Source of the DNA: Seonamhaeicola sp.
GTDB lineage: Bacteria; Bacteroidota; Bacteroidia; Flavobacteriales; Flavobacteriaceae
NCBI RefSeq assembly: GCF_028281565.1
Contig: NZ_JANQJQ010000020.1
Coordinates: 1 to 43,000 of the forward strand
DNA length: 43,000 nucleotides
Direction of reading: 5' to 3'
Position 1 is the stretch's first letter, and the number at the start of each line of letters is the position of its first letter. The translations under genes and the position numbers were made by a program. Below the pieces are notes generated by a model. It worked only from the letters and a program-made list of their open reading frames with translations, searched no databases and was not told where the DNA came from. Below are positions 1 through 43,000 of the stretch, piece after piece.

Positions 1-67
1 TAGCTCAGCTGGCTAGAGCAGCTGATTTGTAATCAGCAGGTCGTGGGTTCGAGTCCCTCTATCGGCT
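1..67 (+). tRNA. tRNA-Thr (TGT), 5' end cut by window edge
   Basis: The D-arm, anticodon arm, T-arm and 3' acceptor strand are all present. The anticodon loop reads tttgtaa, which gives anticodon TGT (Thr, ACA codons). The first seven bases of the acceptor stem lie outside the window. The complete copy at 17609-17682 shows they should be gccgata, which pairs with the tatcggc seen here at 60-66. The discriminator base is T67 and no CCA is encoded. This is the first of a four-tRNA cluster upstream of tuf. Confidence 0.95.
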
Positions 68-136
68 CTTGAAATTTTGAAAAACGTTATCAGGAGATTA
101 GGTAAGTGTAAGGTAAACACAAGGATAATCTGGGGT

Positions 137-166
137 GAGAAGTTCATCCTGAGCGTAGTCGAAGGG
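137..166. repeat. 30-bp dispersed repeat (copy A)
   Basis: This 30-bp segment has the core cctgagcgtagtcgaagg. It matches 17742-17771 at 25 of 30 positions. Both copies lie downstream of a tRNA-Thr-TGT gene and both run directly into a duplicated tRNA 3' end. Repeats with a core like this are common between genes in Flavobacteriaceae (general knowledge, not checked here). Confidence 0.7.
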
Positions 167-184
167 AGTCCCTCTATCGGCTCT
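166..184 (+). repeat. Duplicated 3' end of tRNA-Thr (fragment A)
   Basis: The 19 bases here repeat 51-69 exactly: the T-arm 3' strand, the acceptor 3' strand and two bases beyond. No D-arm or anticodon arm precedes them, so this is a fragment and not a tRNA gene. It lies 115 bp downstream of the genuine tRNA end. Confidence 0.85.
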
Positions 185-230
185 AAAACGTAAGAAAGAC
201 AGGCTCTTTTAAAATATTGTAAAATTAATT

Positions 231-313
231 GGGAAGATACTCAAGCGGCCAACGAGGACAGACTGTAAATCTGTTGGTTTTTACCTTCGCAGGTTCGAAT
301 CCTGCTCTTCCCA
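231..313 (+). tRNA. tRNA-Tyr (GTA)
   Basis: This is an 83-nt class II tRNA with a long variable arm. Its acceptor strands gggaaga and tcttccc pair, and the anticodon loop ctgtaaa gives GTA (Tyr). The discriminator is A313. It is the second gene of the cluster. Confidence 0.95.
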
Positions 314-404
314 CAATTGAATTTTAGATTTTAGAATTACGATTGTAGATTTTTATCATTAAGTGAATATCGAATATTGTAAATCGTCAATCAAAAATCA
401 AAAT

Positions 405-477
405 GCGGGAGTAGCTCAGTTGGTAGAGCGTCAGCCTTCCAAGCTGAATGTCGCCGGTTCGAACCCGGTCTCCCGCT
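405..477 (+). tRNA. tRNA-Gly (TCC)
   Basis: This is a 73-nt tRNA. Acceptor strands gcgggag and ctcccgc pair, and the anticodon loop cttccaa gives TCC (Gly). The discriminator is T477. It is the third gene of the cluster. Confidence 0.95.
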
Positions 478-573
478 CAATTACTTGGGGTTTAAGGTTT
501 CAAGTTGTAAAAGTTTCAGGTTCATTGAGCTAAACTTGCAACTTTAAACGCTAAAACCTGGAACGCACCAAAT

Positions 574-645
574 GCCGGCGTAGCTCAGGGGTAGAGCGTT
601 TCCTTGGTAAGGAAGAGGCCACGGGTTCAAATCCCGTCGTTGGCT
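574..645 (+). tRNA. tRNA-Thr (GGT)
   Basis: This is a 72-nt tRNA. Acceptor strands gccggcg and cgttggc pair with two G-T pairs, and the loop ttggtaa gives anticodon GGT (Thr). It ends 64 bp before tuf with no terminator-like hairpin between them, so co-transcription of the tRNA cluster with tuf is likely. Confidence 0.95.
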
Positions 646-709
646 CAATTTAAAAAAAGAATTAGAATACACTAATATTATTATATAACTAAGATTAAAT
701 TATTTTAAC

Positions 710-1897
710 ATGGCAAAAGGAACTTTTGATCGTTCAAAACCACATTTAAATATAGGTACTATTGGACACGTAGATCACGGTAAAACAACTTTAACAGCTG
801 CTATTACTAAAGTATTAGCTGATGCAGGTTTATCTGAAGCTAAAGACTTCGATCAGATCGATAACGCTCCAGAAGAAAAAGAAAGAGGTATTACAATTAA
901 TACATCTCACGTAGAGTATCAGACAGCTAACCGTCACTATGCACACGTAGACTGTCCAGGTCACGCCGATTATGTAAAGAACATGGTAACGGGTGCTGCT
1001 CAAATGGATGGTGCTATCTTAGTGGTTGCTGCAACAGATGGTCCGATGCCACAAACTCGTGAGCACATCTTATTAGGTCGTCAGGTAGGTATTCCTCGTA
1101 TCGTTGTTTTCTTAAACAAAGTTGATATGGTTGACGATGAAGAGCTTTTAGAGCTTGTTGATATGGAAGTTAGAGACTTATTAAACTTCTACGAGTATGA
1201 CGGAGATAACGGTCCTGTAATTTCTGGTTCTGCTTTAGGTGCACTTAACGGTGAGCAAAAATGGGTAGATACCGTATTAGAATTAATGGAAGCTTGTGAT
1301 ACTTGGATCGAAGAGCCATTAAGAGAGATTGATAAAGATTTCTTAATGCCAATCGAAGATGTATTCTCTATTACTGGTCGTGGTACTGTAGCAACCGGTA
1401 GAATTGAAACTGGTATTGCTAACACGGGTGATCCTGTAGAGATTATTGGTATGGGTGCTGAGAAGTTAACTTCTACTATTACTGGTATTGAGATGTTCCG
1501 TCAAATATTGGATAGAGGTGAAGCTGGAGATAACGCAGGTATCTTATTAAGAGGTATTGAGAAAACTCAAATCTCAAGAGGTATGGTAATCTGTAAACCA
1601 GGTTCTGTAACACCACATGCTAAATTTAAAGCTGAGGTTTATATCCTTAAGAAAGAAGAAGGTGGACGTCACACGCCATTCCACAACAACTACCGTCCTC
1701 AGTTTTACGTACGTACAACTGACGTAACTGGTAACATTGCTTTACCTGATGGCGTTGAGATGGTTATGCCTGGTGATAACTTAACTATTACTGTTGAGTT
1801 AATCCAAGCAATCGCCATGAATATTGGTTTACGTTTTGCTATCCGTGAAGGTGGTAGAACTGTTGGAGCCGGTCAGGTAACTGAAATTTTAGACTAA
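710..1897 (+). CDS. tuf: Elongation factor Tu
   Basis: EF-Tu carries aminoacyl-tRNA to the ribosomal A site as a GTPase in the cytoplasm. The protein is 395 residues, the usual full length. The GTP-binding motifs are visible: GHVDHGKT at residues 19-26, then DCPGH, then NKVD. Domains 2 and 3 follow and end in the typical [12 protein letters not shown]. The ATG at 710 begins the normal N-terminus [12 protein letters not shown]. The gene lies between two tRNA blocks (Thr-GGT upstream, Trp downstream), the standard Bacteroidota arrangement leading into secE-nusG-rplK. A strong hairpin follows at 1915-1954. The identification is certain. Confidence 0.99.
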
Positions 1898-1914
1898 TAC
1901 AGTTAAATATAGTG

Positions 1915-1954
1915 TAAGTTTAAGGTATTCCGTTTTTTCGGAATACCTTGACTT
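1915..1954 (+). terminator. Hairpin after tuf
   Basis: The arms aaggtattccg and cggaatacctt form a perfect 11-bp stem around a T-rich loop, and outer aagt/actt bases extend it. No long T-tract follows, so it may be a partial terminator or an RNA-processing site between tuf and tRNA-Trp. Confidence 0.6.
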
Positions 1955-1960
1955 ATATTT

Positions 1961-2033
1961 ACGGGTTTAGCTCAGTTGGTAGAGCACTGGTCTCCAAAAC
2001 CAGGTGTCGTGAGTTCGAGTCTCGCAACCCGTG
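1961..2033 (+). tRNA. tRNA-Trp (CCA)
   Basis: This is a 73-nt tRNA. Acceptor strands acgggtt and aacccgt pair, the loop ctccaaa gives anticodon CCA (Trp), and the discriminator is G2033. It sits between tuf and secE, as is usual in Bacteroidota. Confidence 0.96.
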
Positions 2034-2044
2034 CTAAATGAATT

Positions 2045-2097
2045 TGAGACTTTAGTCTCTCAACAAGTTTACACTTGGCGTAGTCAAAGCAAAGTGT
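2045..2097. repeat. Two hairpins in the tRNA-Trp / secE gap
   Basis: The first hairpin pairs gagact with agtctc at 2046-2059. The second pairs acactt with aagtgt at 2071-2097. The second contains gcgtagtcaaag, which resembles the core of the dispersed repeat at 137-166 (gcgtagtcgaag). It may be a worn member of a related repeat family. Confidence 0.45.
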
Positions 2098-2113
2098 GCT
2101 AATAGAATTATAA

Positions 2114-2308
2114 ATGGCAGGATTTGTAAATTATATAAAGGAATCATTTAACGAACTTAAAACTAACGTAAGTTGGCCTACTTGGGCTGAGGCTCAAAAC
2201 TTAACGGTGCTTGTAGCTGTATTTTCAATTATTTTCTCATTAGCCATATGGGGAGTGGATTCAGTTTTTGCCAAGGTTATTGGTTATTACTTTGATTTAA
2301 TTAGTTAA
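2114..2308 (+). CDS. secE: Preprotein translocase subunit SecE
   Basis: SecE is the small essential membrane subunit of the SecYEG channel and stabilises SecY. The 64-residue protein has the short single-span form: an amphipathic N-terminal helix (FVNYIKESFNELK), the conserved V-x-WPTW segment near residues 19-23, and one transmembrane helix at about residues 30-55. It stands between tRNA-Trp and nusG, 9 bp before the nusG start, which is the conserved bacterial neighbourhood. The ATG at 2114 gives a normal N-terminus. Confidence 0.97.
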   Translation: MAGFVNYIKESFNELKTNVSWPTWAEAQNLTVLVAVFSIIFSLAIWGVDSVFAKVIGYYFDLIS

Positions 2309-2317
2309 AAGAATATT

Positions 2318-2872
2318 ATGTCTGAAGTAAGCGAAAAAAAATGGTACGTTGTTAGGGCCGTAAGTGGTCAGGAAAACAAGATCAAAACCTATATAGAGAA
2401 TGAAATTGCTCGTTTAGGTTTACAGGATTATGTTGACCAGGTATTGGTACCAACGGAAAAAGTAATTCAGATAAGAAACGGGAAAAAGATCAGTAAAGAA
2501 AAAGTTTATTTCCCGGGTTATATAATGATTCAGGCCAATTTATCAGGAGAGGTTCCGCATATCATCAGATCAGTTACAAACGTGATTGGTTTTTTAGGTG
2601 AAACAAAAGGCGGTGACCCGGTGCCATTAAGACAATCTGAAGTAAACAGAATGTTAGGTAAGGTTGATGAATTGTCTGTTGAAGAAACAGCAAATGTTGC
2701 GATACCGTTTACTAAAGGAGAAACGGTTAAAGTAATTGATGGGCCGTTTAACGGATTTGACGGAACTATCGAAAAAATAAATGAAGAGAAGCGTAAGCTT
2801 GAAGTGATGGTTAAGATTTTCGGAAGAAAAACACCATTGGAATTAAGTTATATGCAAGTTGAAAAAGTATAA
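2318..2872 (+). CDS. nusG: Transcription termination/antitermination factor NusG
   Basis: NusG binds the RNA polymerase clamp and links transcription to Rho or to the ribosome. At 184 residues it has the usual two-domain form. The NGN domain covers about residues 8-115 (WYVVRAVSGQE, then VYFPGYIMI), and a C-terminal KOW domain covers about residues 130-165 (VKVIDGPFNGFDGTI). It follows secE by 9 bp and precedes rplK by 76 bp, the conserved order. No extra insertion domain is seen. Confidence 0.98.
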   Translation: MSEVSEKKWYVVRAVSGQENKIKTYIENEIARLGLQDYVDQVLVPTEKVIQIRNGKKISKEKVYFPGYIMIQANLSGEVPHIIRSVTNVIGFLGETKGGDPVPLRQSEVNRMLGKVDELSVEETANVAIPFTKGETVKVIDGPFNGFDGTIEKINEEKRKLEVMVKIFGRKTPLELSYMQVEKV

Positions 2873-2893
2873 TAATTGTTACACTATATAAAG

Positions 2894-2931
2894 GATACGT
2901 TCTTTTGCTTCCAATTTTAAAGAATCGTATC
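2894..2931 (+). promoter_or_regulatory. Leader hairpin upstream of rplK
   Basis: The sequence gatacg-ttcttt pairs with aaagaa-t-cgtatc, with one bulged base. It sits in the nusG-rplK gap and ends 17 bp before the rplK start. In many bacteria ribosomal protein L1 represses the rplK-rplA operon by binding leader mRNA at this place. That this hairpin is such a site is inference, since the L1-binding consensus was not matched base by base. Confidence 0.4.
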
Positions 2932-2948
2932 AAATTAAATTATTAAAA

Positions 2949-3386
2949 ATGGCAAAAGAGTTAAGTAAAGTAGTTAAGCTACAAGTTAGGGGAGGTGCAG
3001 CGAATCCTTCGCCACCGGTTGGACCCGCTCTAGGTGCTGCTGGGGTTAACATAATGGAGTTCTGTAAGCAATTTAATGCCAGAACCCAGGATAAAGCAGG
3101 TAAAGTATTACCGGTTGTTATCTCTGTTTATAAAGACAAGTCTTTTGACTTTGTTATTAAAACGCCTCCAGCTGCAGTACAATTATTAGAAGCGGCCAAG
3201 GTGAAGAAAGGTTCGGGAGAACCAAACCGTAAAAAAGTAGCTAAAGTTTCTTGGGATCAGGTTAAAACCATTGCAGAAGACAAAATGGTAGATTTAAATG
3301 CATTTACTGTAGAGTCTGCTATGAAAATGGTTGCTGGTACGGCAAGATCTATGGGAATCACTGTAACAGGGAAGTTCCCTAATTAA
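2949..3386 (+). CDS. rplK: 50S ribosomal protein L11
   Basis: L11 forms the base of the ribosomal stalk and the GTPase-associated centre, binding 23S rRNA. The 145-residue protein has the N-terminal domain with the Pro-rich [12 protein letters not shown] segment and the C-terminal rRNA-binding domain ending in [14 protein letters not shown]. It is the first of four stalk and L1 genes (rplK, rplA, rplJ, rplL) and lies 18 bp before rplA. Confidence 0.99.
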
Positions 3387-3404
3387 TCTTTAAAACATTA
3401 AAAG

Positions 3405-4094
3405 ATGGCAAGATTAACAAAAAAGCAAAAAGAAGCTGTAGCGAAAATTGAAAAAGGAAGACTTTATTCACTAGATGAAGCTTCAGCATTAATTAAAGAA
3501 ATTACCAATACCAAGTTTGACGCATCCGTTGATCTTGCTGTACGTTTAGGAGTTGATCCCAGAAAAGCAAATCAAATGGTAAGAGGTGTTGTATCACTTC
3601 CACACGGTACTGGTAAAGATATGAAAGTATTAGCATTAGTAACGCCGGATAAAGAAGCCGAAGCTAAAGAAGCAGGTGCTGATTATGTTGGTTTACAGGA
3701 ATACCTTGATAAAATCAAAGGGGGATGGACTGACGTTGACGTTATTATTACCATGCCAAGTGTTATGGGGAAATTAGGTCCGTTAGGACGTGTATTAGGG
3801 CCTCGCGGTTTAATGCCAAACCCAAAAACCGGTACGGTAACTATGGATGTTGCTAAAGCAGTAAGCGAAGTAAAGGCTGGTAAAATTGACTTTAAAGTTG
3901 ATAAAACCGGTATTGTGCACGCTGCTATTGGTAAAGCATCATTTAGTGCTGATAAAATTGCTGGTAATGCAAATGAATTAATACAAACATTAATAAAACT
4001 TAAGCCAACTGCGGCAAAAGGAACTTATGTGAAAAGCATTTTTATGTCTTCTACTATGAGTCCCAGTGTTGCTATTGATCCTAAGATTGGTTAA
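3405..4094 (+). CDS. rplA: 50S ribosomal protein L1
   Basis: L1 builds the mobile L1 stalk beside the E site. In many bacteria it also represses translation of its own operon. The 229-residue length is normal, and the family signature around [15 protein letters not shown] is present in the middle of the protein. It is 18 bp after rplK and 24 bp before rplJ, so one transcript is likely. Confidence 0.99.
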
Positions 4095-4118
4095 TTAACC
4101 TAGTTAAAAACTTTTATT

Positions 4119-4640
4119 ATGACAAGAGAAGAAAAATCACAAGTAATTGAGGAGTTAACTGGCGAATTAGCTAATAACACAAATATCTATTTAACAGATA
4201 TTTCAGGGTTAAACGCAGGAACAACCTCAGCTTTACGTCGTGCTTGTTTTAAAGCAAACGTAAAATTGGCCGTAGTTAAAAATACATTGCTGGAAAAAGC
4301 GATGGAAGCCTCTGAAAAAGATTTTGGTGACCTTCCAACCGTTTTAAAAGGAAATACATCTGTGATGTATTCGGAAACCGGTAATGCCCCAGCCAAGTTA
4401 ATTAAGAACTTCCGTAAAAAATCAGAGAAACCTTTATTAAAAGGAGCGTTTATTGAGGAAGCTATCTACATTGGTGACGAGCAGTTAGATGTGTTAGTAG
4501 ATATCAAGTCTAGAGAAGAATTGATTGGTGAGATTGTGACATTATTACAATCGCCTGCTAAAAACGTTGTTTCTGCACTTCAATCCGGTGGAGGAAAACT
4601 GGCTGGTATTATTAAAACACTATCTGAAAAAGAAGGATAG
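4119..4640 (+). CDS. rplJ: 50S ribosomal protein L10
   Basis: L10 anchors the L7/L12 dimers to the ribosome and binds 23S rRNA next to L11. The protein has 173 residues. Its N-terminal rRNA-binding domain includes the typical LRRACFKANVKLAVVKNTL segment, and a C-terminal helix binds L7/L12. Only 24 bp separate it from rplA, so the long L10 leader known from E. coli cannot fit. Any L10 autoregulation here must use another site. Confidence 0.98.
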   Translation: MTREEKSQVIEELTGELANNTNIYLTDISGLNAGTTSALRRACFKANVKLAVVKNTLLEKAMEASEKDFGDLPTVLKGNTSVMYSETGNAPAKLIKNFRKKSEKPLLKGAFIEEAIYIGDEQLDVLVDIKSREELIGEIVTLLQSPAKNVVSALQSGGGKLAGIIKTLSEKEG

Positions 4641-4704
4641 TATTAAAAAGTACGCACTTATTACAATTATATTAAAATTAAAAATTTATTAAAACGATAG
4701 AAAA

Positions 4705-5085
4705 ATGGCAGATTTAAAAGATTTCGCAGAACAATTAGTTAACTTAACAGTAAAGGAAGTTAATGAGTTAGCTACTATATTAAAAGATGAGTATGGTATC
4801 GAGCCTGCTGCTGCAGCTGTTGCTGTTGCTGCTGGTGGCGGTGCTGCTGCTGGAGGAGAAGCTGCAGAAGAAAAAACTGAGTTTGATGTAATCCTTAAAG
4901 CACCAGGTGGATCTAAGTTAGCTGTAGTTAAGTTAGTTAAAGAACTTACCGGTTTAGGTCTTAAAGAAGCTAAAGGATTAGTTGATGAGGCACCAAGCGC
5001 TATTAAAGAAGGTGTTTCTAAAGACGAAGCAGAAGGCTTAAAAGCTTCATTAGAAGAGGCTGGAGCTGAGGTTGAGCTTAAATAA
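4705..5085 (+). CDS. rplL: 50S ribosomal protein L7/L12
   Basis: L7/L12 is the multicopy stalk protein that recruits and stimulates translation GTPases. The 126-residue protein has the N-terminal dimerisation domain (about 1-35), an Ala/Gly-rich hinge (about 36-56) and the C-terminal factor-binding domain, with [12 protein letters not shown] near its centre. It lies 64 bp after rplJ. A hairpin at 5109-5149 separates it from rpoB. Confidence 0.99.
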
Positions 5086-5108
5086 GCTTAGCATCCTAAA
5101 AACACAAA

Positions 5109-5149
5109 GGTTTAGGGCTGTCCCGCAAAGGCGGGATAAGACCTAAACC
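5109..5149 (+). promoter_or_regulatory. Nested hairpin between rplL and rpoB (possible attenuator)
   Basis: The outer arms ggtttagg and cctaaacc enclose an inner stem in which tcccgc pairs with gcggga around aaag. In many bacteria a partial terminator here makes stalk-protein mRNA more abundant than rpoBC mRNA, and that role is inferred from position. The inner stem resembles the intergenic repeats at 13368-13387 and 27319-27338. No strong T-run follows. Confidence 0.5.
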
Positions 5150-5213
5150 ATTTTGCGTATATAAAGAGTACATACGCTATCACTATTTTTTTTAATCAAA
5201 ATTCCGTTCATTG

Positions 5214-8200
5214 ATGTTGTCAACACAAGCTGAAAGATTAAATTTCTCGTCTATTGTAAATAGAACAGAATATCCGGATTTCCTGGATATTCAAATTAAA
5301 TCCTTCCAGGATTTTTTCCAATTAGAAACAAAGTCTGAAGAACGAGGTGACGAAGGCCTTTATAATACCTTCATGGAAAACTTTCCAATCACGGACTCTC
5401 GTAATCAATTTGTTTTAGAATTCTTAGATTACTTCATAGATCCACCAAGGTACGCTATTGACGAGTGTATTGAAAGAGGACTAACATACAGTGTGCCTTT
5501 AAAAGCAAGGTTAAAGTTGTACTGTACAGACCCTGAACATGAAGATTTTGAAACCATTGTCCAGGATGTGTACTTAGGAACTATTCCTTACATGACGCCA
5601 AGTGGTACGTTTGTTATCAACGGTGCGGAACGTGTAGTGGTATCTCAGTTACACCGTTCTCCCGGAGTATTCTTTGGTCAGTCATTCCATGCTAACGGAA
5701 CAAAATTATATTCGGCAAGAGTGATTCCTTTCAAAGGCTCTTGGATTGAATTTGCTACAGACATCAATCAGGTAATGTACGCTTACATTGACAGAAAGAA
5801 AAAGTTACCTGTAACAACGCTATTCAGAGCTATAGGCTTTGAGCGTGATAAAGATATTTTAGAGATTTTTGATTTAGCTGAAGAAGTTAAAGTATCAAAA
5901 ACGGGATTAAAAAAGTATTTAGGAAGAAAATTAGCCGCACGTGTACTTAACACATGGCATGAAGATTTTGTTGATGAGGATACCGGAGAAGTAGTATCTA
6001 TTGAGCGTAACGAGATTGTACTTGATCGTGATACGGTTCTTGATAAAGAAAATATTGAAGATATTTTAGGTGCTGAAGTGAAGACTATTCTTTTACACAA
6101 GGAAACGTCTGAACAAGGTGATTATGCTATTATTCATAACACGCTTCAAAAAGACCCGACAAATTCTGAAAAAGAAGCGGTTGAGCATATTTACCGTCAG
6201 TTACGTAATGCAGAACCGCCGGATGAAGAAACAGCCCGGGGTATCATTGATAAATTATTCTTCTCAGACCAACGTTACTCTTTAGGTGAAGTCGGGCGTT
6301 ACAGAATGAATAAAAAATTAGGTCTTGATATTGGTATGGATAAGCAGGTGCTTACCAAAGAAGATATCATTACCATCATAAAATATTTAATTGAGCTTAT
6401 CAACTCTAAAGCAGAGATTGATGATATTGATCACTTATCTAACCGTCGTGTACGTACCGTTGGTGAGCAGTTATCGTCGCAGTTTGGTGTTGGTTTAGCT
6501 CGTATGGCACGTACTATTCGTGAACGTATGAATGTTCGTGACAATGAGGTATTTACACCGATTGATTTGATTAATGCGAAGACCTTATCATCTGTAATTA
6601 ATTCGTTCTTTGGTACTAACCAGTTATCTCAGTTCATGGATCAAACCAATCCATTAGCGGAGATCACACATAAGCGTCGTTTATCAGCTTTAGGACCTGG
6701 AGGTCTGTCGAGAGAAAGAGCAGGTTTTGAGGTTCGTGACGTTCACTATACCCATTACGGAAGACTTTGTCCGATTGAAACGCCTGAGGGACCGAATATT
6801 GGATTAATATCGTCGCTTTCAGTGTACGCAAAAGTGAACTCCATGGGATTCATTGAAACACCTTACCGTCCGGTTGAAAACGGCGTTGTAGACATTAAAG
6901 GAGATCCGGTTTACTTAAGTGCCGAAGAGGAGGAAGAAAAACTAATTGCCCAGGCAACTGTTCAGGTTGATGATGCAGGTAAGATTTTACATGATAAGGT
7001 AATTGCCAGAATGGAAGGTGATTTTCCGGTGACAGAGCCTACCTCAATTCATTATACTGATGTGGCACCAAACCAGATCTCGTCTATTTCGGCATCGTTA
7101 ATTCCATTCCTGGAACATGATGACGCTAACCGTGCATTGATGGGATCAAACATGATGCGCCAGGCAGTACCTTTATTACGTCCTGAATCTCCAATTGTTG
7201 GTACAGGTTTAGAACGTCAGGTTGCTTCGGATTCCAGAGTACTGGTTAATGCAGAAGGCGATGGTGTTGTTGAATATGTTGACTCAAACGAAATTAGAAT
7301 TCGTTACGAGCGTACCGAAGATGAAGCTAAAGTAAGCTTTGACAGTGATCTTAAAACTTATGAGTTAGTTAAATTCAGAAAAACAAACCAGGGAACTTCT
7401 ATCAACCTTAAGCCCATTGTTGTTAAAGGTGATAAAGTAACTAAAGGTCAGGTTTTATGTGAAGGTTATGCGACCCAAAAAGGAGAATTGGCACTTGGTA
7501 GAAATATGAAAGTGGCCTTTATGCCCTGGAAAGGATATAACTTTGAGGATGCGATTGTAATTTCTGAAAAAGTAGTTCGCGAAGATATTTTTACATCGAT
7601 CCATATTGATGAGTATTCATTAGAAGTTAGGGATACTAAATTAGGTAACGAAGAGTTGACCAACGACATTCCTAACGTTTCTGAAGAAGCGACTAAAGAT
7701 TTGGATGAGCATGGAATGATCCGTGTAGGAGCAGAAGTGAAACCTGGTGATATCTTAATAGGTAAGATTACACCAAAAGGAGAATCAGATCCAACACCTG
7801 AAGAGAAATTATTACGTGCTATCTTTGGTGATAAAGCCGGTGATGTAAAAGATGCCTCCTTAAAAGCATCGCCATCATTAAACGGGGTGGTCATTGATAA
7901 AAAATTATTTGCAAGAGCCGTAAAAGACAAGCGTAAGAGAGCACAGGATAAAGACGATATCTTAGCATTAGAAGCTGAATATGATAGAAAGTTTGATGAC
8001 TTGAAAGCTATTTTAGTAGATAAGTTATTCGCTATTGTAAATGGTAAAACGGCTCAGGGTATTTTTAATGACTTAGGTGAAGAAGTTTTACCAAAAGGTA
8101 AAAAGTTCACTTTAAAGATGTTAAATGCGGTTGATGATTATGCACACTTAGTGTCAGGTAAATGGACAACCGATGAGCATACCAACAAATTAGTGGCGGA

Positions 8201-9026
8201 TTTAATTCACAACTATAAAATTAAAGAGAATGACCTTCAAGGTGCTTTAAGACGTGAGAAGTTCACCATTTCTGTTGGAGATGAATTACCGGCGGGAATC
8301 ATCAAACTTGCTAAAGTTTACATCGCTAAGAAACGTAAACTTAAAGTAGGTGATAAGATGGCGGGACGTCACGGTAATAAAGGTATTGTGGCCCGTATTG
8401 TTCGTCAGGAAGATATGCCTTTCCTGGAAGATGGAACACCGGTTGATATTGTATTGAATCCACTTGGGGTACCATCTCGTATGAATATTGGTCAGATTTA
8501 TGAAACGGTTCTTGGTTGGGCCGGTCAGAAATTAGGTCGCAAATTTGCAACGCCTATTTTTGATGGCGCTACATTAGAGCAAATAAATGAATTGACTGAT
8601 GAAGCCGGAGTACCTCAATATGGTCATACACACTTATATGATGGAGGTACCGGAGAGCGTTTTGACCAGGCAGCAACCGTTGGTGTGATCTACATGTTGA
8701 AATTAGGACACATGGTTGATGATAAGATGCATGCACGTTCTATTGGACCTTACTCATTAATTACGCAACAACCATTAGGTGGTAAAGCACAATTTGGTGG
8801 TCAGCGTTTTGGTGAAATGGAAGTTTGGGCACTTGAAGCTTATGGAGCATCGAGTACTTTACGTGAAATATTAACTGTAAAATCTGATGACGTTATTGGT
8901 AGAGCTAAGACTTACGAAAGTATAGTTAAAGGTGAGCCAATGCCAGATCCTGGATTACCGGAATCATTCAATGTATTAATGCATGAATTAAAAGGTTTAG
9001 GATTAGATATCAGATTAGAAGAGTAA
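5214..9026 (+). CDS. rpoB: DNA-directed RNA polymerase subunit beta
   Basis: This is the beta subunit of the catalytic core of RNA polymerase. The protein is 1270 residues if started at ATG 5214. A TTG three bases upstream (5211) would add one residue, but the ATG is preferred. The rifampicin-pocket region reads normally ([17 protein letters not shown], then [15 protein letters not shown]). The catalytic-region motif [12 protein letters not shown] is near residue 1048, and the C-terminus LGLDIRLEE is typical. rpoC starts 31 bp downstream. No truncation or frameshift is seen. Confidence 0.99.
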
Positions 9027-9057
9027 TTATTTAATAAAATTATTTCATCCATATATT

Positions 9058-12000
9058 ATGGCAAGAAAACAAGATAAAAATACAGTTAAGAGATTTAATA
9101 AGATCTCAATTGGTTTAGCGTCACCGGAGTCTATTTTAGCAGAATCCCGGGGTGAAGTTTTAAAACCTGAAACTATTAATTACCGTACGCATAAGCCAGA
9201 GCGCGATGGGCTATTTTGTGAGCGTATCTTTGGTCCTGTAAAGGATTATGAGTGTGCCTGTGGTAAATATAAGCGTATTCGTTATAAAGGCATTGTTTGT
9301 GATCGTTGTGGTGTTGAAGTTACTGAGAAAAAAGTACGTAGAGACAGAGTAGGTCATATTAACTTAGTAGTTCCTGTAGCTCATATTTGGTATTTCCGTT
9401 CTTTACCAAACAAAATAGGCTATTTATTAGGATTGCCGTCTAAGAAATTAGATATGATCATTTACTACGAGCGCTATGTAGTAATTCAACCGGGTGGTGC
9501 TAAGAATGAAGAAGGAGAACCATTACAAAAAATGGATTTCTTAACGGAAGAAGAATACTTAAATATTCTTGAAGCACTTCCGCAGGAAAATCAATATTTA
9601 GACGATTCAGATCCGGAAAAGTTCATTGCTAAAATGGGAGCTGAGTGTTTAATTGAACTTTTAGCAAGAATCGATTTAGAGTCTTTATCATACGAGTTGC
9701 GCCATAAAGCAAATACGGAAACGTCTAAACAACGTAAAACAGAGGCTTTAAAGCGTTTACAAGTTGTAGAATCTTTACGTGAATCAAACAATAATCGTGA
9801 GAATCGTCCGGAATGGATGATCATGAAGGTTATTCCTGTGATCCCACCGGAGTTACGTCCGTTGGTACCATTAGATGGAGGTCGTTTTGCAACATCAGAT
9901 TTAAATGATTTATACCGAAGAGTTATCATCAGAAATAATCGTTTAAAGCGTTTGGTTGAAATTAAAGCGCCTGAGGTGATTTTACGTAATGAAAAGCGTA
10001 TGTTACAGGAATCGGTCGATTCGTTATTTGATAACACACGTAAATCGTCTGCAGTAAAAACAGATTCTAACAGACCATTAAAATCGTTATCGGACTCCTT
10101 AAAAGGTAAGCAAGGGCGTTTCCGTCAAAACTTACTTGGTAAACGTGTTGATTATTCGGCACGTTCGGTAATTGTTGTTGGTCCTGAATTAAAATTATAC
10201 GAATGTGGATTGCCAAAAAATATGGCAGCAGAGCTTTACAAGCCTTTCGTTATTAGAAAATTAATTGAAAGAGGTATTGTAAAAACTGTAAAATCTGCAA
10301 AGAAAATTATAGATAAAAGAGAGCCTGTGGTTTGGGATATCCTGGAAAATGTTCTTAAAGGGCATCCGGTATTGCTAAACCGTGCTCCTACATTACACCG
10401 TTTGGGTATTCAGGCATTCCAGCCAAAGTTAATTGAGGGGAAAGCAATCCAGTTACACCCGTTAGTGTGTACGGCATTTAACGCGGATTTTGACGGTGAC
10501 CAAATGGCGGTACACTTACCATTAGGACCGGAAGCTATTTTAGAATGTCAGTTATTGATGTTGGCATCTCATAATATCTTAAACCCTGCTAACGGATCTC
10601 CGGTAACAGTACCATCACAAGATATGGTTCTTGGTCTTTATTATATGACCAAAGAACGCAAGTCTACTCCTGAATTGGAAATTAAAGGAGAAGGATTGAC
10701 TTTCTATTCACCTGAAGAAGTTGAAATCGCTTTTAATGAGAAGAAAGTAGATCTTAATGCCGGTATTAAGGTAAGAACTATAGATATTAATGAAGACGGT
10801 AAGTTGGCACCAATGATTGTTGAAACTACTGTTGGACGTGTACTTTTCAATCAAAAAGTGCCTCAGGCTGCCGGATACATTAATCAGGTATTAACTAAAA
10901 AATCGTTAAGAGATATTATCGGGAACATCCTTAAAGTAACATCTGTTCCCGAAACAGCTGAATTCTTGGATGAAATCAGAACTTTAGGATTTAATTTCGC
11001 TTTCCAGGGAGGTTTATCTTTCAGTTTGGGAGATATCATTATTCCACAAGAGAAGCATGATATGATAGCTGCTGCCAATAAGGAAGTTGATGTTGCTATA
11101 GGGAACTATAATATGGGACTTATTACCAACAATGAAAGATATAATAAAGTTATTGATATCTGGACTTCTACAAACGCACAGTTAACGGAGTTATCCATGA
11201 AGCGTATCCGAGAGGATCAGCAAGGGTTTAACTCGGTATTTATGATGCTTGATTCCGGAGCTCGTGGATCTAAAGAACAGATTCGTCAGCTTACAGGTAT
11301 GCGTGGATTAATGGCGAAACCTAAAAAATCGAATGCCGGTGGTGGTGAGATTATTGAAAACCCGATTCTTTCTAACTTTAAAGAGGGACTTTCAATTTTA
11401 GAATATTTTATCTCTACGCACGGTGCCCGTAAAGGTCTTGCAGATACCGCACTTAAAACAGCAGATGCGGGTTACTTAACGCGCCGTTTAGTTGATGTCT
11501 CTCAGGATGTTATCATTAATATTGAAGATTGTGGTACATTAAGAGGTGTTGAAGTTGAGCCATTAAAGAAAAATGATGAAGTTGTTGAGACTTTAGAAGA
11601 AAGAATCGTTGGCCGTGTATCTCTAAATGATGTACATGATCCGTTAACCGATGAACTATTGGTATCTGCTGGTCAACTGATTGAAGATAATATTGCTAAG
11701 GCCATAGAAGATTCTCCAATAGAAAGTATTGAAGTACGTTCAGCCCTAACCTGTGAAGCTTTACAGGGTATTTGTGCTAAATGTTACGGACGTAACTTAG
11801 CTACCGGTAAAATGGTACAACGTGGAGAAGCTGTTGGTGTGGTTGCGGCACAGTCCATTGGTGAGCCCGGTACGCAGCTAACACTTCGTACATTCCACGT
11901 AGGAGGTATTGCAGGTAACATTTCTGAAGATAATAAGCTTGCTGTTAAATTTGATGGTATTGCTGAAATAGAAGATTTAAAGACTGTTAAGGGAGAGGAT

Positions 12001-13359
12001 AGCGAAGGTAACCAGGTTGATATTGTTATCTCTCGTACGTCTGAAATTAAATTAGTTGATGAGAAAACAGGAATTACATTAAGTACTAATAATATTCCTT
12101 ACGGATCTAATTTAATGATCAAGAACGGACAAAAACTTAGCAAAGATGATGTAGTTTGTACCTGGGATCCTTATAACGGTGTTATTATTTCGGAATTTGC
12201 CGGAAAAATTAAATACGAAAACATCGAGCAGGGTGTTACATATCAGGTAGAAATTGATGAGCAAACCGGATTCCAGGAAAAAGTAATTTCTGAGTCCAGA
12301 AACAAAAAGTTAATTCCAACAATCCATATTGAGGATGGTAAGGGTGAAACTATTCGTTCATACAACTTACCGGTTGGAGCACACTTAATGATAGATGATG
12401 GAGAGAAAATCAGTGTAGGTAAGGTGTTGGTGAAAATACCACGTAAGTCTGCCAAAGCTGGTGATATTACCGGTGGTTTACCTCGTGTTACCGAGTTGTT
12501 CGAGGCTCGTAACCCATCTAACCCGGCAGTAGTTAGTGAGATTGACGGTGTTGTTTCTTTTGGCAAGATCAAGCGTGGTAACCGTGAGATCATCGTAGAA
12601 TCTAAGACAGGTGAAATCAAGAAATACCTGGTTAAATTATCTAATCAAATTCTTGTTCAGGAAAACGATTATGTAAAAGCGGGTATGCCATTATCGGATG
12701 GTTCTGTAACGCCTAACGATATCTTGAATATCAAAGGCCCTTCAGCTGTACAGCAATACTTGGTAAACGAAGTACAGGAAGTTTACCGTTTACAAGGTGT
12801 GAAGATTAATGATAAGCACTTCGAAGTTGTTGTTAGACAGATGATGCGTAAAGTAAGAATCATTGATTCCGGTGATACAATCTTCTTGGAAGACCAATTA
12901 GTTCATAAAGCAGATTTCATTAAAGAAAATGATGATATCTTCGGAATGAAAGTAATTGAAGAAGCTGGTGATTCTACTAACCTTAAAGCGGGTCAGATAG
13001 TAACACCACGTGAATTAAGAGATGAAAACTCTATTTTGAGAAGAGAAGATAAGAAACTTGTTGAGGCCAGAGATGCCAAACCGGCAACAGCTACGCCAAT
13101 ATTACAAGGTATTACCAGGGCATCGCTTCAAACTAAATCGTTTATCTCTGCGGCATCGTTCCAGGAAACTACTAAGGTTCTTAACGAAGCAGCTGTAGCA
13201 GGTAAAGTGGATACTTTGGAAGGACTTAAAGAAAATGTAATTGTTGGTCACAGAATTCCGGCGGGTACAGGTATGAGAAATTATTCTGATATCATTGTAG
13301 GTTCTAAAGAAGAGTTTGACGAAATGATGCAAGTAAAGCAAGAGTTAAATTACAACTAA
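9058..13359 (+). CDS. rpoC: DNA-directed RNA polymerase subunit beta'
   Basis: This catalytic subunit holds the active-site magnesium through NADFDGD at residues 475-481. The N-terminal zinc finger has Cys66, Cys68, Cys81 and Cys84. A second zinc site uses the Cys residues of the [13 protein letters not shown] region and a nearby upstream Cys. The 1433-residue length is normal for Bacteroidota. The gene ends the rpo block, followed by a 20-bp palindromic repeat and a terminator before the DUF3467 gene. Confidence 0.99.
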
Positions 13360-13367
13360 TATTTGGC

Positions 13368-13387
13368 ATTCCCGCGAAGGCGGGAAT
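13368..13387. repeat. Palindromic intergenic repeat (attcccgc / gcgggaat)
   Basis: Arms attcccgc and gcgggaat are separated by gaag. The same design occurs at 27319-27338 (attcccgt / acgggaat) and inside the hairpin before rpoB. This is a REP-like element just after the rpoC stop. Confidence 0.7.
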
Positions 13388-13396
13388 CTATAAAAC

Positions 13397-13432
13397 AAAA
13401 GCCTTCATGTGATTAACTTGAAGGCTTTTTAA
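13397..13432 (+). terminator. Rho-independent terminator after rpoC
   Basis: The stem aaaagccttca / tgaaggctttt has a short loop and is followed by a T-run. It should end the long tuf-to-rpoC transcription unit. The DUF3467 gene begins 23 bp after it, so that gene either has its own promoter or receives readthrough. Confidence 0.85.
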
Positions 13433-13454
13433 TTTAATAAAACATTAAAAAATT

Positions 13455-13772
13455 ATGGCAGACGAAAAAGATAAACCAAAACAAGGACAGATAAATATTG
13501 AGTTAGATGAAAAAGTAGCTGAAGGAACTTATTCCAACCTGGCTATTATTAACCATTCCGTATCAGAGTTTGTTGTTGATTTTGTAAATATTATGCCCGG
13601 GGTTCCAAAAAATAAGGTGAAGTCCAGAATTATATTAACGCCACAGCATGCCAAACGATTATTAAAAGCACTGGCCGATAATATAAACAGATTTGAAAGC
13701 GCTCATGGTGAAATTAAAGATTACGAGCAACCGCCTATACCTCTGAATTTTGGGCCAACAGGTCAGGCTTGA
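13455..13772 (+). CDS. DUF3467 domain-containing protein
   Basis: This small cytoplasmic protein of 105 residues belongs to the DUF3467 family, whose function is unknown. The conserved centre (NLAIINHSVSEFVVDFVNIMP, shown in part) covers about residues 27-50. It is followed by RIILTPQHAKRLLKALADNI and the conserved tail ending in NFGPTGQA. No signal peptide or membrane span is seen. It lies just downstream of rpoC, as in many Bacteroidota, but a terminator stands between them. The striking feature is the 3' end: the last 15 codons and stop recur three times downstream (see the repeat entry at 13725-14090). Confidence 0.9.
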   Translation: MADEKDKPKQGQINIELDEKVAEGTYSNLAIINHSVSEFVVDFVNIMPGVPKNKVKSRIILTPQHAKRLLKALADNINRFESAHGEIKDYEQPPIPLNFGPTGQA

Positions 13773-14090
13773 TAATTAGTAAGAAAATCTGAAAAATGTT
13801 TTGTGGAGTGTTGCTCGAAATTTTTCACTGAGCAACCGCCTATACTTTTAAATTTTGGGCCAACAGGTCAGGCTTGATAATTAGTAAGAAAATCTGAAAA
13901 ATGTTTTGTGGAGTGTTGCTCGAAATTTTTCACTGAGCAACCACCTATACCTTTAAATTTTGGGCCAACAGGTCAGGCTTGATAATTAGTAAGAAAGTAA
14001 TCTGAAAAATGTTTTATCTAGTGTTGCTCGAAATTTTTTAATGAGCAGCCTCCAATACCTTTGAATTTTGGGCCTACAGGACAAGCATAG
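13725..14090 (+). repeat. Tandem array of DUF3467 gene 3' ends (four copies)
   Basis: The segment coding for EQPPIPLNFGPTGQA-stop starts at 13725, 13830, 13935 and 14043, giving spacings of 105, 105 and 108 bp. Copies 1 to 3 share both the coding end and about 57 bp of spacer, nearly base for base. Copy 2 has one amino-acid change (Pro to Leu). Copy 4 gives the identical peptide but differs from copy 1 at 8 of 15 codons, all synonymous, and uses TAG instead of TGA. Each spacer holds tgaaaaat/atttttca as an inverted repeat. Each junction forms gttgctc/gagcaac, in which the right arm is the start of the next gene-end copy. Only copy 1 is joined to the gene. Confidence 0.95.
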
Positions 14091-14093
14091 AAT

Positions 14094-14132
14094 AAAAAAA
14101 GCCTTGAACTTTTAAAAGTTCAAGGCTTTTTT
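14094..14132. terminator. Bidirectional terminator
   Basis: The arms aaaaaagccttgaac and gttcaaggctttttt form a long perfect stem with A- and T-runs on both sides. It directly follows copy 4 of the DUF3467 gene end and faces the convergent Fe-S gene on the minus strand, so it can serve both. Confidence 0.9.
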
Positions 14133-14146
14133 AAGAAACTCGTATT

Positions 14147-14380
14147 CTAAGAGGCTTGCATACTACTGTTTTTAAAATAATTTAAGGCGCCCGAAGGACA
14201 TCTTTTTACTTGTTCAATGATTCTTTTAGTCTCCGTATTGTCTAAATTCACCCAGGGAATGATGGAATTGCTGAATACTTCAGACAGTTCTTTAGCGCAG
14301 ATTCCGGATAAAATACATTTACACGGATCGTAGGTTACAGTAATATCTTTATTACTGAATTGGTTAGCTTCAATTTCCAT
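14147..14380 (-). CDS. Small (4Fe-4S)-binding protein, YjdI / Fer4_19 type
   Basis: This 77-residue protein resembles the divergent 4Fe-4S family that includes E. coli YjdI. Cysteines at 20, 22, 28 and 61 are candidate ligands. The CILSGIC segment and the tail motif CPSGAL are typical of the family. It would bind one iron-sulfur cluster in the cytoplasm, and its partner and role are not known. It is convergent with the DUF3467 gene and lies 111 bp downstream of prfC. The ATG at 14380 gives a full-length domain. Confidence 0.8.
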   Translation of the reverse strand: MEIEANQFSNKDITVTYDPCKCILSGICAKELSEVFSNSIIPWVNLDNTETKRIIEQVKRCPSGALNYFKNSSMQAS

Positions 14381-14491
14381 AAGTAGGTCATTAATTTGGG
14401 GTTGATTAACTAAATTAAATCGACTAAATGTATAAAAACATCGATAAAAAACAAAATTTTTAACAATTATTCGATGAAATGCATGTTTGAT

Positions 14492-16081
14492 TTAATCGAA
14501 TTCAGAAGTAAAATGGAACTTAATACTTGGGTATTTTTGCTGTGTCATCTGCAGAGAAAACAATGAATCTGCTAAGAATACCAATTGATTTTGCTTGTCT
14601 TTGGCAAGAAAACGTTGCTTTACTTGCATAAATTCCTTAAACTCATCATTTTTTTCATCTTCAGGGTCCACCCAGCATGCTTTTGAAACGTTCAGGTTTT
14701 CATACGTACATTTAGCACCGTATTCATGTTCCAGCCTGTATTGAATAACTTCATATTGTAAAGCACCTACCGTACCAATAACCTTTCTTCCGTTCAACTC
14801 CAGGGTAAATAATTGGGCCACACCTTCATCCATTAGCTGGTCAATGCCTTTAGCTAATTGCTTGGATTTTAACGGATCAGCATTATTAATATATCTGAAA
14901 TGCTCTGGTGAAAAACTAGGGATCCCTTTGTATTGTAAAGTTTCACCTTCCGTAAGTGTATCACCAATTTTAAAACTTCCTGTATCCTGTAAACCTACAA
15001 TATCACCCGGATATGAAATGTCTACTATTTCTTTTTTTTCGGCAAAAAAGGCATTTGGACTTGAAAATTTTAGCTTTTTATTATGTCTTACGTGTAAGTA
15101 AGGTGTATTGCGTTTAAACTCTCCCGATACAATTTTCACAAATGCCAACCGGTTCCTGTGGTTAGGATCCATATTGGCATGAATTTTAAAAACAAAACCT
15201 GTAAATTTGTCTTCCTCCGGATTTACCAGGCGCGTATCACTTTGCTTAGGCCTAGGTTTAGGAGCTATTTCTACAAAACAATCCAGTAATTCTCTTACAC
15301 CAAAGTTGTTTAAAGCCGAGCCAAAAAATACAGGTTGTAAATCACCATTTCGGTAAACTTCTTTATCAAATTCCGGGTAAATACCTTCCACCAATTCAAT
15401 TTCATCTCTTAAAGTATTGGCGGCATTTTCTCCAACCAAACTATCTAATTCAGATGATGCCAAATCAGAGATTTCAATAGTTTCTTCAATGTCTTTTCTA
15501 CTGTCTCCGCTAAATAAATTGATATTCTTTTCCCAAATATTATAGATCCCCTTAAACTCGTAACCCATACCAATGGGGAAACTCAACGGGGTTACTTTCA
15601 GTCCAAGTTTTTGTTCCACTTCATCAAGCAGATCAAAAGCGTCCTTACCTTCTCTGTCCAGTTTATTGATGAATACAATCATGGGGATGTTGCGCATTCT
15701 ACAAACTTCCACCAGTTTTTCCGTTTGTTCCTCAACACCTTTGGCAACATCAATAACTACAATCACACTATCAACAGCAGTCAGGGTTCTAAACGTATCT
15801 TCGGCAAAGTCTTTATGACCCGGGGTATCAAGAATATTAATTTTAATGGCATTGTATTCAAAGGCCAAAACCGATGTGGCCACAGAAATACCGCGCTGGC
15901 GTTCAATCTCCATAAAATCACTGGTGGCACCTTTCTTAATTTTATTACTTTTTACCGCACCGGCCTCTTGAATAGCCCCACCAAAAAGTAATAACTTTTC
16001 CGTTAAAGTGGTTTTACCGGCATCCGGGTGAGAGATGATTCCGAAGGTTCGTCTGCGTTCAATTTCTTTTAAAAAGCTCAT
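14492..16081 (-). CDS. prfC: Peptide chain release factor 3
   Basis: RF3 is a GTPase that removes RF1 or RF2 from the ribosome after peptide release. The 529-residue protein shows SHPDAGKT at residues 17-24, DTPGH (G3) and NKLD (G4), followed by EF-G-like domains. The start is set at ATG 16081 (MSFLKEIERRRTFGI). An upstream in-frame TTG at 16105 lies inside a good -7 promoter element at 16103-16110 and is therefore unlikely. The gene is divergent from idi. Confidence 0.96.
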   Translation of the reverse strand: MSFLKEIERRRTFGIISHPDAGKTTLTEKLLLFGGAIQEAGAVKSNKIKKGATSDFMEIERQRGISVATSVLAFEYNAIKINILDTPGHKDFAEDTFRTLTAVDSVIVVIDVAKGVEEQTEKLVEVCRMRNIPMIVFINKLDREGKDAFDLLDEVEQKLGLKVTPLSFPIGMGYEFKGIYNIWEKNINLFSGDSRKDIEETIEISDLASSELDSLVGENAANTLRDEIELVEGIYPEFDKEVYRNGDLQPVFFGSALNNFGVRELLDCFVEIAPKPRPKQSDTRLVNPEEDKFTGFVFKIHANMDPNHRNRLAFVKIVSGEFKRNTPYLHVRHNKKLKFSSPNAFFAEKKEIVDISYPGDIVGLQDTGSFKIGDTLTEGETLQYKGIPSFSPEHFRYINNADPLKSKQLAKGIDQLMDEGVAQLFTLELNGRKVIGTVGALQYEVIQYRLEHEYGAKCTYENLNVSKACWVDPEDEKNDEFKEFMQVKQRFLAKDKQNQLVFLADSLFSLQMTQQKYPSIKFHFTSEFD

Positions 16082-16102
16082 GTTGATATTCTTGAATGGC
16101 TG

Positions 16103-16110
16103 CAAAGATA
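16103..16110 (-). promoter_or_regulatory. Promoter -7 element for prfC
   Basis: The minus strand reads TATCTTTG, an exact match to the Bacteroidota -7 consensus TAnnTTTG, followed by C. It lies 22 bp upstream of the chosen prfC start. No clear -33 element was identified. Confidence 0.6.
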
Positions 16111-16161
16111 CTCCATAATTTACGATTTCATAATCCCCAATTTTAGTTTTTCTGTATTAGA

Positions 16162-16193
16162 TTGTATTTATTGATATGAAACTGGTATTTTTG
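16162..16193 (+). promoter_or_regulatory. Candidate promoter for idi
   Basis: TATTTTTG at 16186-16193 matches TAnnTTTG, with a TTG at 16162-16164, 21 bp upstream, as a possible -33 element. It would give a leader of about 100 nt before the ATG at 16297. Confidence 0.5.
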
Positions 16194-16296
16194 TTTACCC
16201 ACTAAGCGGGATTTGGTATTCTGAAAGAGGTTTAAAGTCAAAAATTAAATTCAAAGGGATACCGTGTTAACTAGTATTTTGAGGCAGTTGACTATT

Positions 16297-16821
16297 ATGG
16301 AAGAAGAAAAAGTAATTCTTGTAAATGAAAAAGATGAGCAGATTGGCTTAATGCCTAAAATGGAAGCTCATGAAAAGGCGGTGCTGCACCGTGCATTTTC
16401 AGTCTTTATTTTTAATGATAAAAACGAATTAATGCTACAGCAACGGGCTATGGATAAATATCATTCTCCAGGGCTTTGGACCAATACATGCTGTAGCCAT
16501 CAGCGTGATGGAGAAACTAATATTGAAGCGGGAAAACGCCGTTTACAGGAAGAAATGGGCTTTGTTACTGAATTGGAAGAATCTATTTCTTTCATCTATA
16601 AAGCACCTTTTGATAACGGTTTAACCGAGCATGAATATGATCATGTGCTATTAGGGAAATATGAAGGCGAACCATCCATAAATAAAGACGAAGTAGCCGG
16701 GTGGAAATGGATGCCGTTAGAGGCTGTAAAAGTTGATATTAACTTAAACCCACACATATATACTGAGTGGTTTAAAGTGATTTTTGATAAATTCTACGAA
16801 TATATAAATGTGGCCTTATGA
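16297..16821 (+). CDS. idi: Isopentenyl-diphosphate delta-isomerase, type 1
   Basis: This enzyme converts isopentenyl diphosphate to dimethylallyl diphosphate for isoprenoid synthesis. The 174-residue Nudix-fold protein has metal ligands His25 and His31, the active-site Cys of the TNTCCSHQ segment (residue 65 in this numbering), and the acidic pair Glu111/Glu113 in TEHEYDH. The start is set at ATG 16297 (MEEEKVILVNEKDEQIG). The open frame extends to 16264, but those 11 residues do not look conserved. It overlaps the next gene by 4 bp (ATGA), so translation is probably coupled. Confidence 0.96.
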   Translation: MEEEKVILVNEKDEQIGLMPKMEAHEKAVLHRAFSVFIFNDKNELMLQQRAMDKYHSPGLWTNTCCSHQRDGETNIEAGKRRLQEEMGFVTELEESISFIYKAPFDNGLTEHEYDHVLLGKYEGEPSINKDEVAGWKWMPLEAVKVDINLNPHIYTEWFKVIFDKFYEYINVAL

Positions 16822-17228
16822 GAGTAACAGTTAGTAGAAAAGGACATTTTAATGCCGCGCACAGACTATACCGGAAAGATTGGAGTGATGATAAGAACCA
16901 GTTGGTTTTTGATAAATGTAGCAATCCTAATTTTCACGGGCATAATTATGAGTTAATAGTGAGTGTTACCGGTGAGATTGATCAGGAAACGGGTTATGTA
17001 ATTGATATTAAAACCTTAAAGGAGATCATGAAAGAAGAAGTTGAGGATGCTTTCGATCATAAAAACTTAAATATTGAGGTGCCTGAGTTTAAAGATTTAA
17101 ACCCAACAGCTGAAAATATTTCCGTGGTAATTTATAATAAAATGAGACCCAGAATCAAACCGCATTTAGACCTTGAAATCACCCTTTTTGAAACACCGAG
17201 AAACTTTGTAACCTATTCCGGTAATTAA
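16818..17228 (+). CDS. 6-pyruvoyl-tetrahydropterin synthase / QueD family protein
   Basis: This 136-residue T-fold enzyme acts on dihydroneopterin triphosphate. Bacterial members usually make 6-carboxytetrahydropterin for queuosine, but some make pterins, and the sequence alone does not decide between them. The zinc ligands are His15, His40 and His42 (HFNAAHR and NFHGHNYE), with the family's catalytic Cys at 34. The conserved FDHKNLN and NPTAENIS segments follow. It overlaps idi by 4 bp, an operon with no obvious metabolic link. Confidence 0.92.
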   Translation: MRVTVSRKGHFNAAHRLYRKDWSDDKNQLVFDKCSNPNFHGHNYELIVSVTGEIDQETGYVIDIKTLKEIMKEEVEDAFDHKNLNIEVPEFKDLNPTAENISVVIYNKMRPRIKPHLDLEITLFETPRNFVTYSGN

Positions 17229-17281
17229 TTTTATGGAATTATTACCTATTATATATTTATTTAAACTTAAAATTCTTTATT

Positions 17282-17551
17282 ATGGCAAGTGTAAAAAATC
17301 TTAAAAAAGACATCAATAATGTATTAGGAGATGTTATTGGAGCAGTATGTGATTGGGAATTAGAAAACACCGATAAAGACACCAAAAAAAGTCAAGCTAT
17401 TATTGATGAAGTTATCGAAACTTTTGATGATTTAATTGCCAAAGTTAACGCGAAAGACGTTGATGACTCCAAAGCTCATTTTAAGGCAATTAATACTGAA
17501 TTAGAAGCAAAAGCAAACGCCCTGATTGATAAAGTTAATAAGCTAAAATAA
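17282..17551 (+). CDS. Small acidic helical protein, function unknown
   Basis: This is an 89-residue protein rich in Asp, Glu and Lys. It appears wholly alpha-helical (for example IIDEVIETFDDLIAKVN), with no signal peptide or membrane span. I do not recognise a named family. Similar short proteins occur in Flavobacteriaceae to my recollection, which I could not check. It lies 53 bp after the QueD-like gene and 57 bp before tRNA-Thr, with ATG at 17282. Its regular spacing and codon use like its neighbours support a real gene. Confidence 0.75.
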   Translation: MASVKNLKKDINNVLGDVIGAVCDWELENTDKDTKKSQAIIDEVIETFDDLIAKVNAKDVDDSKAHFKAINTELEAKANALIDKVNKLK

Positions 17552-17587
17552 TTTTAACTGAGTAGTTACAAATTATAATTTTGCTTT

Positions 17588-17595
17588 TATATTTG
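17588..17595 (+). promoter_or_regulatory. Promoter -7 element for tRNA-Thr
   Basis: TATATTTG followed by C matches TAnnTTTG exactly and ends 13 bp before the mature tRNA start at 17609. No clear -33 element was assigned. Confidence 0.6.
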
Positions 17596-17608
17596 CACCC
17601 GTAAAAAT

Positions 17609-17682
17609 GCCGATATAGCTCAGCTGGCTAGAGCAGCTGATTTGTAATCAGCAGGTCGTGGGTTCGAGTCCCTCTATCGGCT
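17609..17682 (+). tRNA. tRNA-Thr (TGT), second copy
   Basis: This is a complete 74-nt tRNA whose sequence is identical to the partial copy at 1-67 over the shared part. Acceptor gccgata pairs with tatcggc, and the anticodon is TGT. It stands alone, with its own promoter element upstream and a terminator at 17694-17717. Confidence 0.97.
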
Positions 17683-17693
17683 CAGAGAGAATA

Positions 17694-17717
17694 AAAAAAC
17701 GCCTTCATGGGCGTTTT
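17694..17717 (+). terminator. Terminator after tRNA-Thr
   Basis: Arms aaaaacgcc and ggcgttttt flank a 6-nt loop, with an A-run before and a T-run after. It begins 12 bp beyond the tRNA. Confidence 0.85.
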
Positions 17718-17741
17718 TGTTTTATGTTGGGATTTTGGGAC

Positions 17742-17771
17742 GAGAAGTTTATCCTGAGCGCGGACGAAGGA
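17742..17771. repeat. 30-bp dispersed repeat (copy B)
   Basis: This matches 137-166 at 25 of 30 positions. As at the first locus, it lies between a tRNA-Thr gene and a duplicated tRNA 3' end. Confidence 0.7.
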
Positions 17772-17789
17772 AGTCCCTCTATCGGCTCT
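17772..17789 (+). repeat. Duplicated 3' end of tRNA-Thr (fragment B)
   Basis: The first 17 bases repeat 17667-17683 exactly, and all 18 match the fragment at 167-184. It sits 105 bp downstream of the genuine tRNA end. No other part of a tRNA is present. Confidence 0.85.
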
Positions 17790-17796
17790 GAGATAA

Positions 17797-17828
17797 AAAA
17801 ACGCCTTTCAGAAATGAAAGGCGTTTTG
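17797..17828. terminator. Terminator for the DUF4369-type lipoprotein gene / tRNA-Thr region
   Basis: A perfect 13-bp stem (aaaacgcctttca / tgaaaggcgtttt) with loop gaaa is flanked by A- and T-runs. It is placed to end the minus-strand lipoprotein gene and is a second terminator for plus-strand readthrough past the tRNA. Confidence 0.85.
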
Positions 17829-17844
17829 CTTATGTTAAAATTTT

Positions 17845-18552
17845 TTATTCAGGTTGCCCTTCCTGCGCTTCTATTTTCTGAATAAACTCCTCTAAAGCTT
17901 TACCATATTTAGAGGCTTTTACTTTAGGGGTAAGCGACTTATTTATAGTGTCTAAAAAGTTAAGTTGGGCATTGTAAATCTCGGTTAAGGCCAGATAAGG
18001 AGCCACCTCACTGTCTTTATTGTTAATTGCAAAGTTCACGGTGAACAGATATTTGCGCCTGAGCGAGTTATTATAATGCTTTTGAATAGCATTTAATTTG
18101 GCAGTATCCCCTTCTTTTTGAGCTTCAAAATTCTCCTTTATCAGATCCAGATCTTTGTTGTTTAATTTTGAAATAACGGTTAAATATTCTTCTAACACTT
18201 TCTGTTGTTCGCTTCCATTGATTTTAGCATCAAAGGCAAAATTTTTAAGCGTGGTGTTTATTTCTGTGATACCTTTGTCCGCAAAAAATGTAATCCTGTC
18301 TTCTTCTTTACTGTTTTTGTCCAGGTATAAATAGAAAACTTCAGGAGATTCAAGGGCACTATATAATTCAAATTGAGGATTTCCGTTCACAATGACAGAA
18401 TCAACAGTAACCAAATTGGTGTCTACAGCTTTTTTAAGGTAAACAATACCCTTTTTTAACCCTTTAACATGTGTTTTAACAACAAGATCGTGTTTTTCTT
18501 TTCCGCAAGAAATAATAACAAGTGCTATAACGAAGAATGCGATTTTTTTCAT
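17845..18552 (-). CDS. Lipoprotein with DUF4369-like domain
   Basis: This 235-residue protein has a lipoprotein signal peptide ending at Cys16 (LVIISC), so it is probably anchored in an outer or inner membrane leaflet facing the periplasm. The part after the signal (about residues 25-115) resembles the DUF4369 domain, which Bacteroidota often place ahead of a thioredoxin-like domain. No CxxC thioredoxin motif is present here, so this is the short form without the redox domain. The remainder is helical and charged. Its function is unknown. Confidence 0.75.
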   Translation of the reverse strand: MKKIAFFVIALVIISCGKEKHDLVVKTHVKGLKKGIVYLKKAVDTNLVTVDSVIVNGNPQFELYSALESPEVFYLYLDKNSKEEDRITFFADKGITEINTTLKNFAFDAKINGSEQQKVLEEYLTVISKLNNKDLDLIKENFEAQKEGDTAKLNAIQKHYNNSLRRKYLFTVNFAINNKDSEVAPYLALTEIYNAQLNFLDTINKSLTPKVKASKYGKALEEFIQKIEAQEGQPE

Positions 18553-18599
18553 GTGTTTATTTTATTTTTTTCAATGGGCACATGTAACCTTATATAATT

Positions 18600-18631
18600 A
18601 AAATAATCTTTCTTAATCTAAAGATTATTTT
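18600..18631 (-). terminator. Terminator-like hairpin after the DUF819 gene
   Basis: Perfect 12-bp arms aaaataatcttt and aaagattatttt enclose an 8-nt loop. It lies 65 bp beyond the DUF819 stop and upstream of the lipoprotein gene. The stem is A/T-rich, so strength is uncertain. Confidence 0.55.
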
Positions 18632-18695
18632 AACCATGGCGGTTTCATTTAGAAATTTTGTTTGAGCGCAAATATCTTAAAATATTATTTAAAAG

Positions 18696-19964
18696 TTATA
18701 AGGAAGGAGATACTAATTCCATAAGGCTGGCACAAAATAAGGCAGAAAACGTTCCGATGGCGTACCCAACCACAGCCAGTAAAACCCCAACGGTTGCTAA
18801 TGAAGGATGAAAAGCGGCCGCAACAACCGGCGCTGATGCAGCACCTCCAACATTAGCTTTACTGCCAACGGCTAAAAAGAAATAAGGCGCCTTAATGATT
18901 TTAGCAACAATTATTAATAGTATGACATGAATGGCCATCCAAATAAGCCCTACAATCAGTAATCCCGGGTTTTCAAAAACGGAAGCTAAATCCATTTTCA
19001 TACCAATACTCGCCACTAATATATATATGAAGATACTACCAATTTTACTGGCTCCGGCGCCTTCATATCTTTTGGCTTTTGTAAAAGAGAGTATAATTCC
19101 AATGACCGTTGCAATGGTTATCATCCAGAAGAACGTAGAAGTAAAGGACGCTAAAGCAGAGGTTTTATCATTGAAAACATCAAAGTTTGTTGTTAAGAAT
19201 TTTGAAATATTGTTTGAACCTAAATGTGAAACCCCAACGGTTATAAAGGCAATCCCTAACATGATAATATAATCGGTTAGGTTGGGAATCTTCATCACAC
19301 TTTTTTCGTAATTAATTACTTTTTGTTTTAATGCTTCGATAGCCGTATTATCGGCTTTAAGCCAACGATCTATTTTATGTTTTTTGCCTATTCCAAAAAG
19401 TAAAAACGCCATCCATATTTGAGCCACCACAATATCCACCAGGATCATAGCTCCAAATTTTTGCGGATTATATTTGAAAATTTCATACATAGCTGTCTGG
19501 TTTGCGCCGCCACCGATCCAACTTCCCGCTACGGTGGATAACCCCCTCCAAACAGCATCGGGTCCCGCACCTCCAACGGTTTCAGGACTAAAAATGGAGA
19601 CTAAAAGAATGGCCAGCGGCCCACCAATAATAATCCCAATAGTTCCCGTAAAAAACATGATTAATGCTTTAGGACCCAGGTTGAAAACAGATTTAAGGTC
19701 TAAGCTAAGGGTCATTAATACGATGGCTGCAGGCAATAAATAGTTTTTAGAGATATCATAAACTTTGGAAGTCTCCGGAGAAATCAGTCCGATAGAATTT
19801 AATACCGCCGGTAACAGATAACACATTAAAAGTGCAGGAATAATGCCGTAAAACTTGGCCCAAAATCCGGTTTTCTTTGAAGATGTGTAAAATACTAAAG
19901 CCAGCATTAACATTAATAGGCCAAATACTATAGTATCATCTGTAAATATTGGTGAGTGCTCCAT
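18696..19964 (-). CDS. DUF819 family integral membrane protein
   Basis: This 422-residue polytopic membrane protein has about ten or more predicted hydrophobic helices. The family features are the TGTIGIIIGGP segment, GSWIGGGANQTAM in the middle and a second Gly/Ala-rich repeat-like region, KANVGGAASAPVVAAAFHPS, near the C-terminus. Such paired motifs suggest an inverted-repeat transporter fold. The substrate of DUF819 proteins is not established. The ATG at 19964 is followed by an acidic stretch and then the first helix. It stands alone. Confidence 0.85.
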   Translation of the reverse strand: MEHSPIFTDDTIVFGLLMLMLALVFYTSSKKTGFWAKFYGIIPALLMCYLLPAVLNSIGLISPETSKVYDISKNYLLPAAIVLMTLSLDLKSVFNLGPKALIMFFTGTIGIIIGGPLAILLVSIFSPETVGGAGPDAVWRGLSTVAGSWIGGGANQTAMYEIFKYNPQKFGAMILVDIVVAQIWMAFLLFGIGKKHKIDRWLKADNTAIEALKQKVINYEKSVMKIPNLTDYIIMLGIAFITVGVSHLGSNNISKFLTTNFDVFNDKTSALASFTSTFFWMITIATVIGIILSFTKAKRYEGAGASKIGSIFIYILVASIGMKMDLASVFENPGLLIVGLIWMAIHVILLIIVAKIIKAPYFFLAVGSKANVGGAASAPVVAAAFHPSLATVGVLLAVVGYAIGTFSALFCASLMELVSPSL

Positions 19965-20137
19965 GCAATAATAATTTTAGATTAAATCGCTGCAATATAA
20001 ATAAAATAAAAGCAAGCGATTTTGTAGTTTGGCACGATGATTGTGATATAATAAATATATTCAATTATTAAAAAGTTTATTGAGTGGTTACTTTAAACTT
20101 AGTAATTGTAATTCATATTTTTGGTTGGTTAGTTAGT

Positions 20138-20170
20138 AAAAAAAGCATCTGTTTTTAGATGCTTTTTTTT
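20138..20170. terminator. Strong rho-independent terminator
   Basis: Arms aaaaaagcatct and agatgctttttt enclose a 6-nt loop, followed by more T residues. The nearest gene is the minus-strand DUF819 gene, which starts at 19964 and runs away from here. So the plus-strand transcript this would end is not identified. Confidence 0.8.
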
Positions 20171-20305
20171 ATTTATAATGTTTTAAATACGAAATCTAAT
20201 GATACATTTCATCGATAAATATCTTAATTTCATCTATAAATGTTAAAATTATGTGTATTTCATCGATTATTTATGTTTTTTATCGTTTCAATTGAAATAT
20301 AATTT

Positions 20306-20313
20306 TACTTTTG
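20306..20313 (+). promoter_or_regulatory. Orphan promoter -7 element
   Basis: TACTTTTG matches TAnnTTTG exactly. No start codon with a convincing frame follows before the terminator at 20431-20460. A transcript of about 140 nt would result. Confidence 0.4.
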
Positions 20314-20430
20314 AAGTGTACTAAATAACACACTTTTTAGTTCAATGGATTAATTAATTAATATTTGCATTATGTTGTTGATATAGAGACCCTAAATCTA
20401 CTTCGTAATAAAAAAGCAAATTGAAAAGGA

Positions 20431-20460
20431 ACCGAGTTTGAGGGAACTCGGTTTTTTTGT
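20431..20460 (+). terminator. Terminator with no upstream gene
   Basis: Arms accgagtt and aactcggt are followed by seven T residues. There is no plus-strand gene between 20171 and this point, so the hairpin implies a non-coding transcript. Confidence 0.8.
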
Positions 20461-20502
20461 ACTTAATATTTTCTCAAGGATTATTTTATCTAAATTAGCG
20501 CT

Positions 20503-21171
20503 ATGATTAAAGTAATAATAAGACTTTGTTTATTCCTGTTTTGTGTTTCTTCTTTTGGACAATTACCGGAAGGGTTTGTTTACGTAAATGAGATTATTCC
20601 GGACTTAGAAATAGAACTAAGATATTATACCGAAAATAATTTTGTTGGGAAGCGTATTGATGGTTATAATGTCAATAAACTCATTTTAACCGGACCAACT
20701 GCAAAAGCCTTAAAATTAGTCCAGGAGGATTTACAGAGCAAAAATCTATGTTTAAAAGTTTTTGACGGGTATAGGCCGCAAACCGCTGTAAATCATTTTA
20801 TGCGTTGGGCAAAAAACTTAAATGATACTATTAATAAATCAACATTTTATCCGGATGTAAAAAAGGAAGACCTTTTTAAAGAAGAATACATTGCCGCCAG
20901 ATCCGGACATAGTAGGGGTAGTACTGTTGATTTAACTATAATTGATGCCAATTCAGGACAGCCCATTGATATGGGTAGCGTTTATGATTTTTTTGGCATG
21001 CAATCCTGGGTGAATTACAACGGCATCACTGATGAGCAAAAAGCCAACAGGCAGCTTTTACAGGACATTATGGCAAAATACGGGTTTAATAATTACCCAA
21101 AAGAATGGTGGCATTTCACGCTTAAAGAGGAGCCTTTTCCGGAGACCTATTTTGATTTCCCTATAAAATAA
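20503..21171 (+). CDS. D-alanyl-D-alanine dipeptidase, VanX / DdpX family
   Basis: This zinc dipeptidase probably cleaves D-Ala-D-Ala outside the cytoplasm. The 222-residue protein has an N-terminal signal peptide (about residues 1-19, ending SSFG). The peptidase M15D residues are present: Arg91 in GYRP, zinc ligands His136 and Asp143 in SGHSRGSTVDL, catalytic Glu201 and zinc ligand His204 in EWWHF. No vanH or vanA ligase is nearby, so a role in peptidoglycan recycling or turnover is more likely than glycopeptide resistance. A terminator follows directly. Confidence 0.93.
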   Translation: MIKVIIRLCLFLFCVSSFGQLPEGFVYVNEIIPDLEIELRYYTENNFVGKRIDGYNVNKLILTGPTAKALKLVQEDLQSKNLCLKVFDGYRPQTAVNHFMRWAKNLNDTINKSTFYPDVKKEDLFKEEYIAARSGHSRGSTVDLTIIDANSGQPIDMGSVYDFFGMQSWVNYNGITDEQKANRQLLQDIMAKYGFNNYPKEWWHFTLKEEPFPETYFDFPIK

Positions 21172-21202
21172 AACCTGCTTCACTATAAAGAAAAGCAGGT
21201 TT
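21171..21202 (+). terminator. Terminator after the VanX-like gene
   Basis: Arms aaacctgctt and aagcaggttt overlap the last base of the stop codon. It lies in the convergent gap to the small membrane protein gene at 21229. Confidence 0.75.
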
Positions 21203-21228
21203 CAGCGTTTTTTGATTGATTAAGATTG

Positions 21229-21573
21229 TTATTCTTTATCCAGGTTTTTAGTCATATTAAATCCGACAAATAATCCTAAACCTGCCATAAGGAAAATGGT
21301 TCCGACGTATAGAGGGCCTTCTTCAAGTGTGGTGTAATTTTCGAGAATAGAAGCTATAAAAGTGCCTAATCCAATACCAATTAATAACAGGGCCAAGTTT
21401 AATATAAGGACTTTCCAAATTGGTGCCGTGTGTTCTCGCTTTCCTTTTACAAAAATACTGGCATCAGCACCTTTTTCAATCAGTGCCAAACGTTCCTTGT
21501 TTCTTGTTGAGAAATATAAGTACACCATTCCGAAGATTGTTCCGAAGATTATAAATACAATAACTGCTTCCAT
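21229..21573 (-). CDS. Small membrane protein, DUF6249-like
   Basis: This 114-residue protein has three predicted membrane helices: about residues 3-22, 52-75 and 86-106. A charged loop (STRNKERLALIEKGADAS) follows the first helix. It resembles the DUF6249 proteins of Bacteroidota, an assignment from memory that is not firm. It is divergent from the ECF sigma factor gene. Its upstream region carries a minus-strand copy of the same ECF-type promoter (21618-21645), so it may be a member or target of that regulon. Confidence 0.75.
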   Translation of the reverse strand: MEAVIVFIIFGTIFGMVYLYFSTRNKERLALIEKGADASIFVKGKREHTAPIWKVLILNLALLLIGIGLGTFIASILENYTTLEEGPLYVGTIFLMAGLGLFVGFNMTKNLDKE

Positions 21574-21617
21574 AATTGTTTGTTTTTTATTGATTAATTT
21601 TAATGTGTTTATCCTTA

Positions 21618-21645
21618 GGACGATAGGTTTTGAAATTAGGTTACA
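21618..21645 (-). promoter_or_regulatory. ECF-type promoter facing the small membrane protein gene
   Basis: Read on the minus strand, TGTAACC (21639-21645) is followed after 15 bp by TCGTCC (21618-21623). The layout matches the plus-strand promoter at 21670-21697. The start codon at 21573 lies about 45 bp downstream. Confidence 0.6.
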
Positions 21646-21669
21646 CTTTTATGAATTTTTTTTTCTGCA

Positions 21670-21697
21670 TGTAACCTAAACGGATTTCGTGTCGTCT
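21670..21697 (+). promoter_or_regulatory. ECF-type promoter of the sigma factor operon
   Basis: TGTAACC (21670-21676) is followed after 15 bp by TCGTCT (21692-21697), ending 10 bp before the sigma factor ATG. An AAC-containing -35 and a CGTC -10 are typical of ECF sigma factors, so autoregulation is likely. The leader would be very short. Confidence 0.65.
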
Positions 21698-21707
21698 TAC
21701 CATAAAA

Positions 21708-22283
21708 ATGACCACTAACGATCAACACGATATCAACCTTGTATTAAATGGCGATACCAATGCTTTTGCCGTATTGGTCAATCGGTATAAGGATATGGTA
21801 TATACGTTAGCGTTGAGAATGTTAAAGAATAGGGAGGAAGCCGAAGAAGTGGCACAGGATACCTTTATAAAGGTCTATAAATCGTTAAACCGGTTTAAAG
21901 GTGATTCCAAATTTTCAACCTGGGTTTATAAAGTCGCTTATAACACAAGTTTAGATCGACTGAAAAAAAATAAAAAGTATTTGAACAATGTTACTATTGA
22001 TGAATTTACACAACACCAGGTAAAAACAATTAACAATGCTTTAGATACTTTAGAAAATAAAGAACGGGAACAAGCCATACAACGCTGTATTAATTTGTTA
22101 CCGGGTGATGATAGTTTTTTATTAACTTTATATTACTTTGAAGAGCAGTCTTTGGAAGAGATATCAAAAACAATGGGTTTAACGCCTAATAATGTTAAGG
22201 TGAAACTATTCAGGAGTAGAAAAAAACTCGCTAAAATTTTAAAGAGTCATTTGGAACCGGAAATTATTGAACATTATGGATAA
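21708..22283 (+). CDS. ECF-family RNA polymerase sigma factor
   Basis: This 191-residue sigma-70 family protein has only regions 2 and 4, the ECF layout. Region 2 includes ALRMLKNREEAEEVAQDTF and KFSTWVYKVAYNTSLD (about residues 35-95). Region 4 has the helix-turn-helix SLEEISKTMGLTPNNVKVKLF (shown across about residues 146-167). Its gene overlaps that of a membrane protein that probably acts as its anti-sigma factor. A matching promoter lies immediately upstream. The signal it responds to is unknown. Confidence 0.93.
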   Translation: MTTNDQHDINLVLNGDTNAFAVLVNRYKDMVYTLALRMLKNREEAEEVAQDTFIKVYKSLNRFKGDSKFSTWVYKVAYNTSLDRLKKNKKYLNNVTIDEFTQHQVKTINNALDTLENKEREQAIQRCINLLPGDDSFLLTLYYFEEQSLEEISKTMGLTPNNVKVKLFRSRKKLAKILKSHLEPEIIEHYG

Positions 22284-22686
22284 TCAAACAGACAAATATT
22301 TAGACGACCTAACTAAGAAAGTCATTAATCAAACCACAGTTGAAAGTCCGTCAGTAGGTTTTACATCATCTGTCATGTCTCAAATAGCTGAGCTAAAATC
22401 AGCAACTACAACCTATAAACCACTAATTACAAAATGGGGCTGGCTACTAATTCTCATGATGTCTTTGGTGTTAGTGGCTTATATCCTATTTACAAGTAAT
22501 CCAACCGGTTCTTCTTCTTTTTTAAATGCCTTGGATTTTAGCGTTTTATATGAAAACAAATTGTTTGATACGGTGTCTAACTTCCCGGTATCTAAAACGG
22601 TTGTTTATGCCGTAGTGCTTTTTGGACTTATGTTTAGTATTCAAATCCCGTTTTTGAAAAGCCATTTTAACAAGCAATACGAGTAG
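22276..22686 (+). CDS. Putative anti-sigma factor, membrane protein
   Basis: This 136-residue protein has a short cytoplasmic N-terminus and two membrane helices: WGWLLILMMSLVLVAYILF (about residues 55-75) and VVYAVVLFGLMFSIQIPF (about 109-128). It overlaps the sigma factor gene by 8 bp, so translation is probably coupled. The role as anti-sigma factor is inferred from this arrangement, and no zinc-binding ZAS motif (HxxxCxxC) is visible. ATG 22276 is chosen over the upstream TTG at 22267. Confidence 0.75.
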   Translation: MDNQTDKYLDDLTKKVINQTTVESPSVGFTSSVMSQIAELKSATTTYKPLITKWGWLLILMMSLVLVAYILFTSNPTGSSSFLNALDFSVLYENKLFDTVSNFPVSKTVVYAVVLFGLMFSIQIPFLKSHFNKQYE

Positions 22687-22688
22687 TA

Positions 22689-23192
22689 TTAAACCCTGGT
22701 AAGTTTTGTAATGATTTCCGAATGTTGCGGAAACTTGGAAATTAAAAAGTCCCTTTCAGGCATTTCAAAATCCCTAAAATCAAAACCCGGAGACACGGTA
22801 CATCCAACTAAAGTGTAGTCACCGTTTTCAGTAACTTCGGAAGCAAACCAATCTCTGGCACTAACGGTAAATTGGGGTACTTCGCCTTTTTCTATAGCAT
22901 TACCAATAATAACACTGGAATATTCGCCGCTGTCTGAAATAATATGAAGTTTTAAAGGGGACCCCTTGTAGAAATGCCACATTTCGTCTTGTTTAATTCT
23001 ATGGAAAGCCGAAAAGGTATTGGAGGTTAAAAGAAAATATATTGCTGTGGAATAATTCCGTTTTCCTTCAATAGCATCGTCTAGATCATACTCACTAATG
23101 AAGCCTTCACTTCGGTAGGTTTCTTTGTAGTAGCCGCCTTCAGGATGTGGCAATAATTCTAACTTGGTTATAATGTCTTGAATGTGATTCAT
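22689..23192 (-). CDS. Cupin family protein, DUF985
   Basis: This 167-residue single-domain cupin resembles the DUF985 family (yeast Yml079w is a structural member). The N-terminus LPHPEGGYYKETYRS and the core AFHRIKQDEMWHFYKG are characteristic, as is the later VGCTVSPGFDFRDFE. The biochemical function of the family is unclear, although the fold resembles sugar epimerases. It is convergent with the anti-sigma gene, leaving only two bases between stop codons. Confidence 0.88.
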   Translation of the reverse strand: MNHIQDIITKLELLPHPEGGYYKETYRSEGFISEYDLDDAIEGKRNYSTAIYFLLTSNTFSAFHRIKQDEMWHFYKGSPLKLHIISDSGEYSSVIIGNAIEKGEVPQFTVSARDWFASEVTENGDYTLVGCTVSPGFDFRDFEMPERDFLISKFPQHSEIITKLTRV

Positions 23193-23284
23193 TATGCATG
23201 AAAATTATTTTGGTTAAAGCTAAAAAAAACAAAGAATATCAAACTGGTAAACATGTATTAGTTTTCAGTGTAAAGCAAAAAGAA

Positions 23285-25003
23285 TTATTCAATAACCATG
23301 ATTTCTACCCTTCTGTTTTCCTGTCTGCCCTGGGCGCTAGTATTATCCTTTATGGGTTCGTTTTTACCTTTACCAATACTTATTATTCGGTTTGGTAACA
23401 CAGATCTTCCAATTAAATAATATTTTATAGCATCCGCTCTTTTTTGTGAGAGCACCATATTGGATACATCATCACCCACATTATCCGTATGGCCGGACAC
23501 CTCAACTTTTAAGTTGGGATTGAGCTTTAATAAATCCCCTAATTGATTCAACTGTGCATGGGAATCTTTTAAAATAATAGCACTTCCGGAAGAAAAGTGA
23601 ATTTTTTTCAGTATGACCTTAGTGCCTAACACGTTGTGTTTGTTTCTAACTTTCTGTTCAAATTCACTGTATTGAATATATTCAGAACTCTGAGGTTCAT
23701 TTTTTTTACCGGTAGCCCCAACAATATCTATATTGTCCCATGACAAACTAAATCCTTCGAAACTTAAAGTAATGCGTTTGATTTGAGTTGCTTGAGCGGA
23801 CATGTTATCAATAAAAGCAAAAATATTCGCAGGGTTATTTGGGTTGGTTGTTAGGTCCCAGCCTCTGAAATAGCCGCGATTTTCAATTCTTTTGTTTTTT
23901 GAAAAAAAAGATATGGCATTTAAGGTATATTGATTTCCCTGATCGTCATATGCAACGCCTTTTTTGATTTTTAAATTATAGGGTTCCACACCAGCATTTG
24001 AGTGTTTAAAATGAATATAGGTAGTACTACTATCATTAACAGCATGTATCAATTCAATAGATTGATTACCAAAATTCATTTTGTTCGGATTATCAGCATC
24101 AACTATTTCAGGGAATTTTAAGTTATAAAAATCCATTTTATAGGCCGTTTCAGACTTAAACCATAAGGACCCTTTTATAAATTTTGTTGCAGACTTTTTA
24201 ATGTTTGGTATAGTAATACTTGCTTTTAAAGGAATCCCCGAAGGTAAAATAGCATTGGAATTTACTCGACTATGGCAGGCATATTTTTCGGAAACTTGTG
24301 GTGATTTAATCCAGGAAGGCATACCGGAGCACGAGTTAGCCACACATGCTTTGTTGGCAAAATTTAAATTACCGAGGTCATCATAAAAGTAAATCATATT
24401 GGCACAGGTTTCAAATCGTCTATCATCACTATGCAGATTAGTGATTTTATAGTCTATAGTTAATTGTTCTCCGGCTTTAGTGACATTAGTGATTTCAAAT
24501 TTAAAATTATCAACAGTTTGTGTGGCTTCAAATGTTTGGTTGTTATTAGCGGGAATAATGGCATTCTTATTTTGAGAAACCGTTTCGTTTTGAACGGATA
24601 ATTTTTTAAGAGGCTTAATAAACTTTTTCCCATTATCAATGTCTTTTTTTCCCTTACCGGGAGCCTGCATCTTTATGGAGGCTATTTCTACACCAACTGC
24701 ACATGAAATTTTTAAATAGTAGGTTGCCGCATTTTTTGGATCTAATGTAACTCTACTTGGAACCATATCATTTTCACTGGTTCTAACCACAAATTCTAAT
24801 GCATCTTCAGAACATACTGTAGCCACATATTTTTCTCCTGCGTTTATGGTTGCTAATTTTTTTTCATTGCTATACAGCATAACAGGTTTTTTGTTTTGAA
24901 ACCCGTTTGTTCTGTAAAAGTAAATATCTGAGCATTGTGCCGAAATGGTTGTACTGAAAAAACACACCATTAAAAAAGAGAAGGGTAGAAGAAGCGTTTT
25001 CAT
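23285..25003 (-). CDS. OmpA family protein with long N-terminal region
   Basis: This 572-residue exported protein has a signal peptide (about residues 1-22). The N-terminal part, about 25-130, looks like a small beta-rich domain, followed by an unassigned region. The C-terminal OmpA-like peptidoglycan-binding domain (about 465-572) has the conserved VEVSGHTDNVGDD, LSQKRADAIKYYLI and the closing NRRVEIMV. It probably sits in the periplasm or outer membrane, bound to peptidoglycan. No partner gene is adjacent. Confidence 0.85.
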   Translation of the reverse strand: MKTLLLPFSFLMVCFFSTTISAQCSDIYFYRTNGFQNKKPVMLYSNEKKLATINAGEKYVATVCSEDALEFVVRTSENDMVPSRVTLDPKNAATYYLKISCAVGVEIASIKMQAPGKGKKDIDNGKKFIKPLKKLSVQNETVSQNKNAIIPANNNQTFEATQTVDNFKFEITNVTKAGEQLTIDYKITNLHSDDRRFETCANMIYFYDDLGNLNFANKACVANSCSGMPSWIKSPQVSEKYACHSRVNSNAILPSGIPLKASITIPNIKKSATKFIKGSLWFKSETAYKMDFYNLKFPEIVDADNPNKMNFGNQSIELIHAVNDSSTTYIHFKHSNAGVEPYNLKIKKGVAYDDQGNQYTLNAISFFSKNKRIENRGYFRGWDLTTNPNNPANIFAFIDNMSAQATQIKRITLSFEGFSLSWDNIDIVGATGKKNEPQSSEYIQYSEFEQKVRNKHNVLGTKVILKKIHFSSGSAIILKDSHAQLNQLGDLLKLNPNLKVEVSGHTDNVGDDVSNMVLSQKRADAIKYYLIGRSVLPNRIISIGKGKNEPIKDNTSAQGRQENRRVEIMVIE

Positions 25004-25086
25004 GAGGGATTATTTAGCTGAAAAAATTAATTTAAGTTAAAATAACAATTTTTATGCCATTAAGATATTGAAAAAATAAACTTACA

Positions 25087-25725
25087 TTAATTATTCAAAA
25101 AAGCTTTTAGTTTTTCTCTTTTTCTTTGTGGTAAAGCCTCATTGGTTATAGCCAATTCAATAAGGTTTTTGTCTTTGTCTTTTGCAAATAATAAATTAAA
25201 AAGTTGGGCCGTGGTTATACTGTTTTCAGTGCGTTCAATAAGCTTAAATGCATCACCGGTTTGCACAAGACCCTCTTCTAAAACACGAACATAAGTTCCC
25301 GGGTACCCATGGTCAATAAATTGTTTTAAGGCGTTTTGAGAACCAAATTTAAAACCAAACTTAAAACAAGGCTCGCGTGGCTGGGTTACCTGTACTAAAG
25401 CATTACCCACTTTATAGATGTCCCCTATAGATATTGCATCTTCATACAATCCGGAAACCGTTAAATTTTCTCCAAACATACCCCAATTCCAGTCTAAATT
25501 CGGGTAAAGGGTTTTCCAATGACCATATTGATTTTCAGAAAACAGGTAGCACGCTTTAAATTCACCACCATGTACTTTTTTATCAGACACCTCATCACCT
25601 TTTACGAAGTTTTTCCCTAAATAAACAGGTTTGTTGGTAGGTGTTTTATAAATACCTGTGGTAACTTCTTTACCATTCCAGATAAAGGTAGTTGGTTTTG
25701 CAATGTTAGTGGAGGTTATTTTCAT
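25087..25725 (-). CDS. MOSC domain-containing protein
   Basis: This 212-residue protein has the MOSC fold found in molybdenum cofactor sulfurases and in YiiM-type proteins. The N-terminal YLGKNFVKGDEVSDKKVHGG region and the conserved Cys in QPREPCFKFG are family marks, and GYPGTYVRVLEEG follows. YiiM-like proteins detoxify N-hydroxylated bases and amines with Mo cofactor, and this is the closest familiar group. The substrate here is not known. It is a single gene between the OmpA-type and WYL genes. Confidence 0.87.
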   Translation of the reverse strand: MKITSTNIAKPTTFIWNGKEVTTGIYKTPTNKPVYLGKNFVKGDEVSDKKVHGGEFKACYLFSENQYGHWKTLYPNLDWNWGMFGENLTVSGLYEDAISIGDIYKVGNALVQVTQPREPCFKFGFKFGSQNALKQFIDHGYPGTYVRVLEEGLVQTGDAFKLIERTENSITTAQLFNLLFAKDKDKNLIELAITNEALPQRKREKLKAFLNN

Positions 25726-25838
25726 CTGTTAAGTTTTATTGTTTTAGAGGTCAAATGCCATTCGTGTGTTAATCACTTAAAGTTTGTATTGAAGTATTTG
25801 AACTACACTCATGTCATGCATTAAAAATACATAAAACC

Positions 25839-26531
25839 TTACTTATCTTCATACGGACATTCACTAAAATATGCTTGCAGATTGAAGCCCCTGTTTTGGA
25901 ATGTTTCATTTAAGATCTTAAAATGTTGGATCCTGTCAATTCTAAAGGCACGATAATCATTCCGTAAATAACACCAGGCAATTAAGATCCATTTATTGTT
26001 GGTAGAATAGAAGGCGTAGGGTTCAATCTTCCTGAAAGTAATATTGGGGTCATCAGGTTTTTTGTAGTTGATCTCTATATAATTAAAATTTGTGATAGCC
26101 AGTTGAATTTCTGATAAAGCATCACTTGAGAACTCCTCATATTCCCAATTAAAAACATGGATCTTATCATTTAGAAGCTCACTCTTTTCCTGGACCGAAC
26201 TTTTAAAAACCGACTTGATTTTAACTAATGCTTCATTAAAATCTGTGACAAACGACACATCCTTAGATTGGTTTACTATATGTTGAGCTGTTATTAAGGC
26301 ATTAGCTTGCTTTTCGGTGAACTGAACCGGTGCCACAGTATAGTGATCCATCAAACTGTAACCACGGCCTTCAATTGTGGTCACAGGAACACCGGCTTCC
26401 TCTAATTTCCTTATGTCCCGGTAAATGGTTCTGATACTGACATCATATTTTTTAGAAAGTTCACCGGCTGTTAAAAGGCGTTTGGATTTTAACAGGGTAA
26501 GAATGGATATGAGTCTGGATAGTTGCGACAT
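25839..26531 (-). CDS. WYL-domain transcriptional regulator (YafY/DeoR-like)
   Basis: This 230-residue DNA-binding regulator has an N-terminal winged helix (about residues 1-60) with the typical LTAGELSKKYDVSIRTIYRDI and VPVTTIEGRGY. The C-terminal WYL domain (about 140-205) reads RKIEPYAFYSTNNKWILIAW and YRAFRIDRI. WYL domains sense ligands, sometimes nucleic acids. An inverted repeat at 26541-26569 overlaps its promoter, so autoregulation is plausible. The VOC protein gene upstream runs in the same direction, 57 bp away. Confidence 0.9.
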   Translation of the reverse strand: MSQLSRLISILTLLKSKRLLTAGELSKKYDVSIRTIYRDIRKLEEAGVPVTTIEGRGYSLMDHYTVAPVQFTEKQANALITAQHIVNQSKDVSFVTDFNEALVKIKSVFKSSVQEKSELLNDKIHVFNWEYEEFSSDALSEIQLAITNFNYIEINYKKPDDPNITFRKIEPYAFYSTNNKWILIAWCYLRNDYRAFRIDRIQHFKILNETFQNRGFNLQAYFSECPYEDK

Positions 26532-26536
26532 GATAG

Positions 26537-26569
26537 CAAAGATAGTGAACCGCTATGCAACTCACTATC
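26537..26569 (-). promoter_or_regulatory. Promoter and inverted-repeat operator of the WYL regulator gene
   Basis: The minus strand carries TATCTTTG (26537-26544), an exact TAnnTTTG match 6 bp before the start codon. A perfect 8-bp inverted repeat, gatagtga and tcactatc, separated by 13 bp, spans 26541-26569 and shares bases with the -7 element. Binding of a dimer here would block the promoter. Confidence 0.6.
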
Positions 26570-26588
26570 TTGTTTTTTGATTGATGTA

Positions 26589-26966
26589 TTACATAAAAGA
26601 ATGTAAAGCGATACGGTTGCCTTCAGTGTCTAAGAACTGTGCCATAAAGCCGTTTTCACCAATATCTGTTTTTGGCATGATCACTTTACCACCGGCATTT
26701 TCTACTTTTCCCAGTGGTACGCTAAGGTCTTCACCACCGTTTAAATAAAGTGTAGGGCCATTCGAAGTGGGTGTTTGCCCTTCGCCTTCAATAAGGCCAC
26801 CGCCCACGCCATTATTATCTTTGTCATGAGCAAACATGCCGTATTTCATATTTTGCTCAGGCATGTGATAATCAGTGATTTCAGAATCCATTACTGTGGT
26901 GTAAAATTGTTTGGCTCTTTCGTAATCTGTTACGGGAATTTCAAACCAGTTAATTGCATGTTTCAT
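26589..26966 (-). CDS. VOC family (glyoxalase/bleomycin-resistance fold) protein
   Basis: This 125-residue single-domain protein has the vicinal oxygen chelate fold. The N-terminus INWFEIPVTDYERAKQFY and the C-terminus GFMAQFLDTEGNRIALHS are typical. A Gly-rich central segment (NNGVGGGLIEGEG) is also present. Members act as metal-dependent enzymes or binding proteins, and the substrate here is unknown. It has a TAACTTTG promoter element at 26999-27006. It is next to a WYL regulator gene that may control it. Confidence 0.88.
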   Translation of the reverse strand: MKHAINWFEIPVTDYERAKQFYTTVMDSEITDYHMPEQNMKYGMFAHDKDNNGVGGGLIEGEGQTPTSNGPTLYLNGGEDLSVPLGKVENAGGKVIMPKTDIGENGFMAQFLDTEGNRIALHSFM

Positions 26967-26998
26967 TTTTAATTTGATTTTGATGTTAAACTTATATG

Positions 26999-27006
26999 CA
27001 AAGTTA
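26999..27006 (-). promoter_or_regulatory. Promoter -7 element of the VOC gene
   Basis: The minus strand reads TAACTTTG followed by C, an exact TAnnTTTG match, 32 bp upstream of the start codon at 26966. Confidence 0.6.
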
Positions 27007-27141
27007 TGTGTGTTTGTGACGGATGATGTCAGGGGTGTTTTTTTATTTGAAATTTTTAATAAAAAGCCACCTTGGATTAGAAAAGTAGTTTTGGCATTTC
27101 GGATTCCTGCTTTAGTGGGATAATAGGGGGGCTTAAAAAAT

Positions 27142-27168
27142 AAAAGCGTATGGTTGGCATACGCTTTT
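27142..27168. terminator. Terminator-like hairpin
   Basis: Perfect 11-bp arms aaaagcgtatg and catacgctttt enclose a 5-nt loop. No plus-strand gene leads into it. On the minus strand it lies upstream of the VOC gene and could end readthrough from the Crp/Fnr gene. Confidence 0.7.
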
Positions 27169-27280
27169 GTTAGCTATTAATCCGCAAGATTTACAATATT
27201 ATCTTGAAGAGATGACAAAGGTATGTTGGATGTTCTTTAAAAAAATTGATGCATGTTAATAAATTTAATCGAAAAGAACT

Positions 27281-27338
27281 CCTCGACGCCTATCGTCGAG
27301 GCATCCGTTGAAATTGTCATTCCCGTAAAAACGGGAAT
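27281..27338. repeat. Two palindromic repeats in tandem
   Basis: The first has arms cctcgacg and cgtcgagg (27281-27301). The second has arms attcccgt and acgggaat around aaaa (27319-27338). The second belongs to the same type as 13368-13387. Confidence 0.65.
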
Positions 27339-27341
27339 CTA

Positions 27342-27443
27342 GTTAAAGAATTTCTTGAAACGAATTACCACGAAGGCTTTGCCATAAGGGTATTTGCCCG
27401 TTTCGTTTTAACTTTTTCGAAAAAAAACAGAAATTCTTTAATT
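27342..27443. repeat. About 100-bp nested inverted repeat
   Basis: Outer 13-bp arms ttaaagaatttct (27342-27354) and agaaattctttaa (27431-27443) are perfect. Inside them lie aaacgaa and ttcgttt arms. The right outer arm includes the stop codon of the Crp/Fnr gene. The size and terminal inverted repeats are like a MITE or a complex REP element. No target-site duplication was established. Confidence 0.6.
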
Positions 27444-28022
27444 ATTGGAAAGTTCTTTTCTTATTCTGCTCAAGCTTTCCGTGGCAATTCCTAAGTAAGA
27501 AGCTACATGATAATTCCTAATAGATTTCTCAATATTTGGGTAGGATTTAACAAAATTGATATAACGTTCGGAAGCAGTCAAGGATAGTTCTGATAAGATC
27601 CTTTTTTGAAAAGCGGCAAACGCCCTTTCTAATTTTTTTCTGAAAAAGGATTCTATTTTTGGGATGCGGTCATATAAATATTCTTTATGCTCATCTAAGA
27701 TCCTATACACTGTGGCATTTTGAAGCACCTCAATATTCATAATGGCTTTTGAGTCGGAAAAGAAAGCAGTGTAATCACTCATCCACCAATCTTTAATACC
27801 AAACTGAACCGTGTAGTCTCTCCCCTGAGCGTCTATATAATAAGACCTTAAACAACCTTCCAAAATGTAATATTGTCTGTCAACATTATCACCAGCTTTA
27901 AGTAATTGAGTCCCTTTTTTATAAGTTTCTACAAAAAAAACCGAGTTAATAATTCCAATTTCCTCTTTTGAAAAAGAAAGGTCTTTAAAAATTTCTTTAC
28001 TTATGGAATTATCCAGGTTCAC
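27438..28022 (-). CDS. Crp/Fnr family transcriptional regulator
   Basis: This 194-residue protein has a cyclic-nucleotide-binding-like domain (about residues 20-125, with QLLKAGDNVDRQYYILEGCLR). The short C-terminal helix-turn-helix (about 150-192) contains NYHVASYLGIATESLSRIRKEL. This form is common in Bacteroidota, where the sensed ligand is mostly unknown. Its last codon and stop lie inside a terminal arm of the nested inverted repeat 27342-27443. Confidence 0.9.
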   Translation of the reverse strand: MNLDNSISKEIFKDLSFSKEEIGIINSVFFVETYKKGTQLLKAGDNVDRQYYILEGCLRSYYIDAQGRDYTVQFGIKDWWMSDYTAFFSDSKAIMNIEVLQNATVYRILDEHKEYLYDRIPKIESFFRKKLERAFAAFQKRILSELSLTASERYINFVKSYPNIEKSIRNYHVASYLGIATESLSRIRKELSNN

Positions 28023-28122
28023 TTTAAAGCTGATTTAGTCTTCTTAAATTACATAAAATTATTCAGAAGTACATATTCTAACCGATATTTCCATTAAAAA
28101 TTAGTTAACCGGAATACTACAA

Positions 28123-28152
28123 AAAACCACCTTGCTTTAACAAGGTGGTTTT
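28123..28152. terminator. Terminator after htpG
   Basis: Perfect 12-bp arms aaaaccaccttg and caaggtggtttt enclose a 6-nt loop. It lies between the htpG stop and the Crp/Fnr start, both on the minus strand, and probably ends htpG transcription. Confidence 0.8.
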
Positions 28153-28176
28153 AGATATATATGATGACATGATGAG

Positions 28177-28197
28177 ATGCTGAAACGAGTTCAGCAT
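28177..28197. repeat. Palindromic repeat (atgctgaa / ttcagcat)
   Basis: Arms atgctgaa and ttcagcat enclose acgag, just after the htpG stop. The form is familiar from intergenic repeats in Flavobacteriaceae (from memory). A second copy was not found in this window. Confidence 0.5.
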
Positions 28198-28205
28198 GAC
28201 AAAAT

Positions 28206-30119
28206 CTATTTAATCATATCATAGCTGCGCTTGATAAAGTTAGTAAGCTCTTCGCCTTTTAACAGGCCTTGAGACAAACGCGCCAGATCTAAACTTTGGT
28301 TAATCAAACGCTCTTGTTTTTTGCGGGTTTTGGTATTTAGAATTTCACTTACCAATTCATGGTTGGTATTTACCACTAGGTTGTACATCTCCGGCATGTT
28401 ACCCATACCAAACATACCACCGCCACCACCAGTAGCTTGCATTTCTTTCATTCTACGCATGAACTCCGGCTGTGTGATGATGAACGGAGAGGCTTCACTA
28501 TCCATAGCTTCTAACTGCACCATAAATTTTTCAGAAGGAATCACTTCTTTCAGTAGCTCATCTAAAGACTTCTTTTGGTCCTCATCTAATTTAGAAATAG
28601 TGGCATCCTCCTTCTTGATCAAATTATCAATATGATCGCCATCAACACGTGCAAACGATACTTTTTCCTTAGTGGTTTCCAACTTTTGGATTAAGTGCGA
28701 AACAATGGGAGAATCTAACAATAACACCTCATAACCTTTAGCTTTAGCGGCTTCAATGTAGCTGTGTTGCTCATCTTTATCAGCGGCATAAAGAATTACT
28801 AATTTGTCATCTTTATCGGTTTGGTTGGCCTTGATCTTATTGTATAACTCTTCGTAAGTGTAGTAGGTACCATCCACTGTTGGGTATAAGGCAAAGGCAT
28901 CAGCTTTTTCAAAGAATTTTTCTTCAGATAGCATGCCGTATTCAATCACCACTTTAATGTCGTTCCATTTGGCTTCAAAATCTTCACGGTTATTGTTGAA
29001 TAAGGACTTTAACTTGTCAGCTACCTTTCTGGTGATATAAGATGATATCTTTTTAACCGCACCATCCGCCTGTAAATAAGAACGTGACACGTTTAACGGA
29101 ATATCCGGTGAATCAATCACACCACGCAACATAGTTAAGAATTCCGGCACAATCCCTTCAACATTATCGGTTACAAACACCTGGTTTTGATATAATTGAA
29201 TTCTATCTTTTTGAATGTTCAGATCATTCGTCATTTTTGGGAAGTATAAAATTCCCGTTAAGTTGAACGGATAATCCACATTTAAGTGGATGTTGAACAA
29301 CGGCTCCTCAAACTGCATGGGATACAACTCACGATAGAAGTTGCTGTAATCTTCATCTTTTAGGTCAGAAGGCTGTTTTGTCCATGCCGGATCCGGGTTA
29401 TTGATAATGTCATCAACCGTAATTTGTCTGTGAGGCTCTTTAGTTTCTTTGCCGTCTTTATCGGTAATGGTTTGTGGTTCGTGTTCCGGATCGTTGATTT
29501 CCTTGGTTCCAAATTTAATTGGTACGGGCATGAACTTGTTGTACTTGGTTAACAATTCTCTGATTCTTCCGTCTTCCAGGAATTCTTCTTCGTCTTCGGA
29601 AATATGAAGAATGATCTCAGTTCCTCTTTCGGTTTTATCATGTGCTTCCAGAGTAAACTCGGGTGATCCGTCACAAGTCCAGTGAGCAGCAGGTTCGTCT
29701 TTATAAGATTTGGTGATGATCTCTACTTTATCAGCTACCATAAATGCTGAATAGAACCCTAAACCGAAGTGTCCGATGATACCAGAATCTTTTGCAGCAT
29801 CCTTGTATTTGTCCAGGAACTCTTCAGCACCAGAGAAAGCCACTTCATTGATGTATTTTTCAACCTCCTCAGCTGTCATACCTAAGCCCTGGTCTATAAT
29901 ATGAAGCTTTTTGGCATCTTTATCTATTTTAATTTCAATTTGTGGGTTACCATATTCAACTTTAGCTTCACCAATGTTTGTCAGGTGTTTAAGCTTTAAA
30001 GTAGCATCGGTGGCATTACTGATCAACTCACGTAAAAAGATCTCGTGGTCACTGTATAAGAATTTTTTAATGAGAGGAAAGATATTCTCTACCGAAACAT
30101 TAATATTTCCTTTTGTCAT
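28206..30119 (-). CDS. htpG: Molecular chaperone HtpG (Hsp90)
   Basis: This cytoplasmic Hsp90 chaperone uses ATP to remodel client proteins. The 637-residue protein shows the GHKL ATPase motifs in the first 130 residues: LRELISNATDA, DQGLGMT and GHFGLGFYSAFM. Middle and C-terminal dimerisation domains follow. A Gly/Met-rich stretch (TGGGGGMFGMGNMP) near residue 565 is unusual in composition but typical of Bacteroidota HtpG. It is divergent from the KAS III gene across 294 bp. Confidence 0.98.
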   Translation of the reverse strand: MTKGNINVSVENIFPLIKKFLYSDHEIFLRELISNATDATLKLKHLTNIGEAKVEYGNPQIEIKIDKDAKKLHIIDQGLGMTAEEVEKYINEVAFSGAEEFLDKYKDAAKDSGIIGHFGLGFYSAFMVADKVEIITKSYKDEPAAHWTCDGSPEFTLEAHDKTERGTEIILHISEDEEEFLEDGRIRELLTKYNKFMPVPIKFGTKEINDPEHEPQTITDKDGKETKEPHRQITVDDIINNPDPAWTKQPSDLKDEDYSNFYRELYPMQFEEPLFNIHLNVDYPFNLTGILYFPKMTNDLNIQKDRIQLYQNQVFVTDNVEGIVPEFLTMLRGVIDSPDIPLNVSRSYLQADGAVKKISSYITRKVADKLKSLFNNNREDFEAKWNDIKVVIEYGMLSEEKFFEKADAFALYPTVDGTYYTYEELYNKIKANQTDKDDKLVILYAADKDEQHSYIEAAKAKGYEVLLLDSPIVSHLIQKLETTKEKVSFARVDGDHIDNLIKKEDATISKLDEDQKKSLDELLKEVIPSEKFMVQLEAMDSEASPFIITQPEFMRRMKEMQATGGGGGMFGMGNMPEMYNLVVNTNHELVSEILNTKTRKKQERLINQSLDLARLSQGLLKGEELTNFIKRSYDMIK

Positions 30120-30254
30120 GATATATCTGTTTTTATCAATTTATTATTACGTTTCTGTATTAGACAAAAAAAATACCAAGTCTTAAAAAGTGACAAACTG
30201 ACTGCTTTTTGTCAAAAAAGCAAAATCTAAAGACCAATTTCCAAATCTCAATTG

Positions 30255-30345
30255 TAGAATCAAACTTTTTCGATTTGGAATTTTGTTTTTGGTGCTTGGA
30301 ATTTGATGCTTGTTTTTGGAATTTGTTATTTGGGTTTTAAAAGGA
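30255..30345. repeat. Degenerate direct repeats of ttggaatttg
   Basis: The units ttggaattttg, ttggaatttg and ttggaatttg recur with similar spacers (tgcttg, tgtttttgg). They lie between htpG and the KAS III gene, and related ccaaatctc bases lie just upstream. This looks like simple low-complexity expansion. Confidence 0.6.
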
Positions 30346-30377
30346 GTTATTGTAATTTGTATTTCTTAAATTAAAGT

Positions 30378-30395
30378 TTCCCTTCTACAAGGGAA
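30378..30395 (+). promoter_or_regulatory. Small hairpin in the leader of the KAS III gene
   Basis: Arms ttccctt and aagggaa flank a 4-nt loop, ending 18 bp before the start codon. It could be an operator or an mRNA structure affecting translation. No regulator can be named. Confidence 0.35.
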
Positions 30396-30413
30396 TGATA
30401 AAAAAGATTTATA

Positions 30414-31421
30414 ATGTATAATTCTAGAATAACAGGCCTTGGAAAGTATTTGCCGGATCAGGTAGTGACCAACGATGATCTGTCAACAATGATGGATACA
30501 AATGATGAATGGATTCAGGAACGAACAGGGATAAAGGAACGGCGCTGGATTAAAGAGGGAAGTGAAGATACATCTGCGGTTATGGGGGCTAAAGCATCCA
30601 GAATAGCTATAGAACGAGCCGGTTTAACTAAGGACGATATAGATTTTATTGTATTTGCAACTTTGAGTCCGGACTATTATTTTCCAGGTTGTGGTGTTCA
30701 AATTCAGGATATGCTGGAAATGCCTACCGTTGGAGCTCTGGATATTAGAAACCAATGTACCGGTTTTGTGTATGCCGTGGCCGTAGCCGACCAATTTATT
30801 AAAACAGGTATGTACAAGAATGTGTTGGTTGTTGGTTCCGAATACCATTCCGGGGGATTGGAAAAATCTGACAGGGGTAGAAATGTAACCGTTATTTTTG
30901 GTGATGGGGCGGGAGCGGCCGTTTTAAGCAGAACGGAAGATAATACAAAAGGGGTTTTATCATCCCATTTGCATTCGGAAGGTAAGTATGCCGAAGAGTT
31001 AACCGTTCTAGGGCCAAGTATTAAGCATTGGGTGCCTGAAATTTTAGAGGCTAACGACCCTGATGACACCTCTTACTATCCTTATATGAACGGGCAGTTT
31101 GTGTTTAAGCATGCTGTGGTGCGTTTTAGTGAAGCTATTATTGAAGGGTTACAGACCAATAATTTGCAAAAGGAAGATATTGATATGCTAATACCACATC
31201 AAGCCAATTTGAGGATTTCACAGTTTATTCAAAGGAAATTTGGTTTAAGAGACGATCAGGTGTATAATAATATTCAAAAGTATGGTAATACTACGGCAGC
31301 TTCAGTAGTTATAGCCCTGACCGAAGCTTGGGAAGAAGGCAAAATAAAAGAAGGTGATAAGGTAGTATTAGCGGCCTTTGGGAGTGGTTTTACCTGGGGA
31401 AGTGTTATTATCAATTGGTAA
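30414..31421 (+). CDS. 3-oxoacyl-ACP synthase III family protein
   Basis: This thiolase-fold condensing enzyme of the FabH family has 335 residues. The catalytic triad is visible: Cys115 (DIRNQCTGF), His262 (LIPHQANLR) and Asn292 (KYGNTTAAS). Such enzymes start fatty-acid synthesis from acyl-CoA and malonyl-ACP, and related ones make other products. The gene is alone, not in the usual plsX-fabH-fabD cluster, so it may be a second, specialised copy. A strong terminator follows. Confidence 0.9.
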   Translation: MYNSRITGLGKYLPDQVVTNDDLSTMMDTNDEWIQERTGIKERRWIKEGSEDTSAVMGAKASRIAIERAGLTKDDIDFIVFATLSPDYYFPGCGVQIQDMLEMPTVGALDIRNQCTGFVYAVAVADQFIKTGMYKNVLVVGSEYHSGGLEKSDRGRNVTVIFGDGAGAAVLSRTEDNTKGVLSSHLHSEGKYAEELTVLGPSIKHWVPEILEANDPDDTSYYPYMNGQFVFKHAVVRFSEAIIEGLQTNNLQKEDIDMLIPHQANLRISQFIQRKFGLRDDQVYNNIQKYGNTTAASVVIALTEAWEEGKIKEGDKVVLAAFGSGFTWGSVIINW

Positions 31422-31441
31422 AATAACTATATATGAAAAAT

Positions 31442-31472
31442 AAAAACCCAAAACTTTAAGTTTTGGGTTTTT
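31442..31472 (+). terminator. Terminator after the KAS III gene
   Basis: Perfect 14-bp arms aaaaacccaaaact and agttttgggttttt enclose a 3-nt loop. It begins 21 bp after the stop codon. Confidence 0.88.
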
Positions 31473-31781
31473 CAGCTATTAATCAACTCCAACTAACACT
31501 AATGTGAAGAATCTTAATTATTAGACGTGCAAAGGTTAAATTTATTGCACACTGTACTGTTATTTAACTTTTTTTAACAATCTATAAGAAAAACTCGAAA
31601 CTTAATGTTCCGAGTTTTATAGTGAAAATATACTAATCCTGATTACGAAATTTAATGTGAAAGACGACTAACTCTAAATAATTATTCTTCGTTATTGGCT
31701 AGATTGTATATTACGTTTAACGTAAAGTTATGGTGCTTATTGTGTGAGGATTAAAATTTTTTTAATTTTTTTTTGAAAGCA

Positions 31782-31811
31782 AAACCCCAGAGTTGTAAAA
31801 CTCTGGGGTTT
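31782..31811 (-). terminator. Terminator after the TonB-type receptor gene
   Basis: Perfect 13-bp arms aaaccccagagtt and aactctggggttt enclose a 4-nt loop. It lies 60 bp beyond the stop of the minus-strand receptor gene, with a run of A and T on its far side. Confidence 0.85.
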
Positions 31812-31870
31812 CTTATCTAATAACCTTGCTTAACACTAACCATCAACTATTATGCAGGTTACTAAATTTA

Positions 31871-34342
31871 TTATAATCCGCCCTGAACTTGCTTCTCATC
31901 ATTATCCCGGCGTTTTCTGGATTTTGCTCTGTATTTGCTTTTACCAAACCTGTAATTGAAGTTTACAGAAAAGGTCCTGAATTCAGGAGAAAAATTGGCT
32001 GTCTGCAGATAGGGTCTTTCACTAACTATAGCAATCCTTTGTGTATTAAATACATCGTTAAAACTTAATCCGAAGGTGGCTTTGTTATCCAGGAAGGAAT
32101 ATCTCATACCCAGGTTAACAAAGTACATAGGATCCACTTCAAAATTTAATCCGGTATTTTTTCCTCTGTACATACCAAAGGCTGTAAATGTTAATTTTTT
32201 GCTTACTCTTAAGTTATTAAAGACTCTAAAGTTCCATATGGTATTTTCAACCGTCACCGTTTCTTCAATGATGTCATTTTCGGTTGGATTTGATAACGTA
32301 GGATCGATACTTTCGGCAATGCCTTTTTGCGTTTGAGAATAAAGGTCAAAACTGGCATTTAAACTCCACCATTTTGTGGGCCTGTAATTACTTGAAAGTT
32401 CGAAACCATAAGCCGTGGTATTACTAAAATTATCAAAGGTTAAAATTATTCTGTTAGATTGCAGATCAGATCTGTCTACCTTCACCGCTCTGTTTATTTC
32501 ATCTTCAATGATCCTGTAAAACACCCCTCCGGTTATACTACCGCTTTTAAGATTTTTTGTGTAGTTAAACTCTATGGAGTTTGTGAATTGTGGTTCAAGT
32601 GACTGATTACCAAAGTTTGATACCAAAGGTGTATTCCATTCAGGGATTGGGTTAACCTGCCCCACACTTGGTCTGTCAATTCTTCTACTGTAGCTTAATT
32701 GATAGGAATGCTTTTCAGAGGGTGCATATGTCAAAAATACAGACGGGTATACCTGGAAGTATTCATTTTCAAATGGAATTAGTAATGTTTCGTTTGAAGA
32801 CAGATCTACTTCAGATGCAACAGCATCTACCGTCACATTTTCGGCTCTTAAACCTACCTGATAAGACCATTTATCTATTTTTTTATTATAGTTTATATAA
32901 GCCGAATAGATATCCCTCTTATAGTCGTAGTCTGTGGTTGTTGGAATATAATCGCCGTTTTCATTTCTAACCCTGGCATCAGACTCATAAAAGATGTTAT
33001 TGTCAAATAGCCTGGCTTGCAGACCTAATTCTAACTTTGCATTTTCAGACAATGGGTCAACGTAATCAAGATTTATAGTGGTTCTGTTTCTATCTGTTTC
33101 AGTAAGCTCTATAAAGTCGGGCCTCAAACTGTTCCCAATCTGACCGTTATCCGTATCTGTTGTATTATCAAAATCATTATGATCAACCTCCAACTCCAGG
33201 TGTTGTCCGCTTTTATTAAAATCCAGTTTGTAGTTGAAGTTGTATTGAGACGAACTATTTTCACTAAATGAGTTAGTCACTTGCTTTTGATCATTTCCCA
33301 TTAAATCATTAAAAATAAACTCTGAGGTGGCATCATTTTTTCCATCAAATGTATTTTGGTTTGTGAAAAATGAGATCGTGTTTTTATCATTTAAATAAAA
33401 GTCAATACCAATTTTATATAGGTGAGACTTGTTGTTATTGCGCAGGTCTATCGCTTGAAAGGAATTATTCTCAATTTGTTTTATCTCACCAAAATTCACA
33501 CCTTTTCTGATGTTATTCCCATAACTTCCGTATACGTTTACCTTTCCGTTGCGGTAGTTCATGTTTAAAGAGCTATTGAATTTGGCTTCCCTTTGGTATT
33601 GCAAGCCGGTACTTAAACCACCATTAAATCCAATATTGGTGTTTTTATGAAGAATGATATTTATAAGTCCACTCATACCTTCAGGATTGTATTTAGCTGA
33701 AGGATTAGTTATCAATTCTATTTGTTTTATGGATGTTGACGGTAATTGCCTTAATAATTGTGCTGTTGGAATGTTTGATAATTTTCCATCAACCATCACA
33801 GTAACGTTTTGGTTTCCTCGCAAGCTTATGTCTCCGGTCTGAGCATCCACATTTATTGACGGTACAGCCGTCATAATATCTGTTGCTGTACCCATATTTG
33901 CCAAATCTTTACCAACATTAACTACTTTTCGGTCAACCTTTTGCTGTATGGTGGAGACTTCGGCAACGACGGTAACGGCCTCCAGGCTTTCGGCCTCTTC
34001 TTCTAATAAAATATTTCCTAGATTAACTCTGTAGCTGCCTTTGCCAATGGTAATATTTTTGGTGTAAGTTTTATATCCTATATATTGAATATTAACAGTT
34101 ATATTGCCTTCTGAAATTTTGGCAATTTTGAAGGAACCATCATCCGAAGTAATACCTCCGGTTAGTGTTTCGCCTTTAGCATTTGTAATAACAACATTTA
34201 CGTATGGTAAGGGCTGGTTTAGTTTAGCGTCCAATACCTTACCGAATATGGTACCTTTGGCGTCGGCATTTTCAGGATCAGTATTGGTTGCTTGTGAAAT
34301 TGTAGTACATAAAAGAATGCACAAAAAGAAAAGTTTTTTCAT
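31871..34342 (-). CDS. Outer-membrane TonB-dependent-receptor-like protein
   Basis: This 823-residue outer-membrane protein has a signal peptide (about 1-18). A carboxypeptidase-regulatory-like domain (about 30-115: GTIFGKVLDAKLNQPLPYVNV) is followed by a plug-like domain (about 125-235, with LRGNQNVTVMVDGKLS). The C-terminal beta-barrel is of the OMP_b-brl_3 type. It ends in a basic tail rather than an aromatic residue. No SusD partner, TonB gene or transport operon is adjacent, so the substrate cannot be inferred. It stands alone between two terminator-rich gaps. Confidence 0.9.
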   Translation of the reverse strand: MKKLFFLCILLCTTISQATNTDPENADAKGTIFGKVLDAKLNQPLPYVNVVITNAKGETLTGGITSDDGSFKIAKISEGNITVNIQYIGYKTYTKNITIGKGSYRVNLGNILLEEEAESLEAVTVVAEVSTIQQKVDRKVVNVGKDLANMGTATDIMTAVPSINVDAQTGDISLRGNQNVTVMVDGKLSNIPTAQLLRQLPSTSIKQIELITNPSAKYNPEGMSGLINIILHKNTNIGFNGGLSTGLQYQREAKFNSSLNMNYRNGKVNVYGSYGNNIRKGVNFGEIKQIENNSFQAIDLRNNNKSHLYKIGIDFYLNDKNTISFFTNQNTFDGKNDATSEFIFNDLMGNDQKQVTNSFSENSSSQYNFNYKLDFNKSGQHLELEVDHNDFDNTTDTDNGQIGNSLRPDFIELTETDRNRTTINLDYVDPLSENAKLELGLQARLFDNNIFYESDARVRNENGDYIPTTTDYDYKRDIYSAYINYNKKIDKWSYQVGLRAENVTVDAVASEVDLSSNETLLIPFENEYFQVYPSVFLTYAPSEKHSYQLSYSRRIDRPSVGQVNPIPEWNTPLVSNFGNQSLEPQFTNSIEFNYTKNLKSGSITGGVFYRIIEDEINRAVKVDRSDLQSNRIILTFDNFSNTTAYGFELSSNYRPTKWWSLNASFDLYSQTQKGIAESIDPTLSNPTENDIIEETVTVENTIWNFRVFNNLRVSKKLTFTAFGMYRGKNTGLNFEVDPMYFVNLGMRYSFLDNKATFGLSFNDVFNTQRIAIVSERPYLQTANFSPEFRTFSVNFNYRFGKSKYRAKSRKRRDNDEKQVQGGL

Positions 34343-34449
34343 TTTGTTCTCGATTGTTTTTTGATTGATTTTTCTGTTTTAGTTATGATTAAGACGCCTA
34401 AAAATGTAATATGTTACTGATTTTTTAAAACTTAACACCATTTTAACAA

Positions 34450-34812
34450 ATGAACAAAAAGACCCTAGTGCTTGGAGCCTCATTAAAACCTAACAGATAT
34501 TCCAATTATGCTATTCAACGATTGGTAGCTAACCATGTTGATACGGTGGCATTTGGATTAAAGAGCGGAACTATATCGGGCGTAAAAATTGACACCGAAT
34601 TAGTGCCTTATAAAGGTATTCATACCGTTACGTTGTATCTAAGCCCTAAAAAGCAAAAAAGCTATTATGATTATATCGTATCTCTAAACCCGAAACGTGT
34701 CATTTTTAATCCCGGAACGGAGAACCCGGAACTGTTCGCCATATTAAAGGCGAACAACATTTTTTTTGAAGCTGCTTGTACTCTGGTGTTACTTGCTACG
34801 AATCAGTATTAA
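34450..34812 (+). CDS. CoA-binding domain protein
   Basis: This 120-residue single-domain Rossmann-fold protein is of the CoA_binding_2 type (YccU-like). The N-terminal nucleotide-binding segment [18 protein letters not shown] and the later [15 protein letters not shown] are typical, as is the C-terminal ACTLVLL. Its role in the cell is not established. Its 3' end overlaps the convergent symporter gene by 24 bp. Confidence 0.9.
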
Positions 34813-36246
34813 GCCAATGAAGGTCAGTAGACCATTAATGGGGAGTAACTCATAACCTAATACATAACCACCTAATTTATCAGGCGGAATATTTCCAATA
34901 ATGGTTATGAGAATTACTGAACATAAAGCTACAATCCAAACGTATTTGTCCTTAACCTGATAATTTGTAAATATCCCAAAAGCAAATAATCCAAGTAAAG
35001 GCCCGTAGGTATAACCGGCAACGGTTAATAAACTATCAATAACATTACTGTTAAGTACATATTTAAAAATGATGATGACTATCACCAGTAAAACACTCAT
35101 GCCAACATGCGCCTTTTTTCTAACACTTTTTTGCTGCTCTTTTGGTTTTTTGTCAATGCTCAAAAAGTCTACACAAAATGAGGTGGTTAGTGACGTTAAG
35201 GCACTGTCCGCACTACTATAAGCGGCAGCGATCAAGCCAAGCATAAAAGTTATGGCTAAAGTGATCCCCAAGCCGCTGTTTAGTGCAATTTCGGGAAATA
35301 ATAAATCGGTTTTGGGTTTACCATCCATCAATGGAATGGCTATATTATGCTTATTGGCATAAATGAAAAGAAGCGCGCCTAAGAACATAAATAATAAGGT
35401 TACAAAAACAAGTACAATGCTAAATGATACCATGTTTTTCTGTGCATCCTTTAACGATTTACAGGTTAAATTCTTTTGCATCATATCCTGGTCTAAACCG
35501 GTCATACAAATTGTAATAAACATACCGCCTAAGAACGATTTGACAAAATGGCTTCGCTCTAAAAAACTATCCGTAACAAATACTTTACTGTAGGTTTTTA
35601 GTTCATTTGAAGCCAGAAATTCACCAAAGCTCCAACCTAAACTCTCATTGATAAAATAAATGGAAAGTATAACGGCTAAGATCATAAATAATGTTTGAAG
35701 TGTATCAGTCCAGACAATCGTTTTAATCCCCCCTTTATTGGTGTAGATCCAAATAAGTAATATGGAGATAACAACAGTGATTTCAAACGGCACATCCCAT
35801 GCATTAAAAACAAATTGTTGTAGCACAATAGCCACTAAAAATAGCCTGAATGCAGCACCTAAAACCCTGGAAATAAAAAAGAAAAAAGCGCCTGTTTTAT
35901 GGCTTACAACCCCAAAGCGTTCCAGTAAATACTCATAGATAGATGTCACATTCAGTTTATAATAAATAGGTAATAAAATATAAGCTACTATAAAGTAGCC
36001 AAACATATAGCCTAAAACCACTTGAAAATAGCTGAATTGCGAGCCTTCAATCCATCCCGGAACAGAAATAAATGTTACACCGGAGAGAGACGCTCCTACC
36101 ATTCCAAAGGCCACCAAATACCAGGGCGATTGTTTCCCCGCTTTAAAGAAATCATCGTTATTATCGTTCTTTCCTGTAAAATATGATATGACTAAAAGCA
36201 CACCAAAGTAGGCAGCAATAAGCAGAAGGATTTGAGTGGCGCTCAT
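34789..36246 (-). CDS. Sodium:solute symporter family protein
   Basis: This 485-residue polytopic membrane protein belongs to the SSF family, which moves sugars, amino acids, vitamins or other solutes with Na+. About 13 hydrophobic helices are visible. The N-terminal [31 protein letters not shown], shown here only as a landmark at about residues 31-60, and the later [21 protein letters not shown] near residue 340 are family marks. The substrate is unknown. It is divergent from recR, and its 3' end overlaps the CoA-binding gene. Confidence 0.9.
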
Positions 36247-36347
36247 ATAGATTTTGTTTGGTTTTCAAAATACAAATAAAAAGCTTTAGAAGCTAACTCG
36301 GCTAAAAAAGAAGCTGAAACTATACCAGCCAAATTAATATTATATAG

Positions 36348-36355
36348 TAAATTTG
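36348..36355 (+). promoter_or_regulatory. Promoter -7 element of recR
   Basis: TAAATTTG followed by C matches TAnnTTTG exactly. It ends only 5 bp before the recR ATG, so the transcript would have almost no leader. Confidence 0.6.
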
Positions 36356-36360
36356 CAGTT

Positions 36361-36978
36361 ATGGAATTTTCTTCAAAATTGCTGGAGCGCGCTGTAAATG
36401 AGATGTCACAATTACCCGGAGTTGGTAAACGTACCGCATTGCGTTTGGTGTTACATATGTTGCGCCAGCCCAAGGAGCAAACGTTAGCATTATCGGAAGC
36501 TTTACTGAACATGCGCAATGAGGTGAAGTTTTGTGAATCCTGCCACAATATTAGTGATGATACCCTTTGCGAAATTTGCTCAAGCCATAATAGAAATACC
36601 GAAATTGTCTGTGTGGTTGAAGATATCAGAGATGTGATGGCTATTGAAAATACCAGTTCTTTTAAAGGTTTGTATCATGTTTTAGGGGGAAAAATATCGC
36701 CTATGGATGGTATTGGGCCACATGATCTAAACATTGATTCTTTGGTGAAAAAGGTGAAAGAAGGAAAAGTAAAAGAACTCATTTTTGCTTTAAGCTCCAC
36801 CATGGAAGGAGATACTACTAATTTTTATATTTTTAAGCAAATTCAGGATTGTGATGTCATTACTTCAACTATAGCCAGAGGAATTTCGGTTGGCGACGAA
36901 CTTGAATATGCAGATGAAATTACTCTCGGAAGAAGTATTGTTAACAGGATTCCGTTTGAAACCTCTTTAAAATTATAA
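36361..36978 (+). CDS. recR: Recombination mediator protein RecR
   Basis: RecR works with RecO, and with RecF where present, to load RecA on single-stranded DNA during repair. The 205-residue protein has the helix-hairpin-helix ([16 protein letters not shown], about 18-33), a zinc finger with Cys58, Cys61, Cys70 and Cys73, and a Toprim domain from about residue 80 ([14 protein letters not shown]). The C-terminal part is standard. It precedes the PRTase gene by 12 bp. Confidence 0.98.
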
Positions 36979-36990
36979 TATTTTATCTGA

Positions 36991-37593
36991 ATGGAGGTCG
37001 TAACCTTAAATCATAAGGATTTTAAGCTGAAGTGTGCTGAGTTGGTTTCTAAAATTGAAACACAACCGGATTTGATTGTTGGAGTCCTCAACGGCGGAGG
37101 TTATATTCTTAATGCCATAAAAGGTCATAACGATTTAAATGGGGTTGCCTTTAATTCTGTAAAACAGCAAAGAGACAGTAAATTTAAAAATAACATCATT
37201 GTCAAGTCTATTTTAAAGCGTTTACCTTATAGAATTTCCAATAGTATCAGGGTTTTTGAATCTGAAAATGCAAAAAAAACTATAAACAAAATCAATTTAA
37301 AAGATTTATCTGATATATCATTAGATTTAAATACTGCTTCCGGTATAATAGAACCAAAATATGTCTTAATTGTTGATGATGCCATTGATACCGGCAAAGC
37401 CATGTATATAACGAAAAACAGCTTGAGTAAACTTTTTCCAAAGGCAAAAATAGAAACGGCTGTTATTTCATGGACTATCGACGCTTCTATTATAAAACCA
37501 GATTATTACCTTTATAAAAATATTCTTGTAAGATTTCCATGGTCTAAAGATTATAAAGGAAAAGATTTTGAAAAAAACAGTTTTAGTAGTTGA
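36991..37593 (+). CDS. Phosphoribosyltransferase-fold protein
   Basis: This 200-residue protein has the type I PRTase signature VLIVDDAIDTGKA at residues 125-137, where Asp129 and Asp130 would hold the ribose of PRPP. A Gly-rich loop LNGGGY near residue 33 fits the fold. The base substrate is not evident. It follows recR closely and overlaps the HAD gene by 26 bp, suggesting the two proteins act together. Base composition here is slightly more A/T-rich than in recR. Confidence 0.8.
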   Translation: MEVVTLNHKDFKLKCAELVSKIETQPDLIVGVLNGGGYILNAIKGHNDLNGVAFNSVKQQRDSKFKNNIIVKSILKRLPYRISNSIRVFESENAKKTINKINLKDLSDISLDLNTASGIIEPKYVLIVDDAIDTGKAMYITKNSLSKLFPKAKIETAVISWTIDASIIKPDYYLYKNILVRFPWSKDYKGKDFEKNSFSS

Positions 37594-38179
37594 TTTAGAC
37601 GGTACGTTGTTTTCAATTAACACGTTTCATTACTTTTTAAAGTTTCTTTTCCTTAATGGTGTAAAGAAGTTCAAACTAGTTTTTCTTTTGCGTTTTGGTT
37701 TCATCCTTTTTTTTAGAATACTGAAAGTTAGTTCCCATGCTAAAATGAAGTATGTCATACTTAAATTAATTTCAAAAAGAGAGGATATTGATTTTGAAAA
37801 GTTTGTTGACTCTTTGGCTTTCAAAAGAAATAGAATCCCCGTATTAGATACATTTTTTGATATAAAAATTTTAGCTACCGCAGCACCCATATGCTATGCG
37901 GATATTATTGCCAAAAACGAACAGTTTGACGTTTGTTTTGCAACACAACTTCCTGAAATGTTTAGTGAAGATTTTGAAAATTTTAGAGAAGTTAAAAAGA
38001 AGCATGTTATGTCTTATCTGCTGAGTAAGGGTATTAGAGAAATAGATGTCTTGGTTACAGACCATATTGACGATTTACCCCTAATGAAGCAATCCAGAAA
38101 AACTATTATTGTTGCTCCTGATTCAAAATTATTGGACGAATTGAAGTACAATCAAATTGCTTTTGAGATACTTAAATAG
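37568..38179 (+). CDS. HAD superfamily hydrolase
   Basis: This 203-residue phosphatase-like protein has HAD motif I VVDLDGTLF, with Asp9 as nucleophile and Asp11 as acid/base. Motif IV DHIDDLPLM is near residue 160. A strongly hydrophobic, basic insert (about residues 22-53: FLKFLFLNGVKKFK, then LVFLLRFGFILFF) suggests membrane contact. The start appears to be TTG 37568, since no ATG lies close enough upstream of motif I. The start overlaps the PRTase gene, in another frame. Confidence 0.8.
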   Translation: MKKTVLVVDLDGTLFSINTFHYFLKFLFLNGVKKFKLVFLLRFGFILFFRILKVSSHAKMKYVILKLISKREDIDFEKFVDSLAFKRNRIPVLDTFFDIKILATAAPICYADIIAKNEQFDVCFATQLPEMFSEDFENFREVKKKHVMSYLLSKGIREIDVLVTDHIDDLPLMKQSRKTIIVAPDSKLLDELKYNQIAFEILK

Positions 38180-38249
38180 CTTTTTTAAGAAGTGATGCCA
38201 TCTTAATTAAATTAATGTGAATAATTAATAAAAATCCCTGTTTTTTCAT

Positions 38250-38257
38250 TAATTTTG
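38250..38257 (+). promoter_or_regulatory. Promoter -7 element of the E2 gene
   Basis: TAATTTTG followed by C matches TAnnTTTG exactly, 37 bp upstream of the start codon at 38295. Confidence 0.6.
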
Positions 38258-38294
38258 CAAACGCAAATTAGAAAAGAACAATTACGTTATTGAT

Positions 38295-39617
38295 ATGGCA
38301 AAATTTGAGCTTAAATTACCTAAAATGGGAGAAAGTGTTGCGGAAGCAACCATAACATCCTGGTTAAAGGAAGTTGGAGAAACTATTGAGTTGGATGAAC
38401 CCATAGTAGAAATTGCTACAGATAAGGTAGATAGCGAAGTGCCTAGTGAAGTTGATGGTGTTTTGGTTGAAAGGTTTTTTAATGTTGATGACGTAGTTCA
38501 GGTTGGACAGGTTATTGCAGTTATTGAAACTGAAGGAGATGACGAACCAAATACAGAACCGGAAAATAATCAGGTTGAGGTAGAAGAAAAGGTCATTGAG
38601 CAAGTAGAAGAAACCGTTGCTGTTGCTAAAGAAACAGTGGCTCCCATTATTTCTGGTGGCAATCGGTTTTATTCTCCCCTGGTTAAGAATATAGCAAAGC
38701 AAGAAGGTATTTCCCAGCAGGAATTAGATGCTATTTCTGGCACAGGAAAAGATGGCAGAGTTACCAAAAATGATATTTTAAATTATGTTGAGAACAGAGG
38801 TAGCAAACCACAACCTCAGGAAGTTAAAGAAGAAACGGCTCCTGTAGTTCAACATAAAGTTGAAGACACTCCAAAAGTCGTGACAGCTCCGCCTGTAATT
38901 CCAAGTGGAGAAGACGAAATTATAGAAATGACACGCATGGGTAAACTCATTGCCCATCATATGACAGAATCCATTCAGACATCGGCCCATGTTCAGAGTT
39001 TTATTGAAGCTGATGTTACCAAAATATGGAATTGGCGTAATAAAGTTAAGAATGATTTCCAAAAGCGTGAAGGTGAAAAATTAACGTTCACGCCTATTTT
39101 CATGGAAGTAGTGGCCAAAGCTATTCGTGATTTTCCCATGATTAACATTTCTGTTCAGGGCGACTCTATCATTAAAAAGAAAAATATCAACCTAGGTATG
39201 GCTACAGCCTTAGCCGACGGCAATTTAATAGTGCCGGTCATTAAAAATGCGGACCAGCTTAATTTGGTTGGTATGGCGAAACAGGTTAACGATTTAGCGG
39301 CCAGAGCCCGTAATAACCAGTTAAAACCGGACGATATCCAGGATGGAACGTATACCGTAACTAACGTAGGCTCTTTTGGAAGTATCATGGGAACCCCTAT
39401 AATCAATCAACCGCAGGTAGGTATTCTGGCTTTGGGAGCCATCAGAAAAGTACCGGCAGTTATTGAAACTGATGAAGGTGATTTTATTGGCATTCGTTAT
39501 AAGATGTTCTTATCTCATTCCTATGACCACAGAGTGGTAAACGGCGCTTTGGGAGGTATGTTTGTTAAAGCTGTTAAAGATTACCTGGAGGCCTGGGATG
39601 TTAACAGAGAAATTTAA
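38295..39617 (+). CDS. 2-oxo-acid dehydrogenase complex, E2 acyltransferase
   Basis: This protein transfers acyl groups from lipoate to CoA in a 2-oxo-acid dehydrogenase complex. The 440 residues show a lipoyl domain (1-77, lipoylated Lys44 in EIATDKVDSE), an acidic linker, and the E3/E1-binding domain (about 124-167: SPLVKNIAKQEG, then GTGKDGRVTKNDI). The catalytic domain (about 208-435) has His412 in SYDHRVVNGALGG. The usual Asp of DHRxxDG is Asn416 here. No E1 or E3 gene is adjacent. Branched-chain or other substrate use cannot be decided. Confidence 0.93.
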   Translation: MAKFELKLPKMGESVAEATITSWLKEVGETIELDEPIVEIATDKVDSEVPSEVDGVLVERFFNVDDVVQVGQVIAVIETEGDDEPNTEPENNQVEVEEKVIEQVEETVAVAKETVAPIISGGNRFYSPLVKNIAKQEGISQQELDAISGTGKDGRVTKNDILNYVENRGSKPQPQEVKEETAPVVQHKVEDTPKVVTAPPVIPSGEDEIIEMTRMGKLIAHHMTESIQTSAHVQSFIEADVTKIWNWRNKVKNDFQKREGEKLTFTPIFMEVVAKAIRDFPMINISVQGDSIIKKKNINLGMATALADGNLIVPVIKNADQLNLVGMAKQVNDLAARARNNQLKPDDIQDGTYTVTNVGSFGSIMGTPIINQPQVGILALGAIRKVPAVIETDEGDFIGIRYKMFLSHSYDHRVVNGALGGMFVKAVKDYLEAWDVNREI

Positions 39618-39626
39618 TGTTTATCA

Positions 39627-39770
39627 ATGGATAAGGATAAATCTGTTATTGACAAAATAGTGTCCTTTTTTAGGGAATTAGGAGAGATTGCACTTTATCA
39701 TACCGTTGGTATTTTGCTTATTCTTCTATTCTTTTATATCATCTTTGTAATAGTAATGGCTATAATTTAA
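39627..39770 (+). CDS. Small single-span membrane protein, 47 residues
   Basis: A short open frame begins MDKDKSVIDKIVSFFRELGE and ends in one very hydrophobic helix (about residues 26-47: VGILLILLFFYIIFVIVMAII broken around Tyr38). It lies 9 bp after the E2 stop and runs in the same direction. The charged head followed by a membrane span is typical of small inner-membrane proteins. I do not recognise a family. Its position right behind the E2 gene suggests co-transcription. Confidence 0.65.
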   Translation: MDKDKSVIDKIVSFFRELGEIALYHTVGILLILLFFYIIFVIVMAII

Positions 39771-39811
39771 ATTCTGATATGTCATTTCATTAACTCCCCT
39801 TATCAATTTAG

Positions 39812-39819
39812 TATATTTG
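39812..39819 (+). promoter_or_regulatory. Promoter -7 element of the exonuclease gene
   Basis: TATATTTG matches TAnnTTTG exactly and lies 19 bp upstream of the start codon at 39839. Confidence 0.55.
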
Positions 39820-39838
39820 ATGTTTAAAAAATAATTGC

Positions 39839-40615
39839 ATGCAACTTAATCTCACGAAACCTATTTGTTTTTTCGACCTTGAAACTACGGGGGTCAATAT
39901 TTCAAAAGACAGAATAGTAGAAATATCCATACTTAAAATTCATCCTAACGGAAAGGAAGAAAGTAAAACCTGGTTGGTGAATCCGGAAATACCAATTCCA
40001 AAAGAAGTTACAGCTATCCATGGTATTTCTGATGAGGATGTGGCTGATAAACCCATATTCAAAGTGTTGGCAAAGGATATCTATAATATGATAAAGGATT
40101 CAGATTTAGGTGGGTTTAACTCGAACCGATTTGATATTCCTTTGTTGGCCGAAGAAATGTTACGGGCGGATATAGATTTCGATATGAAAAACAGGTTAGC
40201 AATCGATGTACAAACTATTTTTCATAAAATGGAACAGCGTACCTTAAGCGCTGCTTATAAGTTTTATTGCGATAAAAATTTGGAGGATGCCCACAGTGCG
40301 GAAGCTGACACCAAAGCTACTTATGAAGTTTTAAAGGCGCAGATAGAAAAGTACGACACCATTGAGAACAATACCAAGTTTTTAGCAGAGTTCAGCTCCC
40401 GAAAACAATTTGCAGATTTTGCAGGGTTCATAGCATATAATAAAAAAGGTGAAGAGTGTTTTTCATTCGGCAAGCACAAAGGAAAAAAGGTTGAAGATGT
40501 TTTAGCTGATGAACCGGGCTATTTTGGCTGGGTATTAAATGCAGATTTCCCATTGTATACTAAAAAGGTACTAACCAATATAAAGCTTAGAGGCTTTAAT
40601 AATAAATTGTTTTAA
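39839..40615 (+). CDS. 3'-5' exonuclease, DnaQ/ExoX-like
   Basis: This 258-residue DEDDh exonuclease has its metal-binding residues in place: Asp13 and Glu15 in DLETTG, Asp98 in NSNRFDIPLL, His151 in EDAHSAEADT and Asp156 next to it. The C-terminal 50 residues (SFGKHKGKKVEDVL, then YFGWVLN) match the small ExoX-like C-terminal domain. It could be a repair or proofreading accessory nuclease. It is not the polymerase III epsilon subunit by itself. A FAH-family gene follows by 92 bp. Confidence 0.92.
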   Translation: MQLNLTKPICFFDLETTGVNISKDRIVEISILKIHPNGKEESKTWLVNPEIPIPKEVTAIHGISDEDVADKPIFKVLAKDIYNMIKDSDLGGFNSNRFDIPLLAEEMLRADIDFDMKNRLAIDVQTIFHKMEQRTLSAAYKFYCDKNLEDAHSAEADTKATYEVLKAQIEKYDTIENNTKFLAEFSSRKQFADFAGFIAYNKKGEECFSFGKHKGKKVEDVLADEPGYFGWVLNADFPLYTKKVLTNIKLRGFNNKLF

Positions 40616-40707
40616 TTTTTAAGGGTTAAGAATAAAGAGGAGGAGACTAAATTTTGTGTCTTGTTTCTTGTAGTGAAACGGTCTTTGCTCTTTTATCAGG
40701 AAAGAAA

Positions 40708-41319
40708 ATGAAATTAATCTGTATTGGTCGTAATTATACCGAACACATAGAAGAACTGGAAAATGAAAGGCCATCGGAACCGGTGATTTTTCAAAAACCC
40801 GATTCTGCCATATTGCTGAAAAAACAACCGTTTTTTATTCCCGATTTCTCAGATGATATTCATTATGAAGTGGAGGTTTTGGTGAAGATCAATAGAATAG
40901 GTAAGTATATCGATAAAAAATTCGCCCATAAATATTACAATGAAATTGGCTTGGGAATAGACTTTACAGCCAGAGACCTGCAAAGCAAATTAAAAGCTAA
41001 AGGGTTGCCCTGGGAAAAAGCAAAAGCCTTTGATGGATCTGCAGTGGTGGGTAAATGGATACCAAAAGCACAAGTAAATGATGTTAATGCCGTTGAGTTT
41101 TCCTTAAAAAAGAACGATAAAATTGTTCAAAAAGGAAATACAAGCCACATGTTATGGAAAATTGATGAAATCATAGAATATGTTTCAAAATATTTTACAT
41201 TAAAGATTGGAGATATTATATTTACCGGAACTCCGGCAGGAGTTGGCAGGGTAAATGCTAATGATAAATTAAAAGGTTACATAGAAAACACTGAGATGTT
41301 TTCAATAACAGTTAAATAA
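40708..41319 (+). CDS. Fumarylacetoacetate hydrolase family protein
   Basis: This 203-residue metal-dependent enzyme is of the FAH family (acylpyruvate hydrolase or oxaloacetate decarboxylase-like, as in YcgM and FAHD1). Metal ligands Glu54, Glu56 and Asp85 are in HYEVEVLVKI and GIDFTARDLQ. The Lys-rich PWEKAKAFDGSA and TPAGVGRV segments are typical. The start is set at ATG 40708, preceded by aggaaagaaa as ribosome-binding site. The open frame runs up to 40654, but that extension looks unrelated. It shares one base with the next gene. Confidence 0.93.
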   Translation: MKLICIGRNYTEHIEELENERPSEPVIFQKPDSAILLKKQPFFIPDFSDDIHYEVEVLVKINRIGKYIDKKFAHKYYNEIGLGIDFTARDLQSKLKAKGLPWEKAKAFDGSAVVGKWIPKAQVNDVNAVEFSLKKNDKIVQKGNTSHMLWKIDEIIEYVSKYFTLKIGDIIFTGTPAGVGRVNANDKLKGYIENTEMFSITVK

Positions 41320-41660
41320 TGGAACAACATTACAAATTATTTCGCGTACGTGAGTTAGCAGATAACGATGAAGATTTTATTGCAACGTTAGCAGAAGCTT
41401 TTATAGAAGAAATGGCACCCGATTTGGAGCGCTTGAAAAAAGCCGTGGCTGAAGAAGATTATCACAATACCTATCAGGCTGCTCATAAGATGAAACCAAC
41501 AGTCGACCTGTTTGAACTTGGGGTTTTAGATACTTTAATTGAGGTACAGGACTGGGGTAAGTTTACTAAAACGGGAGAAGATATCAAACCTCAGTTAGCC
41601 ATAGTTGCAGAGGCTGTTGAAAATGCTTTGGTTGAAATAAAGACTGATTTTAATTTGTAA
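41319..41660 (+). CDS. Hpt-domain phosphotransfer protein
   Basis: This 113-residue single-domain histidine phosphotransfer protein has the phosphorylatable His56 in QAAHKMKPTVDLF. It has the four-helix form expected of Hpt proteins. It would pass phosphate between response-regulator receiver domains in a multistep phosphorelay. No histidine kinase or response regulator is encoded in this window. It overlaps both neighbours by one base, so it is translated as part of the FAH-Hpt-cinA operon. Confidence 0.88.
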   Translation: MEQHYKLFRVRELADNDEDFIATLAEAFIEEMAPDLERLKKAVAEEDYHNTYQAAHKMKPTVDLFELGVLDTLIEVQDWGKFTKTGEDIKPQLAIVAEAVENALVEIKTDFNL

Positions 41661-42913
41661 TGCAGGCAGAAATAATTACCATTGGAGATGAACTTTTAAT
41701 CGGACAGGTAATTGATACCAATTCTGCGTTTATAGCAAGACAACTTAATAAAATTGGGGTTTCCATTTACCAGGTAACCTCCGTTCAGGATGATAGAAGT
41801 CACATTCTTAAAGCTTTAAGAGAAGCCGAAGCCAATGCCGATATCATTATTTTAACTGGTGGTTTAGGTCCTACAAAAGATGATATTACCAAAAAGACCA
41901 TTGCCGAATATTTTAACGACAACATTGTTAGAGACCAGGAAGTTTTAGAAAATATAGAACATCTTTGGCGGAAGCATATAAGCGATAAAATACTTCAGGT
42001 AAATAGAGACCAGGCTTTGGTGCCTTCAAAAGCTACGGTACTCATGAATAAACTAGGTACGGCTCCGGGTATGTGGTTTGACAAGGATGATAAAACCTTT
42101 ATTTCGCTTCCCGGTGTACCTTATGAAATGGTCACCCTAATGGAAAATAAGGTGATACCTAAGTTAAAAGAAAAGTATAATTGCCCGTTTATAATTCATA
42201 AAACCTTATTGATTTACGGTTTAGGAGAAAGTGCTTTGGCAGCCAGGATAGAACCCTGGGAAGATGCCTTGCCGGAGGATATGAAATTGGCCTATTTGCC
42301 CAATTTAGGTAAAATGCGCTTGCGGTTGTCTACCAAAGGGTTTGATGAAGCTGAACTTAAAAATAGAGTAGATGCTGAAATTGATAAAGTATTACCCTTA
42401 ATAAAAGACGAGTTTTTTGGTTTTGAAGATGAAGAAGGTTCAGCCGAAATTATTATAGCAAAGCAGTTAACTAAAATAGGAAAAACCTTAGCAATAGCCG
42501 AAAGTTGTACCGGAGGTAATTTGGCAGAGCAATTCACAAAACACTCCGGAGCATCAGCCTATTTCAATGGGGGCGTAGTAACCTATTCAACGGAATCAAA
42601 AATGAATGTTTTGGGCGTACCTAAAGAAGTCATCGAAACGAATTCGGTTGTAAGTGGTCCGGTAGCTGAGGCTATGGCAAGCAACGCCTTAAAATTATTC
42701 AAATCGGATTTCGCAGTAGCTACCACTGGAAATGCGGGGCCAACCAAAGGAGAATCCGAAGCGGAAATTGGTACCGTTTTCATTGCCATTGCCAGTAAAT
42801 ATGGCGTGTATTCAGAAAAATTCGCTTTAGGGAACCATCGCATTAAAGTAATTAACAGAGGCGTTAATAAAGCCCTGGAAATGTTGCTAAAAGAAATTTT
42901 TAAAAATAGATAA
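41660..42913 (+). CDS. cinA: CinA family protein (competence/damage-inducible protein A)
   Basis: This 417-residue two-domain protein has an N-terminal MoCF-biosynthesis-like domain (about 1-170, with IGDELLIGQVIDTNSAF and GGLGPTKDDITK). The C-terminal CinA domain (about 258-415, with ESCTGGNLAEQFT) is the nicotinamide-nucleotide amidase part known as PncC. CinA proteins act in NAD metabolism through ADP-ribose and NMN turnover, and a role in competence holds only in some species. It shares one base with the Hpt gene, and the rpmB promoter follows. Confidence 0.95.
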   Translation: MQAEIITIGDELLIGQVIDTNSAFIARQLNKIGVSIYQVTSVQDDRSHILKALREAEANADIIILTGGLGPTKDDITKKTIAEYFNDNIVRDQEVLENIEHLWRKHISDKILQVNRDQALVPSKATVLMNKLGTAPGMWFDKDDKTFISLPGVPYEMVTLMENKVIPKLKEKYNCPFIIHKTLLIYGLGESALAARIEPWEDALPEDMKLAYLPNLGKMRLRLSTKGFDEAELKNRVDAEIDKVLPLIKDEFFGFEDEEGSAEIIIAKQLTKIGKTLAIAESCTGGNLAEQFTKHSGASAYFNGGVVTYSTESKMNVLGVPKEVIETNSVVSGPVAEAMASNALKLFKSDFAVATTGNAGPTKGESEAEIGTVFIAIASKYGVYSEKFALGNHRIKVINRGVNKALEMLLKEIFKNR

Positions 42914-42921
42914 AAATTAGA

Positions 42922-42951
42922 TTGTCATAATCTAAAGAATTTGTATATTTG
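42922..42951 (+). promoter_or_regulatory. Promoter of rpmB
   Basis: TTG (42922-42924) and TATATTTG (42944-42951) are separated by exactly 19 bp. This fits the Bacteroidota promoter consensus (TTTG or TTG, N19, TAnnTTTG) and is the best match in the window. The start codon is 40 bp downstream. Confidence 0.75.
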
Positions 42952-42991
42952 CACCTCGATTTTAAGCAACAAAAATTTAAAGTTATATATA

Positions 42992-43000
42992 ATGTCAAGA
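42992..43000 (+). CDS. rpmB: 50S ribosomal protein L28, first three codons only
   Basis: ATGTCAAGA encodes MSR, the usual first residues of Bacteroidota L28. The call rests on this, on the strong promoter upstream and on the common cinA-rpmB-rpmG order in Flavobacteriaceae (known from memory). The gene continues beyond the window. Confidence 0.6.

Follow-up and report, generated by a model that had tools for sequence, protein, structure and literature searches.

The gene for a DUF3467 protein in this Seonamhaeicola genome ends in a tandem array of copies of its own last codons. The array is no private oddity of the stretch of 43,000 nucleotides analysed here (the window), since many marine flavobacteria carry such arrays. 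The arrays are confined to one locus, share a conserved box and obey a sequence rule that extends beyond the repeat; their box and gene change jointly, their copies decay with a polarity along the array, and they are inherited. Together these features suggest that some factor recognises the site and inserts or deletes complete units beside the gene. The reading that we tentatively favour, with rather less than even confidence, is an old, locus-bound and self-renewing array at a specific DNA site, where a recombinase acting in trans would add and remove units.

The features of the window array are given in Table 1. An earlier note on this DNA had described four ends of the DUF3467 gene (the last 15 codons and the stop codon) at 13725, 13830, 13935 and 14043, with spacings of 105, 105 and 108 bp, and this was confirmed. 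The array comprises three full units, each made of 48 nt of gene end and a spacer of 57 or 60 nt, and its fourth gene end runs into a terminator hairpin. TRF reported a repeat at 13725-14080 (period 105, 3.4 copies, 92% matches, score 587) and only two other rows in the window, scoring 50 and 55. All four copies encode EQPPIPLNFGPTGQA followed by a stop, except copy 2, which has one P-to-L change. Copies 1 and 4 differ at 10 positions, eight of them silent changes in codons and two within the stop codon, with no change in the peptide. The junction behind the last copy is that of an array-free genus mate, S. sediminis (L004/L151). Judging by their sequences, the neighbours of the gene are presumably rpoC on one side and, on the other side and the other strand, a small ferredoxin-like gene and prfC; the order rpoC / DUF3467 / ferredoxin / prfC is conserved in most of the relatives mapped.

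Table 1. Features of the DUF3467 gene end and its repeat array in the window.
Feature	Position	Strand	Remark
DUF3467 gene	13455..13772	+	105 aa; PF11950, E 6e-34; gene end = repeat copy 1
Putative recognition site, GGTGAAATTAAAGATTAC joined to GAGCAACC	13707..13732	+	codon scan and tree-aware pairs; left half weakly supported
Tyr codon TAC	13722-13724	+	upstream of the repeat, inside the putative recognition site
Unit 1, 105 bp	13725..13829	+	gene end, stop, spacer, box and linker, in this order
Box of unit 1, GTTGCTCGAAAT	13810..13821	+	inverted copy of 13720-13731, one mismatch
Unit 2, 105 bp	13830..13934	+	97% identity to unit 1
Box of unit 2	13915..13926	+	
Unit 3, 108 bp	13935..14042	+	3 nt longer than units 1 and 2
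Box of unit 3	14023..14034	+	
Last gene-end copy (copy 4)	14043..14090	+	peptide unchanged relative to copy 1
Terminator hairpin	14095-14132		adjoins the last gene-end copy

Gene-end repeats of another kind occur in the window at tRNA-Thr. At 17609-17801, the 3' end of a tRNA-Thr (anticodon tgt) recurs 105 bp downstream, the two copies (17667-17696 and 17772-17801, 90%) being repeated together with the start of the terminator. Ahead of the second copy stands TATCCTGAGCGCGGACGAAGGA, which belongs to a repeat present at 12 places in the genome with at most two mismatches. At 1-190, the window begins inside an apparent second tRNA-Thr copy, which is cut and thus missing from the tRNA search; another copy of its last 18 nt (51-68) stands at 166-183, directly after a repeat of the same kind (CATCCTGAGCGTAGTCGAAGG). 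Since both ends recur, there are two tRNA-Thr loci with a gene-end repeat at 105-115 bp, both without the DUF3467 box.

Relatives differ at this point: 58 of 157 classified distinct flavobacterial genes have an array at the same gene end and the other 99 have none (three more of the 160 distinct gene sequences run off a contig and were excluded from the counts). Many of the 80 loci retained for relatives of the DUF3467 protein, the best 80 of 510, carry second and further gene-end copies at the same place as the window. With further genomes, 60 distinct arrays were collected, holding 2 to 8 gene-end copies each, with a unit length of 79-114 bp (single outliers of 60 and 198). Sampling was of one genome per species, with no change of unit number seen inside a species, and arrays found later were kept out of the statistics, except that of G093 in the comparison of the Tyr codon with the box. 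Among the seven genomes of the window's genus, the array is present only in that of the window and in G400, and the other five have a single gene end. In the genus of G338, to which named Winogradskyella belong, units of 82-84 bp with similar spacers are common to several species. A strict pattern had no match in 166 genomes representing 15 other families of the order, nor in 29 further genomes of the same family, which is a weak test, since its reversed control gave 2 matches and a similar pattern finds only 9 of 397 genomes within the family. Contigs end less than 400 bp from the stop codon in 6 of the 80 relatives; one of these six (L003) belongs to G400, whose array sits on a different contig, and contigs of G219, G267, G038 and G093 likewise break in the gene-end region. 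Identical units probably defeat assembly at these places, and short-read assemblies in general are probably broken by such arrays.

The units have a common anatomy, in which the stop codon is followed by a spacer, a box, a linker (mostly 8-11 nt) and the next gene end. A box like GGTTGCTCGAAAT, called where 9 or more of 13 positions matched, ends the first unit in 55 of the 60 arrays. Apart from one mismatch, it is the inverted copy of ATTACGAGCAACC, the stretch of the gene that straddles the start of the unit. The similarity of box plus linker is about 0.70 (shuffled 0.56) at all gene distances and 0.74 among the closest pairs; this steadiness indicates that the box is under constraint. The remaining spacer stays near the shuffled level beyond close relatives and differs between genera, and therefore looks neutral and inherited with the genome. 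In one array (L052), the first unit is of 198 bp, about double length, with a palindromic stretch GTCATTCTGAATTTATTTCAGAATC in its spacer and a box too degraded to count. The exact box 13-mer was found at 19 places in 32 genomes, 16 in arrays and three elsewhere, against a chance expectation of about 3.6 by a rough count and none for the reversed control; three places outside arrays in 32 genomes set the box apart from REP elements, which occupy many loci per genome. The junction pattern had 19 matches, spread over 9 of the 397 genomes of the family, and every one of them lay in an array; its reversed control gave 1 match.

The presence of an array tracks the silent spelling just before the repeat, an association that looks as if a component of the cell recognised this spot. 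When 89 codons in 148 genes were scanned for silent differences that separate genes with an array from those without, a single clear peak emerged at the Tyr codon directly before the repeat (TAC in 52/55 versus 39/93; P = 1.8e-11). The runner-up had P = 5.5e-4; codons -4, -5, -6 and +1 were in the top seven, beside -29 and +13, and the Glu codon at the unit start was outside the 14 best. Over all classified genes with this codon, TAC is used in 55 of the 58 with an array and in 39 of 98 without, and GATTACGAGCAACC occurs exactly in 46/58 and 22/99, respectively. Elsewhere in the compared part of the gene, only 10-20% of the Tyr codons are TAC. On a tree built from rpoC and the gene body without the site (156 classified rows), 17 independent pairs gave 10.6 for TAC in the same way as the array and 0.1 in the opposite way (median P = 0.002), so that shared ancestry does not explain the association; the neighbouring Lys codon gave 1.9 versus 3.9. 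When tested on the tree, neither GAG nor CAA by itself was significant (median P = 0.29 and 0.25, respectively). For GGTGAAAT, the left half of the site, the pairs were 7.5 versus 0.4 (median P = 0.016) and, within TAC genes only, 4.8 versus 0.4 (median P = 0.125; raw P = 0.001). The sample-wise test had 159 rows, of which 21 came from a search with an array unit and 4 were hand-picked; for this reason, the test of the association was repeated in the two other large samples. TAC was found in 22/22 genes with an array and 10/42 without in the protein-search sample, chosen without regard to arrays, and in 21/22 versus 21/39 inside the genus of G338; in a small sample chosen by unit similarity, the difference was not significant (8/10 versus 6/11). 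This association suggests that the step of unit turnover depends on a specific DNA sequence of about 14 bp, perhaps 26, around the unit start, and TAC may be a precondition of the array or may be kept owing to it.

The box follows the rare changes in the Tyr codon. Box position 9 is G in 51 TAC genes and A in 1; of the TAT genes, 3 have A (one of them G093, entered by hand) and 1 has G (P = 6e-4). At the Glu codon, GAG is accompanied by C in 46 cases, T in 4 and A in 1, and GAA by T in 3 and C in 1 (P = 0.005, the single A left out); both P values ignore relatedness. Box base 10 is A in 54 of 55 arrays, though pairing with the gene would need T, so a specific sequence is kept beyond complementarity. 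Boxes pair with their own next copy better than with permuted ones (6.6 versus 5.9; none of 300 as high, relatedness uncorrected). A hairpin between box and next copy was rejected as the main constraint, because the box favours copy 1 where copies 1 and 2 differ (n = 33; copy 1 better in 14, copy 2 in 8, tie in 11). The gene arm, rather than the neighbouring copy, may thus be what matters, with the caveat that decay of later copies likewise favours better pairing with copy 1. Folding of single-stranded DNA favours the junctions of units 1/2 and 2/3 over shuffles (z = -2.8 and -2.6) and, to a lesser degree, that of unit 3 with the last copy (z = -1.6); the whole first unit with both arms folds no better than shuffles (z = -0.4). 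Two contigs of G093 (C7 and C9; L248/L249) both end in the DUF3467 gene-end region, and C7 begins inside a box reading TGCTCAAAAT, beside a TAT/CAG version of the site.

The copies also differ in age. Compared with the first copy over codons 2-15, the 41 middle copies carry 96 silent and 15 replacement changes and the 60 last copies 242 silent and 131 replacement changes, where about 27% of random changes would be silent. Since their changes are mostly silent, the middle copies were probably real gene ends not long ago; the last copies decay, and the newest units seem to lie near the gene. Only silent changes survive in unit 1, because the gene takes its end from it. In 38 arrays the first copy specifies the complete gene end with its stop codon, I/M and T/A variants included, in agreement with a duplication that leaves the gene intact. 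In six of the 60 arrays, including that of the window, the last copy is better preserved than its silent distance would allow after local copying and absence of selection (P < 0.01 each, under a rough model). For the window, with 8 silent and 0 replacement changes in codons 2-15, the model gives P = 5e-4 for local duplication. In these six arrays, homologous exchange or insertion probably brought in the first units from the corresponding locus of a different strain. The tree requires a minimum of 32 changes between presence and absence of the array, versus a mean of 46.9 and a minimum of 38 in 100 shuffles, so that array presence appears labile yet partly inherited. Spacers are alike only between close relatives, so the arrays are mainly inherited, and neighbouring units, arranged head-to-tail, are often near-identical. 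In the array L250 (G230), whose copies lie at 887, 972, 1056 and 1141 on the reverse complement, the first and third units have the same spacer and unit 2 has a different one, closer to that of G385 (L256) from the same genus; such an alternation requires exchange or the duplication of a block.

Under the favoured reading, each unit would supply a working gene end, a stop codon, a neutral spacer and a conserved box inverted relative to the gene's ATTACGAGCAACC. New units would arise at or beside the gene and push older ends toward the terminator, where they would decay, as the decay pattern suggests. A putative site-specific recombinase acting in trans would let whole units be gained or lost between sister or strain copies of the locus.

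The earlier note had proposed small mobile elements from other cells that integrate at the gene end, which we consider quite improbable. Some of the evidence is what such integration would give: copy 4 of the window has retained the native junction as well as the peptide, copy 1 differs from it silently at eight positions with no replacement, and two unit types alternate in some arrays (L043, L075 and L250). Homologous exchange between conspecific strains would, however, yield the same foreign ends, and similarity of spacers between species stays near the shuffled level except in close relatives, that is, it follows relatedness. The window's spacer has no second occurrence elsewhere in the genome, and the junction pattern was found at no locus other than the DUF3467 gene end in 397 genomes. 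The gene-end peptide had no match in phages or plasmids, and the degenerate gene-end pattern had none in viral contigs. A spacer existing nowhere else was what the earlier note said would speak against its proposal, and this holds for the spacer proper but not for its conserved end. The integration-like reading survives in the specific spelling that straddles the unit start and is tied to array presence, in the conserved box upstream of the downstream gene ends, as in gene-end islands, and in a last-copy junction equal to that of the array-free genus mate with copy 1 differing only silently; mobility is not supported. One viral contig matched the junction pattern, inside an ORF of that contig and with no gene end behind it, and was taken as chance; off-site matches in G118 and G362 look unrelated on reading. 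A large autonomous element at the site was also rejected. Of 397 genomes, 160 had a match, and among those listed none holds gene-end copies more than 170 bp apart on one contig; the three matches of G071, among others, lie outside the listing, and G093, G219, G267 and G038 are broken in this region. Eleven relatives with odd spacing or a missing gene, out of the 80 mapped for rpoC, ferredoxin and prfC, had no recombinase recognised by eye among their ORFs (no family search), and none was recognised by Pfam in DUF3467 and 10 of the 15 window ORFs of at least 200 aa beyond position 20000. The other mapped loci mostly have little room ahead of ferredoxin or prfC, but several contigs end within the array and may hide larger inserts there.

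A close rival to the recombinase is slipped-strand duplication without a dedicated enzyme, in which pairing of ATTACGAGCAACC with the box would stabilise the looped-out unit; we regard it as possible but doubtful. Unit 1, the sole bearer of the full arm, would then duplicate best. A box that is complementary to the gene arm and follows the Tyr and Glu codon changes, head-to-tail arrays with near-identical neighbours, the folding of junctions 1/2 and 2/3 and mainly vertical inheritance all agree with slippage; the A at box base 10, the poor folding of the whole first unit and the diverged yet coding end copies of six arrays, which need exchange between strains, do not. Moreover, the Tyr codon lies outside the repeat, so plain repeat duplication would be indifferent to it, and tandem slippage, the plain alternative of the earlier note, fails on its own to explain the effect of this silent base. 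A recombinase in trans thus best fits the sequence rule, and slippage fits the co-change and the lack of a recognised enzyme gene. Against the recombinase stand the facts that none was recognised at the loci read, that no enzyme is tied to array presence and that about 100 bp is little for a unit to be excised as a circle. The weakness of the left half of the site once TAC is fixed, the results for GAG and CAA on the tree, the low rank of the Glu codon in the scan and the sample chosen by unit similarity also speak against it. It is quite unlikely that box and gene arm form a host regulatory element, such as an RNA or protein site at the 3' end of the DUF3467 transcript, with copies arising as by-products of repetition and kept for a benefit to the host. 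Conservation of the box regardless of gene divergence and the constraint on silent gene sites where arrays exist would suit such a role, but 99 of 157 genes lack an array, the tree (156 rows) calls for no fewer than 32 changes of the trait, no Rfam family reaches its gathering score in the region, and the copying of a gene end is left unexplained. That these are the smallest known site-specific DNA units (about 80-114 bp), each a substitute gene end plus a recombination half-site, long maintained with a recombinase encoded elsewhere and with the newest unit replacing the gene end, strikes us as rather unlikely.

Codon choice is here linked in an unusual way to local genome change, as the last 15 codons are repeatedly re-supplied from a repeat array and the sequence rule extends one silent base beyond the repeat. 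If driven by a recombinase, the arrays would show how far integrative elements can shrink; if driven by slippage, they would be a natural test bed for inverted repeats that drive tandem duplication.

The arrangement is not described in the literature searched (titles and starts of abstracts, with subscription journals outside the scope), where DUF3467 is mentioned on another subject only. Bacterial minisatellites (VNTR) consist of head-to-tail units in variable number, with neighbours alike, and the DUF3467 arrays resemble them in their tandem, head-to-tail order with 2 to 8 gene-end copies in 60 arrays. Minisatellites are independent of outside sequence, whereas here array presence is tied to a silent base beyond the unit, one box is conserved across genera and a working gene end lies inside the unit. 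Integron cassette arrays likewise consist of successive units whose junctions each carry a short inverted repeat; in attC these are R''(RYYYAAC)...R'(GTTRRRY), while the DUF3467 arms, GTTGCTC...GAGCAAC, stand in the reverse order, and units of this size hold no cassette genes. CIMEs and the accretion of integrative elements offer a general concept that comes near. CIMEs are segments that lie between att sites, lack an integrase of their own and stand in tandem at one gene end, and the arrays are similar in this; they differ in that no integrase-bearing partner was recognised at the DUF3467 loci inspected and in that their units are far shorter. The tandem islands at ssrA of Dehalococcoides are described as having repeated gene ends, each preceded by a motif unlike the gene, and the authors infer the insertion point from that border (PMC3146451). 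These islands have a 20 bp repeat at their borders, within 100 kbp of ssrA, and sixteen of them carry an integration module with a serine recombinase (PMC3146451). Compared with these islands, the geometry is similar and the DUF3467 units, of about 100 bp and without genes, are far smaller. With integrative elements, the arrays share a gene-end duplication that leaves the gene intact and, by association, a specific DNA site; an integrase gene (11 loci, by eye) and horizontal movement were not found as far as tested, so the DUF3467 units are not filed among them. The DUF3467 arrays stand between minisatellites and integrative gene-end repeats.
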